Assembly (NCBI GenBank): GCA_905480125.1
Contig: CAJQPE010000028.1
Coordinates: 1-64,000 of the forward strand
Source: an uncultured Flavobacteriales bacterium
GTDB taxonomy: Bacteria > Bacteroidota > Bacteroidia > Flavobacteriales_G > NORP312
Direction: 5' to 3'
Length of the DNA stretch: 64,000 nt
The position numbers and the translations under genes are program-made. The number at the start of each line of letters is the position of its first letter. Within the stretch, counting starts at the first letter, position 1. Below the pieces are notes generated by a model. The model was not told the DNA's origin, did no database searches, and saw nothing but the letters and a program-made list of their open reading frames with translations. Shown here piece by piece: positions 1 through 64,000 of this stretch.

Positions 1-1
1 C

Positions 2-553
2 CGATGTATCATTAAAAGCAAAACTGATGAGTTGGAATTGATGCATAAAGCGCTTATTAATACAGATGCGGTAATTCCTGTTGCCTTTAGTCCTCTGGAT
101 AGAACGGGGATTCAGAGTTCGTACCAACGTTTTATGGAGCGAACGAGATACCTCAGAAGAGGTGATTACATCTTAAGCGATATTATGACAGCTCCACTTA
201 TTGTGGAAGATTTAGGTAGTGATGAAAATCTGAATATCAGAATGGTAACTTCAATGATTCGCCACCATACTATCATTTCGCAACCAATGGTAGCGTACAA
301 GAACGGAAACGATATTCTCAATTCGGAGGAAGTTGTCTCACGTTTCAAACGATTTAATGGACTGGTTAGAACTGCCATTTCTGGAAAGCTACAAGTTTAT
401 TCTGAAGGTATAAATCACCTGAAATACAATCCTGTTGGATACGTTTTGAGCACGGTGAAAGACACTGAGGATGAAAAGCTAAACAAGCGTCAGGCGATGG
501 TTGAAGACCGTATTGAGCAAACAAAGGCAGTTGCTAAAGAGCGTTTAATATAA
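2..553 (+). CDS. Hypothetical protein, 5'-truncated by window start
   Basis: Frame is open from base 2 (RCIIKSKTDELELMHK...) through to the stop at 553; no family recognised. The TTG at 32 is probably not the true start. Confidence 0.6.
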   Translation, partial: RCIIKSKTDELELMHKALINTDAVIPVAFSPLDRTGIQSSYQRFMERTRYLRRGDYILSDIMTAPLIVEDLGSDENLNIRMVTSMIRHHTIISQPMVAYKNGNDILNSEEVVSRFKRFNGLVRTAISGKLQVYSEGINHLKYNPVGYVLSTVKDTEDEKLNKRQAMVEDRIEQTKAVAKERLI

Positions 554-554
554 G

Positions 555-1502
555 TTGGTTACTAACAAAGCATTATACAAAAAGTACTGCGAAGATAACC
601 CTGTACCGATATTCAATCAACCTTGGTGGTGGGATGCGGTATGCGAAAACCAATGGGATGTTACTCTTGTTAAAAATGGAGGAAGTATTATTGCTTCGCT
701 TCCTTATCATCTCAAGAAAAAAGGAATATACTCCGTTATACTCCCGCCTCAACTTACGCAGTACACTGAGCTAATTTTGAATTACCCCGATGGACAAAAG
801 TATGCATCAAAAATTGGGTTTGAGAAGAAGAATATAACCGAAATAATCGACCAACTACCCAACACGGATTACACTGAACTAACACTTTCAGGTAAATTAA
901 CTAACTGGCTGTCATTCAAATGGAAAGGATTTACAGAAACAACAAGGTACACCTATCTAATTCCTGATTTATCAGACTTAAAAAAGGTACATTCAGAGTT
1001 TAAAGAAAATATCAGACGAGAAATTAAGAAAGCTGAAAAACAGTTAACGATTTCTACTATTGAAGATTTGGATATATTCTATTCAGTCAATCAAAAAACG
1101 TTTGCTAGACAAAAAATTGAAAATCCTTATTCTATAGATTTATTTAAAAAGATGGATGAAGCCTGCACAAAACAGAATTGCAGATCTATCTATCTCGCCA
1201 AAGACCAAAATGGAAATGTTCACGGATCGGTCTACATAGTGTGGGACGAAACTACCAGCTATTACTTGGCTGGAAGTAGCGACCCAGATTTCAGAACCAG
1301 TGGCGCCCACTCTTTACTAATGTGGAAAGCGATTCAAGACGCGGCCAATCGAAATTTAATATTCGATTTTAAAGGCAGCATGATAGAATCTGTCGAAAGC
1401 TTCTTTAGAGGTTTTGGCGCTGTTCAAACCCCTTATTTTCTTGTAAAAAAGTACAATTCCAAAGTGTTAAAATTTGTTTTACCACTTTTGTATTCAGAAT
1501 AA
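555..1502 (+). CDS. FemAB/BioF2-like GNAT-family acyltransferase
   Basis: ORF 315 aa with C-terminal pattern 'FDFKGSMIESVESFFRGFGAVQTPYF', typical of FemAB-like/GNAT proteins in polysaccharide loci. Confidence 0.75.
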   Translation: MVTNKALYKKYCEDNPVPIFNQPWWWDAVCENQWDVTLVKNGGSIIASLPYHLKKKGIYSVILPPQLTQYTELILNYPDGQKYASKIGFEKKNITEIIDQLPNTDYTELTLSGKLTNWLSFKWKGFTETTRYTYLIPDLSDLKKVHSEFKENIRREIKKAEKQLTISTIEDLDIFYSVNQKTFARQKIENPYSIDLFKKMDEACTKQNCRSIYLAKDQNGNVHGSVYIVWDETTSYYLAGSSDPDFRTSGAHSLLMWKAIQDAANRNLIFDFKGSMIESVESFFRGFGAVQTPYFLVKKYNSKVLKFVLPLLYSE

Positions 1503-1504
1503 AT

Positions 1505-1639
1505 ATGTCGGATAAAATAAAAGGTTTAATAGATGCTTTCGGAATGGGATTTGGTTGTCTTCTAATTACTGCTTTGGGAATTGTTGGTTTTGGAACTATT
1601 TTGGGAGCCATTATTATCACCGTTTGGCAAAGTCTTTAA
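1505..1639 (+). CDS. Small single-TM membrane protein (44 aa)
   Basis: ATG at 1505, TAA at 1637-1639: MSDKIKGLIDAFGMGFGCLLITALGIVGFGTILGAIIITVWQSL. Fits tightly between two co-directional genes; absent from ORF track because of length. Confidence 0.55.
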   Translation: MSDKIKGLIDAFGMGFGCLLITALGIVGFGTILGAIIITVWQSL

Positions 1640-1642
1640 GCT

Positions 1643-2926
1643 ATGATTACTGTTAAAGTTGATGTCTCACCTGATAGCAAACTCATAGTTGAATACACCT
1701 GGAACCTATTCTGTAAACACTTTGACATAGTCTATTCCTGTGCAAACGAAAGTTATGATCTAACGATTGGTTTTGGTCCAGATTCGGATATTCAGCTATC
1801 CGAAGACTTTTACAATAAGCTGCATAACAAAGACTACATGTGGAAATCTCATTTTACCAACTCTCCTATTGTTACTCTTGATAACGGACAACCAGATTAC
1901 TTAAGCTCTGCATTCTATTTGGTAAATTGTGTGCAAGAGTTGAAATCAACAGATATTGACTCTATTGGTAGATTCCTATACCAACAAAGCCTACAGAATC
2001 ATTTCAATTGCGTAAAAAAAGACCTTGTATCTGGTTATTTCTCAAAATTGAAGGACAGCGTTCCTACGCTGAAAAAAATCGCCTACAGCGAAGAAAAATC
2101 GAAGTTTTTCATTTCACATGACAACGACACATTCCATGCTTCTTTTCTGCAGGATGGATTTTGGGCTTTAAGAAATGGAAGATTTGATGTAATTCTTAAA
2201 CTCATGACTGCAGAAGCTCTGAGAAACCCAGGCTGGATAAACCTAGACAAAATCATGGACATTAATGATGAACACGGCATTAAGTCCACATTCTTTTGGT
2301 TGGTAAACAAAGGAAATACCTTCCTCAAAAAAGGGTTGAAAAACGCTGATTATAACTTTGATGATTCCTATGTTCAGGCTCAAGTTAAGCAAGTTGAAAG
2401 TAGAGGGTATTACAATGGTTTGCACAAAAGCATCTCTAAGGAGACTTACAAAGAAGAGTCTGAAAGACTGTCCTTCACTCCTATCGCAAATCGAAATCAT
2501 TACCTTCGACTTAACGTTGAAGAGCATTACAACGAGCTTGACAATGCCAACATTGACCTCGACTTTTCTTTAGGTTTTGCTGAGCATTATGGCTTTCGAA
2601 ATTCTTATGGTGTTCCATTCCACCCGTTCGATTTAGCGGCCAAAAAAACAAATAAAGTCTTAGAAGTGCCTTTAGCTATAATGGATACAACGTTTCACAC
2701 GTATTTAAAAACTCCACGAAAAGATATTGCCAATTTGATGATTGACTTTTTAGATGAGAATAAAAACGGCAAGCTGCTTTCTGTTTTATGGCACAACAAG
2801 TTCTTTACCTCTTATAAATTTGAAGGATATCTAACGATTTACAAAACGATGTTAGCATACTTCAAGCAAGAAGGGATCAACCCTGTTGACCAAAACGAGA
2901 TTGCAGAAACCTATAAGAATCACTAG
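1643..2926 (+). CDS. Polysaccharide deacetylase family protein (DUF7033-like N-terminus)
   Basis: 427 aa; HDND metal-motif-like segment (FFISHDNDTFHASF) and overall layout of Bacteroidetes deacetylase-like proteins. Confidence 0.7.
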   Translation: MITVKVDVSPDSKLIVEYTWNLFCKHFDIVYSCANESYDLTIGFGPDSDIQLSEDFYNKLHNKDYMWKSHFTNSPIVTLDNGQPDYLSSAFYLVNCVQELKSTDIDSIGRFLYQQSLQNHFNCVKKDLVSGYFSKLKDSVPTLKKIAYSEEKSKFFISHDNDTFHASFLQDGFWALRNGRFDVILKLMTAEALRNPGWINLDKIMDINDEHGIKSTFFWLVNKGNTFLKKGLKNADYNFDDSYVQAQVKQVESRGYYNGLHKSISKETYKEESERLSFTPIANRNHYLRLNVEEHYNELDNANIDLDFSLGFAEHYGFRNSYGVPFHPFDLAAKKTNKVLEVPLAIMDTTFHTYLKTPRKDIANLMIDFLDENKNGKLLSVLWHNKFFTSYKFEGYLTIYKTMLAYFKQEGINPVDQNEIAETYKNH

Positions 2927-2979
2927 CATTTTTCTAAAGAATCTTATACTACAATCATAATTTCAATACATTTGACCCT

Positions 2980-3621
2980 ATGAGTTTTACAAGAAAGATT
3001 AACACCGCAATAGTACTTGCGCCCCACCCAGACGATGGTGAATTTGGCTGTGGCGCAACACTTAACAAATTGATTAAACAAGGCACAAAAGTTCATTATA
3101 TAGCTTTTTCACCTTGTACCATTTCGGTACCCAATGGTTTCGATAGAGATGTTTTGTACCGCGAATTGAATGGTGCTTGTAAACAAATTGGCATTTCAAA
3201 AGAAAACATTACCACTTTCGATTTCCCTGTAAGAGAGCTGTCCTTTCACCGGCAAGAAATTTTAGAAGCCTTAATAAAACTGAGGAATTCTATTCAACCT
3301 GACTTAGTTTTTCTTCCTTCATCGTCTGATATACATCAAGACCACGAAACAATTCATAAAGAAGGGGTTAGAGCATTTAAATACACCTCTATATTAGGGT
3401 ACGAAATGCCATGGAACAACCTAAACATTACTACTAACTTTCATGTGAATATTGATGAGGCGAACCTAAAAGCGAAGTGGGATGCAATTAATGCATACGA
3501 ATCGCAAAGCGGAAGAAACTATAAGGATTTCGATTTTATTAAAGGACTTGCAAGACTAAGAGGAACTCAGATAAATACTGAATATGCTGAGGCATTTGAA
3601 TTAATCCGATGGATTATTTAA
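2980..3621 (+). CDS. PIG-L/LmbE family deacetylase
   Basis: 'VLAPHPDDGEFGCGATLNKL' and 'SSSDIHQDHETIHKEGVRAF' are diagnostic PIG-L motifs. Confidence 0.93.
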   Translation: MSFTRKINTAIVLAPHPDDGEFGCGATLNKLIKQGTKVHYIAFSPCTISVPNGFDRDVLYRELNGACKQIGISKENITTFDFPVRELSFHRQEILEALIKLRNSIQPDLVFLPSSSDIHQDHETIHKEGVRAFKYTSILGYEMPWNNLNITTNFHVNIDEANLKAKWDAINAYESQSGRNYKDFDFIKGLARLRGTQINTEYAEAFELIRWII

Positions 3622-4704
3622 TCTAACAATTTGTTCTTCTTGTTGGGCTGTTAACAATCCTATAATCATATCCTGAACTGCCCAGTTATCATTATAATCG
3701 ATTGTATCGATCAATTCTAATTCAGGATTGAAAATAACCAGTTTATTTCGGTTAGAGTCAATCGTGATAATATTACCCTCAACATTTTTAGAATTCTGCA
3801 ACCACTCCATACCCTCCAAAAACTCAGGCTTACCGCCTAGTTTGGAAAAATCGTAATGTGTAATAATACCTCTATTTACCACAGCAACAAAACCTGCTCC
3901 GGTACTGGTCCCGGTATAATGATTATAAAACCTATCACCTCCATGTGGATTCTTTAAACCAGAAATAACGGGATTCGCCATGCCAGTTTCAATATCAATT
4001 TCCATTACTTTCCCTTCATGGAAAAACGTAGCTAACAATTTGTTTTCATTTGCAGCATCGTAGACAACAGAATTTATAAACGCTGCGCGCATAGCAGTTG
4101 GCAAAGAATCTATCTCGGGATTCGAAACAATATGAAATTCATCATTCCCCCTATTTGACTCATCTCTTGAAATTGTTACATTTTTGGCTAACTCAGAGCT
4201 ATATCCTTGGTTGAATCCATTTTCCCAAGCCCACCATTCGTAAGTTTTATCCAATGTTGCTATATCAAACTCCATGATGACATCAAACCCAGAGGAGGAA
4301 ATTAGAATCTTACTGCCATCTTTCGAAAAATCTAGCGTATGAATATAACTGAACCAAGGGTCGTTTATTAACCTTAGCTCTCCATTTTCAGCGATAATGT
4401 ACGCTTCATTCTCTGATGAAATTCCAACGTGATTTTCAGATAAGGCAAGACCTCTAGGCTCTTTTAGTTTCGCTAATACTTTCTCTTCTCGTATTTTACC
4501 GCTATCGATCGACATTGAAACAATACCACCCATACTCACCCGTCTTCGCTCGACACTTCCTGTTTTACCTATTTTATCAGACCTAGACTTGATGTAGCGC
4601 TTCCGTATCGCTTGTAAGTCAAAGCTTTTAACAGTAAGCACGAGATTCAAGCTGCCGTAGAACGAGCTATCTTGCTTAAACTTTGAAATATCTACTTGCT
4701 TCAT
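3601..4704 (-). CDS. Hypothetical beta-propeller-like / arylsulfotransferase-like protein
   Basis: 367 aa ORF; repeated propeller-like segments; 1-nt overlap with the upstream GT gene; convergent with 2980..3621. Confidence 0.5.
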   Translation of the reverse strand: MKQVDISKFKQDSSFYGSLNLVLTVKSFDLQAIRKRYIKSRSDKIGKTGSVERRRVSMGGIVSMSIDSGKIREEKVLAKLKEPRGLALSENHVGISSENEAYIIAENGELRLINDPWFSYIHTLDFSKDGSKILISSSGFDVIMEFDIATLDKTYEWWAWENGFNQGYSSELAKNVTISRDESNRGNDEFHIVSNPEIDSLPTAMRAAFINSVVYDAANENKLLATFFHEGKVMEIDIETGMANPVISGLKNPHGGDRFYNHYTGTSTGAGFVAVVNRGIITHYDFSKLGGKPEFLEGMEWLQNSKNVEGNIITIDSNRNKLVIFNPELELIDTIDYNDNWAVQDMIIGLLTAQQEEQIVRLNNPSD

Positions 4705-6008
4705 TATTCTAAGATTTTATTAAAAAATGAAACTAACTTTTTTGTTTGCAGCTTTCGGCTATACTGTTCAATTTCGGAATTAACAATCAATTGCGGACAT
4801 TGTTGACTAGATAACATCCACGAATCAAAAGCCTTCAAAAGGGATTCCTTAATACCAATTTCATTATTATAATCAAGCACAGTTCCTCGACTACAACCTG
4901 CTATAATCTTAGCAGCGTTGCCAGCTACGGGTCCTATTGACAGCAATGGTGTTCCAGAAGCAAGGTATTCAAAAAGCTTCCCAGTTAAAATCAGATTATT
5001 CTTCTCGGTTTGGGGCACTATAAACAATAACATACAGCTTTTCTGCATTCGTTTGACTGACTCTTTATGCTCTACAAAAGGATAAGCACTCAAATTATCC
5101 TCTAAACCTAAAGACTTTATTTCGCTCACAATTACCTCATGAACGTTACCCGTTAACTCTAGACTAAAATGTTTTTTGAACTGTTCATTCTTATTACATA
5201 GCTCTGACAACGCCCTCCATAGTGTTTTAATATGCTGGTTTGGTTTGAGGTTGCCAATGTAAGACAATGTAAATCTTGCTGTTTTAAATGGCTCTAATGG
5301 CTTGTAATCATCCTCGTCATAGCCATTATAAACTACAGATGTAGCTTCATTGTATTTGTCTAGCTGCTCTTTTAACCCATCACTTACAGTTAATACATGG
5401 TTAGCAGCCGCTAATACCTTACGCTCAAGAGCTAAATCTTTCTCTTTTGTCTTTTCACTTCTTGGAAGATCATTGTTGTAATGAATTTCAGTCCACGGAT
5501 CTCGCATATCAGCAACCCAAGGTATCTTATATTTTGCTTGCAGCTCCAACCCAATAAGATGAGTAGAATGAGGTGGTCCGGTACTAATAATTAAATCGAT
5601 ATCGTTCTGATTTATCACTTTCTCAGCAACCTTAAGCGCATAAGGCTTCCATCCTTTTCGTGCATCAGGAATAAAATAGTTCGCTCTAACATGCATCGAT
5701 AACTTCTGAATCGGAGATTTTGAATCTTTAATACCAATTAACCCAACCGACACAGATTTCCCCTTCTTTCCTCTAAGCGCATTATAAATTGTAAAAGGTT
5801 CAAACGTTTTTGTTTTATGCACCTCTAATCCTTCCGGAATGTCATCAATCAGCGATTCGTCAATTGACGGATAACTCCCGTCTTTTACTGTTACAACAAT
5901 AGGCTCCCATCCATACTTGGGCAGGTACTTACAGAACTTTAAAAAGCGCTGTACACCAGGGCCAGAACCCGGAGGCCAATGGTAAGTAAAGATGAGTACT
6001 TTTTTCAT
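4704..6008 (-). CDS. Glycosyltransferase family 4-like protein
   Basis: N-terminal 'KVLIFTYHWPPGSGPGVQRFLKFCKYLPKYGWEPIVVT' and C-terminal 'GKLFEYLASGTPLLSIG' GT-B motifs. Confidence 0.88.
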   Translation of the reverse strand: MKKVLIFTYHWPPGSGPGVQRFLKFCKYLPKYGWEPIVVTVKDGSYPSIDESLIDDIPEGLEVHKTKTFEPFTIYNALRGKKGKSVSVGLIGIKDSKSPIQKLSMHVRANYFIPDARKGWKPYALKVAEKVINQNDIDLIISTGPPHSTHLIGLELQAKYKIPWVADMRDPWTEIHYNNDLPRSEKTKEKDLALERKVLAAANHVLTVSDGLKEQLDKYNEATSVVYNGYDEDDYKPLEPFKTARFTLSYIGNLKPNQHIKTLWRALSELCNKNEQFKKHFSLELTGNVHEVIVSEIKSLGLEDNLSAYPFVEHKESVKRMQKSCMLLFIVPQTEKNNLILTGKLFEYLASGTPLLSIGPVAGNAAKIIAGCSRGTVLDYNNEIGIKESLLKAFDSWMLSSQQCPQLIVNSEIEQYSRKLQTKKLVSFFNKILE

Positions 6009-6014
6009 TAAGCG

Positions 6015-8477
6015 TTATGCTGGTGCAGAATTATTATTCAATTCTCTGTATCCTGCAAAACCTACACCTGCCAATAATAATAAAGAAAAAGCCAATGACA
6101 ACTTCTCTCCTATGGAATAAACTACTGGCTCAAACTTAAATTCTACTTGATGTTCACCAGCTGGTATTTTCAGTCCCCGCAAAACGTAATTTGCCCTAAA
6201 ATGAGGCGTTTGCTGATTATCAACATAAGCATTCCATCCATCAGCATAATACATCTCAGAAAAGATAGCAATACCATCTTTTTCCGCACTTGAAGAATAA
6301 ACCAAATGTTTTGGATCATAACTATCCAACTTAATTGTTCCAGAAACACCTGCTGAAACACCTGCAATTTGATTACTAAACCTGGCTTCAACAACACATT
6401 GTGTTGCTGGATCGATTTCACCTAGTTTAGTGATTTCTTCGTCTGCATTCGCTACAGTAATTACATCATTTACAAACCAAGCATTACCTAACGCATTGGG
6501 ATTCTGCTGCGCTTGCAGCCCACCTTGTTGATTTTGAACAATCATATATTTTGTATTCAACATATCGAACGCTTTCATGTTTTGCTTATTCAAATGCATA
6601 TCAACCAACTCCTGAAAACGCTTCATTTTTGCACCATGGTACCCACCAATAGACTTATGAAAATATGGAGTTCTTCCATCTTGATCTAGACGAGATGTAG
6701 TATTCCACACTCGGTAATGTGGGTCTGGATCTCTTAGTATTTGCTGATCTGCCTGAGACATTTGATATGGTTTAGCGTTAGATATCTTCGATTCCCATTG
6801 AACATACTGCCCTGTATCCTTGTCATTATTTAAATACCGTTTGTTAACGGTCCACATATCAAAAAAGACAAATAGAGCCAAACTGCCTAACAATATGTTT
6901 TGCTTCAGTTTCCCTTGAACAAACATCCACATTAACCCGCCAGCAACAAATATTAACAGGAAGCTACGCCAAGCATCTGCAGTGGTAATTCCTTTTCGGA
7001 TATCCTCAACTTGTGCAAAAAAACCAGGCAGTTGAGCTGCAGGAAATTTGGCTTGCTCTTGCAGCTGTTGTCCTAATCGAGCGTCTCCGCTAGGATTAGT
7101 AAAATCTGTAAACATAGTTGGAGAGATTGCAATCAATAATGCCAAGCCTCCCGAAATTCCTATAGCTATGTATAATTTATTGATGTTCTTCTTAATCTCT
7201 TCTGAAGATTTTAAAACCTTATCTAATGCAACAAAGGCGAGAACAGGGATAGCCAATTCAGCGATTACCAATATCATAGATACCGCTCTGAATTTGTTGT
7301 AACCCGGAACGAAATCTAAAAAGAAATCTGTTAACCCCATAAAGTTCTTACCCCATGCCAGCATGATTGACAAAATTGTAGCTAACAACATCGCCCACTT
7401 TAATGGTCCATTAACAAAGAACACCCCTAAGATAAAAAGGAAACAAACAATTGCACCAACATATACAGGACCAGACGTAAAAGGTTGGTCACCATGATAT
7501 TTCTGAGCATAACCCAACAACTGCTTATACTGACCAGAAGCATCTTCTAATAATTCTGGATCCCCTCCAATTCCAGCGGATTCTCCACCTTGAAAATCTG
7601 GGACAAGTAATGTAAAAGTCTCTGCAACACCATAGCTCCAAGCCGTAGCGTAGTCTTTATCTAAACCAGATGTTTGGTTCTTATTATTAAGTATTGTTAG
7701 CTCAGATTTACCCCGCGTACTGTATTTACCATATTCGTAAACTGCCCAAAGGCCTGAAATGTTTGGTCCAATTGCTAAAACGAGAGCTACCAATAAATAA
7801 ACTGTTGACTTCATAAAACTAGGAAGTTGTTTCTCCTTTATTGCTTCATAAAATTTAAACGCCCCATAAATCCCAAGAATCATTGCTAAATAATAGGTGA
7901 TTTGCAAGTGATTTGCTTTTAGCTCTAGAGAGAAAAATAAGGCAGTTATTGCAGCCCCTAAAAGATATTTACCTCGATAGGCCAATATAAATCCAGCCAA
8001 AATAGGTGCCATATATGCAATTGCTATTCCTTTAGTATTATGTCCGGCTTCTAGTATGATAAAGAAATAAGAAGAGAAGGCAAATGCAAACGACCCTATC
8101 GCGCTTGGCAGTGGATCAATTTTTAAAACAAGTAATAAAATATAAAAACCAATTAAGTATAGAAAGAGCTGTTTCACTGGAGGATCCATCCATATTGACA
8201 TGGCCTTATCCACATGGTTCATCAAATTACCTTTCTTTCTAAAAGACACAAGATAAGCCGGCATTCCACCAAACATTGAATTCGTCCAAAGCGCCTCATC
8301 ACCAGTTTTTTCACGATAATCGGCAATCTCTTTGGACATTCCTTTATAGTTCTTAATATCCCCTTGAATTAGCTTATAACCTTTTAAAACTGGAGAGAAA
8401 TAAACTAGCGTTATCGCCAAAAAAGAAGCCACAACAATAATGTGTGGCAACAATTTTTTAAAATCAAAATTCTTCAT
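6015..8477 (-). CDS. YfhO family multi-TM membrane protein
   Basis: 820 aa polytopic protein with YfhO-like architecture (TM core, soluble C-terminal 'YYADGWNAYVDNQQTPHFRANYVLRGLKIPAGEHQVEFKFEP'). Confidence 0.88.
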   Translation of the reverse strand: MKNFDFKKLLPHIIVVASFLAITLVYFSPVLKGYKLIQGDIKNYKGMSKEIADYREKTGDEALWTNSMFGGMPAYLVSFRKKGNLMNHVDKAMSIWMDPPVKQLFLYLIGFYILLLVLKIDPLPSAIGSFAFAFSSYFFIILEAGHNTKGIAIAYMAPILAGFILAYRGKYLLGAAITALFFSLELKANHLQITYYLAMILGIYGAFKFYEAIKEKQLPSFMKSTVYLLVALVLAIGPNISGLWAVYEYGKYSTRGKSELTILNNKNQTSGLDKDYATAWSYGVAETFTLLVPDFQGGESAGIGGDPELLEDASGQYKQLLGYAQKYHGDQPFTSGPVYVGAIVCFLFILGVFFVNGPLKWAMLLATILSIMLAWGKNFMGLTDFFLDFVPGYNKFRAVSMILVIAELAIPVLAFVALDKVLKSSEEIKKNINKLYIAIGISGGLALLIAISPTMFTDFTNPSGDARLGQQLQEQAKFPAAQLPGFFAQVEDIRKGITTADAWRSFLLIFVAGGLMWMFVQGKLKQNILLGSLALFVFFDMWTVNKRYLNNDKDTGQYVQWESKISNAKPYQMSQADQQILRDPDPHYRVWNTTSRLDQDGRTPYFHKSIGGYHGAKMKRFQELVDMHLNKQNMKAFDMLNTKYMIVQNQQGGLQAQQNPNALGNAWFVNDVITVANADEEITKLGEIDPATQCVVEARFSNQIAGVSAGVSGTIKLDSYDPKHLVYSSSAEKDGIAIFSEMYYADGWNAYVDNQQTPHFRANYVLRGLKIPAGEHQVEFKFEPVVYSIGEKLSLAFSLLLLAGVGFAGYRELNNNSAPA

Positions 8478-8486
8478 AAATGAGTT

Positions 8487-8735
8487 TTATTCAACATCTT
8501 CGTAATCAACATCTTCAGCCTCTACCTGATATATTTTCGATTGTTGCTTCGTTTTAATCCGGACCTCCCCTTCTTCCTGCTGCTGCCCACTTTGTTGCTG
8601 ACTAAATTTATCTTGCATATTCTGTTGAGCCTTGCTAACAAAAATTTTCAATAGATATGGAAAGAAAATACGGCCAATAAATTTAAACGCATAGTAGAAT
8701 AAAACGATTCCTAATATAGTTTTTAACAAACCCAT
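8487..8735 (-). CDS. DUF4834 family small membrane protein
   Basis: 82 aa, N-terminal TM, Q-rich linker and 'IYQVEAEDVDYEDVE' tail; adjacent to carB. Confidence 0.6.
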   Translation of the reverse strand: MGLLKTILGIVLFYYAFKFIGRIFFPYLLKIFVSKAQQNMQDKFSQQQSGQQQEEGEVRIKTKQQSKIYQVEAEDVDYEDVE

Positions 8736-11551
8736 TAACGGCTTAAGTATAAGTTTCTTTCAGCATAGATCTTTGTGAAGAATGGATCTCTTAAATCATC
8801 GATAAACTGAATTGCCTCTCCTGTAGACTTCATTTCTGGTCCTAGCTCCTTGTTAACATTCGGAAATTTATCGAACGAAAACACGGGTATTTTTATTGCA
8901 TACCCTTTCTTTCGCGGTTTAAAATCGAAGTCTGTGACTTTCTTTTCACCTAACATGATTTTGGTTGCAAAGTTCACATAAGGTTCATCATATGCCTTAG
9001 CAATAAATGGAACTGTTCTAGATGCCCTAGGATTGGCCTCAATAACATAAACCTTATCATCTTTTATCGCAAATTGCATATTAATCAAACCAACAGTTTC
9101 TAAATCAACAGCAACCTTTTTGGTAATATCCTCTATTTGCTGAATGATAAAATCTCCCAAATTATATGGGGGAAGAACACCATAAGAGTCTCCGGAATGT
9201 ATACCTGCAGGCTCAATGTGCTGCATAATTCCTATAATATATACATTTTCACCATCACAAATTGCATCAGATTCTGCTTCGATTGCACCGGCTAAATAAT
9301 GGTCTAACAAGATCTTGTTATTAGGCATCTGGTTATGAATCTTCGTAACATGACGCTCTAATTCATCTTCATTAATCACAATTTTCATCCCTTGTCCGCC
9401 AAGAACATAGGATGGCCTAACCAATAATGGAAACCCTAAATCTTTACTTTCTTCAACGGCTTCTTGAGCACTATCAACAGTAGTAAATTTTGGATATGCA
9501 ATTTTCTTCTCTTTTAATAAATTCGAAAAACGACCCCTATCTTCAGCTAAATCGAGTGCATTAAATGACGTTCCAATCACTTTAACCCCATATCGGTCGA
9601 GCTTCTCCGCAAGTTTTAATGCCGTTTGTCCTCCCAACTGAACAATTACTCCAACTGGATCTTCATGGAGAATGATATCGTAAATATGCTCCCAGAAAAC
9701 AGGTTCAAAATATAACTTATCCGATGTGTCAAAATCCGTTGAAACTGTTTCAGGATTACAATTAATCATGATGGTTTCGTATCCACATTCTTTGGCTGCA
9801 AGAACACCGTGAACACAACAATAGTCGAACTCAATACCTTGCCCAATGCGATTTGGTCCTGCTCCTAAAACGACTATTTTCTTTTTGTCACTTTTAATTG
9901 ACTCATTTTCATCTTCGAAAGTCGAGTAATAATAAGGTGTTTTCGCTTCAAACTCAGCTGCACAAGTATCAACAAGTTTATAAACCCTTTTTATACCTAG
10001 GTCGTTTCGTTTTTTATATACCTCACTCTCTTTACAGTTTAGCAAATGAGCGACCTGTCTATCAGCGTAACCCCGTTGCTTTGCATCATAAAGCAACCCT
10101 TTTGGGATTTCACCAACATTGTATTTTTCAATTTCCTTTTCTAAGCTAAGTAACTCGTCTATTTGATGCAAAAACCAATTGTCAATTCTAGTTACTTCAT
10201 GAATTTTCTTGAATGGAATACCCATTTTAATTGCATCATAAATATGGAAAACTCTATCATAACTTGGATGCTGCAAGCTATTCATTACAGCATCTCTGCT
10301 TCTTAGCTCACGGCCATCTGCGCCTAAACCATTCCTCCCAATCTCTAGCGACTGACATGCTTTTTGGAGTGCTTCTTGAAAAGTTCTTCCAATCGCCATT
10401 ACTTCACCAACAGATTTCATTTGAAGACCAACTTCGCGATCCGCTCCCACGAATTTATCGAAATTCCAACGAGGAATTTTCACTATAACATAATCTAACG
10501 TTGGCTCAAAATAGGCGGAAGTCGATTTTGTTATCTGATTCCCTAGTTCGTTTAAATGATAACCTATAGCTAATTTAGCTGCAATCTTTGCAATAGGATA
10601 TCCCGTTGCTTTAGATGCCAATGCAGATGATCGCGAAACCCTAGGATTTATCTCAATAGCGATTATATCTTCTGCATCATCAGGGCTTACGGCAAACTGC
10701 ACATTGCACCCCCCAGCAAAATCACCAATAGAACGCATCATTTTAATGGCCATATCTCGCATTCGTTGATATGTTGTATCGGATAAAGTCATTGCCGGTG
10801 CAACTGTAATTGAATCCCCCGTATGGATTCCCATTGGGTCAAAATTTTCAATAGAACAAATAATAATTACATTATCATTTGCATCACGCAAAAGTTCTAA
10901 CTCAAATTCTTTCCAGCCCAATAAAGCTTTATCAATCATCACCTCTTTAATTGGTGACATATGAAGTCCTGAATCTAATAATTTGTCAAATTTATCTTCA
11001 TCATGCACAACTGCAGCACCTGAACCTCCCAAAGTAAATGAAGAGCGAATGCAAAGTGGAAATCCGAATTTTTGAGCAATTTCCTTACCCTCTAAAAACG
11101 ATTTAGCTGTCGCTTGAGGTGCCATACCGACACCTATTTCTAACATTAATTTTCTAAACTTTTCCCTATCTTCAGTAATTTCAATTGCATCAATATTTAC
11201 ACCAACGATTTTTACACCAAAGTCTTCCCAAATTCCAAGATTATCACATTCAATACATAAGTTCAAGGCTGTTTGGCCTCCCATAGTTGGAAGCACTGCG
11301 TCAATTTTATGTTTCTCCAATATCTCACGAATCGACTGTGAATTAAGAGGAAGTAAATAAATATTATCAGCGGTAACTTTATCCGTCATAATTGTAGCCG
11401 GATTTGAATTTATTAGAGTCACCTCAATCCCTTCTTCACGCAAAGAGCGTGAAGCCTGAGACCCAGAATAATCAAATTCACAAGCTTGACCGATTACTAT
11501 CGGACCACTTCCAATAATCAAAATTGACTTAATACTATTATCTTTGGGCAT
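8735..11551 (-). CDS. carB: Carbamoyl-phosphate synthase large subunit
   Basis: 938 aa; two ATP-grasp halves, 'SILIIGSGPIVIGQACEFDYSG' and 'VVLGAGPNRIGQGIEFDYCCVH'. Confidence 0.98.
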   Translation of the reverse strand: MPKDNSIKSILIIGSGPIVIGQACEFDYSGSQASRSLREEGIEVTLINSNPATIMTDKVTADNIYLLPLNSQSIREILEKHKIDAVLPTMGGQTALNLCIECDNLGIWEDFGVKIVGVNIDAIEITEDREKFRKLMLEIGVGMAPQATAKSFLEGKEIAQKFGFPLCIRSSFTLGGSGAAVVHDEDKFDKLLDSGLHMSPIKEVMIDKALLGWKEFELELLRDANDNVIIICSIENFDPMGIHTGDSITVAPAMTLSDTTYQRMRDMAIKMMRSIGDFAGGCNVQFAVSPDDAEDIIAIEINPRVSRSSALASKATGYPIAKIAAKLAIGYHLNELGNQITKSTSAYFEPTLDYVIVKIPRWNFDKFVGADREVGLQMKSVGEVMAIGRTFQEALQKACQSLEIGRNGLGADGRELRSRDAVMNSLQHPSYDRVFHIYDAIKMGIPFKKIHEVTRIDNWFLHQIDELLSLEKEIEKYNVGEIPKGLLYDAKQRGYADRQVAHLLNCKESEVYKKRNDLGIKRVYKLVDTCAAEFEAKTPYYYSTFEDENESIKSDKKKIVVLGAGPNRIGQGIEFDYCCVHGVLAAKECGYETIMINCNPETVSTDFDTSDKLYFEPVFWEHIYDIILHEDPVGVIVQLGGQTALKLAEKLDRYGVKVIGTSFNALDLAEDRGRFSNLLKEKKIAYPKFTTVDSAQEAVEESKDLGFPLLVRPSYVLGGQGMKIVINEDELERHVTKIHNQMPNNKILLDHYLAGAIEAESDAICDGENVYIIGIMQHIEPAGIHSGDSYGVLPPYNLGDFIIQQIEDITKKVAVDLETVGLINMQFAIKDDKVYVIEANPRASRTVPFIAKAYDEPYVNFATKIMLGEKKVTDFDFKPRKKGYAIKIPVFSFDKFPNVNKELGPEMKSTGEAIQFIDDLRDPFFTKIYAERNLYLSR

Positions 11552-11652
11552 CTGCTGCAGTATTATTTAAACGAATAACTGAACGCGAATTTAATGAGAA
11601 TCCAACAAGAAATCGAGTATTTTTTCATGTGTTTATACACACAGTATTAACG

Positions 11653-12498
11653 ATGGATTCGCACAGCTTTTCTCATAAAGATTTATCGATTCATTATACT
11701 AAGTTTGGTGCGGGCCCAACTCCACTTTTTGCCTTTCATGGTTTTGCGAGAACTGGGCAAGACTTTGCATTGTTTGAACCTTACCTTAAAGAACGATATA
11801 CCATCTATGCTTTCGATCTTTTTCTGCACGGGAAAAGTTCGTTTCCAAAAGATAGAATTGAAGAAAAACCAATTTCTGAAATTGAGCTAAAACACTTTTT
11901 TGAAGCTTTGCTTTCCAGGCTAAGCATTTCAGATTTCGCTTTAATGGGCTATAGCTTGGGTGGTAAAATTGCACTATCTCTTTTACAGCTATTTCCAAAT
12001 TCTGTTAAAGAAATTTACCTTTTGGCGCCAGATGGTATTATCCTTAACAGGTGGTACAATTTTACTAGCAGAACTAGAATCGGCAGAAAGATCTATCGTT
12101 ACATCACAGACAATCCAAATAGCTACTTCACAATGCTTGGAATTCTTAAATTCACTGGTATTATTAGAAAAAAGATGCACACTTTTTTATTAGATAACAT
12201 GAAGACAAAGAAAAAGAGAGAGTTAGTTTATAATATCTGGCGCACCTATTCTTTAATTAAACCTAATATTGACTTAATTCAAAAAAACATTAATAATCAT
12301 AACGTAACTTGCCATTTATTCTTTGGGAAAAACGACAATATTATTAAGCCAAAAATAGGAAAAGGCTTCGCCAGTATGCTTCCAAATCATGCAAGATTGC
12401 ACATTATTGATTGCGGTCATGTGCTAATTAGAGAACAAACGGGGGAAATAATTCAAAAAATCATCAACAATGAGAAGATTAACTATCATAATCACTAG
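11653..12498 (+). CDS. Alpha/beta hydrolase
   Basis: 'FAFHGFARTGQDF', nucleophile elbow 'LMGYSLGGKIAL', and terminal His 'IDCGHVLIRE'. Start could also be the ORF-track start at 11629. Confidence 0.88.
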   Translation: MDSHSFSHKDLSIHYTKFGAGPTPLFAFHGFARTGQDFALFEPYLKERYTIYAFDLFLHGKSSFPKDRIEEKPISEIELKHFFEALLSRLSISDFALMGYSLGGKIALSLLQLFPNSVKEIYLLAPDGIILNRWYNFTSRTRIGRKIYRYITDNPNSYFTMLGILKFTGIIRKKMHTFLLDNMKTKKKRELVYNIWRTYSLIKPNIDLIQKNINNHNVTCHLFFGKNDNIIKPKIGKGFASMLPNHARLHIIDCGHVLIREQTGEIIQKIINNEKINYHNH

Positions 12499-12871
12499 CA
12501 TTTTACTAATTAGCTGCGCCACTTTCAAAAAAAGTCCGGCTCTCAAGGAATTTATCATCCTATCGGCAACTGTCCAAAAATGGCATGGTGGGCAAAAAAG
12601 TAGCGGAACTGGGATTCATTACAAAATCATCGCATTAGCAAACTCAAGCAACCTAACTATCGATTCTCTTCATTTAGCTGGATACTCAGCTAAAATTGGT
12701 ATAATGAAAGGAAACAAAGCAGCAGAAACTATTAAGAAAGGAGATACGCTAACATTAAAAGTTGGCACACCAAATTCTATTGCACTTCAGCTGAACGGAA
12801 CGGTCAGCTATAATGGAGATCTAAGAAAGAATGTAACTTTTGAAAAACTTCAAGATTTATATTATCCATAA
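12470..12871 (+). CDS. Hypothetical lipoprotein
   Basis: Signal peptide plus lipobox 'MRRLTIIITSILLISCATF'; overlaps end of the hydrolase gene. Confidence 0.65.
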   Translation: MRRLTIIITSILLISCATFKKSPALKEFIILSATVQKWHGGQKSSGTGIHYKIIALANSSNLTIDSLHLAGYSAKIGIMKGNKAAETIKKGDTLTLKVGTPNSIALQLNGTVSYNGDLRKNVTFEKLQDLYYP

Positions 12872-12881
12872 TTAAGCGCAT

Positions 12882-12913
12882 AAAAAAAGCCCCACCTTTA
12901 GGTAGAGCTTTTT
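12882..12913. terminator. Bidirectional Rho-independent terminator
   Basis: AAAAAAAGCCCCACCTTTAGGTAGAGCTTTTT hairpin between convergent lipoprotein gene (+) and rpmH (-). Confidence 0.8.
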
Positions 12914-12933
12914 CAAACAATTAATCTAGCCAA

Positions 12934-13092
12934 TTATTTTTTATGTCTTGGTTCGTCAGATACAGAGATTTTCTTTCTGCCTTTAGCTCTTCTTCTTGCT
13001 AATACCTTTCTACCGGCTTTAGTTGACATTCTGTCTCTAAACCCGTGTTTGTTCTTTCTCTTTCTGTTCGATGGTTGAAAAGTCCTTTTCAT
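12934..13092 (-). CDS. rpmH: 50S ribosomal protein L34
   Basis: Translates to [52 protein letters not shown] (52 aa); missed by ORF track because short. Confidence 0.98.
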
Positions 13093-13189
13093 ATCTTTAA
13101 GCTATAGGTATTCGTAAATTGGAGTGCAAAAATATACCTTTTTTACTTACCCGCAAACAATTTAGATAATTTATCTTTCATTTTAAATA

Positions 13190-13197
13190 TATCTTTG
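13190..13197 (+). promoter_or_regulatory. Putative Bacteroidetes -7 box (TAnnTTTG)
   Basis: TATCTTTG exact match, about 20 bp upstream of the ABC transporter start; no clear -33 TTG. Confidence 0.4.
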
Positions 13198-13217
13198 CCT
13201 TCATTATTAACAACCTT

Positions 13218-14996
13218 TTGGCCAACAAAACAGCAGACGAAGAAAAAGTAAAAATCACGAAAGAATCCTTTAAACGATCTTTGCGTATTTTTAAATACAT
13301 AAAGCCCTACATAGGTGTTTTTACAATCGGCCTGTTTTTCCTTTTTGTTACAGGAGCTACTGCATTAGCATTCCCTAAATTAATGGGAAACATGATTGAT
13401 GCATCTAAAGAAACGTCAATTGATGATATTAATAGGATAGCACTTATTCTTTTGGTGGTGTTCATATTTCAGTCGATTGCATCTTACTTCAGGATTTATA
13501 CCTTCTCGTATGTTACTGAAAAAGCATTAGGGAAAATGAGACTGGATGTATACCAACACGTTATTAAATTACCAATGACATTCTTTTCTACTAGGAGAGT
13601 TGGGGAATTAAATAGCCGAATTTCAAGTGATGTTGAGTTACTCAACACTACGTTTACGATTACAATTGCTGAGTTACTTCGACAAATCATTATTATTATA
13701 GGTGGTGTAATATTTCTAGCAACCATTTCTAGCAAGTTGACACTAGGTATGTTATCTATTGTTCCAATGGTCGCTATTTCGGCAGTTATATTTGGAAAAT
13801 ATATTAAAGGATTTTCGAAACAAACTCAAGCCAAGATTGCAGAATCGAATGTAATTGTAGAAGAGACATTTCAGGGGATTGCCAATGTAAAATCATTTGC
13901 CAACGAAGGTTTTGAAATCATACGATACGCTAACGACATTAAAGAAGTCGTATCGCTGGCGATTAAGGGCGCCAAATGGCGAGGAGCATTTGCTTCTTTT
14001 ATCATCTTCTGCATTTTCGGGTCTATTGTTGCAGTGGTATGGTACGGTGCGATTTTAGTGCAAGGCGGAGAACTTTCCATAGGCGAGTTAATCTCATTCA
14101 TACTTTACACTGTGTTTATGGGTGCTTCTATTGGTGGAATTGCCGCGCAATATGCACAGGTTCAAAAAGCAATTGGAGCTACTGAAAACCTAATGGACCT
14201 GTTAGATGAAAATGCCGAAGAAATTAACACCCAAGAATCAAAATCAATTAAAATAAGTGGAGATATTGGATTTAGTAACGTATCTTTCAACTATCCATCA
14301 AGAAAAGATGTGACAGTACTTTCCGATGTTTCATTTACCGCAAAATCTGGGCAATTAATCGCAGTAGTTGGCCCCAGCGGTGCAGGGAAATCAACTATTG
14401 CATCCCTTCTTTTTAGATTTTATGACGCTAAATCTGGTTCTATTAAAATTGATAACAAATTAGTTTCTGAATATTCTATTACAGGCTTAAGAAACGAAAT
14501 GGCAATTGTGCCTCAAGATGTTATTCTTTTTGGTGGCACCATACAAGAGAACATAGCTTACGGAAAACCAAATGCAACTCTCCAAGAAATTAAACTCGCT
14601 GCCGAACAAGCTAATGCTAAAGGTTTTGTTGAAAAATTCCCTGAGCAGTATGATACTATTGTGGGAGAAAGAGGCGTTCAACTTTCGGGGGGACAACGCC
14701 AGCGCATAGCTATTGCACGAGCCGTTCTCAAAGATCCATCTATATTAATTTTGGATGAAGCAACTAGTTCTTTAGATTCAGAATCTGAAAAACTTGTGCA
14801 AAACGCACTGGAAAAACTAATGAAAGACCGCACCTCGATTGTAATTGCTCATCGATTATCTACAATAAGAAATGCAGATAAAATTTTGGTTCTAGAAAAT
14901 GGTGAGATAAAAGAAAGTGGAACCCATGATGAGCTTATTTCCAATAAAACTGGCACATACAGACACCTCTCCGATCTTCAATTCGAATTATCATGA
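13218..14996 (+). CDS. ABC transporter, fused permease/ATPase (MsbA-like exporter)
   Basis: TM domain plus Walker A 'GPSGAGKST', signature 'LSGGQRQRIAIARA', Walker B 'ILILDEATSSLD'. Confidence 0.95.
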   Translation: MANKTADEEKVKITKESFKRSLRIFKYIKPYIGVFTIGLFFLFVTGATALAFPKLMGNMIDASKETSIDDINRIALILLVVFIFQSIASYFRIYTFSYVTEKALGKMRLDVYQHVIKLPMTFFSTRRVGELNSRISSDVELLNTTFTITIAELLRQIIIIIGGVIFLATISSKLTLGMLSIVPMVAISAVIFGKYIKGFSKQTQAKIAESNVIVEETFQGIANVKSFANEGFEIIRYANDIKEVVSLAIKGAKWRGAFASFIIFCIFGSIVAVVWYGAILVQGGELSIGELISFILYTVFMGASIGGIAAQYAQVQKAIGATENLMDLLDENAEEINTQESKSIKISGDIGFSNVSFNYPSRKDVTVLSDVSFTAKSGQLIAVVGPSGAGKSTIASLLFRFYDAKSGSIKIDNKLVSEYSITGLRNEMAIVPQDVILFGGTIQENIAYGKPNATLQEIKLAAEQANAKGFVEKFPEQYDTIVGERGVQLSGGQRQRIAIARAVLKDPSILILDEATSSLDSESEKLVQNALEKLMKDRTSIVIAHRLSTIRNADKILVLENGEIKESGTHDELISNKTGTYRHLSDLQFELS

Positions 14997-15655
14997 AAAA
15001 ATTATTTACTTTTTTAATTTTCATTATTAGCATTTGCACATTTGCGCAAGAAACCATAGATGCGCAACGTCCAACCATGACGGAGTCAAACACAGTTGTA
15101 GCTCCCGGTTTTATTCAAGCAGAAAATGGCGGCACTTATATTGATGGATTTTATGGATTTAACACATTTGTACGCTTTGGAATAACTGAACGGCTAGAAT
15201 TTAGATTTGCAACCGCATACGCTTCTCCAACGTTAGACCTAAGTGGAAAAATATTTATTTGGGGAGGCAAAGGGGCAATACCTGGGCTATCATTCCAATT
15301 GGATTACAACCCATTTTTTGGAAGACAGAATTATACATTATCGGCTACCGGAGATTTGAGTAAAAAGTTCTTTTATACAATAAATGCTGGAAACGATTAC
15401 AGTTGGTATGGTCTTGGCCTCATCGGATTCTCATATACTAAAGGATGCATTTTTGGAGAGTATAAATACCACGAAGACTACCAGCAACTGAATTTTGGAG
15501 TAACGTATATCTTAAAAAACGAAGTGCAATTTGATCTTAATGGAGGCCTAATTGATTATTCTACACTTTATGTTGGTGCAGGAATTGCCTTTAGATTAAA
15601 ACCATTTGATCTAATTAAAAACGATGGGACAGTTGTGTTCCCTACTGCAGAATAA
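14993..15655 (+). CDS. Outer-membrane transporter-like protein
   Basis: Signal peptide, 'DAQRPTMTESNTVVAPGFIQAENG' pattern, beta-rich; ATGA overlap with the ABC transporter gene. Confidence 0.65.
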   Translation: MKKLFTFLIFIISICTFAQETIDAQRPTMTESNTVVAPGFIQAENGGTYIDGFYGFNTFVRFGITERLEFRFATAYASPTLDLSGKIFIWGGKGAIPGLSFQLDYNPFFGRQNYTLSATGDLSKKFFYTINAGNDYSWYGLGLIGFSYTKGCIFGEYKYHEDYQQLNFGVTYILKNEVQFDLNGGLIDYSTLYVGAGIAFRLKPFDLIKNDGTVVFPTAE

Positions 15656-15695
15656 ATTAATACCCTTAATAGATAAGCACCACGATTTCTAAGTT

Positions 15696-17534
15696 ATGGA
15701 AGACAGATTAATAGAATATATAAAAAGCGTATTAGAAAACATACCTAATGGGTGGCTAAATCTAACTACACATAGACTTGACATATATGATGAAAGTAAA
15801 GCTAAAACTCAATTTTTAGACGAACTTGAAAACTTGTATAGTAATAGTAAAGCTTTACCTTCTGAATTAAACGAATTACCAACTGCATACGATTACATTC
15901 GTCTAGGTCATCCTTTGTCATGTTTATTAGAATGGGGAGTTGCAAAATCTAATGGTCTTAATTCTGAAAATGTGATAAGCTTTTCATCCAAGATCGCGCC
16001 AGTTATGGCGATTCTTAGAAAGAACCTACTTGATAAAAAAAATACTAAAATATTTTATACAGGAGATTCTCCAGATTCTTTTGACTCGGAAGTCCTTAAA
16101 GAGATTTATGGCTATCAATTTGAATTAAAGCAAGTAAATGATGTTTCTTCTATTGTTAAAGAAAATAGTAGCAATATTTTAATATCTCAGCCCAAAGAAA
16201 TATGCAGTTTCGAACTATCATCAAATATTGATTTCTATGTTAACACGAGCTCGCAACTTGGTAGCATCTTGGCAGTAAACGGTAAAGAAAATGAGAGCTA
16301 TATTTCAGAAATTCAACATGTAAGAAGAAGAGAGACGATTGCAATGACTCCGGCTAATTGTCTTATTGTTTTGAACAGAATAACAAACTCCTCTTTAGCA
16401 GGCACTTCTGGTAATTTAGAATCGAACAAAACAAAAGTATTAGATTCAATCGCTGAGATTACTGGCTCAAAAACAAAGGCAGTGGTTGCCTCTAGTGGAC
16501 TATCCATGCAATATGCTATTGTAATGGGATTAATTCATGATGCTCAGAAGAACCATAAAGGAAAGGCAATAAAAATTGTGGTTCCACCAAATTGCTACGG
16601 CGGGACAAACGACCAAGCAAGAAGGGTTGCAGCATGCATAGACAATGTTGAGGTAATAGATTTGCCTGTAGATGGAGACCATGACATGGTGCAAAGCATA
16701 ATTCTCGTATTAGATAAAATTGCCACTGAAGATGCTGTACCATACATAATTACTGAAATACCGACAAACCCTAGAGTTGAAGTTCCTGACCTATTAAAAT
16801 TAAAAGATGCCCTAAGTCAAAAGCGAACAACCGCTAATGGGAAAATTGCAACTGATCCTGTATTTATTTTAGATCAAACTTTTTGCCCCAATACAAACTT
16901 TTTAGGGGAAACCGAAATATTAGCATCAGTTAGAACTATTGCATACGTCAGCGGTTCAAAATTTCCTAGCGGTGGACAATGCACTGCTGGTTATTGTGTA
17001 GCTAATAAAAAAGCGGGTGCGTTGATGGAAAGAATTGATTTACATCTAAGCCTTTGCGATAACGAAGCGACTGCCCTTCAAATGGAAATATTGGCCAAAC
17101 AATTACCATCAATGAACCAACGAATTAAAGATGCATATACCAACACACGTGAATTTGTTACGTTCATAAATGACACGTTACCAGCTGCAAAAATCAATTT
17201 TGTAACAGAACAACTTGCCAAACAAGGCTTCACTCCTTCTGTTTTCTCACTAGACTTGCCTACTAAAGGCAACACTGACGATGAAAAAGAAGATTACAAA
17301 AGAGCATTGAATTTGAAATTAATCAACTTAATGATTACTCAAATTCCTGATGAAAGCAAATATTGTGTGAGTTATGGGCAACTAAAGGGTTGCTATTGGA
17401 CTATACCTGCTACTTCAACTCAAGGAACAACCAAAGAAGGCGACAAAGATTACATTGCACGCGTAGCTCTTTCAGCTAACATGGACCTTGAGTTACACAA
17501 AAAAGTCTTTTTAGATTTTGTTAAAAGTATTTGA
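15696..17534 (+). CDS. PLP-dependent Cys/Met-metabolism-like enzyme with about 200-aa N-terminal extension
   Basis: 612 aa; PLP-lysine region 'AYVSGSKFPSGGQCTAGY', 'EIPTNPRVEVPDL' typical of the gamma-family. Confidence 0.8.
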   Translation: MEDRLIEYIKSVLENIPNGWLNLTTHRLDIYDESKAKTQFLDELENLYSNSKALPSELNELPTAYDYIRLGHPLSCLLEWGVAKSNGLNSENVISFSSKIAPVMAILRKNLLDKKNTKIFYTGDSPDSFDSEVLKEIYGYQFELKQVNDVSSIVKENSSNILISQPKEICSFELSSNIDFYVNTSSQLGSILAVNGKENESYISEIQHVRRRETIAMTPANCLIVLNRITNSSLAGTSGNLESNKTKVLDSIAEITGSKTKAVVASSGLSMQYAIVMGLIHDAQKNHKGKAIKIVVPPNCYGGTNDQARRVAACIDNVEVIDLPVDGDHDMVQSIILVLDKIATEDAVPYIITEIPTNPRVEVPDLLKLKDALSQKRTTANGKIATDPVFILDQTFCPNTNFLGETEILASVRTIAYVSGSKFPSGGQCTAGYCVANKKAGALMERIDLHLSLCDNEATALQMEILAKQLPSMNQRIKDAYTNTREFVTFINDTLPAAKINFVTEQLAKQGFTPSVFSLDLPTKGNTDDEKEDYKRALNLKLINLMITQIPDESKYCVSYGQLKGCYWTIPATSTQGTTKEGDKDYIARVALSANMDLELHKKVFLDFVKSI

Positions 17535-17710
17535 TTAACAGCTCCCTGTTCCTGAATTAATAATTAATTACATGTTAATTAATAACTTTGCAGTTTCCTA
17601 GCCTAAATTCAGAAGATAAATTCCATTAAGAAGATTTGAAATATCCAAAATCTGCAGTAAAAACATCAAACCAAAACTCTTCTTACGTAAATAAATCGTA
17701 GACATTATTT

Positions 17711-17734
17711 AAAAAAATCTTGGGAAAACCCAAG
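17711..17734 (-). terminator. Rho-independent terminator downstream of rsmG
   Basis: Minus strand reads CTTGGG-TTTT-CCCAAG-ATTTTTTT. Confidence 0.7.
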
Positions 17735-17810
17735 GCACATTATAAGAGAAAGGTATACCAAAGCCAGCTCTTAAAAAAGCAATATATAAATAACTTAAAC
17801 GGTCTGATTA

Positions 17811-18440
17811 TTAGAGCTTAACCCAAACCACCTTTTTGGTTTCGAAAAATTCTTCTGTAAAGTGGTCCCTTAGATTAAATACATTGTAATCTCTTTTTAT
17901 TTCGGCAAGTTCATCGTTAATATCACCACCTTTTAAATAGAGAATACCATTAAGCAATTTATTACTGTTCTTTTTCAAAGTTTTGCCATGCACCCAATTT
18001 ATAAAGGGTTTCATGCGGGTTACAGCCCGGCTAATTATAAAGTCGTATTTGTATTTAACTTTTTCAGCCCTTTGGTGCTCTGTAGTAAGGTTAATTAAAC
18101 CAATTGCTTCGGCAACTTCATTTACCACTTTTATTTTTTTACCAATAGAATCGACACAATGAAATCGACACTTTGGAAACAGAATAGCCAAAGGTATACC
18201 AGGGAAACCACCGCCAGTACCAACATCTAGGATAGAGGTTCCATCTCTAAAATTGATGATTTTCGCAATTCCTAATGAATGCAGCGCATGGCGCTCATAT
18301 AAGTGATAAATGTCCTTACGAGAGATAACATTTATCTGCTCATTCCATTCAGTATACAATCTTTCCAGTTCAGAAAACTGCCACTTCTGATGGTCCGATA
18401 AATCAGGAAAATATTGATAAATTAGTTCTACGCCTTCCAT
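17811..18440 (-). CDS. rsmG: 16S rRNA (guanine527-N7)-methyltransferase
   Basis: 'ILDVGTGGGFPGIPLAILFP' and overall GidB layout. Confidence 0.95.
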   Translation of the reverse strand: MEGVELIYQYFPDLSDHQKWQFSELERLYTEWNEQINVISRKDIYHLYERHALHSLGIAKIINFRDGTSILDVGTGGGFPGIPLAILFPKCRFHCVDSIGKKIKVVNEVAEAIGLINLTTEHQRAEKVKYKYDFIISRAVTRMKPFINWVHGKTLKKNSNKLLNGILYLKGGDINDELAEIKRDYNVFNLRDHFTEEFFETKKVVWVKL

Positions 18441-18451
18441 GGCTAAACTAG

Positions 18452-19063
18452 CTATATTTTGTCCTTAGAGTTTTTAAGAATCTGAAATAAGAAATCTCTC
18501 GCCCTAAACAGCTGAGCCTTTACTGTACCAAGCGGTATCTCAAGCTCTGCCGATATTTCTTCATAAGAATACTCCTTAAAGTATCGTAATTCAACTAATT
18601 CCCGATATCGCGGTTTTAATTGTTCAACTACACTGCGCATGAGCTTAATTTTTTGCTGACGCACTAACTCCTCTTCCGGATCTCGAGTATTCGATTTTAA
18701 ATCAACTTGTATTTCTCCACCTTCATCATCAAAAATTCCTTTATCAATGGAATACAATTTCATCTTCTTCTTTCGAATAAAATCAATACAATTATTACTC
18801 GCTATCTTAAACAACCAGGTACTAAATGCATAATTAGGAGTATACTGCTCTAAACGTTTAAAAGCCTTGCCAAATGCTTCGATTGTTAAATCATCAGCAT
18901 CTTCGCGGTTATTAACCATTTTAAGCAACATAAAATAAATAGAATCTCTATATCGGTTCATTAAACTAGCATAAGCCATCTGATCACCGCCAATCGCTTT
19001 TTTCACCAGCGTGTAATCCTGCTTACCCTTATCTGATAAATTTGAATTTATATCGTCCTCCAT
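18452..19063 (-). CDS. RNA polymerase sigma-70 family (ECF) sigma factor
   Basis: Sigma2 and sigma4 regions ('ADDLTIEAFGKAFKRLEQY...STWLFKIASNNCIDFIRKKK'; 'YSYEEISAELEIPLGTVKAQLFRARDFL'). Confidence 0.93.
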   Translation of the reverse strand: MEDDINSNLSDKGKQDYTLVKKAIGGDQMAYASLMNRYRDSIYFMLLKMVNNREDADDLTIEAFGKAFKRLEQYTPNYAFSTWLFKIASNNCIDFIRKKKMKLYSIDKGIFDDEGGEIQVDLKSNTRDPEEELVRQQKIKLMRSVVEQLKPRYRELVELRYFKEYSYEEISAELEIPLGTVKAQLFRARDFLFQILKNSKDKI

Positions 19064-20163
19064 TTCCCTGGTTTGATAACTAAATTGGATAGTGTAATTA
19101 ATGGGTAGATGATTATTAATAATATTTCAAACACTGGTGCACAGTACCAAATACCTCTTTCACCCATCTTTTTTTCACTTTGATGAAATATCAATAATTG
19201 AATCAACATCCTAACGCCATATATTCCCAATACAATTTGTAATTGAAAACCGACGATAATAAGAGCTAAGAACGCTGCATGAAATAGAACAACGCTACCA
19301 GTTAATGTCGCTAACAAAAATAAATGTGCTACTTTATATTGTTTACCTGTAGTCATATGTCTTCTTTTCTGATGAAACCAATCACTAAATGATTCTTTAG
19401 GTTTAGAAATTGTATTGGCCAGTATACCTATTACAACTTCAGTATTACTAGAATTACCTGTTTCGTTGATAAACAAGTCGTCATCACCAGATTTGAGGTG
19501 GTGATGACTCGCAAAACCTTTGTTTTTAAAAAATAAATCTTTGCGGTACGCCATGTTTCTACCTACACCCATATAAGGAACTCCTAATTTCGCAAAGGAC
19601 AAATATTTGATAGCTATATAAATAGCATCAAAACGAATGAGTGTATTAAGTAAACCAGCTTTCTTTTCATAACCGCCATACCCCAACACGATCTCCTTTC
19701 CTTCATTAAACCCATTACTTATAGTTGCTAACCATTCTTTAGAGCTCGGTTTACAATCTGCGTCTGTAAAAACGATAAGATCATTTGCTGCAGCTTTAAT
19801 CCCTAATGTAATTGCAAATTTCTTTCCCCCATAAAAGTTGACTGTTTCTTTTAAAGTTGTGACTTTAAAGTTATCATATTTCATAGAAAAAGCGCGAAGT
19901 ACATCTTGTGTATCATCAGAAGAACAATCGTCAACAACGATAATTTCAAAATCTGGGTGATTTTGTTCTAGAATTAAAGGCAGGTTTTCTAACAAGTTTT
20001 TTTCCTCGTTTCGTGCAGCAATAACCACAGTAACAGGCTCCTTAGCCACCTTTGCTTTACGTTTACGAGCAAACGCTAGTGAACCAAAAACAATGGAATA
20101 AATAAGCATCTGCAAACTTGCAGCAACGACAAATACCCAAAAAATAATTTCAATTATTCCCAC
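19048..20163 (-). CDS. Glycosyltransferase family 2
   Basis: 'VTVVIAARNEEKNLLENLPLIL...EIIVVDDCSSDDT' and 'DADCKP'. Confidence 0.92.
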   Translation of the reverse strand: MGIIEIIFWVFVVAASLQMLIYSIVFGSLAFARKRKAKVAKEPVTVVIAARNEEKNLLENLPLILEQNHPDFEIIVVDDCSSDDTQDVLRAFSMKYDNFKVTTLKETVNFYGGKKFAITLGIKAAANDLIVFTDADCKPSSKEWLATISNGFNEGKEIVLGYGGYEKKAGLLNTLIRFDAIYIAIKYLSFAKLGVPYMGVGRNMAYRKDLFFKNKGFASHHHLKSGDDDLFINETGNSSNTEVVIGILANTISKPKESFSDWFHQKRRHMTTGKQYKVAHLFLLATLTGSVVLFHAAFLALIIVGFQLQIVLGIYGVRMLIQLLIFHQSEKKMGERGIWYCAPVFEILLIIIYPLITLSNLVIKPGKWRTI

Positions 20164-20391
20164 GATTCCAAAACTACTAGGACTTTAAAGGTAAAGATTT
20201 TTGAATACATAAAGGTTTCCACATCCACATGTTAGTCATTTAAATAGACTGGATATAAAAATGATAAGCCATTTTTATAAAACTGCTATAATTATATTTA
20301 AACAATGGAGTATATTTCGTAATGTTCAAACTAGAGATGAAGTATTCATTAAAAAAGATTGCTAAATTGCAAAGACAACTGCTTAATATTT

Positions 20392-20420
20392 AAAAAGCTT
20401 CGCAATTGCGGGGCTTTTTT
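20392..20420 (+). terminator. Rho-independent terminator in divergent region upstream of tgt
   Basis: AAAAAGC-TTCGCAATTGCGGG-GCTTTTTT; internal CGCAATTGCG palindrome and a T6 tract. Confidence 0.75.
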
Positions 20421-20428
20421 CGTTTATT

Positions 20429-21583
20429 TTGTCCAAAATATCAGCATACAGAATGCAATTCGAATTAAATAGTGAAGATGCCTCCTCAAAGGCTAGAGCG
20501 GGAACAATAACAACAGCCCACGGAAAAATAGAAACGCCTATTTTTATGCCTGTTGGCACTGCTGGCACCGTTAAAGGCGTCCACCAACGCGAACTATACG
20601 AAGACATTAAAGCTCAGATCATATTAAGTAATACGTATCATCTATATATAAGACCGGGATTAGATGTTATCGAAAAAGCAGGAGGTCTTCACAAATTCAA
20701 CAACTGGCATAAGCCAATTCTAACTGACAGTGGTGGATACCAAGTATATTCTTTAGCAGGCCAGCGAAAAATAAAAGAGGATGGTGTTAAGTTTTCCTCT
20801 CATGTTGACGGCTCTAAACTTTTCTTTACCCCCGAAAACGTAATGGATACGCAACGAACAATAGGTGCTGATATTATTATGGCATTTGATGAATGCACAC
20901 CATATCCTTGCGAATACAAATACGCCAAACGCAGTATGGAAATGACACATCGCTGGCTAAAAAGATGCTGTGAACGTTTCGATTCAACCGTACCAAAATA
21001 TGGTTACGACCAGACTTTCTTCCCGATTGTTCAAGGAAGTGTCTATAAAGATTTGCGGATCAAATCTGCTGAAACAATTGCATCCTTTGAAAGAGAAGGA
21101 AACGCAATTGGTGGTTTATCTGTGGGTGAACCTCACGAAGAAATGTACGCCATGACTGATTTGGTTTGCCAAATACTTCCTAAAGACAAACCAAGATATT
21201 TAATGGGAGTTGGTACACCTGCCAACTTATTAGAAAACATTGCGTTAGGGGTTGATATGTTTGATTGCGTAATGCCGACCAGAAATGCCAGAAATGGTCA
21301 ACTTTTCACCCAAAATGGCATAATGAATATTAAAAATGAAAAATGGAAAGAAGATTTCTCTCCACTAGATCCTGAAGGAACTTCATATGTAGATTCGCAA
21401 TACTCTAAGGCTTATGTTCGCCATCTAATCACATTAAACGAGCGACTCGGAGCTCAGATAGCAAGTATTCATAACTTAGCATTCTATTTATGGTTGGTCA
21501 ATGAAGCGAGAAGACAGATTATTGCAGGAACATTCACTTCTTGGAAGAATACAATGGTAAAAAAAGTTGCGGAAAGAATTTAG
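20429..21583 (+). CDS. tgt: tRNA-guanine transglycosylase (queuine tRNA-ribosyltransferase)
   Basis: 'GTAGTVKGV', 'ILTDSGGYQVYSL', 'IVQGSVYKDLR', 'GGLSVGEP', 'MGVGTPANLLENIALGVDMFDCVMPTRNARNG'. ATG at 20453 is an alternative start. Confidence 0.97.
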   Translation: MSKISAYRMQFELNSEDASSKARAGTITTAHGKIETPIFMPVGTAGTVKGVHQRELYEDIKAQIILSNTYHLYIRPGLDVIEKAGGLHKFNNWHKPILTDSGGYQVYSLAGQRKIKEDGVKFSSHVDGSKLFFTPENVMDTQRTIGADIIMAFDECTPYPCEYKYAKRSMEMTHRWLKRCCERFDSTVPKYGYDQTFFPIVQGSVYKDLRIKSAETIASFEREGNAIGGLSVGEPHEEMYAMTDLVCQILPKDKPRYLMGVGTPANLLENIALGVDMFDCVMPTRNARNGQLFTQNGIMNIKNEKWKEDFSPLDPEGTSYVDSQYSKAYVRHLITLNERLGAQIASIHNLAFYLWLVNEARRQIIAGTFTSWKNTMVKKVAERI

Positions 21584-22662
21584 TGAAAAAGCTAGACATT
21601 TATATCGTTAAGAATTTCCTCGTAACGTTCTTTTTTCTTTTGGGAATTATCATGTCCATTGCTGTAGTATTTGATATTTCAGAAAAATTAGAAGATTTTC
21701 TAACCAATCAACCAACCACAAAAGCATTGGTAATCGATTATTACCTCAATTTTGTCATCTACTACACGAATCTCTTTAGCGCACTATTAATTTTTATCGC
21801 AGTCTTATTCTTTACCGCCAAGCTAGCTGCTAGGACTGAAATAATTGCAATACTTACCAGCGGTGTGAGTTTTAATCGCTTGCTTGTCCCTTACTTTATT
21901 GCTGCAACCATTTTAGCATCACTATCTTGGTACGCTAATAATTATTTGGTGCCTCAGGCAAACAAAACAAGACTGCAATTCGAGGAGACTTATGTTAATG
22001 GTTTTTCAAGCTATAAAATGAAGAACATACATAAGCAAATTACTCCTGACGAAATGATATACATGGAATCTTATAACAATTTGAAAGACATTGGATATAA
22101 GTTTGCTTGGGAAAAATGGAAAGACGGCAAATTGAAATTCAAGATGATGTCAGACTTCATTAGGTGGGATAGTGTTGGGAATCAATGGCAAATTGAACGT
22201 TACACTATTCGACAAATAAATGGGCTTGACGAAGAAATAATTCATGGTGCTAGAATCGATACTATCATAACCAATATGTTTCCTTCAGATTTTGAACGCA
22301 GTTATACCCAAGTATCGACTATGCAGACTCCTGCATTGAAGAAATTCATTGAAGAGCAGCGACAAATTGGTTCCGATGAAGTAACTCACTACGAGTTAGA
22401 ACTCTATCAGCGATCATCTATGCCTTTTGCTACCTATATATTAACATTAATTGGTGTTGCCGTCGCTAGTAGAAAAATTAGAGGGGGAACTGGAATTCAT
22501 ATTGCACTTGGCCTGGGTGTAAGCGTATTGTATATCCTGGCAATGAAGGTTACTACTGTATATGCCACTAATGCAGGGTTAAACCCTTTTATTGCAGTTT
22601 GGATACCGAACGCGTGCTTTGCTTTAATATCTATTTATATCTATAAAAAAGCCCCGAAATAG
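21583..22662 (+). CDS. LptF/LptG family permease
   Basis: 'KKLDIYIVKNFLVTFFFLLGIIMSIAVVFDISEKLEDF' and C-terminal TM bundle; probable GTG start at tgt's end rather than 21541. Confidence 0.9.
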   Translation: MKKLDIYIVKNFLVTFFFLLGIIMSIAVVFDISEKLEDFLTNQPTTKALVIDYYLNFVIYYTNLFSALLIFIAVLFFTAKLAARTEIIAILTSGVSFNRLLVPYFIAATILASLSWYANNYLVPQANKTRLQFEETYVNGFSSYKMKNIHKQITPDEMIYMESYNNLKDIGYKFAWEKWKDGKLKFKMMSDFIRWDSVGNQWQIERYTIRQINGLDEEIIHGARIDTIITNMFPSDFERSYTQVSTMQTPALKKFIEEQRQIGSDEVTHYELELYQRSSMPFATYILTLIGVAVASRKIRGGTGIHIALGLGVSVLYILAMKVTTVYATNAGLNPFIAVWIPNACFALISIYIYKKAPK

Positions 22663-22665
22663 TTT

Positions 22666-23466
22666 TTAAAATCTTCCTTTCCAGGTGAAAAACTGTTTAA
22701 AACTTAATACCGGTTCTTGATCGAAAATTCCATATATAGTCGACCCACTTCCAGTCATGGATGCATATTCTGCACCGATATCATATAACTCCTTTTTTAA
22801 GGATTCAATCTGTGGATATTTCTTAAAAACAGATGTCTCGAATTCGTTGATTATTGATTCGTTCCATCTACTAATTGGGCTAGTTAATTTATCGATTAAA
22901 TCAGTTTTCGAATCATCCACAGTGACACCGCTAAATGCGTCTGCTGTACTTACATGAATATTAGGATTGACCAAAATAATCCATTTACCAGATAAATCAA
23001 CATTAATAGGTCGCAGAATCTCCCCCTTTCCAGTAGCAACTGCCGAACGGTTTTCTATAAAAAAAGGACAATCACTGCCTAACTGAGCCGCATACTTTAT
23101 CCTTTTTTGTATCGAAATGTTAAGCTCGAAAAGTTCATTCAACATATTAATACAAAATGCTCCATTGGCAGACCCACCGCCTAAACCAGCACCCATCGGA
23201 ATAACTTTATGCAGATGCATTTTAACATTACCAATCGAATAATCATTTTTGATTATGTCATAGGCTTTTATACATAGATTATTAGCTGAGTCGCCTGGAA
23301 TATCAAGACCCGAAGAAGTAAATTCAAATTCTTTGCTTTCTACTAACTCCAAAACATCGAAAAAAGCTACTGGATGTAATAAAGATTCAATATCATGAAA
23401 TTCATCGGCTCGCTTGCGAAGAATGTTTAACCCAATATTTATTTTTGCGTTCGGAAAAGTTATCAT
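22666..23466 (-). CDS. ispE: 4-diphosphocytidyl-2-C-methyl-D-erythritol kinase
   Basis: 'FPNAKINIGLNILRKRADEFHDIESL' and GHMP motif 'IPMGAGLGGGSANGA'. Confidence 0.96.
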   Translation of the reverse strand: MITFPNAKINIGLNILRKRADEFHDIESLLHPVAFFDVLELVESKEFEFTSSGLDIPGDSANNLCIKAYDIIKNDYSIGNVKMHLHKVIPMGAGLGGGSANGAFCINMLNELFELNISIQKRIKYAAQLGSDCPFFIENRSAVATGKGEILRPINVDLSGKWIILVNPNIHVSTADAFSGVTVDDSKTDLIDKLTSPISRWNESIINEFETSVFKKYPQIESLKKELYDIGAEYASMTGSGSTIYGIFDQEPVLSFKQFFTWKGRF

Positions 23467-23487
23467 TATAGCAACTAGTCTTCCTAA

Positions 23488-24981
23488 TTACAATCTCTGA
23501 AGTGGTGTGCAAACTCCATCAACACAGCTATAACACTTCAACTTATCTTTAAATACTGATGATTTGAATATTGACTTATTCATCAGCATTCTGACACATT
23601 CTTGTATCCCTTCAATAATTGAGGGATGTGGATGCACTAATTCAGCTAAAATACTAATCCCCACATTCATCTTTATAAGCAATGCTACTCCTTGAATTGC
23701 GCTTGACGCATGCTCACCTACAGCCCGCATGCCAAGAATTTTCATCTCCTTGTCATTCGTTACTATAATCTTAAAGAATCCCTGCGTTTTACGCATTGCA
23801 ATAGCTCTTGCAATACATGAATAATCGATTTGCACAACCTTTACAGCAATGTTTTTCTTGAGGCAATCTTGCTCACTCATGCCCACTCCAGCAACTTCGG
23901 GGTCAAGAAACATAATACTTGAGATATTATCGTAGGATAACTTATCTGTTGTTTGCTTAAACATTAATTCAACTGCGTGCCTTGCTTCTAGTTCGCCCAT
24001 ATTTACTAATGCTACTCTTCCTGTAACATCTCCCACAGCATATATATTTGGAATATTGGTTTTCGTGTCGTCATCACCAATGTGAACACCTCTTTTACTC
24101 ATTTTGACACCCGCCTCTTCCATGCCAATGTTTTTAACATTTGGTGAACGACCAATAGAAATCATAGCTTTTTCAACTTGCATAATTTCCCTTGTACCAT
24201 CTGGCAAAGACACCTCAAACTCAACTCCTTCATCTTTATGATTCATAGAAACTAGAGTTACTGAATGAAATATTTCCACGCCTTTTTCTTGTAAATTATC
24301 GGCAACTAATTTGGCAACATCTTCATCTTCAAAAGGAAGAATTCGCTCAGCTCTATCAAGCAAGTAGACTTTAGTTTTTCCGAAATTGGAAAAAATAGTG
24401 GCGAATTCACACCCAATGACACCTGCTCCAACTATCACCAAACTTTTGGGAAAACCTTCAATCTGATGTATACCATCACTGGTCATTATAGTTTTTTCGT
24501 CTATATCGATATTTGGTAATTTTCTTGGGTGACTTCCTGTTGCTATTATTATATTTTCTGTCTCAATTATTTTCTTTTCTCCATTATGTTTCGTGACTTC
24601 AACTTGACTTGAATTCAACATCTTACCAAAGCCACGCTCGTAACGAAATACAATTTCTTCAGTTTCTGTCTGTAACAACTTTAAATGACATGAATACTGA
24701 AATTTTCGATCGAAAATTGCTTCATTCATTGTTCGCTTTACCTCTTCCCAACTAGTCTCAAATTTTTGTCTACCCGTAGAAACAACTGTCTTATTTACCT
24801 CATATACCTTTTGCGATAACTCCCAAAGTGTTTTAGAAGAAAGTGCACCATTATAAACCCCTGCTCCACCAACCTTATCATTTTCTACAAGGATGACTTT
24901 TTTTCCTAAATCAATCGCTCGCATGGCGGCAGCATAACCCGTAGGTCCGCCACCAATTATACACAAATCAAATTTTCCCAT
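23488..24981 (-). CDS. Dihydrolipoamide-dehydrogenase-like FAD/NAD(P) oxidoreductase lacking the CxxxxC motif
   Basis: 'FDLCIIGGGPTGYAAAMRA', NAD motif 'VIVGAGVIGCEFA', 'YAVGDVTG', 'HPHPSIIE' dyad; the active-site loop reads 'VGGAGVYNGALSSKTLWELS'. Confidence 0.88.
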   Translation of the reverse strand: MGKFDLCIIGGGPTGYAAAMRAIDLGKKVILVENDKVGGAGVYNGALSSKTLWELSQKVYEVNKTVVSTGRQKFETSWEEVKRTMNEAIFDRKFQYSCHLKLLQTETEEIVFRYERGFGKMLNSSQVEVTKHNGEKKIIETENIIIATGSHPRKLPNIDIDEKTIMTSDGIHQIEGFPKSLVIVGAGVIGCEFATIFSNFGKTKVYLLDRAERILPFEDEDVAKLVADNLQEKGVEIFHSVTLVSMNHKDEGVEFEVSLPDGTREIMQVEKAMISIGRSPNVKNIGMEEAGVKMSKRGVHIGDDDTKTNIPNIYAVGDVTGRVALVNMGELEARHAVELMFKQTTDKLSYDNISSIMFLDPEVAGVGMSEQDCLKKNIAVKVVQIDYSCIARAIAMRKTQGFFKIIVTNDKEMKILGMRAVGEHASSAIQGVALLIKMNVGISILAELVHPHPSIIEGIQECVRMLMNKSIFKSSVFKDKLKCYSCVDGVCTPLQRL

Positions 24982-25050
24982 TACGACTCTGTTTAGTGAA
25001 GCGAAAGATAAAAAAAGTTATGGATAAATTTCATTATTAATGTTAAGTAC

Positions 25051-26718
25051 TTATAAATTCAAGCGCTTATCCTTAGGAAATTTAACAGCAAATTTAACAA
25101 TAAACGTCTGCACTTCAGCAGGTTCTAATTTCACTTCCCAATTTAGATAGCCATTTTTCTCATCTCGTCTGGCACTGCTAATTTCTATCACCTCAACCTC
25201 GATATCTTTGTTACTTGAAATAGGAACTTGATCCATTAAATCTAAAATGATTGCAATTGATTTTGTATTTCGAATTGTAATCTTGATACCTGTAGTTTCT
25301 GTCTTATTGGAACCAATTGTTTGCACCTTGCAAAAGTCTTCAATTTTTTCTCTTTTAATTACGATTGCCGGATCTCTAGCCAAAGAGAAATCTAGAGTGT
25401 CATTTGTTGTACTAAGATTAATTATTGACTTCCCCGTGTAGGTTCCTTCGAAGAAAATATTGGCTTGACCAGGCAATAAATTCAATTTATCCCACCCCGC
25501 GACTTTTGCTAATAAAAATGCCTCTGGGTCTAATTTTGGTGCTGCAAAATAACGATATTCAGCTGGCAATTCATAAGACTGAATACTAACATCGCGATGC
25601 TTTCCATCAGATACTAAAGAATAAGGAATCCCAATCTCAAATGCAGTATTCACTTGCGATGGTGATATTTGAGTAAAATTAGACAATGTCAGGGCGTCCT
25701 TATTTTCTTCTAACGTTTTGACCCCCGCCGGCACTAACATTATTTCTTCCGCACCATCTTCTTCAGCGTAGTATCTCTTGAAATCAGTTTTATCATTTCT
25801 ATAAAGTCCCTCCTGATAATCTTCTTGGTAGCTTAATCTCCATGGGTAAATTATCGGTTGTGTTGAGTTTCTCATGGGGTTTCCGGTAGACAGTTTAAGA
25901 CTTACATCTTCCCAATCTACACCAGAATTTTGATAAACTTTGGCCTTATAATTTAACGTCATTGGACCATTACTATCTTTAATTCTAATATCATAATTGG
26001 GTATCCAACCTGCGTTAGGAACTACATAACTCAAGTTTAGCCGTGCCGCGGAACGAGACTTAGAGGAAATCTCAACAATAATTTCACTTGTAGCCTTGTT
26101 CCATTTAGCATTTAATTCGTCTTTTTGCCTTCTTAACTTGCTTTGAACTTCTCGTAAAGAGAAGTTTTTTTGAGTTAATTTCTGCTTATCAATAGCAATA
26201 TTTTTTAAAGATTCTCTATAATAAATAGCTAAATCGTCCAAGTCTTCTATATCAAAACCCATGTTATTATTAACTTGCTTGTGGGCTACAATCATTTTCC
26301 ACTCTTCGTCTAAGGCCAATGAGAAGATATTATTCAAACTAATCTTCTTCTCAATCATTTTAATTGAATCTTCTAACATTTTTACTCTTGCATGTGTTCT
26401 TCCTTCACGCAAGTGGTCAATGCCATGCGTTACAGATAGAATCGTTATTGCTCCCGTTCCTCTCACCTTGATACTATTTGGGTCTATGTCAGGAGACAAA
26501 TATGAAAACCGAATTTTACTAATTCCAGCGTCAACCAACTTACTTCCCGTTCTTTCTATTTGAGCTCCTCTAAGAAAAACTGTAACCTTAGTAATTTTTG
26601 AATCAACATCAATATATTCTTGAATCTGGGCAAAAGACTGAATTGCAAGCAATAGTGAAATAAATACAAACAGAAATTTTTTCATAAAGTATTTGATAAA
26701 ACACAAAGGTAACATCAA
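25051..26718 (-). CDS. DUF4139 / mucoidy-inhibitor MuiA-like family protein
   Basis: Signal peptide; 'DSKITKVTVFLRGAQIERTG' N-terminus and 'LNLSYVVPNAGWIPNYDIRI' core are typical. Confidence 0.85.
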   Translation of the reverse strand: MMLPLCFIKYFMKKFLFVFISLLLAIQSFAQIQEYIDVDSKITKVTVFLRGAQIERTGSKLVDAGISKIRFSYLSPDIDPNSIKVRGTGAITILSVTHGIDHLREGRTHARVKMLEDSIKMIEKKISLNNIFSLALDEEWKMIVAHKQVNNNMGFDIEDLDDLAIYYRESLKNIAIDKQKLTQKNFSLREVQSKLRRQKDELNAKWNKATSEIIVEISSKSRSAARLNLSYVVPNAGWIPNYDIRIKDSNGPMTLNYKAKVYQNSGVDWEDVSLKLSTGNPMRNSTQPIIYPWRLSYQEDYQEGLYRNDKTDFKRYYAEEDGAEEIMLVPAGVKTLEENKDALTLSNFTQISPSQVNTAFEIGIPYSLVSDGKHRDVSIQSYELPAEYRYFAAPKLDPEAFLLAKVAGWDKLNLLPGQANIFFEGTYTGKSIINLSTTNDTLDFSLARDPAIVIKREKIEDFCKVQTIGSNKTETTGIKITIRNTKSIAIILDLMDQVPISSNKDIEVEVIEISSARRDEKNGYLNWEVKLEPAEVQTFIVKFAVKFPKDKRLNL

Positions 26719-26801
26719 AAATGAGACAACAATATACTACTGGTCGCTAGACAATTTCAGCTAGCAACATAAGGTATTAACTTACTAATATAATTAATCT
26801 T

Positions 26802-27506
26802 TTAATCTCTTCTTCCTGCAAACATCATAACCCAATATAACAACTGAGTTACGGCGGCCAATGCAGAAACAACATAGGTCATGGCAGCCCAGGTCAAAGC
26901 ATTTTTTGCCTTATCATATCCTATTCTATCAACAATCCCATGCCTGTTGGATTGCAACCAAATCAGTGCACGATTACTTGCATCAAATTCAACTGGCAAG
27001 GTTATTAAACTAAATAATGCCAAGGAACCTTGGCCTAAAACAATTATAGTTAACATGATATCATTGTTAATCCAATGCAATGCAAAGCTGAAAAAGATAC
27101 TAGCCATAAAAATGTAATTCATCATCTTAGAACTAAATTGAACAATAGGAACCAAAGTAGACCTTAATTGTAGCATATTGTATGCTGTTGCATGTTGCAC
27201 AGCATGCCCAGTTTCATGCGCTGCGACAGCCGCAGCTGCAACATTCCTTCCATGATAAACATCATTACTCAAATTAATCGTTTTATTTTGTGGATTATAG
27301 TGGTCTGTCAAACTACCTGGCACACATGTAATTTCTACATCAAAAATATTATTCTCTTTCAGCATCATTGCCGCAACTTCTTCCCCATTCATGCCATTAG
27401 AAGTTGGAACATTAGAATACTCTTTAAATTTACTTTTCAACCTCCTACTTACAACCCAGCCAATAAACATAAAAACCAACATTATTCCAAATAATCCTAT
27501 ATTCAT
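26802..27506 (-). CDS. Zinc metallopeptidase, YugP-like membrane protein
   Basis: 'AVAAHETGHAVQHATAY' HExxH-type motif with several TM helices. Confidence 0.92.
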   Translation of the reverse strand: MNIGLFGIMLVFMFIGWVVSRRLKSKFKEYSNVPTSNGMNGEEVAAMMLKENNIFDVEITCVPGSLTDHYNPQNKTINLSNDVYHGRNVAAAAVAAHETGHAVQHATAYNMLQLRSTLVPIVQFSSKMMNYIFMASIFFSFALHWINNDIMLTIIVLGQGSLALFSLITLPVEFDASNRALIWLQSNRHGIVDRIGYDKAKNALTWAAMTYVVSALAAVTQLLYWVMMFAGRRD

Positions 27507-27652
27507 CTTATCTAATTTTTTAAATTTAATTAATGGAATTAAGAAGTCAATTCTTATGCCTTCTTCGAATATTAAGTTTTATTAATAGTTTTTAGACGAA
27601 TTGACAGATAAAGTGAAGTAAAATTGTCAGACTAATCACTAAATTTGAAGCC

Positions 27653-28420
27653 ATGACAAAACCTTTAATATTAGTTACCAACGATGATGGAGTTTCTGCT
27701 CCTGGGATTCGAGCCTTAGTTGAAGTAGCCCAAAAATTAGGGGAAGTTGTAGTTGTTGCTCCTGATCAAGCAAGATCTGGTATGGGCCATGCTATTACCC
27801 TAGAAAATACCCTACGAAGGACGTCTATAAATTATTTTGAAGGAATTGAAGCGTATTCATGCAGCGGAACCCCCGTAGATTGCGTAAAACTAGCCGTTAA
27901 CGTATTTCTTGATAGAAAGCCAGATTTAATAATTTCAGGGATTAATCACGGATCAAACGCATCGGTAAATGTAATTTACTCGGGAACAATGTCTGCTGCA
28001 GTTGAAGGTGCTATGGAAAAAATTCCATCGCTAGGATTTTCGTTGCTTGACCACTCGATTGATGCTAACTTTGAAACAGCTAAGAAATATGCAGCTAAAA
28101 TTATTAAAGAAACATTGAAACGGTCGATTCCTGATGGAATTTGTTTAAATGTCAACTTTCCCAAACGTGGAGAAAATGAAATTGTTGGTATTAAAATTTG
28201 CCGACAATGTCATGGTAATTGGACTGAAGAATTTGACGTTAGAATCGATCCTTCAGGAAAAGAATATTATTGGCTTACAGGCGTTTTCATAAATTATGAA
28301 CCAGAGGCAACAGATACAGATATTTGGGCATTAGATAACAATTATATATCCATAGTTCCTGTCCATTGCGACATGACTGCTTATAGTGCTCTAGAAAAAC
28401 TAAATAACTGGACTTTATAA
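27653..28420 (+). CDS. surE: 5'/3'-nucleotidase SurE
   Basis: 'ILVTNDDGVSAPGIRAL', 'VVAPDQARSGMGHAIT', 'ISGINHGSNASVNVIYSGTMSAAVEGA'. Confidence 0.98.
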   Translation: MTKPLILVTNDDGVSAPGIRALVEVAQKLGEVVVVAPDQARSGMGHAITLENTLRRTSINYFEGIEAYSCSGTPVDCVKLAVNVFLDRKPDLIISGINHGSNASVNVIYSGTMSAAVEGAMEKIPSLGFSLLDHSIDANFETAKKYAAKIIKETLKRSIPDGICLNVNFPKRGENEIVGIKICRQCHGNWTEEFDVRIDPSGKEYYWLTGVFINYEPEATDTDIWALDNNYISIVPVHCDMTAYSALEKLNNWTL

Positions 28421-28710
28421 TGAAAAAATATTTTAAACTTGATTCGTGGCTTACTGGAATTTTTGTTGGATTGCTGCTGCCCGCAACAATATATTTTGGA
28501 GGTAAGTCAATTCTTCTATGGCAAGCGCATAAACAAGGTAATGCCCTTGGTTCTGGTTTTGATGAAAGTTTTTCATTATTTGCTTTTGCGATAAACGGAG
28601 GAATTATGTATTTTTTTTTAAATAAAAAAGGTCGCGATAAATTTGGTAAAGGAATTATTGCAGCTACGTTTGTTTATGTTTTTATCTGGGTTTTTAAGTA
28701 TCAGGTATAG
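28420..28710 (+). CDS. Hypothetical small membrane protein between surE and lpxB
   Basis: 96 aa, several hydrophobic segments; stop/start overlap with surE and abuts lpxB. Confidence 0.7.
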   Translation: MKKYFKLDSWLTGIFVGLLLPATIYFGGKSILLWQAHKQGNALGSGFDESFSLFAFAINGGIMYFFLNKKGRDKFGKGIIAATFVYVFIWVFKYQV

Positions 28711-29820
28711 ATGAAATTTTACGTCATAGCTGGAGAAGCATCTGGAGATCTACATGCATCTAACTTGATGAAGGAGCTAAAGTCTGAAGACTCCGAAACG
28801 AAATTTCGGTTTTGGGGTGGAGATTTAATGAATGGTCAAAGCCCTAACCTTGTAAAGCACTATAGGGAAATGGCATTTATGGGATTCACCGAAGTGCTAT
28901 TGAACCTAAGAACCATTAAAGCCAATCTTAGTTTTTGTAAACAAGACCTTTTAGAATACAATCCAGATGCGCTCATTCTCGTTGACTATCCTGGTTTTAA
29001 CCTTCGAATCGCGAAGTTTGCTAAAAGTAAAGGAATCAAGGTTTTCTATTACATCTCACCAAAAGTTTGGGCTTGGAATCAGAAAAGAGCTTTAAAAATC
29101 AAAGCTTGTGTAGACGAAATGTTTGCCATATTTCCTTTCGAATCAAAATTTTACCAGAAATATAATTTTGATATTAATTATGTAGGTCACCCTTTACTAG
29201 ATGCAATAGATAACATTTCTTTTTCGAATAATGAAAAAGATATATTTTTAACTAAAAACAAGCTATCAAATAAAGCCATAATTGCTCTTTTACCTGGCAG
29301 CAGAAAGCAAGAAGTAACAAGAATACTTTCGGAAATGCTTTCTGTTCAATCATATTTTCCTGATTATCAATTTATAATTGCAGGTGCACCATCATTGGAT
29401 ATAGAGTTTTACAGAACTTTTCTTTCTAGTAATACGACTATAATATTCGATCAAACCTACGATTTATTAAAAATAGCTGAGGCCGCGCTTATTACCTCCG
29501 GAACCGCAACTTTAGAAGCTGCTATTTTTAATGTTCCACAAGTTGTTTGCTACAAAGCGGGAACCCTAACTTATCAGATAGCAAAGCGTTTGATTAACGT
29601 TAAATTTATATCACTGGTAAATCTCATTCTTAACAAAGAAGCTGTTGCAGAGCTCATTCAAGATGATCTAAATACCAAGCGAATAGTTGACGAGCTCCAC
29701 AAAATACTTGGGCCAAACAAGAAGCAGCAACTAAACGATTACGAAAAGCTAAGAGAATTACTAGGTGGACAAGGTGCTTCTGCCAAAACTGCATCATTGA
29801 TGTTGAAAACTCTTAACTAG
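28711..29820 (+). CDS. lpxB: Lipid-A-disaccharide synthase
   Basis: 'MKFYVIAGEASGDLHASNLM', 'YYISPKVWAWNQKR', 'LLPGSRKQEV', 'TSGTATLEAA'. Confidence 0.97.
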   Translation: MKFYVIAGEASGDLHASNLMKELKSEDSETKFRFWGGDLMNGQSPNLVKHYREMAFMGFTEVLLNLRTIKANLSFCKQDLLEYNPDALILVDYPGFNLRIAKFAKSKGIKVFYYISPKVWAWNQKRALKIKACVDEMFAIFPFESKFYQKYNFDINYVGHPLLDAIDNISFSNNEKDIFLTKNKLSNKAIIALLPGSRKQEVTRILSEMLSVQSYFPDYQFIIAGAPSLDIEFYRTFLSSNTTIIFDQTYDLLKIAEAALITSGTATLEAAIFNVPQVVCYKAGTLTYQIAKRLINVKFISLVNLILNKEAVAELIQDDLNTKRIVDELHKILGPNKKQQLNDYEKLRELLGGQGASAKTASLMLKTLN

Positions 29821-29861
29821 CGAAGTAATAGTAATAGCCTGCCCAATTATTTTTGCTTTAA

Positions 29862-31025
29862 ATGCGTATTTGGCTAGTCATACTCGTGGGTTTTCTCTCA
29901 ACATTCTATTCGTTTTCGAATAACGAGATTATTAGAATAGGGATTTTGCATACCCGTGAGCCAATGGCGGTTCTATTTGCTCCCCTCTACGGTAGTTATG
30001 AGGTAATTGGAGACGGAAAAGTGCTTTATACTATTAAAGAGAAGGAGGCAATCCAAGTTACCAACATAGGAGGGCAACTTCATTTAAAGTCTTTTAATCG
30101 AGACTTGGGAACAGTAAATAAAGTTTACTTTAAACGAACAAAGTGGGGTGCTATTTTTAAAGTAAAACCAACTCGGCCCAATAGATACGAGCACCAATAT
30201 TTCGACAACCTTACCATCACTCCAAAAGGTTCGAAATTAAAATTAATAAATACCGTCTATATCGAACATTATGTGGCTGGTGTTATTGAATCCGAAGCTG
30301 GTTCAAATCAAAATCTTGAGTATTATAAAGTACAAGCAATTATCTGCAGGACATACGCTTTAGCCAATAAAGCGAGGCATAAAAAAGAAGGATTTAGTGT
30401 TTGTGACAAGGTACATTGTCAAGTTTATCATAACAGAAGTAGACATAATTCGGACATTCAAAAAGCTTCAAATTCTACAAGGAGAATTGTAGTTGTAGAT
30501 AGCGACATCGATGTCATAACTGCTGCATTTTTCTCCAATTGTGGGGGGCAAACGGTCAATTCAGAAGATGCTTGGCGATATCCTCTGCCTTATTTAAGGT
30601 CCATTTGTGATACATTTTGTACGGATATGCCCCATGCCGCATGGCAGAAAGACGTGCCAAAAGATGTTTGGTTAAACTATTTGAGTAATACGTATAATTT
30701 TCCAGTGAATGATTCTCTTTATGCCAATTGTGCTACAGAGCACTTTCCTGAAATGAGAGAAAAATACTTTAGCTATATCGATTCAACTATAACGACTCCC
30801 AGAATTAGAAAAGATATGAAGTTTCGTTCTGCTAATTTTAACCTGATAGACGAAGGTGATGTAATCAAGTTTATTGGAAATGGATTTGGACACGGTATTG
30901 GCTTATGCCAAGAGGGAGCTATGAAGATGTCAACTTTGGGATACGATTTCAAAGAAATTCTGCATTACTATTATACTGATGTGCACCTCATCGATATAGA
31001 GCATATTGATTTTTTTAAAGATTAG
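29862..31025 (+). CDS. SpoIID/LytB domain-containing protein
   Basis: 'YVAGVIESEAGSNQNLEYYKVQAIICRTYAL', 'GNGFGHGIGLCQEGAMKMS'. Confidence 0.92.
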   Translation: MRIWLVILVGFLSTFYSFSNNEIIRIGILHTREPMAVLFAPLYGSYEVIGDGKVLYTIKEKEAIQVTNIGGQLHLKSFNRDLGTVNKVYFKRTKWGAIFKVKPTRPNRYEHQYFDNLTITPKGSKLKLINTVYIEHYVAGVIESEAGSNQNLEYYKVQAIICRTYALANKARHKKEGFSVCDKVHCQVYHNRSRHNSDIQKASNSTRRIVVVDSDIDVITAAFFSNCGGQTVNSEDAWRYPLPYLRSICDTFCTDMPHAAWQKDVPKDVWLNYLSNTYNFPVNDSLYANCATEHFPEMREKYFSYIDSTITTPRIRKDMKFRSANFNLIDEGDVIKFIGNGFGHGIGLCQEGAMKMSTLGYDFKEILHYYYTDVHLIDIEHIDFFKD

Positions 31026-31161
31026 TATAATGCTTTTAATTTGCATACTTCAGTCATGAAAAAGTAGTGAATTAGCCATAAGTATTATGGTCTCAAAAAA
31101 AATATCTGAGACACAATTTTAAGATTAGCAACAAATAAAATTGGATTAGTATATTTCGATC

Positions 31162-33258
31162 TTGAAATTCTATCAGCAGATACCCTTCTTCCGACTAATT
31201 ACTCCATTTATCATAGGATTAATATTCGCAGCATTTTTTCCCTTAAAAATCGACTTGTGGTGGGAAATTCTAATTTGTACATCAGCCCTCACCATTGGAA
31301 TAGGTGCATTCAAGTTACTCAACAAGAGTTACGGTTTACGATGGATCTACGGAATCTTATTAACCACTACCCTTCTTGCAAACGGGTACTTGCTTACCAT
31401 AGGCAACATTCAGATTTTCTCTACTTCCCATGTCGGCAATCTTGTTTCTGAAAAAACGTGGCTGCAAGTTCGTGTAACAGAACCTGCAGAAGAAAAAGCT
31501 AAATCCTATAAAGTATCAATGGAGGTTGAATCGTTTCGCGACAGCTCTGGGTGGCATGAAACACATGGCAAGGTAATCACTTATATCCAAAAATCAGAAG
31601 AAGCTAAAGCAATTGAATATGGAGATATACTCTTGCTAAATACTCGACTTAATGAAAGTAAATCTCCTAATAACCCAGGTGAATTTAACTATAAGCGGTA
31701 TTTACAGTTTCATAATATATACCACCAATGTTATATCGACGCATCAGATTGGATCAACACCGGCAAAAATGAAGGCTTTTTAATATTTATTTGGTCGAAT
31801 AGTTTACGAACTCACTTGCTCCGTATATTCAAGCAATACGGAATTAATGGAAATGAATTTGGTGTCGCTTCTGCTCTGGTTTTGGGGTATAAAGGAGCCA
31901 TAGAAGCCGAACTAATTAGAGCATATTCAAGTGCTGGTGCTACGCACGTATTAGCAGTTTCAGGCCTACATGTGGGGATAATATTTGTTATTCTAAATAA
32001 CATTTTAATGTTTCTCGATAAAATCAAATATGGCCACATCATCAAAGGAATTTTACTTATCGCTTTTCTCTGGTTTTATGCAATGCTTACAGGTTTATCT
32101 CCCTCAGTTTTGAGAGCTGCTACTATGTTTAGTTTTATTGTAATTGCAAAAGCCACGCGGCGAAATACCAATATATATAACACGCTAGCAGTTTCAGCTT
32201 TCGTCCTATTGATTATCAATCCGTTTCTAATAATGGAAGTTGGTTTTCAACTCTCATACCTCGCGGTAATCGGCATCATTTATTTGCAACCAAAAATCTA
32301 TAATTGGCTTAATCCACATAATTGGCTTTTAGATAAAATGTGGGAATTAACAGCTGTTTCTATTGCCGCTCAAGTTGCCACATTTCCGCTTGGACTGTTA
32401 TACTTTCACCAATTTCCAAACTACTTTTTCATCTCCAACTTAATAGTAATACCAATAGCTACACTTATCGTTTATGCGGGAATACTATTATTTTTAATCT
32501 CCTGGGAGACGATACTGGCCGCTTGGGTTGCCAAGGCAATGTATTGGCTAATTTGGTTTATGAACTATTGCGTTCAACTAATTGAATCTATTCCATACGC
32601 TCTAACTGAAAGCCTTACAATTAACATCACTGAAACATGGATGATCTATCTCATCATCATCACTTTTTTGATATATTTTGCTTATAAAAAGGCGAAGTAT
32701 TTACATGTTGCATTAAGCTGCACTTTGTTACTTGTTTCATATCAACTATATCAAGGTATAACACAAAGTAAACAATTAAAATTTGTCGTTTATCATGTGC
32801 CCAAAACAACAGCCTTTGAATTTATTGATGGGCATTCTAGTTTTTTAGTCGCTGACAGCTCTTTAATTCATGATAACGAAAAAATGAAATTCTACATTAA
32901 GCACCATTGGTGGGAAGTTGGAGCGACCAATAACCAATTAATTGATGGAAATAAATCGGTTTCAAAAAGAGTTAAAAAATATGGAATCGGATTCTTTCAA
33001 CACAACAAAAAGTCAGTTGCTGTTGTAACTGATCAAAGTAGTGCCCATGCCTCTCAATTATTAGTCGATTATTTAATTGTCTCTAAAATAAAGCACTTGG
33101 ATCTAGAAAAACTAACTCAGGATTACGAATTCGAAACCTTAATTTTTGATTCATCTAACCCAAAGTGGATGACACAAAAATGGAAACAACAAGCGCTCAA
33201 AATGAGACTAAATGTTCATTCTGTACCAAACGATGGTGCATTTGTAGTAGATATTTGA
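31162..33258 (+). CDS. ComEC/Rec2 family competence protein
   Basis: 'HVLAVSGLHVGII', 'LTGLSPSVLRAATMF', multi-TM competence domain; TTG start. Confidence 0.93.
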   Translation: MKFYQQIPFFRLITPFIIGLIFAAFFPLKIDLWWEILICTSALTIGIGAFKLLNKSYGLRWIYGILLTTTLLANGYLLTIGNIQIFSTSHVGNLVSEKTWLQVRVTEPAEEKAKSYKVSMEVESFRDSSGWHETHGKVITYIQKSEEAKAIEYGDILLLNTRLNESKSPNNPGEFNYKRYLQFHNIYHQCYIDASDWINTGKNEGFLIFIWSNSLRTHLLRIFKQYGINGNEFGVASALVLGYKGAIEAELIRAYSSAGATHVLAVSGLHVGIIFVILNNILMFLDKIKYGHIIKGILLIAFLWFYAMLTGLSPSVLRAATMFSFIVIAKATRRNTNIYNTLAVSAFVLLIINPFLIMEVGFQLSYLAVIGIIYLQPKIYNWLNPHNWLLDKMWELTAVSIAAQVATFPLGLLYFHQFPNYFFISNLIVIPIATLIVYAGILLFLISWETILAAWVAKAMYWLIWFMNYCVQLIESIPYALTESLTINITETWMIYLIIITFLIYFAYKKAKYLHVALSCTLLLVSYQLYQGITQSKQLKFVVYHVPKTTAFEFIDGHSSFLVADSSLIHDNEKMKFYIKHHWWEVGATNNQLIDGNKSVSKRVKKYGIGFFQHNKKSVAVVTDQSSAHASQLLVDYLIVSKIKHLDLEKLTQDYEFETLIFDSSNPKWMTQKWKQQALKMRLNVHSVPNDGAFVVDI

Positions 33259-33301
33259 AACCGAATTGAATAAGAAACGTTTTAATTGCTTTATTTGAAA
33301 C

Positions 33302-35566
33302 ATGGCTAAAACTTTAGGGAGAACAAAAGGCGCAAGCATGGGTACACTACCCGTGTTTATGACAGCTATATCGACCATATTAGGGGCGATATTGTTCCTT
33401 CGTTTTGGATATGCCGTTGGTCATGTTGGCTTGTTTGGCACTTTGTTAATTATTCTAGTCGGTCATTTAGTTACTGTGCCCACTGCCCTGGCAGTTGCTG
33501 AAATCGCTACTAACCAAAAGGTTGAAGGTGGTGGAGCATATTACATGATTTCGCGATCATTCGGTTTTAATGTTGGAGCCTCTATTGGTATCACTTTATT
33601 TCTTTCTCAAGCAGTTAGTGTTGCTTTCTATATAATAGCTTTTGCCGTTGCGTTTGAACCTATTACAGAAATTATTAATGCCTACATGGCAATTCATATT
33701 TCTGAAATTCCTTATTTCGGACGACCCGAACTTAACAACACTTGGATAGGACTTATTTTTATGGGGTTGCTTACAATACTGATGGTTACAAAAGGTGCAA
33801 ACATTGGTGTTAAGGCTTTATATATTGTTGTTGGAGTGCTGTTTGTCTCACTTCTTCTTTTCTTTATGGGTGATGAATCATCAGGTCACCAAACATTGCT
33901 AGATTTCAATCAAAAAATTACTGATGGATATGATTTTTTCTATATGTTTACTATTATTTTCCCTGCATTTACAGGTATTGCCGCTGGCCTAGGGCTGTCT
34001 GGCGATTTAAGAGATCCAAAAAAATCAATACCGCACGGGACGTTATGGGCAACAATTGTTGGCATAATAGTTTATGTAGCAGTAGCATTTAAACTATACT
34101 TCTCAGCGACAACTTTTGAATTAGCATATGACGAAATGATTATGCAAAAAATCGCTATTTGGGGACCAATTATTCCTATAGGTCTAGGATGTGCTGCAAT
34201 TTCTTCAGCTCTTGGCTCTGTAATGATTGCCCCAAGAACTTTGCAAGCTTTAGGTGTTGATAAAATATTTAATGATGGCGCTAGTGGTTGGTTTGCTAGA
34301 GGAAGAAAAAAAGACGGAGAACCTATTAATTCTCTACTCCTTACTTGCGCAATAGCATTTTTCTTTATTGCTATTGGCGATATTGATTTTGTTGCCCAAA
34401 TTATTTCAATGTTCTTCATGGTTACCTATGGTGCTATTTGTACAATTTCGTTCCTAGAACATTTTGCAGCCGACCCAGCATACAGGCCAACATTTAAATC
34501 GAAATGGTATTTCTCAGTTGGTGGGGCAATTCTCTCTTTCGGGCTGATGTTTGCAATGAACTTTGAATATGCCATAATTTCTATTGTAATAATGGTTGGT
34601 ATCTACTTCTGGGTTGCCGCAAAAAACACGGATAAACCAGGAATAGAAAAACTATTTAAAGGTGTCATTTTCCAATTGAGTAGAGAATTGCAAGTTTATC
34701 TCCAAAAAAGAGACAAAGGTATTGATGACACTAACTGGCGACCGTTTATTATATGTTTCAGTCAAGATTCGTTTAAAAGACGTTCAGCCTTCGATATGAT
34801 TCGTTGGATGTCAAACAAATATGGTTTTGGGACTTACATTCATTATACCGAAGGATTTTTATCAAAAGAAACTTTCGATTCTTCTGCAGATGCACGCGAT
34901 CGATTAATAGAACTAGCCGAAGGAGTGAAAAGTCGTGTTTATATAGATACTTTGATTAGTCCCTCTTATACTTCTGCAATTGCACAGGTTATTCAGCTTT
35001 CTGGCGTTTCTGGTAAAGGGAATAACATGATGTTATTCGAGTATCTAAATTCCGACCCTAAAACGATCCAAGACGTGATCGACAATTATGGTCTATTAAG
35101 AACTACAGAATTTGATGTTTGCATTTTAAGAAGTACCTACAAAGGATTTGGCTACAAGAAAGAAATACATATATGGATTTCGCATAAAGATTACGAAAAC
35201 TCTAACCTTATGATATTGTTGGCATACATTATGATGGGGCACCCTGAATGGAAAAACGCTACAATTAAGATTTTCTCAATTTATGAAAACGACCAAGAAG
35301 ATGTTCAAAGAGAGAAATTACTGTCGCTTATTCAATCTGGTCGTTTACCTATTTCACAAAACAATATTGAGCTAATTCCTACTGTAAAAGGAGGAGATAT
35401 TAAATCTACTATTAATATCAAATCTGGAGATGCAGACTTAACAGTGCTTGGCTACGATAATGATTCTCTAGCGAGGCAAGGCATAGAACTTTTTGAAGGT
35501 TACGAAGACATAGGTAATATCCTTTTTGTTAGTGCTTTTAAAGAGAAAGAGATTGATTTATTGTAA
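33302..35566 (+). CDS. APC superfamily permease, SLC12/cation-chloride cotransporter-like
   Basis: 'GTLPVFMTAISTILGAILFLRFGYAVGHVGL' N-terminus and long cytosolic C-terminal domain. Confidence 0.85.
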   Translation: MAKTLGRTKGASMGTLPVFMTAISTILGAILFLRFGYAVGHVGLFGTLLIILVGHLVTVPTALAVAEIATNQKVEGGGAYYMISRSFGFNVGASIGITLFLSQAVSVAFYIIAFAVAFEPITEIINAYMAIHISEIPYFGRPELNNTWIGLIFMGLLTILMVTKGANIGVKALYIVVGVLFVSLLLFFMGDESSGHQTLLDFNQKITDGYDFFYMFTIIFPAFTGIAAGLGLSGDLRDPKKSIPHGTLWATIVGIIVYVAVAFKLYFSATTFELAYDEMIMQKIAIWGPIIPIGLGCAAISSALGSVMIAPRTLQALGVDKIFNDGASGWFARGRKKDGEPINSLLLTCAIAFFFIAIGDIDFVAQIISMFFMVTYGAICTISFLEHFAADPAYRPTFKSKWYFSVGGAILSFGLMFAMNFEYAIISIVIMVGIYFWVAAKNTDKPGIEKLFKGVIFQLSRELQVYLQKRDKGIDDTNWRPFIICFSQDSFKRRSAFDMIRWMSNKYGFGTYIHYTEGFLSKETFDSSADARDRLIELAEGVKSRVYIDTLISPSYTSAIAQVIQLSGVSGKGNNMMLFEYLNSDPKTIQDVIDNYGLLRTTEFDVCILRSTYKGFGYKKEIHIWISHKDYENSNLMILLAYIMMGHPEWKNATIKIFSIYENDQEDVQREKLLSLIQSGRLPISQNNIELIPTVKGGDIKSTINIKSGDADLTVLGYDNDSLARQGIELFEGYEDIGNILFVSAFKEKEIDLL

Positions 35567-35620
35567 CTATCTAGTGCAACATTTTCTCCAGTGGTGATGT
35601 TAAAATATTATTGATATTGT

Positions 35621-37159
35621 TTAAAACGGTTCATCTTCCTCTTCATTCATTGAAGATGGCATAATCATATTACTTGCACCTGCATCGAAACCAAAATCAT
35701 CTGATGGTTCGATTGGGGTAAACGAATCGAACTCATCAGATTGTCTATCCATAAACTTGGTAAACTTACCGATAAATTTGAGCGGAACAGTTTGAAGCGA
35801 ACCATTTCTATGCTTAGCAATATTGACCTCAGCATAATCTTCTGGTATCACATTACCGTCTTCGTCTTGGTCGAGATCATAATAACTAGGGCGATAGATG
35901 AACATTACCATATCTGCATCCTGTTCAATCGCACCAGATTCACGTAAATCAGATAGCATTGGTTTTTTAGACCCACCGCGGGTTTCGACTGCACGACTTA
36001 ACTGAGATAACGCTATTATAGGTATATTTAATTCTTTTGCGATACTTTTAATTGATCTAGAAATTGTACTAATTTCTTGCTCACGATTACCTGCACCACT
36101 GGTTCCTCCAACAGTCATTAACTGAAGATAATCAATGATAATCATTTCAATCTTATGCTTCTGCTTTAATCTCCTTGCCTTGGCTCTAAACTCAAAAACA
36201 GATAATGCAGGAGTATCATCAATAAAGATTTTCGCATTTGATAATCTATCTATTTTTGAATGCAATTGCTGCCATTCATGATCTTGGAGGTTTCCTTTTT
36301 TTAATTTTTCAGAATCTAGTTCTGTTTCGCTAGAAATTAATCGATTAGTAAGTTGTAAAGAAGACATTTCCAAAGAGAAAATAGCAACAGGTCTTTCGTG
36401 CTCAACCGCGGTGTTTCTTGCCATAGAAAGAACGAAAGCGGTTTTCCCCATACCAGGTCGAGCAGCCAAAATAACCATGTCTGCAGGCTGAAAACCAGCA
36501 GTTACTTTATCAAGTGCTGCAAATCCTGTAGGTACTCCACTAATCGCTTCGTCTTTACCTTGCATTTCTTCGATACGATCAATAGCTTGACTTAATAGAG
36601 AATGCATCGGGTCCCAACTTTTCTTTAAATTACCCTCAGTAACAGAAAACAAACCGCTTTCCGCTTTGTCTAATAAATCAAAAATATCTGTAGTTTCATC
36701 ATAAGCCAATTTTATAGTTTCGGATGAAATACGAATCAACTCACGCTGAACATACTTTTGAGCAATTATTCTTGCGTGATATTCAGCATTGGCAGAAGAA
36801 GCAACTCTGCTAGTAAGTTGTGATATATAATATGGTCCTCCAACGAAATCTAAATCCCCACTTTTCTTCAACTTTTCTGTTACTGTAAGTATATCAATCG
36901 GCTCGGAATCTTGAAATAGTATCTGAATTGCCTCAAATATTTTTTGATGTGTTTCTTTATAAAAACTGTTTGGCTTAAGTATGTCAATAACATCATTCAC
37001 TGCCTCTTTTTCGAGCATTAAAGCACCTAAAACAGCGTCTTCTAGATCAACAGCCTGTGGCGGTAATTTACCTTTTTCAATATATTGCGGCAAAGGAGCC
37101 ACTTTTCGTAATTGAGTGGACGATTTTGTCATTTTCGAATGCGGTTCTTCCATAAACAC
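35621..37159 (-). CDS. dnaB: Replicative DNA helicase
   Basis: 'PPQAVDLEDAVLGALMLEKEA', 'VILAARPGMGKTAFVLSMA', 'IIDYLQLM', 'ALSQLSRAVETR'. Confidence 0.98.
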   Translation of the reverse strand: MFMEEPHSKMTKSSTQLRKVAPLPQYIEKGKLPPQAVDLEDAVLGALMLEKEAVNDVIDILKPNSFYKETHQKIFEAIQILFQDSEPIDILTVTEKLKKSGDLDFVGGPYYISQLTSRVASSANAEYHARIIAQKYVQRELIRISSETIKLAYDETTDIFDLLDKAESGLFSVTEGNLKKSWDPMHSLLSQAIDRIEEMQGKDEAISGVPTGFAALDKVTAGFQPADMVILAARPGMGKTAFVLSMARNTAVEHERPVAIFSLEMSSLQLTNRLISSETELDSEKLKKGNLQDHEWQQLHSKIDRLSNAKIFIDDTPALSVFEFRAKARRLKQKHKIEMIIIDYLQLMTVGGTSGAGNREQEISTISRSIKSIAKELNIPIIALSQLSRAVETRGGSKKPMLSDLRESGAIEQDADMVMFIYRPSYYDLDQDEDGNVIPEDYAEVNIAKHRNGSLQTVPLKFIGKFTKFMDRQSDEFDSFTPIEPSDDFGFDAGASNMIMPSSMNEEEDEPF

Positions 37160-37185
37160 AAAGGTGAGAATAACTTAAAGATAAT

Positions 37186-37259
37186 ACATTAAAATGAAAC
37201 TGAATGATATCAACAAGTTAATCGATTGATTTGTTAACCGATTGTTGATACTTTAATGT
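37186..37259. repeat. Nested inverted repeats enclosing a 12-bp direct repeat, upstream of dnaB
   Basis: ACATTAAA (37186-37193)/TTTAATGT (37252-37259); TATCAACAA (37208-37216)/TTGTTGATA (37242-37250); GTTAATCGATTG (37217-37228) and GTTAACCGATTG (37233-37244). Confidence 0.75.
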
Positions 37260-37301
37260 GTTAAAAAGACTTATTATTCGCAGCTTATGCTCAGCAAAGA
37301 A

Positions 37302-38273
37302 TTAAAGTAGTTCATTTATTATTTTCTCTACAGAATACCCTTCAGCTTCGGCTTTATAATTTCTAACAATTCTGTGTCTCAAAACTGAACTTGCTATTGC
37401 TTTTACATCTTCAATATCTGGTGAAAATTTACCATGTACCAATGCATGACACTTCGCTCCAATTATCAAATATTGTGATGCTCGAGGCCCCGCACCCCAG
37501 GAAAGATATTTCTGAACTAGTTCTGGTGTATTCGCTTGATTGGGTCTAGTTTTGTTAACTAGCTTAACAGCATATTCTAACAAATTATCTGTCACCGGTA
37601 TTCTTCTAACCAAGTCTTGAAAAAATAAAATTTCCTCTGCAGAAATTATACTTTTAACTTCAGAAGTATAGTTAGTCGTTGTCCGTTTAACAACATCAAT
37701 TTCTTCTTCTAGTGTTGGGTAGTCTACCCAAATATTGAACATAAATCTATCTAGTTGAGCCTCTGGCAAAGGGTAAGTTCCCTCTTGCTCAATTGGGTTT
37801 TGAGTTGCTAAAACGAAAAATGGTTTAGCTAATTGGTATGTTGTTCCTCCGGTTGTAACTGAGCGCTCCTGCATAGCCTCTAACAATGCAGATTGTGTTT
37901 TAGGTGGTGTTCTGTTTATTTCATCTGCAAGAATAATGTTAGCGAACAAAGGACCTTTTATGAACTTAAAATTTCTGCTTTCGTCTAATATTTCTGACCC
38001 TACTATATCAGATGGCATCAAATCCGGTGTAAACTGAATACGATTAAAATTTAATCCTAAACTATCAGCAATTGTATTAACTAAAAGTGTCTTTGCCAGA
38101 CCAGGAACACCTATTAATAAGCAGTGTCCGTTACTGAAAATTGAAATTAAAACACTATCAATTACATCTTGTTGTCCAACAATTACTTTCCCAATTTCGG
38201 CAGCTAACTCCTTATATTTAGCACCAAAAGCTTCTACTGCTTTTACATCTGATTCAAATTTTACTTCTGACAT
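37302..38273 (-). CDS. MoxR family AAA ATPase
   Basis: 'GVPGLAKTLLVNTIADSLGLNFNRIQFTPDLMPSDIVG', 'LADEINRTPPKTQSALLEAMQE'. Confidence 0.95.
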   Translation of the reverse strand: MSEVKFESDVKAVEAFGAKYKELAAEIGKVIVGQQDVIDSVLISIFSNGHCLLIGVPGLAKTLLVNTIADSLGLNFNRIQFTPDLMPSDIVGSEILDESRNFKFIKGPLFANIILADEINRTPPKTQSALLEAMQERSVTTGGTTYQLAKPFFVLATQNPIEQEGTYPLPEAQLDRFMFNIWVDYPTLEEEIDVVKRTTTNYTSEVKSIISAEEILFFQDLVRRIPVTDNLLEYAVKLVNKTRPNQANTPELVQKYLSWGAGPRASQYLIIGAKCHALVHGKFSPDIEDVKAIASSVLRHRIVRNYKAEAEGYSVEKIINELL

Positions 38274-38283
38274 AATTTTATAG

Positions 38284-39642
38284 TTACGGTTGAGTTATTC
38301 CCCAATTATTTTCGAACTCACAGGTTGAGAAAGTGTTATCAATTTTAATATATGTTTTTACAGCTTTTTTTGTAATCCAGTTGGCCAACTTTTCAGCCTG
38401 TTTCTGAACTTTGGCAGCTTCTTTAATCCGCTGATAATCATCATCCATATTAACAATATGTGGATCGGTTCTAGACATAATCTTTACCAAACGATAAGCT
38501 TGCGAGCCATCAGGTAACTGCGTTGCTATTGGTTTAGAAATATCCCCTTCTTCCATTTTGTCAATTGTAAAAGAAAGCGTTGCGTCCATCTGTCCTAATT
38601 GAGCCATATCGAATTTGCTAGCGCCTGTCATATAGTTTATTAACCTACCTCCGTTTTGTTTTGTTTCTTCATCATCTGAGAATAATGTTGCGGCAATTCC
38701 AAAATTCAAAGTATCTATCTCATCTATTAGGCTAGTTATGCTATCTAATTGATTTTTTGCTTTTACTAAATCGTAAGGATTCACTTTTGGTGACAACAAA
38801 ATATGTCTGATTTCGTATTCCTCACCTCTTCTGTTCAACACTTCCATAATATGATACCCATACTCTGTTTCGATTACTTCAGAAAGGTCACCTACTTTTA
38901 ATTTTCTAGCTGCATCTGCAAATTCAGGTACAAAGTTATCTAGGAGCATATATCCCAAAGACCCTCCTTGCGCAGCAGATCCGGGGTCAGAAGAATATAA
39001 TGTTGCAATTACCTCAAACTTCGACAAGCCGGCTAAAATATCTTTTCGATATCCCTCTAATTTTATTTTAGCTATCTCCTTTTCTCTATCACTAATTTTT
39101 GGTTTGATAACAATTTGTGCCAATTCTACTTCAGAATTAATGTAAGGTAGGCTATCTTTTGGAATATTCTTAAAGTAATCCTTAACTTCTGACGGTGTTA
39201 ATTCAATTCCATCCATAATTTTTTGTTCCATCATCTGAACTAAAATCTGGTCACGAATTACGTCATGAAACTCTGCCTTAATTTCTAAAATCGATTTATT
39301 ATAGAATTCTTCTAATTTTTTTTCGGACCCAATTTGTGAAATAAAATAAGCTAATCGCCTTTGCATCTCAGACTCTATTTGATCTTCGCCAACCTCAATA
39401 CTATCAAGCTTAGATTGGTGCAATAAAAGTTTTTGGTACATAATATCTTCATACAAATTACATCGGGTTTCAATTGTTGTTGGGGCACCACTTTGGATGT
39501 ATTGTAATAATTGAGTTTCGACCTCAGACTTCAAAATAATTTCCTCGCCAACTACACCAACTACTTTGTCGATAATATCGCCTTTTTGCGCCAAAACAAT
39601 TGTGGATAATATTACTAATAAGACGGTAATTAAATTTTTCAT
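38284..39642 (-). CDS. SurA-like periplasmic peptidylprolyl isomerase
   Basis: Signal peptide; SurA N domain 'DKVVGVVGEEIILKSEVE'; parvulin domain 'LYSSDPGSAAQGGSLGYM...EYGYHIMEVL'. Confidence 0.88.
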   Translation of the reverse strand: MKNLITVLLVILSTIVLAQKGDIIDKVVGVVGEEIILKSEVETQLLQYIQSGAPTTIETRCNLYEDIMYQKLLLHQSKLDSIEVGEDQIESEMQRRLAYFISQIGSEKKLEEFYNKSILEIKAEFHDVIRDQILVQMMEQKIMDGIELTPSEVKDYFKNIPKDSLPYINSEVELAQIVIKPKISDREKEIAKIKLEGYRKDILAGLSKFEVIATLYSSDPGSAAQGGSLGYMLLDNFVPEFADAARKLKVGDLSEVIETEYGYHIMEVLNRRGEEYEIRHILLSPKVNPYDLVKAKNQLDSITSLIDEIDTLNFGIAATLFSDDEETKQNGGRLINYMTGASKFDMAQLGQMDATLSFTIDKMEEGDISKPIATQLPDGSQAYRLVKIMSRTDPHIVNMDDDYQRIKEAAKVQKQAEKLANWITKKAVKTYIKIDNTFSTCEFENNWGITQP

Positions 39643-40542
39643 CTATTCTTCTTTCAAAAATATTTCGAATTTCTCCTGCATTAACGCATTCTTATATATC
39701 TGATTGTGCATCGTTTTAACAAGGTCTAGCTTTCGCTGATTAAGCAAAATATTACTAATGTTTTCTTTTTCTAAAGCTAGAGGTGAAATACTATCTTTCA
39801 TCAAGTATTCATCAATTCTTAGCAAATGTAAGTAATACTCATCTTCAAATTGTAGGTGTTGATTTTCTTTTAAAAAGTACTCAATATTTAGTGTTTTGAT
39901 ACCTGACTGCTTTTGCAATTCTTTAAAATAAATCCATTGTGCTGTGTCTAAAATAAATGTACTTGCATATTGAAAGCAATAGTCCTTTAACTCCACGAAT
40001 TCCTCCTCGCCACCATCTATAAACCAATTAATTGCTTCGTCTTTTTTAGGTACATTTTTCTCTAGTTTAACGTAGTTACCTCTTAAGATGTAGTCTTTTA
40101 GTTCGAAGTTCTTTTTATTTGCATCATAATAAACCTTTATTTCATCCTCAGAAACTAAGGTATCTAACTTCTGACGAATCAGCTCTCTTTCATATGCATA
40201 AACGATTCTAGAAGAACGATATTCGTTTACTTCATTGTCAATTTCGGCTTCTTGTTCCTCTGGCAAGTTATATTCCGCTTGAGCCAAAATCAGCTCTTCT
40301 CTAACCCAGTTATCAATATAAGATTTGATTATTGAAATACTGTCTTCAGGAGATTTATTATCTGCAACTAATCCAACAATATCATCTTCATAAAGATACT
40401 TATCGAAAACTCTAGCTATAGGGACTTGTTCTTCTTTCTGCCGATTAGAACATGAAGGCATCATAAATAAAATGAAGACTGAAACTATTAATAAACGTTG
40501 CAAGCAGGGATTACTTGTTAACCTTAGCAAGGACATCTTCAT
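39643..40542 (-). CDS. Lipoprotein related to the SurA/PpiC family (no clear parvulin domain)
   Basis: Lipobox 'LFMMPSCSN'; 'YEDDIVGLVADNKSPEDSISIIKSYIDNWVREELILAQAE' SurA-N-like; located between two PPIases; 32-nt overlap with the upstream gene. Confidence 0.65.
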   Translation of the reverse strand: MKMSLLRLTSNPCLQRLLIVSVFILFMMPSCSNRQKEEQVPIARVFDKYLYEDDIVGLVADNKSPEDSISIIKSYIDNWVREELILAQAEYNLPEEQEAEIDNEVNEYRSSRIVYAYERELIRQKLDTLVSEDEIKVYYDANKKNFELKDYILRGNYVKLEKNVPKKDEAINWFIDGGEEEFVELKDYCFQYASTFILDTAQWIYFKELQKQSGIKTLNIEYFLKENQHLQFEDEYYLHLLRIDEYLMKDSISPLALEKENISNILLNQRKLDLVKTMHNQIYKNALMQEKFEIFLKEE

Positions 40543-42502
40543 TTACTTTCACAACATATTTTGCACGAAGTTCTTTAATCCATTCTTCTTCCAAATGTTT
40601 TTGATAATCTGCTGTGACCAAACCTTTACATTCTGATAATGATTTTGTCATAGGATCAATGACCTTTTTCACATTAACGAATTTCACTTTACCTTCGGGT
40701 GCTGGTATACCATATATGCCTTTTGCCCAGATAACTTTATCAACAACCTCGTTGTCACCTTTTTGGTACTTGTCGCCTTCAATAAAGCAATTAAGTTGCG
40801 AATCAACATTTAACTGCTCCATGATGTACTCATCTGAGTATCCTTTTTTAGCTTGTTTTTTGATCAATTTCTTAGCACTCGTAGCGATTTCAGCATTTTC
40901 GCAAGTATAAGTTGAAGCTTCAATACGTTGTTCCCACATATAATTTGCTCTATTTAATTCGAAGAAATTTGCCAAGCCCGCTGAGTCTTTAACTGCTTTT
41001 GACCACACTTTATTATCCATTAATTCGAACAACAAAATACCATCGTTATATTCTCGCATTAAGAGATTAAATTCGATATATTTCGCTTCTAGTAATCCAT
41101 TCTCAAAATCGATACAGGCTTCATCAGAAAACGATTTGAATGCTCCTTGAATGAATTCATCTTTGGACACTTTTGCATATCTTCTCTGCGTTTTTTGTAA
41201 GTATTTAGCAAACTCTTGTTGCGTTATGTTTTTTGATGTTTTCGTATATTTCTCATCAGTTAACGTAAACATTATACTTTGTAAATCCTTGGCTAATTCA
41301 GCCACCCATTTTCCTTGTTTATAACTTTCATCTAATACTTTGTAAAATTCCTGAAGAGATGTTTCATCTAATTTATAGCCAGCATCCACTTTAATCTTTG
41401 CTATGAGTGATGATTTACTTTTTGTTGAACGACCATCTTTAGCTATTTTATTTTTGATTTCGTTCTCTGAATCTTCAAAAGATTTTGTTTCTTTTCTTTC
41501 TACTCTCTTAATAATATGCCAACCATACTTAGTCTTAATTGGGGCAGCAATATCGCCATTCACTTTAAGAGCGAAAGCTGCAGTTTCAAATTCCTCAACC
41601 ATTCTACCTGACCCAAACCAAGGTAATTCTCCACCCCTTTTTGCAGAACCTTTATCTTCGGAATACAGTTTAGCCAATTGTTTAAAATCTTCACCTGCCT
41701 TTAGTTTACCATATATTTCTTCAATCTTTACTTTTTTCTGAACTGCCTGATCTGCTGTCATGGCTTTCGGTGTTGCCACCATTATGTGGGCAGCTTTAAT
41801 TTCCCCTCTACTCTCTCTCTTATCGTATACTTTTAAGATATGATAACCAAAACGAGTTCTAATTACTTTCGAAACTTCACCTACTGGGGTAGTAAATGCG
41901 ACCGTTTCAAAATTATATACCATTTGAAAAGCAGTGAAATAGCCTAAATCTTCAGCGATAACTTCTTTATCTTTTGCTTTGTCTGGAGTTTTAGATTCTA
42001 GCATTATTTTTTCAAAATCAGCATTTTTCTTTGTTGCCTTCTGACGTAACACTTTAATTCTGGCATAAGCTTTCATGGTGTCAGCCGGAGTTGGATCACT
42101 CGGCAGCACAACTAAAATATGCTTCGCTTTAACGTCAAATCTCAATCTATCATATGCTTCTTTTATCAGTTGCTCAGTAATTTCTCTATCTTCTAAATAT
42201 GGTTTAGCCAATTGTTTCCTGTAACCAGCTAATTCGTCAATAAATGCTTTATCTGTATCCATTTTCAGCACAGTGGCTTCCTTAACTTTTAACTTAAAAT
42301 TTATAAAAAGATCTACATAGTCGTCAATCGACTGTTCGTTTTGATCTTGCAAATTCGAATTATTTTTATTGTAGATGTTTTCAAATTCACCTATTGACAC
42401 TGGATCTCCTCCAATTGTCATCAAAATTTCTTCACCTTTTTGGGCAAAAAGTGTACTACCCAAAAAAATCATCACCACAACTAAACCAACTATATTTTTC
42501 AT
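40511..42502 (-). CDS. PpiC/SurA-type peptidylprolyl isomerase with two parvulin domains
   Basis: Two parvulin modules: 'AKHILVVLPS...TRFGYHILKVYD' and 'AAHIMVATPK...TKYGWHIIKRVE'. Confidence 0.9.
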   Translation of the reverse strand: MKNIVGLVVVMIFLGSTLFAQKGEEILMTIGGDPVSIGEFENIYNKNNSNLQDQNEQSIDDYVDLFINFKLKVKEATVLKMDTDKAFIDELAGYRKQLAKPYLEDREITEQLIKEAYDRLRFDVKAKHILVVLPSDPTPADTMKAYARIKVLRQKATKKNADFEKIMLESKTPDKAKDKEVIAEDLGYFTAFQMVYNFETVAFTTPVGEVSKVIRTRFGYHILKVYDKRESRGEIKAAHIMVATPKAMTADQAVQKKVKIEEIYGKLKAGEDFKQLAKLYSEDKGSAKRGGELPWFGSGRMVEEFETAAFALKVNGDIAAPIKTKYGWHIIKRVERKETKSFEDSENEIKNKIAKDGRSTKSKSSLIAKIKVDAGYKLDETSLQEFYKVLDESYKQGKWVAELAKDLQSIMFTLTDEKYTKTSKNITQQEFAKYLQKTQRRYAKVSKDEFIQGAFKSFSDEACIDFENGLLEAKYIEFNLLMREYNDGILLFELMDNKVWSKAVKDSAGLANFFELNRANYMWEQRIEASTYTCENAEIATSAKKLIKKQAKKGYSDEYIMEQLNVDSQLNCFIEGDKYQKGDNEVVDKVIWAKGIYGIPAPEGKVKFVNVKKVIDPMTKSLSECKGLVTADYQKHLEEEWIKELRAKYVVKVNEDVLAKVNK

Positions 42503-42559
42503 TTATTCAATTTTTTCATTGCCATAACGGCATACAAAATTATTTATTTTAGATTCTTA

Positions 42560-44035
42560 TCAAAATCCTGCCTTCATACTATAATTAGGTGCTTCCCTTG
42601 TGATTGTTACACCATGAGGATGACTTTCTCTTGATCCTGCAGAAGTTATTCTAACGAACTTAGACCCTGCAAGTGATGAAATATCTTTTGCCCCGCAATA
42701 TCCCATACCAGCCCGAAGTCCACCTATTAGTTGGAATACAACTTCGGCTAGTGTTCCTTTATATGGAACCCTTCCTGAAATTCCTTCAGGTACTAACTTT
42801 TTAATATCTGCCTCCATATCTTGGAAATAACGATCTTTTGAGCCTTGCTGCATCGCTTCTATTGAGCCCATACCTCTGTAGGTTTTATATTTTCTTCCTT
42901 CATATATTATTGTTTCGCCGGGGGACTCTTCAACCCCTGCAAAAAGAGAACCTGCCATTATGCAGCTAGCGCCACCAGCCATTGCTTTAACTATATCGCC
43001 AGTGAAACGAACACCACCATCTGCAATTAATGGAACACCTGTTCCTTCTAGAGCCTTCGCAACATCCATTACAGCTGTAAGTTGAGGAACTCCCACACCT
43101 GCGATAATTCTCGTTGTGCATATAGAGCCAGGTCCAATTCCTACTTTGACCCCATCAGCACCTGCATCAATTAGATACTTTGCCGCTTCGGCTGTAGCGA
43201 TATTCCCCACAACAACATCCAATGTTGGATGAGCTGATTTTACTTTTTTCAAAGAATCAACTACTCCTGCGGTGTGCCCATGGGCTGTGTCAATAACTAC
43301 AGCATCTACTCCTGATTTCACCAAAGCATTAACACGCTCAACAATATCTGCAGTAACTCCTAAAGCCGCTGCAACGCGCAAACGACCATATTCATCTTTG
43401 CAGGCATTTGGACTCACTCGAATTTTGATAATATCTCTAAAAGTAATAAGTCCAACCAGCTTTTTATTATCGTCAACAATTGGTAACTTCTCAATTTTAT
43501 GTTCTTGTAAGATATCCTCTGCTTTGGAGAGGTCGTCTTTTTTCGTAGCTGTAACTAAGTTTTCTTTAGTCATGACCTCTTCAATAGAACGACTCATGTT
43601 TTTTTCAAAGCGTAAATCTCTATTTGTTACAATTCCTATCAATGTTTGATCATCTTCAATTACAGGAATCCCTCCGATAGAATTCTCCTTCATCAATTGT
43701 AACGCATCTCCGACATTAGCAACCTTTGAAATCGTTACAGGGTCTTGAATCATGCCGCTTTCGGAACGCTTCACTTTTCGCACTTCGGCTGCTTGTGCCT
43801 CAATAGACATGTTTTTATGCAATACGCCAATTCCCCCTTCTCTGGCCATAGCTATAGCTAATGCCGATTCTGTAACAGTATCCATTGCTGCTGAAACTAT
43901 AGGCGTATTAATAGTTATATTTCGGGTAAATTTAGATGCAATACTCACCGTATGCGGCAACACCTCCGAGTAAGCCGGAACTAATAAAACATCATCATAC
44001 GTTAATCCTTCTACAATTTGAGCCATCGTGTTCAT
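42560..44035 (-). CDS. guaB: IMP dehydrogenase
   Basis: '[17 protein letters not shown]', CBS pair, catalytic loop '[20 protein letters not shown]'. Confidence 0.98.
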
Positions 44036-44151
44036 GTTTCAGATTTCGACTAAAGTCCGCGAAAATAATCATTTTAAGCCGTTTAAATGTATCTACTTTT
44101 AAGATAATTTAAGGTATAATATAAATTTCTGTCAAATAATTGTGCGATGTA

Positions 44152-44182
44152 TTGCCTATTGTTTAAAATAGTACGACATTTG
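44152..44182 (+). promoter_or_regulatory. Putative Bacteroidetes promoter upstream of rpsP
   Basis: TTG at 44152-44154, 20-bp spacer, GACATTTG at 44175-44182 (near TAnnTTTG). Motif match only. Confidence 0.35.
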
Positions 44183-44243
44183 CCGCCTGAAAAAAATTAT
44201 TTAACCGCAGGTTCTACGAGATGGAACCGTAACAATAAAAAAT

Positions 44244-44963
44244 ATGGCTACGAAAATTAGATTACAACGTCACGGTAAAAAAGGAAAACCATTTTTCCAT
44301 ATTGTGGCTGCTGACACAAGGTCGAAAAGAGATGGTAAATATATTGAGCGATTGGGCTCCTATAATCCCAACACAAATCCAGCAAGAATAGATATTGATT
44401 TTGACAGATGTTTAAGCTGGCTAAAAACTGGTGCAGAAAGAACTGATACCGCTAACGCGATTTTAAAATATAAAGGTGTTGTTTACAAATATCATTTGGA
44501 TAGAGGTGTGCTTAAAGGAGCTATGACTCAAGATCAAGCTGATGCGAAGTTTGACAAATGGATGAAAGAAAAAGATGCTAAACTTGAAGGTCAAATAGGA
44601 AATATTGCTAAAGCAATAGATGCAGATACAAAAGCAAAATTTAAAGCTGAAACTGAAATTAAAGAAGCTCGAGCTAAAATACTATTAGCTAAATCATCTG
44701 AGTTAGCGGCGGCTGCGGCGGCTGAAGTTGCTGCTGCAAATGCACCAGAAGAAACTACTACTGATGAAGCACCAGCAGCAGAAGCTGCTAACGAAGAAGC
44801 TACGCCTATTGCTGAAACTCCAGCTACTGAGGAAGCTGCTCCAGCTGAAGAAGTAAAAGAAGAAGCTCCAGCTGTTGAAGCGAAAGCTGAAGAGGCTCCT
44901 GCAGCTGAAGAGGCAAAACAAGAGGCACCTGCTGAAGATAAAAAAGAAGAGGCTGCTGAATAA
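44244..44963 (+). CDS. rpsP: 30S ribosomal protein S16 with long Ala/Glu/Pro-rich C-terminal extension
   Basis: 'MATKIRLQRHGKKGKPFFHIVAADTRSKRDGKYIERLGSYNPNT' S16 core; acidic low-complexity tail from about residue 155. Confidence 0.97.
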   Translation: MATKIRLQRHGKKGKPFFHIVAADTRSKRDGKYIERLGSYNPNTNPARIDIDFDRCLSWLKTGAERTDTANAILKYKGVVYKYHLDRGVLKGAMTQDQADAKFDKWMKEKDAKLEGQIGNIAKAIDADTKAKFKAETEIKEARAKILLAKSSELAAAAAAEVAAANAPEETTTDEAPAAEAANEEATPIAETPATEEAAPAEEVKEEAPAVEAKAEEAPAAEEAKQEAPAEDKKEEAAE

Positions 44964-44986
44964 TTTAGCGCTTAATTAGATATTAG

Positions 44987-45016
44987 AAAGCCACGCAATT
45001 TTTGTGTGGCTTTTTT
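44987..45016 (+). terminator. Rho-independent terminator between rpsP and rimM
   Basis: AAAGCCACGC-AATTTTT-GTGTGGCTTTTTT. Confidence 0.8.
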
Positions 45017-45027
45017 ATTTTTACAAA

Positions 45028-45558
45028 ATGAATAAACAAGATTGTTTTAAATTAGGGTATGTAATAAAACGCCACGGTTTTAAAGGAGAGTTGAGCATTA
45101 AATTCGATTGTAAAACGCCTGATTACTATAAAGAAATTGAGGCCATCTTTATTGAGATTAATGAGCAATTAATTCCATTCTTTATCGAACGGTTGCGCAT
45201 AAATAATAAAGGGATTGCGACAATCAAATTAGAAGATGTTATTAATGATGATGATTCTGGGCCATTGCTAAAAAAAAGCGTATACCTTCCGCTGAATCTG
45301 CTGCGAGAAGACACAAGCTTGGCGGGGGGGTTAAATGAACTAATCGGATTTACCGTAGTTGACAAGACGCATGGAAATATCGGAAAGCTGGCCGATATTA
45401 TTGATCAAACTGCACAGGTTATTTTACAAATAGATAATAATGGGACAGATATTTTGATTCCCGCAGTTGATAATTTTCTTAAGAGTATTAAAACAGAAAC
45501 AAAAACTATTGAGATTGAAGCGCCCGAAGGATTAATCGAATTGTATCTTGGAGAATAA
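45028..45558 (+). CDS. rimM: Ribosome maturation factor RimM
   Basis: 'FKLGYVIKRHGFKGELSIKFD' and PRC-barrel tail 'DILIPAVDNFLKSIKTETKTIEIEAPEGLIELY'; ATG at 45028 preferred over 45004. Confidence 0.94.
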   Translation: MNKQDCFKLGYVIKRHGFKGELSIKFDCKTPDYYKEIEAIFIEINEQLIPFFIERLRINNKGIATIKLEDVINDDDSGPLLKKSVYLPLNLLREDTSLAGGLNELIGFTVVDKTHGNIGKLADIIDQTAQVILQIDNNGTDILIPAVDNFLKSIKTETKTIEIEAPEGLIELYLGE

Positions 45559-45586
45559 GATAGCTTCGATTCAGATTAAGTATAAT

Positions 45587-46285
45587 ATGATTTTCAAATT
45601 CAAACAATTTTCGATTGACCAAACCAACTCTCCATTTAAAATTGGAACTGATGGAGTATTGGCTGGGGCACTTTGCACAGTAAACACCTCTAAAAAAATT
45701 TTAGATGTTGGAACCGGAACAGGTCTAATTGCGTTGATGTTGGCCCAAAGGTGCAACGCGAAAATTGATGCAATTGAAATTAATCAAATTGCTTTTAACC
45801 AAGCGAAACTCAATTTTAAAAACTCACCTTGGGTAAATAAAATTAATATTCATCATTGTGCTTTACAAGAATATAATCTAGGCATGAACTATGATTTAAT
45901 TATTAGTAATCCCCCCTTCTTCCAAAGCTCACTTAAATCTGATGTTGAGAGTAAGAACCAAGCGCGCCATATCGATTCATTAAAACTCGCTGAACTTGTA
46001 AGAATATCAGCGGGTTTATTATCATCAGCAGGAAAACTGTGCTTAATTTACCCCGTTGAACAAGGTGAACAGAGCATTCTACTAGCTAAAGAACAGGGGA
46101 TGTATTGTACTAGAATTGTAAGTATTAAACCAACACCAGATAAAAAAACGAAGCGCTTATTTCTAGAATTCGAATTCTCCGATATTCCAGCAATAAGAGA
46201 GGAACTTATTATCGAACAAACCGGAAGGCATCAGTACTCAGAAGCTTATAGAGAACTAACTCAAGAATTTTATCTAGATTTATAA
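45587..46285 (+). CDS. tRNA1(Val) (adenine37-N6)-methyltransferase-like
   Basis: 'ILDVGTGTGLIALMLAQR' SAM motif and NPPF 'DLIISNPPFFQSS'; likely ATG near 45587 rather than the TTG at 45548. Confidence 0.88.
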   Translation: MIFKFKQFSIDQTNSPFKIGTDGVLAGALCTVNTSKKILDVGTGTGLIALMLAQRCNAKIDAIEINQIAFNQAKLNFKNSPWVNKINIHHCALQEYNLGMNYDLIISNPPFFQSSLKSDVESKNQARHIDSLKLAELVRISAGLLSSAGKLCLIYPVEQGEQSILLAKEQGMYCTRIVSIKPTPDKKTKRLFLEFEFSDIPAIREELIIEQTGRHQYSEAYRELTQEFYLDL

Positions 46286-46286
46286 A

Positions 46287-46983
46287 ATGAAAAATTTTCT
46301 TAGTTCATTTTCTTATTTCATTCCTCTTTATTTACTCTCAAATATTTGCTCAATTAAACCCGGCAACACAAGAATACACCAACTCTGAAATTGAAGATAC
46401 AGCAAAGTTGTTAAAAAAGGGCAAAATCAAACCAGGATATTACGTTAAGGGTATAGATACAACATTTACATTTTTAATTGATTTCAAAAATTCAAAAAAA
46501 ACAAATTCACACCTTTTCTGTGTCGAGTTAATAGGAAAGGATTCAATTAAAATTATTTACCCTAAAGATATTAGTTTCTATTCGGTGAATGGTAAATCTT
46601 ACAAAAAACATATTAATAATAAAAATCATTTTTTTATTGAAGAACTTGAGATTGGTAAAGTCAAGTTATACCAAAGGGGCAAAATTCCATGTGACTACAA
46701 AAATCTCTATTATATTTTGTTCGAAAATGAGAAAGATTATCTCATTTTAGATGCAGACGCAGAAGATATAGAAATAGTTAGATTATCAACTGGTTCGAAC
46801 GGGAATTCTAACGGCTCAGCTACAATAGGAATTTCTAGTTCTGGACAGAACGAAAAATTCAAATCATTTATTAGAACTTACTTTAATAGCTGCGAATCAG
46901 TTGTTAATATGGTTCGAGCTGACCTCCTTACTGTAACTGATTTACAAAGTATTGTGTCTAGATATAATAAGTGCTCAGACTAA
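46287..46983 (+). pseudogene. Secreted hypothetical protein with a 1-nt frameshift in the A-tract right after its start codon
   Basis: ATG at 46287 leads into a short frame ending at TGA; removing one A from A5 (46290-46294) gives MKIFLVHFLISFLFIYSQIFAQLNPATQEYTNSEIEDTAKLLKKGK... joined to the 46408..46983 ORF. Confidence 0.6.
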
Positions 46984-48326
46984 TACCCGACAAACTCTGT
47001 ATCTTTCTCTGTAAAACTAATACCATGTTGGGATAACTCTTCCAGCATAGGTTTATAAATTTCCTTCGTTACCGGAACATGAACGCCCGGAGTTTTAATT
47101 ACCCCATTGAGCACTAATTTAGTTGCTATTGCGACCGGTATTCCCACCGTTTTTGCCATTGCTGTATAGGTTTGGTCATCTCCTATGCAAACCATAGATG
47201 ATTCTTTTTGGTGTTTCTTTCCATTAAGCTCATAACCGAACTTATGCCACATAATTATCATGTCTTTGTCATCTTCTTCTAATGACCATTTTTCTTCTAA
47301 AATTTTTTGTAGAATTTGTGCAGGAGTTGCATCCTTCATTCCAACTTTTTTTTCACTAAAAATACCCAACCATTCCAATTTTTCGAATACATGGGTGTCG
47401 TCCCACAATCTCAACTGATACTTCAATTTTAATTCAACTGAATCATTTGGATTATACGGAAGAAACGAATTAATAAATTGCCGATATGTCATCTCTTCAG
47501 AGCCCTCCAAGATATAGGAATCATCAGTTGCACCTAATTGGACAAAACAATCCCATGCTCTGCAAAAACCCCTCTTTCTTAATGTCCCTCTATATATAGT
47601 GGGGATATCGTCTAATCCATAGACACTTCTATATCCTAGCGAATCTCGATTAGCATAACCTTCAAACTCACCATGCCCGTCAATATCTATTAGCTCTGTT
47701 CTTCTAAATAATTTATTGTAAGGAACATATTTGTATCTTCCCTCTTGAAAAAATTTTGCTGCACCGCCTTGCCCTGCTAGCACAACATTTCTGGGGTTCC
47801 ACGTAAACTTATAATTCCAAGGATTATTATCACTTTCAGGCGCTACCAATCCACCTGTAAAAGATTCAAAAATGAGCATCTTTCCGCCAGTATCCCTTAT
47901 CTCATCTAACACATTCATTGCGGATAAATGATCTACGCCGGGATCAACGCCAATTTCGTTCATTACAACAACACCTGCAGCTTTAGCATCCTCATTTAAT
48001 GCTTCCATTTCTTCAGAAACATAACTTGCAGTTACCATTGACTTTTTGAGATTAATGCAGTCTTTGGCAACTTGAACATGCATACTCGCAGGAAGCATGG
48101 AAACAACTATATCAGAATTACTTATTTCTGCAACTCGTTGCACTGCATTATTAATGTCAAACTCTATCGCATTAGCATTTTCATGACCACTAATTTTTGA
48201 TTGCGCCAGTTCCAACGAAAGGTCAGCCACTGTCAAATACCAGTTCTGTTCCGCTGAATTTTCAAGCAGATACTTAATCAATGATGAAGCTGACCTTCCG
48301 GCCCCTATTAATAATATTTTACGCAT
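46980..48326 (-). CDS. Saccharopine dehydrogenase family protein
   Basis: 'ILLIGAGRSASSLIKYLLENS', 'MNEIGVDPGVDHLSAM', 'FESFTGGLVAPESDNNPWNYKFTWNPRNVV'. Confidence 0.93.
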   Translation of the reverse strand: MRKILLIGAGRSASSLIKYLLENSAEQNWYLTVADLSLELAQSKISGHENANAIEFDINNAVQRVAEISNSDIVVSMLPASMHVQVAKDCINLKKSMVTASYVSEEMEALNEDAKAAGVVVMNEIGVDPGVDHLSAMNVLDEIRDTGGKMLIFESFTGGLVAPESDNNPWNYKFTWNPRNVVLAGQGGAAKFFQEGRYKYVPYNKLFRRTELIDIDGHGEFEGYANRDSLGYRSVYGLDDIPTIYRGTLRKRGFCRAWDCFVQLGATDDSYILEGSEEMTYRQFINSFLPYNPNDSVELKLKYQLRLWDDTHVFEKLEWLGIFSEKKVGMKDATPAQILQKILEEKWSLEEDDKDMIIMWHKFGYELNGKKHQKESSMVCIGDDQTYTAMAKTVGIPVAIATKLVLNGVIKTPGVHVPVTKEIYKPMLEELSQHGISFTEKDTEFVGY

Positions 48327-48418
48327 AAGTATATTTTAGATGGGTGCTAATTTAGCTTTTTAATCTAAGCAAGTATATTTATTATCTTGGTCGCTTAATT
48401 AATTATCAACAACATATT

Positions 48419-48511
48419 ATGAAGGGGATTCTCATCAAGTTTATTACTATCTTTTACACGCGGATCGTTGACCTTTTTACAAAATTCAAAGTTGGTTTTT
48501 TACTCTTCTAG
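48419..48511 (+). CDS. Possible 30-aa hydrophobic/basic peptide
   Basis: ATG...TAG encoding MKGILIKFITIFYTRIVDLFTKFKVGFLLF in an intergenic region; no homology evidence. Confidence 0.2.
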   Translation: MKGILIKFITIFYTRIVDLFTKFKVGFLLF

Positions 48512-48634
48512 AATTGATTTGTTTCATATCGAATTAAATGAAGTTAGACAAAACAAAATACACACTTCCTTCGTGCGGATTAATAATTATAATGAGAAGG
48601 ACCGGAAAATAGTAAAAAACTAAATTAGTACCTA

Positions 48635-49036
48635 ATGAAAAAAACACTTCTCATTGTTTCTGGAGTTTCAGGAGTTGTCGCAATTGGTCTCGGGGCACTT
48701 GGAGCTCATAGCCTTAAGGGGATTCTAACCCCTGAAAGACTAAAAAGTTTTGAAACAGGAAGTGAATATCACATTTATCACACCATTGCTTTGCTGCTGC
48801 TAGTCGCTCTATCAAACACTCTTTCTAAAAAAACGATCAAAATTATTTCTTTGCTTTGGGGTTCAGGAATCGTATTGTTTTCAGGATCAATCTACTTATT
48901 AGCAGCGCGAGAAGTTGCAGGTATTGAATCTTGGGCAGGATTTCTTGGCCCAATTACACCGATTGGCGGGTTATGTTTTATTACAGGATGGGCAACATTA
49001 ATTTATGCAGGCATAAAAGTTCAAACAAATGTATAA
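48635..49036 (+). CDS. DUF423 family membrane protein
   Basis: 'GVVAIGLGALGAHSLKGILTPERLKSFETGSEYHIYHTIALL'. Confidence 0.92.
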   Translation: MKKTLLIVSGVSGVVAIGLGALGAHSLKGILTPERLKSFETGSEYHIYHTIALLLLVALSNTLSKKTIKIISLLWGSGIVLFSGSIYLLAAREVAGIESWAGFLGPITPIGGLCFITGWATLIYAGIKVQTNV

Positions 49037-50525
49037 CTACGATAAATACAAAGAACATTGTAAAAAAATTGCGGACATCTATCACGCCTCTGCCTTATTA
49101 CAATGGGACCAAGAAACGTATATGCCTGCTAAGAGTGCCCCAACAAGAGCACAGCAACTTTCAACTTTGGCAGGCATTGGCCACGAGCTGTCAGTCAATA
49201 CAGAATTTGGAGATTTACTTTCAGAATTAGTTAATGATGGCAAACTATCTGACGTTGAGTCAAGAAATGTATTTCAATCAAAAAAGGATTATGATAAAAG
49301 CTTAAAGTACACGACAGAATTTGTTAAAGAAATGAGCGAAGCAGTCTCTGCTGCTTTTCAGGCATGGCAAAAAGCAAAAACTGACAACAACTTTGGTTTT
49401 TTTGCTCCGAAATTAGAAAAATTAGTTGCGCTAAAACGAAAAGAATGTGAACTGATGGGATATGATGAGCACCCCTACGATGCTTTATTAGATGCATTTG
49501 AACCGGGTTCAAAAACTACAACTATCGAAGCTGTTTTTGAAAATATCAAGCTAAAATTAATCGCTTTACTTGATAAAATCTCAATCGCAAATCAGAACAA
49601 CGATGCATTCATGTTCCAGAATTTTTCCAAAGACAAACAGTGGGATTTCGGAATTGACTTACTCAAACAAATGAACTACGATTTTGATGCTGGTCGACAA
49701 GATTTATCTGCCCATCCGTTTACCACTAGTTTTAGCTCAGAAGATGTAAGAGTAACAACTCGAATCAACGAAAATGACCTCAGCGAAATGATTTGGAGTT
49801 GTATTCATGAAGGTGGTCATGGCTTATACGAACAAGGCCTAAAACCTTCGGAGTATGGCTTACCCTCGGGGTCTTATCTTTCATTGAGCATTCATGAGTC
49901 GCAGTCAAGACTTTGGGAAAATAATGTTGGAAGAAGTTTATCTTATTGGAAAAAAAACTACTCACTATTACAGCAATATTTTTCAGAGCAATTAATAGGT
50001 GTTTCTGTTAAGGATTTTTACAAGGCAATGAACGTTGTAAAGCCCTCTTTAATTAGAACTAGTGCTGATGAATTAACCTATCATTTTCATGTAATGATTC
50101 GATTTGAAATCGAAAAATCGTTGATTGAAGGGACAATCGAAGTTAGAGATTTACCTTCTGTTTGGAATGCGAAATACAAAGAGTATATGGGCATCAATGT
50201 ACCTAGTGATTCACAAGGCGTATTACAAGATATTCACTGGTCGCATGGGAGTTTTGGTTATTTTCCAACCTATTCCTTAGGTAGCTTTTATGCCGCACAG
50301 TTTTTCGCCCAAGCGAAAAAAGACATTCCAGAATTGAGCGCCAAAATTGAAAATGGAGAATTAAACCCTTTACTAGATTGGTTGAGAACCAAAATCCACC
50401 AGCATGGAAAAAACTATACTTCTGATGAACTTTGTACCATGGTAACTGGCGAAACTCTTAATTCTGATTACTTCATGAAATACGCGGAAGAGAAGTACAG
50501 GAACTTGTATGGATTCCGCGCTTAA
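49029..50525 (+). CDS. M32 family carboxypeptidase
   Basis: 'LLQWDQETYMPAKSAPTRAQQLSTLAGIGHEL', 'HEGGHGLYEQGL' HExxH-type motif, 'IHESQSRLWENNVGRS'. Confidence 0.96.
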   Translation: MYNYDKYKEHCKKIADIYHASALLQWDQETYMPAKSAPTRAQQLSTLAGIGHELSVNTEFGDLLSELVNDGKLSDVESRNVFQSKKDYDKSLKYTTEFVKEMSEAVSAAFQAWQKAKTDNNFGFFAPKLEKLVALKRKECELMGYDEHPYDALLDAFEPGSKTTTIEAVFENIKLKLIALLDKISIANQNNDAFMFQNFSKDKQWDFGIDLLKQMNYDFDAGRQDLSAHPFTTSFSSEDVRVTTRINENDLSEMIWSCIHEGGHGLYEQGLKPSEYGLPSGSYLSLSIHESQSRLWENNVGRSLSYWKKNYSLLQQYFSEQLIGVSVKDFYKAMNVVKPSLIRTSADELTYHFHVMIRFEIEKSLIEGTIEVRDLPSVWNAKYKEYMGINVPSDSQGVLQDIHWSHGSFGYFPTYSLGSFYAAQFFAQAKKDIPELSAKIENGELNPLLDWLRTKIHQHGKNYTSDELCTMVTGETLNSDYFMKYAEEKYRNLYGFRA

Positions 50526-50706
50526 TTTTTTACACCTTTTTATCGAAACACCCTATTTTTTATGTCAATAGTTTTCCACGAATAGGCAAATGCTGTGAAT
50601 AAAATCTAATATTTATAAAGCGTTACGAGAAATTAATGATATAAATTTGTATTTTACTATTAATCTAATATCAAGTTTAAACAAAAGTTTAACCAAATTA
50701 TTAATT

Positions 50707-52317
50707 ATGACAGAAACAGGTTTTAGAGCAGATGGAGCGACTGTTGCTTCGCTTGGACTTAATCCTTCAAAAGCGCATTGGAACTTATCACCTGAGGAAC
50801 TAACTAAAATATCAGTTGATAACAACATGGGAATCATTGCCGACAATGGCGCTCTTTCAGTTAACACTGGAAAATTTACCGGTCGTTCTCCAAAAGATAG
50901 ATTTATTGTTGAAGATGATATTACGCGTGACTCTGTATGGTGGGGGAATGTAAATATCAAATTCGATGGTGATAAATTTGACAAACTTTACGATAAAGTT
51001 ATCGCTCACCTAGAGGAAAAAGAACTATTCGTTCGTGATTCTTATGTGTGTGCCGATGATAATTACAGGTTAACTGTTCGTTCTGTTTCCGAGTTGCCGT
51101 GGTCTAGCATTTTTGCTTACAACATGTTTTTGAGACCAACCGACGAAGAAATAAAAACAATGGATATTGAATGGAATATCATTCAAGCTCCCAGTTTCGA
51201 AGCCGACCCTGATATTGATGGTACTCGACAAGGGAACTTCGCTATTATGAATTTTACAAAAAAAATTCTTCTAATCGGAGGAACGGGTTACACAGGAGAA
51301 ATGAAAAAAGGGATTTTTTCTGCACTCAATTTTATTTTACCGCACGATAGAAATGTACTTTCAATGCACTGTTCTTCGAATATCGGTGAAAGTGGAGATA
51401 CCTCTGTATTTTTCGGATTATCAGGAACAGGTAAAACAACTCTTTCCTCTGATCCTAATAGAAGATTAATTGGAGATGATGAGCACGGTTGGGCAGAAAA
51501 TTCTGTTTTTAACTTCGAAGGAGGATGTTATGCCAAATGTATCGACTTGAGTAAAGAAAAAGAACCTCAAATTTATGATGCAATTAAGCCTGGCGCTTTA
51601 CTGGAAAATATTACTTTCAAAAATGGCAATATGCCCGATTACGAAGATGGTTCTATTACTGAAAATACCAGAGTAAGCTATCCTATTTATCATATTGATA
51701 ATGTAGCAGAACCTTCTGTAGGAAATGTACCAAACAATATTTTCTTCTTAACTTGCGATGCCTTTGGCGTATTGCCTCCGATTTCTAAATTAACACCCGG
51801 ACAAGCAATGTATCAGTTCATCTCAGGATATACTGCAAAAGTAGCTGGAACAGAAGAAGGTGTTACTGAGCCAGAGACTACATTCTCCGCCTGTTTCGGA
51901 GCGCCATTCTTACCATTACATCCAACAAAATATGCTGAGATGTTAGGCGAAAAAATGAGGAAACACGATGTTAATGTTTGGCTAATCAATACAGGCTGGT
52001 CAGGTGGTGTTTATGGCGTAGGTTCGAGAATGAAACTTTCTTTTACTCGATCTATGATAACAGCTGCCTTAGAAGGACAGCTTGACAATGTTGATTTCGA
52101 AAATCATCCAGTATTTGGATTGGCAATGCCAACTTCGTGTGCTGATTTACCCAATGATATTCTTAACCCAAGAAAAACATGGACAGATAAAAACGCATAC
52201 GATTCGAAAGCAAATGAACTTGCAGAAGCATTTGTAAACAACTTTGAAAAATATGCCGCAGGAGCAAATGACGAGATACTGGCAGCTGCACCAAAAACTT
52301 CTGTTAACGTAAATTGA
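50707..52317 (+). CDS. pckA: Phosphoenolpyruvate carboxykinase (ATP)
   Basis: 'FTGRSPKDRFIVED', 'MHCSSNIGESGDTSVFFGLSGTGKTTLSSDPNR', 'LIGDDEHGW'. Start at ATG 50707 preferred over the track's TTG. Confidence 0.98.
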   Translation: MTETGFRADGATVASLGLNPSKAHWNLSPEELTKISVDNNMGIIADNGALSVNTGKFTGRSPKDRFIVEDDITRDSVWWGNVNIKFDGDKFDKLYDKVIAHLEEKELFVRDSYVCADDNYRLTVRSVSELPWSSIFAYNMFLRPTDEEIKTMDIEWNIIQAPSFEADPDIDGTRQGNFAIMNFTKKILLIGGTGYTGEMKKGIFSALNFILPHDRNVLSMHCSSNIGESGDTSVFFGLSGTGKTTLSSDPNRRLIGDDEHGWAENSVFNFEGGCYAKCIDLSKEKEPQIYDAIKPGALLENITFKNGNMPDYEDGSITENTRVSYPIYHIDNVAEPSVGNVPNNIFFLTCDAFGVLPPISKLTPGQAMYQFISGYTAKVAGTEEGVTEPETTFSACFGAPFLPLHPTKYAEMLGEKMRKHDVNVWLINTGWSGGVYGVGSRMKLSFTRSMITAALEGQLDNVDFENHPVFGLAMPTSCADLPNDILNPRKTWTDKNAYDSKANELAEAFVNNFEKYAAGANDEILAAAPKTSVNVN

Positions 52318-52341
52318 TTTATTACCAAACAATATTTGAAG

Positions 52342-52370
52342 AACCCCGTCTAATTTTGATGGGGTTTTTT
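52342..52370 (+). terminator. Rho-independent terminator after pckA
   Basis: AACCCCGTC-TAATTTT-GATGGGGTTTTTT. Confidence 0.8.
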
Positions 52371-52381
52371 ATTTTTGGATT

Positions 52382-53083
52382 GTGCAACTCTTTTACTCAC
52401 CAAAAATAGCGAATCAACAACTGCATCTCTCCGCAGAGGAATCCAGGCATGCTATTAAAGTTCTTCGAAAAGGCGAGGGAGAAATACTTCATTTAGTTGA
52501 TGGAAAAGGAGGTTATTACCAGGTCGAAATAACTGTTGCGAATCATAAAAAATGTGAATTCCGAATAGTAGATAAAGTTGAACAATCCAATCCAATTCCA
52601 TATGAACTCCATATTGCAATAGCGCCAACAAAAAACAACGACCGGATTGAGTGGTTTATAGAAAAAGCTACAGAAATTGGAATTACCGAAATTACACCTA
52701 TACTTTGCGACCATTCAGAGAGAAAAGTAATAAATCAAGAACGTTTAACAAAAGTATTAGTTTCTGCAATGAAGCAAAGCGGGCAAGCTTTTCTGCCAAA
52801 ACTAAATCCGCTCACCAAACTTGGTGACTTAATAAAAGTGCAAAATATGGAGTCAAAATATATCGCCCATTGTGAAGAACAAAGACAGAAAAAACTCAAC
52901 GAACTATACAAAAAGGGCAGCAAATCTTTAATTTTAATTGGGCCCGAAGGAGATTTTTCAACAAATGAAATCAAGCTTGCTTTGGACAATAATTTCAAAC
53001 CAATAACTTTGGGAAATAATCGTTTGCGAACCGAAACCGCAGGTGTTTTTGTTTGTAGCACCATTAACCTGTTAGAGTCTTGA
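52382..53083 (+). CDS. rsmE: 16S rRNA (uracil1498-N3)-methyltransferase
   Basis: 'HAIKVLRKGEGEILHLVDGKGGYY', 'LIGPEGDFSTNEI', 'LGNNRLRTETAGVF'. Confidence 0.95.
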   Translation: MQLFYSPKIANQQLHLSAEESRHAIKVLRKGEGEILHLVDGKGGYYQVEITVANHKKCEFRIVDKVEQSNPIPYELHIAIAPTKNNDRIEWFIEKATEIGITEITPILCDHSERKVINQERLTKVLVSAMKQSGQAFLPKLNPLTKLGDLIKVQNMESKYIAHCEEQRQKKLNELYKKGSKSLILIGPEGDFSTNEIKLALDNNFKPITLGNNRLRTETAGVFVCSTINLLES

Positions 53084-53754
53084 AAAGAATCTTCTTCATA
53101 CTAATCTTAATTATCTTTTGGGTGCTTGGCTCAGGGCTAATTTCTAAACCAACTTACAACATTGGTCTACTTAAGTATAGCGGTGGTGGAGATTGGTACG
53201 CAAACCTAGAAACATCATTACCAAACTTGATTGCTTTTTGCAATACAAATCTTAAAACGAATATTGGTGAGCAAGAAACTGTTGAAGTTGGTAGCCCTGA
53301 GATTTTCAACTTTCCATTTGTGCACATGACCGGTCATGGCAATGTCATATTTTCATCTGAAGATTCAGAGAACTTACGTAACTACCTAATTGCTGGAGGT
53401 TTTTTGCATATATCTGACAATTATGGAATGGATAAATTCATTCGGCCAGAAATGAAAAAAGTATTTCCAGAATTAGATTTTATTGAACTGCCCTTCTCCC
53501 ACCCTATCTACCATCAAAAATACAATTTCCCAAAAGGGCTGCCGAAAATTCATGAGCACGATGAAAAAGCACCACAAGGTTTTGGACTAATTTACGAAGG
53601 TAGGCTAGTTTGCTTTTACGATGTAGAATGCGATTTAGGTGATGGTTGGGAAGACGTATCTGTTCACAACGATTCTAAAGATGCCCGCTCGAGTGCCCTG
53701 AAAATGGGAGCAAATATTATTCAGTTCGCATTTCTTAGTGAAGGAAATAATTAA
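53080..53754 (+). CDS. DUF4159 domain-containing protein
   Basis: 'GLLKYSGGGDWYANLETSLPNLIAFCN', 'FVHMTGHGNVIFSSEDSENLRNYLIAGGFLHISDNYGMD'. Confidence 0.85.
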   Translation: MKRIFFILILIIFWVLGSGLISKPTYNIGLLKYSGGGDWYANLETSLPNLIAFCNTNLKTNIGEQETVEVGSPEIFNFPFVHMTGHGNVIFSSEDSENLRNYLIAGGFLHISDNYGMDKFIRPEMKKVFPELDFIELPFSHPIYHQKYNFPKGLPKIHEHDEKAPQGFGLIYEGRLVCFYDVECDLGDGWEDVSVHNDSKDARSSALKMGANIIQFAFLSEGNN

Positions 53755-55226
53755 CTTAACGCACTTACAAAAGCAACAGACTTTTTAATGTCTTCATGCA
53801 AATACCTATCATCTTTGACGAACGAAACTGTTTTTCTGTAATCAGCAACAAATTGAGCCAAAACCTCTGATGTTTTTTCAGTTCTAAACTCAATCGCCTG
53901 AGCAGCATTGAGCAATTCTATTGCTAAAAGTTTTTCTAAATTCTCTACTACCTTGTGGCATTTAGTAGCCGCGTTCGCCCCCATACTAACATGATCCTCT
54001 TGTCCTTGCGATGAATCAATAGTGTCAACGGATGCCGGAGCGCATAAATGCTTGTTCTGGCTTGCAATAGATGCCGCAGTATATTGAGGAATCATAAAAC
54101 CAGAATTCAACCCTGAATTTGCAACTAAAAATACTGGTAGTCCACGCTCACCTCCTATTAGTTTGTAAACTCTTCTTTCTGATATACTGCCAAGTTCTGC
54201 AACTGCAATTGCTAAAAAATCGAGGGAAATAGCTAGTGGCTGCCCGTGGAAATTACCTGCAGAAATTATCTTATCTTCATCTGGGAAAATTGTAGGATTA
54301 TCAGTAACTGAATTTATCTCGGTTTCAAAAACGGAAGTTATATATGTTATTGCGTCTTTCGATGCTCCATGAACTTGCGGCATACAACGAAACGAATATG
54401 GATCTTGAACGTGCTCTTTTTTACGTGCTATAATTTCACTGCCCTTAACGTAAGAAAATATATTACGAGCTGTTTCCAACTGCCCAGCATGGCCACGAAC
54501 ATGATGAACATCATCATGAAAAGGCTCCAGCCTGCCATCGAAAGCATCTAAAGATAACGCACCAATTTTATCAGCTAGTTCTGACAATTTTGTAGCTTGA
54601 ATTAAATTCCAAACACCATAGGCACTCATAAACTGTGTTCCATTAAGTAGTGCTAGTCCTTCTTTTGAATGTAATTCAATCGGAAACCAATTTAGTTCCT
54701 TAAGCACATCTTCCGAGTTCCTTTTCTGTCCTTTATAATATACTTCACCCATTCCAATTAAAGCCAAAGCCAAGTGTGCCAATGGAGCTAAATCTCCGGA
54801 AGCGCCTAATGAGCCTTGCTGGTATACGACAGGAAGAATATCATTATTGTAAAAATCAACGAGGCGTTCAATAGTTATCAACTGCACTCCAGAATGGCCA
54901 TAAGAAAGTCCTTGAATCTTGAGGAGTAGCATCAACTTCACAATATTCTGGGGAACCTCATCACCAATGCCACAAGCATGAGACATTACCAAGTTCTTCT
55001 GTAAAATGCCTAAGTCATCATTTGAAATAGATGTATTACAAAGTGAACCAAAACCTGTGTTAATACCATAAATAGGATCAGAATGCGTTTTAATTTTTTC
55101 GTTTAAATAGTTTCGACACTTCACAACAAGATGTTTTACCTCATCAGACAATTCAATTTTCGTTTGCAGGATATCAGCTAGCTTAGATATCGTTAATTTC
55201 TCTTTCGATATTTGATGCACTCTCAT
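53751..55226 (-). CDS. hutH: Histidine ammonia-lyase
   Basis: MIO motif region 'GSLGASGDLAPLAHLAL', 'YGINTGFGSL', 'RCMPQVHGASKDA'. Confidence 0.94.
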   Translation of the reverse strand: MRVHQISKEKLTISKLADILQTKIELSDEVKHLVVKCRNYLNEKIKTHSDPIYGINTGFGSLCNTSISNDDLGILQKNLVMSHACGIGDEVPQNIVKLMLLLKIQGLSYGHSGVQLITIERLVDFYNNDILPVVYQQGSLGASGDLAPLAHLALALIGMGEVYYKGQKRNSEDVLKELNWFPIELHSKEGLALLNGTQFMSAYGVWNLIQATKLSELADKIGALSLDAFDGRLEPFHDDVHHVRGHAGQLETARNIFSYVKGSEIIARKKEHVQDPYSFRCMPQVHGASKDAITYITSVFETEINSVTDNPTIFPDEDKIISAGNFHGQPLAISLDFLAIAVAELGSISERRVYKLIGGERGLPVFLVANSGLNSGFMIPQYTAASIASQNKHLCAPASVDTIDSSQGQEDHVSMGANAATKCHKVVENLEKLLAIELLNAAQAIEFRTEKTSEVLAQFVADYRKTVSFVKDDRYLHEDIKKSVAFVSALS

Positions 55227-55233
55227 AACTAAA

Positions 55234-56277
55234 CTACTTTTTTAATAATTGTAAGGCGTTCATTTTTGAAATCATATCTCCCATAGTTTCCATTAAAGGT
55301 CGGTACTTCATACCCAAACTATTCATACTTTTTGTTGCATTTAAACTGATAGGATAACCTACATTTCTTTTTACAAAAGTAAATGTTGAACCGAACATCC
55401 AACCAATTATATAAAGTAAGAACTTTGGTGCCTTCATTATCGGAAGTGGATACTTATTTCCGTATTTTCCTTTCAATAAACTGGCAAAGTCGAACATGTT
55501 TATAGTCTGTTCACATAAAATATATCTGCCTTCTGCTGCTTCAGATTCTAGCCCAAGAATATGAGCCTTTGCAACTTCCCTAACGTCTACAAATCCAAAA
55601 TCTAAATTAGGTGCCCCTGTATAAAATTTCCCACCAAGCATATCTTGTATAAAGCTTATACTGCCCGAGTTAGATGTTTTAGACAATGGAGGGCCCATTA
55701 CAAAAGATGGATTCATAACAATCAATTTCCAGTTAGATTGTTCTTTTTCTAGCTTCCAAGCCTCTCTTTCTGCCAATACTTTTGAATATGAATATGGTTG
55801 ATGTTGCAAAGTGCTCGTTTCATTAAAGTTCTTTTCTGTGAATTCTTTAAGACCAAGATTAGCCATATCGGAGTTATCCCCGAACACTGCCGCTACACTT
55901 GAAGTAAGAATCACCTTCTTAATCGTACCAGATTTACTTGCTGCATTAAGCACATTTTTTGTTCCCATTAGCGCAGGGTCGACAAGTTCCTTTTGCGGGT
56001 CTTTGAATTTTAAAACAAAAGGGGAAGCTATGTGAAAAACTGCTGAACAACCTTTAGCGGGTTCATCATAAGAGCCTTCTTTCAGTAATGAAGCCTCATA
56101 CAATTTAATGGCTCCTTCACAACTTTCTGCTATATCTAGCAGGTGTTGGTACTTCTTCAAATTCGTTTTTTTGCGAACAGTTAGCCTAACAGTATATCCA
56201 TTTTCTAATAGATACTTAACAACCCAAGAACCGACATATCCAGTTCCTCCAGTAACCAATACAGTTTTATACAACAC
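55234..56277 (-). CDS. NAD(P)-dependent epimerase/dihydroflavonol-4-reductase-like SDR
   Basis: 'VLVTGGTGYVGSWVVKYLLENGYTVRLTVRKK', 'PYSYSKVLAEREAW'. Confidence 0.9.
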   Translation of the reverse strand: MLYKTVLVTGGTGYVGSWVVKYLLENGYTVRLTVRKKTNLKKYQHLLDIAESCEGAIKLYEASLLKEGSYDEPAKGCSAVFHIASPFVLKFKDPQKELVDPALMGTKNVLNAASKSGTIKKVILTSSVAAVFGDNSDMANLGLKEFTEKNFNETSTLQHQPYSYSKVLAEREAWKLEKEQSNWKLIVMNPSFVMGPPLSKTSNSGSISFIQDMLGGKFYTGAPNLDFGFVDVREVAKAHILGLESEAAEGRYILCEQTINMFDFASLLKGKYGNKYPLPIMKAPKFLLYIIGWMFGSTFTFVKRNVGYPISLNATKSMNSLGMKYRPLMETMGDMISKMNALQLLKK

Positions 56278-57634
56278 AGCTATGAATTAATTGTTCAATG
56301 GTTAGGCTAGCTTGCTCTCCAGTTTCCATATCCTTAACTGTTAGTATTCCGTTCGCTATTTCTGTTTCCCCTACCATTACTACTTTTCTTGCGCCCTTTT
56401 CGTTAGCATATTTCATCTGCTTTTTCATTTTAGCAGAATCGGGGTATAACTCGGAACTAATTTCATTGGCCCGCAACTGGGCCAATAAACCTAGGCAGTA
56501 TAATGCTTCTTTTTCTCCGAAATTCACAAATAGAACATCCAATATTGTTTCGATATTCTGAGGAAATAAATTTTGGTCATCCATTACATCATAAATACGA
56601 TCGGCACCAAAAGAAATACCAACGCCAGAAATATCTTTTAATCCAAAAATGCCTGTTAAATCATCATAACGCCCACCACCACAAATACTACTTGGAAAAT
56701 CGTCACATACTACCTCAAAAATAGCTCCTGTATAATAGTTCAGTCCGCGAGCAAGCGTAATATCTAATTCAATACTATCAGGTTTGATATTACACGCGAT
56801 AAGATTCTTCAAAATACTTTGCACCTCATCAATTCCTTTTCTTCCTATATCAGTTGTTCCGATTAGAACTTCCAGTTTTTCTAGCTTAAATTCATTGGTG
56901 CCTGCGAAATCAAATATTGGTTCTAACTTAGTAATAGCTTTGCTAGAAATACCTTTTTCATTTAACTCATTAATAACCCCTACTTGACCCACTTTATCGA
57001 ACTTGTCTAAAGCCACAGTTATATCAATCATTCTGTCTGACTCTCCTATTACCTCAGCAATTCCAGCTAATATTTTTCGATTGTTAAGTTTAATTTTGGC
57101 ATTAATATTCAACTTACCAAGCACCTCATCCATTATCTGAACAAGTTCAACTTCGTTTAATAATGAGTTGGACCCAATTACGTCAACATCGCATTGGTAA
57201 AATTCTCTATATCGACCTTTTTGTGGTCTATCTGCTCTCCAAACAGGTTGGATTTGATATCGCTTAAATGGAAAGGAAATATCGTTCTGATTTTGAACAA
57301 CATAACGAGCAAAAGGAACTGTTAAATCGTAACGTAAAGCTTCCTCCGCATAAGTAGCTTTCTTACCATTCTTACTTTTTTGTAAATCTTTCTCTAAAGA
57401 AGCACCTCGTTTTAGAATTTTGAAAATAAGTCTATCCCCTTCTTCACCATATTTACCCAACAACGTTTCTGTTTTCTCCATCGCTGGAGTTTCAATCGAC
57501 CGGTACCCATACTTTTGAAACACAGTAGAAATGGCATCGAAAATATAATTTCGCTTCACCATTTCTTTTGGTCCAAAATCTCTGGTTCCTTTAGGTATAG
57601 ATGGTTTACTCATAATCTTACATTTGAACTTCAA
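56267..57634 (-). CDS. hisS: Histidine-tRNA ligase
   Basis: 'PSIPKGTRDFGPKEM', 'YDLTVPFARYV', 'LARGLNYYTGAIFEV', 'GGGRYDDLTGIFG'. Confidence 0.98.
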   Translation of the reverse strand: MKFKCKIMSKPSIPKGTRDFGPKEMVKRNYIFDAISTVFQKYGYRSIETPAMEKTETLLGKYGEEGDRLIFKILKRGASLEKDLQKSKNGKKATYAEEALRYDLTVPFARYVVQNQNDISFPFKRYQIQPVWRADRPQKGRYREFYQCDVDVIGSNSLLNEVELVQIMDEVLGKLNINAKIKLNNRKILAGIAEVIGESDRMIDITVALDKFDKVGQVGVINELNEKGISSKAITKLEPIFDFAGTNEFKLEKLEVLIGTTDIGRKGIDEVQSILKNLIACNIKPDSIELDITLARGLNYYTGAIFEVVCDDFPSSICGGGRYDDLTGIFGLKDISGVGISFGADRIYDVMDDQNLFPQNIETILDVLFVNFGEKEALYCLGLLAQLRANEISSELYPDSAKMKKQMKYANEKGARKVVMVGETEIANGILTVKDMETGEQASLTIEQLIHSCVV

Positions 57635-57683
57635 AAGTAATCTTTTGTGGCTTTATTTAGTGCATTTCATTACCTTGGGCAAT

Positions 57684-58807
57684 TGATGGATAAGAGGTAT
57701 AATATTTTAATCGTTGAAAACGATAGTCAACTTTTCCGAATTTGGGAAGATATCATTTCAGAGCCATCTAGAAATATTATTCATGCTGCTTCAGGTTATG
57801 AAGCCCTTCGAAAAATTATTGAAGAGGATATTCATTTGGTTATTACAGATATTGATATGCCGATTAAGAATGGTCCACAAATGAATGGGTTGGAGCTAAT
57901 TAAGCACATTCGTTCAAAATCGAAATATAGCTCCATCAGCGTTATATTCACTGTAGATCAAAATGATTCCCTCGGTGATATTGTGAAAGGCTTAAAGCGC
58001 GGTGCAATCGATTACTTAAGAGAACCGCTTCATCCTGAAATTACTCGTGCTAAAATAGCTACTCACCATAAACTTCATAATAAGCGAACATTATTAAGAC
58101 TTGAAAGAGATAAAACCGAAAAACTACTAAAAAATATATTGCCAGAACAGACTATTAATGAGCTCAAAGTTTCTGGAAAGTCTACTGCCAGGTACTACCC
58201 AATGGCCACCATGTTGTTTACTGATTTTGTAAACTTTACCAAAAGTTCGGAACATCGAGATCCTGGATTAGTAGTGGAGCAATTGAATTACTATTTCTCG
58301 TATTTCGATGATGTGATAGAGGAATACTTTTTAGAAAAAATAAAAACAATAGGAGATTCTTATATGGCCGCTGGAGGGTTGCCAATAAGGAATAAACTCA
58401 ACCCAGTGTTCTGCTGTCTTGCAGCGTTAAAGGTCAGAGATTTTGTTTCAAATGAACTTTTAAATCCAAATTTAGATCCGTGGGAAGTGCGCATTGGCAT
58501 TAATACTGGTCCTATAGTAGCCGGCGTTGTTGGCACAATGAAATACCAGTATGATGTTTGGGGCGATACTGTTAACACTGCTAGCAGGTTGGAGGGTGCC
58601 AGTATTCCTGGAAAAATCAACATCTCTAAATCAACCTATGATTTAGTTAGTGAATACTTTGAATGCGAAGATAGGGGGAAGATTGCAGTAAAAAGTAAAG
58701 GCAAAATAAATATGTATTACCTCAACAATATAAGAAGTAAATATGCTGAGACAAATGACTCATCGGCTCCTAACAAGAAATTCTTAAAGCTTCTCACCGA
58801 AAACTAA
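57684..58807 (+). CDS. Response-regulator receiver plus class III adenylate cyclase
   Basis: REC domain ('NILIVENDSQ...LVITDIDMPIKNG') fused to cyclase homology domain ('LFTDFVNFTKSSE', 'IKTIGDSYMAAGG', 'YDVWGDTVNTASRLEG'); ATG at 57684 is the likely start. Confidence 0.93.
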
Positions 58808-58819
58808 ATTCAAAAAAAA

Positions 58820-58847
58820 AGCCCCTACGATTATCGCAGGGGCTTTT
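58820..58847. terminator. Bidirectional Rho-independent terminator
   Basis: A-tract-AGCCCCTACGATTATCGCAGGGGCTTTT between the convergent cyclase and surface protein genes. Confidence 0.85.
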
Positions 58848-58866
58848 ATTAAGTATAAAGAACTGA

Positions 58867-61800
58867 TTACTTAATTACAATCTTCTCGGTTCTTTCGAAG
58901 CCATCAGATTGAATAGTAACAAAGTAAATTCCAGATTCAACATTGTTTAATCTAAATTCTGCAGTTGTTCCATTAATCAAATCGCTCTTAATCGTTTGCC
59001 CAATTACGTTTCTAATTACGACATTATAATTACCAGCTTCTGATATGCTAACTACGAAGTTCCCGCTGTTAGGGTTTGGATATAGAGTCATCTCAATTGA
59101 GTTATTCAACTCACCTATAGATTGAGGCTCGCCAACAATTACTGTATCAATAACAAAGCAATCAGCTGTTGCATCATCAGTTACTATAACAGTATATGTT
59201 CCTGCAATCAACCCAGTAATAGATGCTGTAGTTTCAGAATTAGACCATGAATAAGTAACAACACCTTGTTCTCCTGATACAGTTGCTGTAGCAGTTCCAT
59301 CAGATGCCCCATTTAAAGTGGCATCAGTAGCAGACACACTTGCAGCTAATGTACAGGTTACAACTACTGGTTCTGAAATTATTACAGAAGCAGTTGCTTC
59401 ACATCCTAGTAAAACATCATCCATTACAGTAACACCATATGTTCCTGCAATTAGTCCAGAAATCATTGATGTTGTAGCTCCGTTAGACCACATGTACGTT
59501 ACAGTACCTTGACCTCCTGTTACAGTTGCCATAGCATCGCCATCACTACCTCCAGCGTTTGTTACATCATTTCCTGAAGCTGTTAACGATATATTACATG
59601 TAGCAGCTGGTTCAGTTAAAGTTACTGATGCAGTAACAGCACAACCAGCAGTAATATCATCTGTTACTGTAACAGTGAATATACCGCCTGCTAAACCATT
59701 GATTACTTGTGTTGCTGCTGCATTATCCCATAAATATGATAGGTTTCCTTGGTTTCCTGCAGCAACAGCTGTAGCTGAACCATCACTTGCTCCAAACGCA
59801 GTTGGATCTATTGATGAAGCCGTTACTGATAAGTTACAAGAAACTGTAACACTTGGATCGGTTACTAACCCTGAGGCGCTCGCTGTACATCCTGCAATTA
59901 CGTCATCAGTTACTGTAACTGAATACGTATTTGTTGGTAAACCTGTAATCATCGAAGTTGTACCTCCGTTTGACCACATGTAAGTTAGGTTGCCTTGAGC
60001 TCCTGAAACTAAAGCTTCGGCAGCGCCATCAGAACCCCCAGCAGTTGTAGCTGCAGTAACACTTAGGTTAGCTAGAATATCGCAGGTTAATGCTGGTTCA
60101 GTAATAGTTACTGTTGCTGAAGCTGAACAACCAGCTACCGTATCATCAGTTACTGTAACAGTATAAATGCCTGCTGTGATATTGACAATAGCCGAAGTAG
60201 TTTCACCATTAGACCATGCATAGGTAATATTTCCTAGCTCTCCTGAAATAGAAGATGATGCAGATCCATCACTACCTCCGTTACTTGTAACGTTTGTTCC
60301 AGAAGCAGTAACTGCAATTGAGCATCCTGCTGGAGGTTCAGATACAATTACACTACCTAATGCTTCACAACCTGTCAATATATCATCCATTACAGTTACA
60401 TCATAGGTTCCGGCAATTAAACCAGAAATCATTGCTGTTGTACCTCCGTTAGACCACATATAAGTTACAGTACCTTGACCTCCTGTTACCATTGCCATAG
60501 CGTCTCCATCACTCCCTCCAGTAGTGGATGCGTCATTTCCTGAAGTTGTTAAAGAGATATTACATGTAGGAGCAGGTTCTATAATTTGTACAGAAAGAGT
60601 ATCTGCACAACCTGTCAATATATCATCCATTACAGTTACATCATAAGTTCCTGCAGTTAGACCAGAAATCATTGCTGTTGTACCTCCGTTAGACCACATG
60701 TACGTTACAGTGCCTTGACCTCCTGTTACAGTTGCCGTAGCGTCTCCATCACTACCTCCGTAAGTAGTTGCGTCATTTCCTGAAGCTGTTACAGATATAT
60801 TACATGTTGGAGCAGGTTCTAAAATTTGTACAGAAAGAGTATCTGCACATCCTGCCAATATATCATCCATTACAGTTACATCATAGGTTCCGGCAATTAA
60901 ACCAGAAATCATTGCTGTTGTACCTCCGTTAGACCACATGTAAGTTACGTTACCTTGACCTCCTGTTAAAGTTGCCGTAGCGTCTCCATCACTACCTCCA
61001 TAAGTAGTTGCGTCATTTCCTGAAACTGTTACAGATATATTACATGTAGGTGCAGGTTCAGATATAATCACACTACCTACTGCTTCACATGCTGCCAATA
61101 TATCATCCATTACAGTTACATCATAGGTTCCTGCAATTAGACCAGAAATCATTGCTGTTGTACCTCCGTTAGACCACATGTAAGTTACATTACCTTGACC
61201 TCCTGTTACAGTTGCCATAGCATCTCCATCACTACCGCCGTAGGTAGTTGCGTCATTTCCTGAAGCTGTTACAGATATATTACATGTAGGTATGCAAGTT
61301 GTAACTTCAAATAAATCAATCGACATATCTCCATCATAACCTGAGCCTAAATAGTTCATAGAATCTATTTGAGTCAATTCGATGTATATAGGTTGACCGA
61401 TATAAGCTGATAAATCAACTCCAATATTTGCCCAAGGATCACTACCTGCTGTTTGATACTGCCCTGTCCAACTGAACTCATTATTAAAAGGACCTGAAGG
61501 AGAGGTTCCTACACCTATATTTAATGTACCCATTGAAGCACCATAAGCATGCATCCAGAAAGATAATTCAGCACCATCTTGAGCATATGTTAAATCAATA
61601 GCCGGAGAAACAATACTGCCTTGGTTAGTTGCAGTGCTAGATGCCTCATAATTCATGTAGTTGGCGCCACTGTGTGCATTATTTGCACCTGTGTTGCCAG
61701 AAGTAGCAGCGTCAGGGATTTCCCATTGACCATTTCCGTTTCCAATATCACCAGTCCAACCAGCACTATTGGCATCAAATTCTTCAGAAAAAACAACACT

Positions 61801-63405
61801 ACTGTTTCCTCCAGAAACGCAAGTTACTCCTGTAGGTGCATTAAAATTCGTCACAAAGCTAAAAGGACCAGTCCATGCACTTCTTCCATTAGCACCACAA
61901 TCTGATCTTACATAAAAATCATAAGATGTCGCAGCAGTTAGACCGGTTACGTTGAAAGGGTTTGTTGTTACACCAAATGTTGTTGGTGTTCCTGTTGGAG
62001 TAAAGCCAGCAGCCCCCAATTCAATATCCCATAAACTACCAGTAGGGTCTGTCCAACCAAGGTCAGCAGCAGTGGCAGTTAGACCTGTTGCAGTTAATAC
62101 TGTTGGTTCTATACAAGTTGGAATTGGATCTATAACTAAATTGTCAACAAATAAATCAGGACCGTAACCTGAGTTGGCAACAAATCTAATTTGAATATCA
62201 TTTCCTGTATAAGTACCAGGAGCAAGGATTATAGTTTCTGTAACCATAGAACCTGGGGTGGTATTTCCTGCTCCATCATTTGATTCTAAGTTGGCACCGC
62301 CTTTTCCCCAGATACTTACCCAAGTACCAGCAGGCAAAACTTTAACCTCAACATTTAATGAATCCAAAGGATATGAGGCGCTGTAACTGTGTGACCAGTC
62401 AAATCGAACCCTAGCATCAACACTAATATTAATTGCTTCTGAAGTCATAATAGCATCATTTGGATTGGGCCAGCCCCAGAAGGATGCTTCAGCAATTCCG
62501 GAACCATTATCACCCCATGTTTGAGTACCGCCTGTTAAGTCCCAACAAGGGATAGGCCAAGTACTAAAATCTTGGGTATAAGTTAAGGAAGCTGTATTAC
62601 ATAATGTACTAAAGCTATAAGGACCAACCCAAGTACTTGTTCCATTAGCACCGCAATCTGCTCTTACATAATAATCGTATGGAGTATTAGCAGTTAACCC
62701 TGTTAAGCTATAAGGGTTTATTACCGATGCAGATGTTGGTGTTCCTGTTGGAGTAAAGCCCGCAGCGCCCAATTCAATATCGAAAAGTATTTCAGCACTT
62801 GTCCAACTTAAATCAGCTGTTGTTGTTGCGATGCTAGTGGCCGTTAAGCTACTTGGTGCAATACAAGTTGGCGTAAAACCTCCAGAAACAACAACTGTAA
62901 AATCAACTACCGAACCCCAGTTAAATGATCCACAAGGGTCAAGAGGCAAGGCGCCACTTTCCCACTGCATTACACGCATACGGGTATTACCATTATACGC
63001 CCCAGCAGGAACTGTAAATCCAAATGCCGAAGGGGCGACAGGAGGAGTTCCAGTCCAAGTACCAATGGATTCAGAGGCATCAAAGATGTCATTTTGATTC
63101 CAATCAATCCAAGCTTCACCTGCCCCTCCGTATGTACCACCACAGGTGCCAAATTGAATATTGGCAGTATAGCTACTGCTAGCTGTAACGCTTACTAATA
63201 AACCAGTTTGGTCTTCAACGCCAGCTACACCTGGACATGCAGCGTAGGCAATTACTGAACCGCCATCGCCAGTTAAGTCAACAGTTTCTGTGTTAGAATC
63301 GCCGGTGAGGCCTGGCCCCCCAAAAGTACAATATTGGGCCAACGTATTAGTTGAAGTTATAGATAGAGTTATAAGTACTATCAGACTTAAGTAAATTTTT
63401 TTCAT
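58867..63405 (-). CDS. Large T9SS-secreted surface protein: GEVED, FN3 and MAM/jelly-roll-like modules, nine SprB-type repeats, C-terminal sorting domain
   Basis: 1512 aa; signal peptide 'MKKIYLSLIVLITLSITSTNTLAQ'; 'GEAWIDWNQNDIFDASE' (GEVED); repeats 'TCNISVTASGNDATTYGGSDGDA...'; CTD 'LYPNPNSGNFVVSIS...GIYFVTIQSDGFERTEKIVIK'. Confidence 0.92.
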   Translation of the reverse strand: MKKIYLSLIVLITLSITSTNTLAQYCTFGGPGLTGDSNTETVDLTGDGGSVIAYAACPGVAGVEDQTGLLVSVTASSSYTANIQFGTCGGTYGGAGEAWIDWNQNDIFDASESIGTWTGTPPVAPSAFGFTVPAGAYNGNTRMRVMQWESGALPLDPCGSFNWGSVVDFTVVVSGGFTPTCIAPSSLTATSIATTTADLSWTSAEILFDIELGAAGFTPTGTPTSASVINPYSLTGLTANTPYDYYVRADCGANGTSTWVGPYSFSTLCNTASLTYTQDFSTWPIPCWDLTGGTQTWGDNGSGIAEASFWGWPNPNDAIMTSEAINISVDARVRFDWSHSYSASYPLDSLNVEVKVLPAGTWVSIWGKGGANLESNDGAGNTTPGSMVTETIILAPGTYTGNDIQIRFVANSGYGPDLFVDNLVIDPIPTCIEPTVLTATGLTATAADLGWTDPTGSLWDIELGAAGFTPTGTPTTFGVTTNPFNVTGLTAATSYDFYVRSDCGANGRSAWTGPFSFVTNFNAPTGVTCVSGGNSSVVFSEEFDANSAGWTGDIGNGNGQWEIPDAATSGNTGANNAHSGANYMNYEASSTATNQGSIVSPAIDLTYAQDGAELSFWMHAYGASMGTLNIGVGTSPSGPFNNEFSWTGQYQTAGSDPWANIGVDLSAYIGQPIYIELTQIDSMNYLGSGYDGDMSIDLFEVTTCIPTCNISVTASGNDATTYGGSDGDAMATVTGGQGNVTYMWSNGGTTAMISGLIAGTYDVTVMDDILAACEAVGSVIISEPAPTCNISVTVSGNDATTYGGSDGDATATLTGGQGNVTYMWSNGGTTAMISGLIAGTYDVTVMDDILAGCADTLSVQILEPAPTCNISVTASGNDATTYGGSDGDATATVTGGQGTVTYMWSNGGTTAMISGLTAGTYDVTVMDDILTGCADTLSVQIIEPAPTCNISLTTSGNDASTTGGSDGDAMAMVTGGQGTVTYMWSNGGTTAMISGLIAGTYDVTVMDDILTGCEALGSVIVSEPPAGCSIAVTASGTNVTSNGGSDGSASSSISGELGNITYAWSNGETTSAIVNITAGIYTVTVTDDTVAGCSASATVTITEPALTCDILANLSVTAATTAGGSDGAAEALVSGAQGNLTYMWSNGGTTSMITGLPTNTYSVTVTDDVIAGCTASASGLVTDPSVTVSCNLSVTASSIDPTAFGASDGSATAVAAGNQGNLSYLWDNAAATQVINGLAGGIFTVTVTDDITAGCAVTASVTLTEPAATCNISLTASGNDVTNAGGSDGDAMATVTGGQGTVTYMWSNGATTSMISGLIAGTYGVTVMDDVLLGCEATASVIISEPVVVTCTLAASVSATDATLNGASDGTATATVSGEQGVVTYSWSNSETTASITGLIAGTYTVIVTDDATADCFVIDTVIVGEPQSIGELNNSIEMTLYPNPNSGNFVVSISEAGNYNVVIRNVIGQTIKSDLINGTTAEFRLNNVESGIYFVTIQSDGFERTEKIVIK
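59119..61287 (-). repeat. Nine tandem SprB-like repeats of about 80 aa (240-bp period)
   Basis: Equivalent sequence (cct/gct-g-t/c-caatatatcatccattacagttacatcata) recurs exactly every 240 bp at 60371, 60611, 60851 and 61091; each unit encodes two Cys and a GGSDG(D/S)A...YMWSNG motif. Confidence 0.9.
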
Positions 63406-63569
63406 AATCAGAAGTTTTTAAATTATTGAGAGTTAGTAAAGCGAAATTAAGTTAATTACAAATATAAACTATTTTAGTTTTCTAGACAAACCATTCGTTT
63501 TTTTTGATTTATCCAACAAAATATTTTGAATATACTTTTGGGGAAAGCAAAGAAAGCAAAGAAAAAAAA

Positions 63570-63591
63570 CCCTCCCGATTTCTCGAGAGGG
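63570..63591 (-). terminator. Rho-independent terminator after the second surface-protein gene
   Basis: Minus strand: GAGGG-loop-CCCTC hairpin followed by GTTTTTTTTC. Confidence 0.75.
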
Positions 63592-63615
63592 CTTTAGATA
63601 GGTATAAAGAGCTGT

Positions 63616-64000
63616 TTACTTAATTACAAGCTTTTCGGTTCTTTCGAATCCATCAGATTGAATAGTAACTAAGTAAATTCCAGACTCAACATTCTGTAAT
63701 TTAACCTCTGTTATTGTGCCATTAATTAAATTACGATAAATCGATTGACCAATTACATTTCTAATAACAACATTGTAATTACCGACTTCTGATATGCTAA
63801 CTGAAAAGTTTCCATTATTAGGGTTTGGATATAGAGTCATCTCAATTGAGTTATTCAACTCACCTATAGATTGAGGCTCGCCAACAGTTACTGTATCAAC
63901 AACATTACAATCAGCTGTTGCATCATCAGTTACTGTAACAGTATAGCTTCCTGCAACCAACCCAGTAATAGATGCTGTAGTTTCAGCGTTAGACCATGCG
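63616..64000 (-). CDS. C-terminal part of a second SprB-repeat/T9SS-secreted protein (truncated by window end)
   Basis: Frame is open to the window edge: AWSNAETTASITGLVAGSYTVTVTDDATADCNVVDTVTVGEPQSIGELNNSIEMTLYPNPNNGNF...; 3' end collinear with 58867 onwards at a fixed 4749-bp offset. Confidence 0.92.
   Translation of the reverse strand, partial: AWSNAETTASITGLVAGSYTVTVTDDATADCNVVDTVTVGEPQSIGELNNSIEMTLYPNPNNGNFSVSISEVGNYNVVIRNVIGQSIYRNLINGTITEVKLQNVESGIYLVTIQSDGFERTEKLVIK

Follow-up and report, generated by a model that had tools for sequence, protein, structure and literature searches.

Introduction

In dihydrolipoyl dehydrogenase (LPD; also E3 or Lpd), reduction of the flavin by nicotinamide is aided by a Lys-Glu pair, and a His-Glu dyad provides acid/base catalysis in the oxidative half reaction. 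The C-terminal tails of MerA and TrxR act together with CxxxxC. LPD-like flavoenzymes without these cysteines are already known in yeast, and single-cysteine relatives are known in bacteria.

Irc15p of Saccharomyces cerevisiae is an LPD paralogue in which the cysteine pair is replaced by Tyr and Ala and the His-Glu dyad is kept; NADH reduces it at 250 s-1, and it has no disulfide reductase activity but is able to reduce menadione, DCPIP and ferricyanide (PMC6296175). The main role of Irc15p itself may be that of a structural protein or a sensor. The LpdA protein of M. tuberculosis has lost one cysteine together with the His-Glu dyad and is a quinone reductase (PMC6296175), and SthA keeps CXXXXT and has Tyr at the position of the dyad His (PMC9460512). 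In the open-access papers searched we found no description of a widespread, old bacterial clade in which both cysteines are lost and the dyad is kept, and a literature search on trypanosomatid "point mutation" paralogues of LPD yielded nothing useful.

Here we describe such a family, starting from one gene in a stretch of 64,000 nucleotides (the window) from an uncultured Flavobacteriales bacterium.

Results

Gene, domains and profile scores

The features of the gene are listed below in window coordinates, all on the minus strand, with counts taken from the family alignment described further on.

23488..24981, minus strand: coding sequence of the LPD-like flavoenzyme without a disulfide (497 aa, ATG start)
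24937..24954, minus strand: FAD-binding GxGxxG region, GGGPTG, residues 10-15 (positions 10, 12 and 15 invariant)
24820..24873, minus strand: loop of the lost redox pair, VGGAGVYNGALSSKTLWE, residues 37-54 (Gly41 and Ala46 in place of Cys; Lys50, Trp53 and Glu54 invariant)
24406..24429, minus strand: NAD(H)-binding motif GAGVIGCE, residues 185-192, ending in Glu192, the partner of Lys50 (E192 in 97/97)
24355..24357, minus strand: Asp209, at the end of beta strand 2 in the NAD domain (D in 96/97, E in 1/97)
23611..23628, minus strand: catalytic dyad His452...Glu457, HPSIIE (H452 in 97/97, E457 in 97/97)
23491..23577, minus strand: C-terminal extension, residues 469-497, following the LPD core, with Cys483, Cys486 and Cys491 (kept in most members, cysteines variable)
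23503..23541, minus strand: predicted beta hairpin, residues 481-493 (strands 481-487 and 490-493; mean pLDDT of 89 for 481-490)

The window protein matched the Pfam domains Pyr_redox_2 (PF07992; 185.7 bits, gathering score: 26.1) and Pyr_redox_dim (PF02852; 89.1 bits, gathering score: 25.3), each well above its threshold. Its best NCBIfam model was dihydrolipoyl dehydrogenase (TIGR01350), at 361.3 bits against a cut-off of 408.8, and scores likewise fell below the cut-offs for mercuric reductase (TIGR02053; 277.2 bits, cut-off: 454), SthA (NF003585; 276 bits, cut-off: 465) and NAD(P)H-quinone dehydrogenase (NF005883; 272.6 bits, cut-off: 479). None of the 25 NCBIfam matches listed for this protein reached the cut-off of its own model. 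By these profile cut-offs and by the residues that define each family, we rejected membership in SthA, MerA, LpdA (Rv3303c) or ordinary LPD. The only other Pyr_redox_dim match in the window genome is the LPD-like locus L173 (G000:C70:6624-6953), where the contig ends before the redox loop. A search for plasmid carriage found no match.

Because the loop of the window protein recurs unchanged in its two nearest relatives (93% and 84% identity), and because dN/dS against the nearest relative is ~0.08 (dN: 0.032; dS: 0.39), the cysteine-free loop is not an artefact. The gene is under strong purifying selection, and both a pseudogene and a sequencing, assembly or frameshift artefact were excluded by this conservation and dN/dS.

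Family membership and distribution

Searching 297 genomes from the phylum, we found six other orthologues at ≥50% identity; the remaining matches listed were ≤35% identical, and those among them that were read out carry an LPD-type CxxxxC. The alignment of the seven orthologues was then used as the query, which added 80 loci from named genomes, almost all of them Flavobacteriales-type MAGs; the isolates among them include Crocinitomix algicola and Acidiluteibacter ferrifornacis. Further members of the class brought the family to 97. A single copy per genome was found in 36/42 genomes of the order, 79/295 of the class and 7/297 of the phylum sample. At one locus (L090) the best open frame spans only 421 aa (frameshift or assembly error), and another (L112) is labelled Verrucomicrobia and nests among Flavobacteriales, its MAG probably being mislabelled.

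In a maximum-likelihood tree, built by a quick method and containing some long branches, all 97 members are separated from all of the references by a branch with SH-aLRT support of 100; the tree is unrooted, so the term "clade" assumes a root among the references. The mean identity between the family and Bacteroidota LPDs is ~0.30, and the lowest identity within the family is 0.38.

Loss of the redox cysteine pair and retention of the active site

We aligned the 97 distinct family members with 15 reference proteins (E. coli Lpd, SthA, Gor, RclA, Bacteroidota LPDs and Bacteroidota MerA-like proteins). The loop VGGAGVYNGALSSKTLW stands in the window protein where LPD has CxxxxC, and the two redox positions align with Gly41 and Ala46, in agreement with a preliminary description of this DNA that had noted both cysteines to be gone. 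Cys occupies position 41 in 15/15 references and in 0/97 family members (Gly in 85, Ala in 11, Ser in 1), and position 46 in 14/15 references and 0/97 members (Ala in 95, Val in 2). The missing cysteine pair is a family trait.

The surrounding machinery is retained. The same description had reported that an HPHPSIIE dyad region and the FAD and NAD motifs remain, and we found them at residues 450-457, 10-15 and 185-192, respectively; its term "non-canonical flavoenzyme" is borne out across the family, in which none of the 97 orthologues has either redox cysteine and the NADH/flavin machinery and His-Glu dyad are invariant. Lys50, Trp53 and Glu54 of the former redox loop are each present in 97/97. 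Since Lys50, Glu192, His452 and Glu457 are found in all 97 members and Asp209 in 96, flavin reduction and acid/base catalysis appear to be under selection despite the lost dithiol chemistry; with the remaining active-site residues invariant, the dithiol alone has been lost and the active site has not decayed. By nucleotide-specificity rules an acidic residue at the position of Asp209 favours NAD(H), and this residue suggests a preference for NADH. Residues that are invariant in the family (97/97 each) and not in the references include W53, E54, N327, E330, R334 and R464; to judge from the alignment, they suggest a specific function.

An AlphaFold2 model of the monomer, built with 35 family sequences, had a mean pLDDT of 87.2 and a pTM of 0.87. 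Only at residues 39-42, within the former redox loop, does pLDDT fall below 50. The best-matching solved structures are LPDs (PDB 6uzi; TM-score: 0.88; 26% identity), and no solved structure of the family itself was among the matches listed (LPD, GR, MerA, SthA, LpdA and similar).

The C-terminal tail

The window protein ends in KLKCYSCVDGVCTPLQRL and carries the tail motif KCYSCVDGVCTPLQRL. The CxxCxxxxC tail of the preliminary description is thus present in this protein; within the family it is a minority motif and not a family feature. Conservation of the tail lies elsewhere, at K473 (97/97), F477 (93/97) and D479 (87/97). Cysteines were counted in 90 members at position 462 (on the helix after the dyad), 90 at 483, 29 at 486 and 27 at 491. 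Read across these four positions, 62/97 members have the pattern CCxx, that is C462 and C483 only, 14/97 have CCCC, and seven other patterns account for 21/97; some members are without one of C462 and C483. On the tree, C486 changed at least 11 times and C491 at least 9 times; the two tend to change together, though not significantly. Position 483 is Ala in one clade (L052, L055, L056 and L077) and Ile or Ser in others. Seven members of one bacterial family (L166 and L252-L257) end before the tail cysteines and likewise have no redox pair. These seven form a divergent clade, ~40% identical, in which Gln replaces the first His of HPHPS.

The earlier proposal that the tail supplies thiols or binds metal did not hold up, as the cysteines vary among homologues and are absent from L166 and L252-L257. 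The tail-less clade is also without the redox pair, and the tail cysteines are not conserved in homologues, an outcome that the preliminary description had itself named as counting against its proposal. Being variable in the family and absent from the tail-less clade, the tail thiols are no general replacement for the lost disulfide. The first tail cysteine is common yet dispensable; with Cys462 and Cys483 each in 90/97 members, either may have a local role, going by its frequency in the alignment.

The hairpin predicted in the tail, which is mostly independent of the cysteines, may aid the dimer or bind a partner. In the LPD of A. vinelandii a contact between Tyr16 and His470 stabilises the dimer (PMC6296175). 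Position 16 looks equivalent in the family, and 80 of the 81 members whose chosen start reaches it have Tyr there; the other 16 sequences are shorter by choice of start codon. The C-terminal part may plausibly have a dimer role.

Gene neighbourhood

The neighbours of the window gene (ispE and a DUF4139 gene) are uninformative on function. Neighbours differed between clades and were mostly not conserved, and assignment of function from the neighbourhood was rejected. Three neighbours recurred in a survey of 119 loci, some of them overlapping or from close relatives. A divergently transcribed PF03692 gene (CxxCxxCC, putative zinc/iron-chelating) adjoins the family gene at 31/119 loci in several bacterial families (including L036, L040, L059, L181, L184, L191, L259 and L262), and a di-haem cytochrome c peroxidase gene (CCP_MauG), mostly convergent, was found at 25/119 (for example L041, L078, L099, L186 and L271). 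The membrane transhydrogenase genes pntAA-pntAB-pntB adjoin it at 5/119 loci, a pattern noticed after the fact: they are co-directional and downstream at L180, L184, L258 and L259 (three bacterial families: f73, f57 and f84), and at L105 a different pnt type is convergent with the family gene. At L258 and L259 a protein of ~272 aa is encoded between the family gene and pnt; in L258 it has no Pfam match.

Only pnt, among the three, bears on NAD(P)H, and its adjacency is weakly consistent with a role in nicotinamide-nucleotide redox balance. No pntB was seen in the window genome (83% complete), and co-presence of the family gene and pntB across the class gave no clear link, members of the order carrying the gene and almost no pntB.

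Discussion

The family resembles LPD in its fold (TM-score of 0.88 to 6uzi), its FAD and NAD motifs, its Lys-Glu pair and its His-Glu dyad, and differs from it in the absence of CxxxxC, a score under the NCBIfam cut-off, the tail hairpin extension and its position in a separate clade. Its best functional parallel is Irc15p, taken as an analogy from the described residue pattern and not as evidence of common descent: both are LPD homologues that have lost both redox cysteines, have Ala at the proximal position and keep the dyad, whereas Irc15p, which has Tyr/Ala, is a duplicate in yeast that shares 40% identity with Lpd1p, and the family is an old bacterial clade with Gly/Ala. LpdA (Rv3303c; PDB 1xdi; compared through the NF005883 model) is also LPD-like with an incomplete disulfide, but is without one cysteine and the dyad, where the family is without both cysteines and retains the dyad. 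MerA shares the LPD-like fold and cysteines near the C-terminus; it has CxxxxC together with a tail cysteine pair, whereas in the family CxxxxC is absent and the tail pair is not conserved.

We consider it probable, with some reservation, that the protein is a disulfide-free, NADH-dependent flavoenzyme of LPD fold that passes electrons straight to a non-disulfide acceptor. It would be an FAD enzyme that functions without a dithiol, presumably as a homodimer. NADH, the likely preferred nucleotide, would dock on the second Rossmann domain at the acidic Asp209 and reduce the FAD on its re face, helped by the Lys50-Glu192 pair. On the opposite face, the disulfide side of LPD, Gly41 and Ala46 would leave flavin C4a/N5 exposed, and the His452'-Glu457' dyad of the partner subunit would be retained as acid/base. 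Because the sulfur-based redox switch is lost, electron transfer would proceed directly off the flavin, from reduced flavin to a small acceptor other than a disulfide (resembling a quinone, a carbonyl or a nucleotide) held in what was the lipoamide channel. The tail hairpin would be a structural or dimer element and not a redox centre.

It is unlikely that the protein is instead a flavin-bearing pseudoenzyme or NADH sensor, which would change shape with FAD and NADH and act via a partner protein with little turnover. The conformation of Irc15p does respond to NADH and oxygen, and Irc15p is microtubule-associated (PMC6296175); the conserved tail of the family, with Lys473 in 97/97, the predicted hairpin and the family-specific invariant residues, would also suit such a protein. 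Full conservation of Lys50, Glu192, His452 and Glu457 is unexpected for a non-catalytic protein.

We regard as quite improbable a further type of soluble transhydrogenase, in which hydride would pass from the reduced flavin to another nicotinamide nucleotide (NADH/NADP+ exchange) without a disulfide, as in SthA. SthA is, like the family, an LPD-like flavoenzyme without a working disulfide and functions with CXXXXT in place of CXXXXC (PMC9460512), and membrane transhydrogenase genes adjoin the family gene in some relatives. However, the SthA profile score is far below its cut-off, the family has G....A in place of CXXXXT and retains the dyad His where SthA has Tyr, and Asp209 gives no hint of NADPH binding. 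SthA without Cys45 shows coupling reduced to 62% and increased H2O2 (PMC9460512). Ordinary LPDs, too, are reported to have transhydrogenation as a side activity.

That tail cysteines replace the lost disulfide in the manner of MerA or TrxR, or bind metal, is very unlikely despite the frequency of C462 and C483 and the joint tendency of C486 and C491, given the substitutions at 483, the tail-less clade without a redox pair, and MerA-like paralogues of the same class (L160, L165 and L172) that keep CVNVGC along with an SCCAS tail.

Returning to the disulfide-free NADH-dependent oxidoreductase, a wider reading is that the family constitutes a hitherto undescribed class of Bacteroidota enzymes whose LPD scaffold was remodelled for this dedicated purpose, with its own substrate pocket (W53, E54, N327, E330, R334 and R464) and a particular core redox reaction linked to NAD(P)H balance in these lineages; we put this forward only tentatively, as a possibility that we rather doubt. 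Annotation pipelines would tend to label the protein dihydrolipoyl dehydrogenase, a reaction whose known mechanism is impossible here. As an old clade in which the disulfide was lost and the rest of the active site kept, the family is a natural experiment on the LPD scaffold without its dithiol, and it makes the role of the His-Glu dyad toward a non-disulfide acceptor directly testable.
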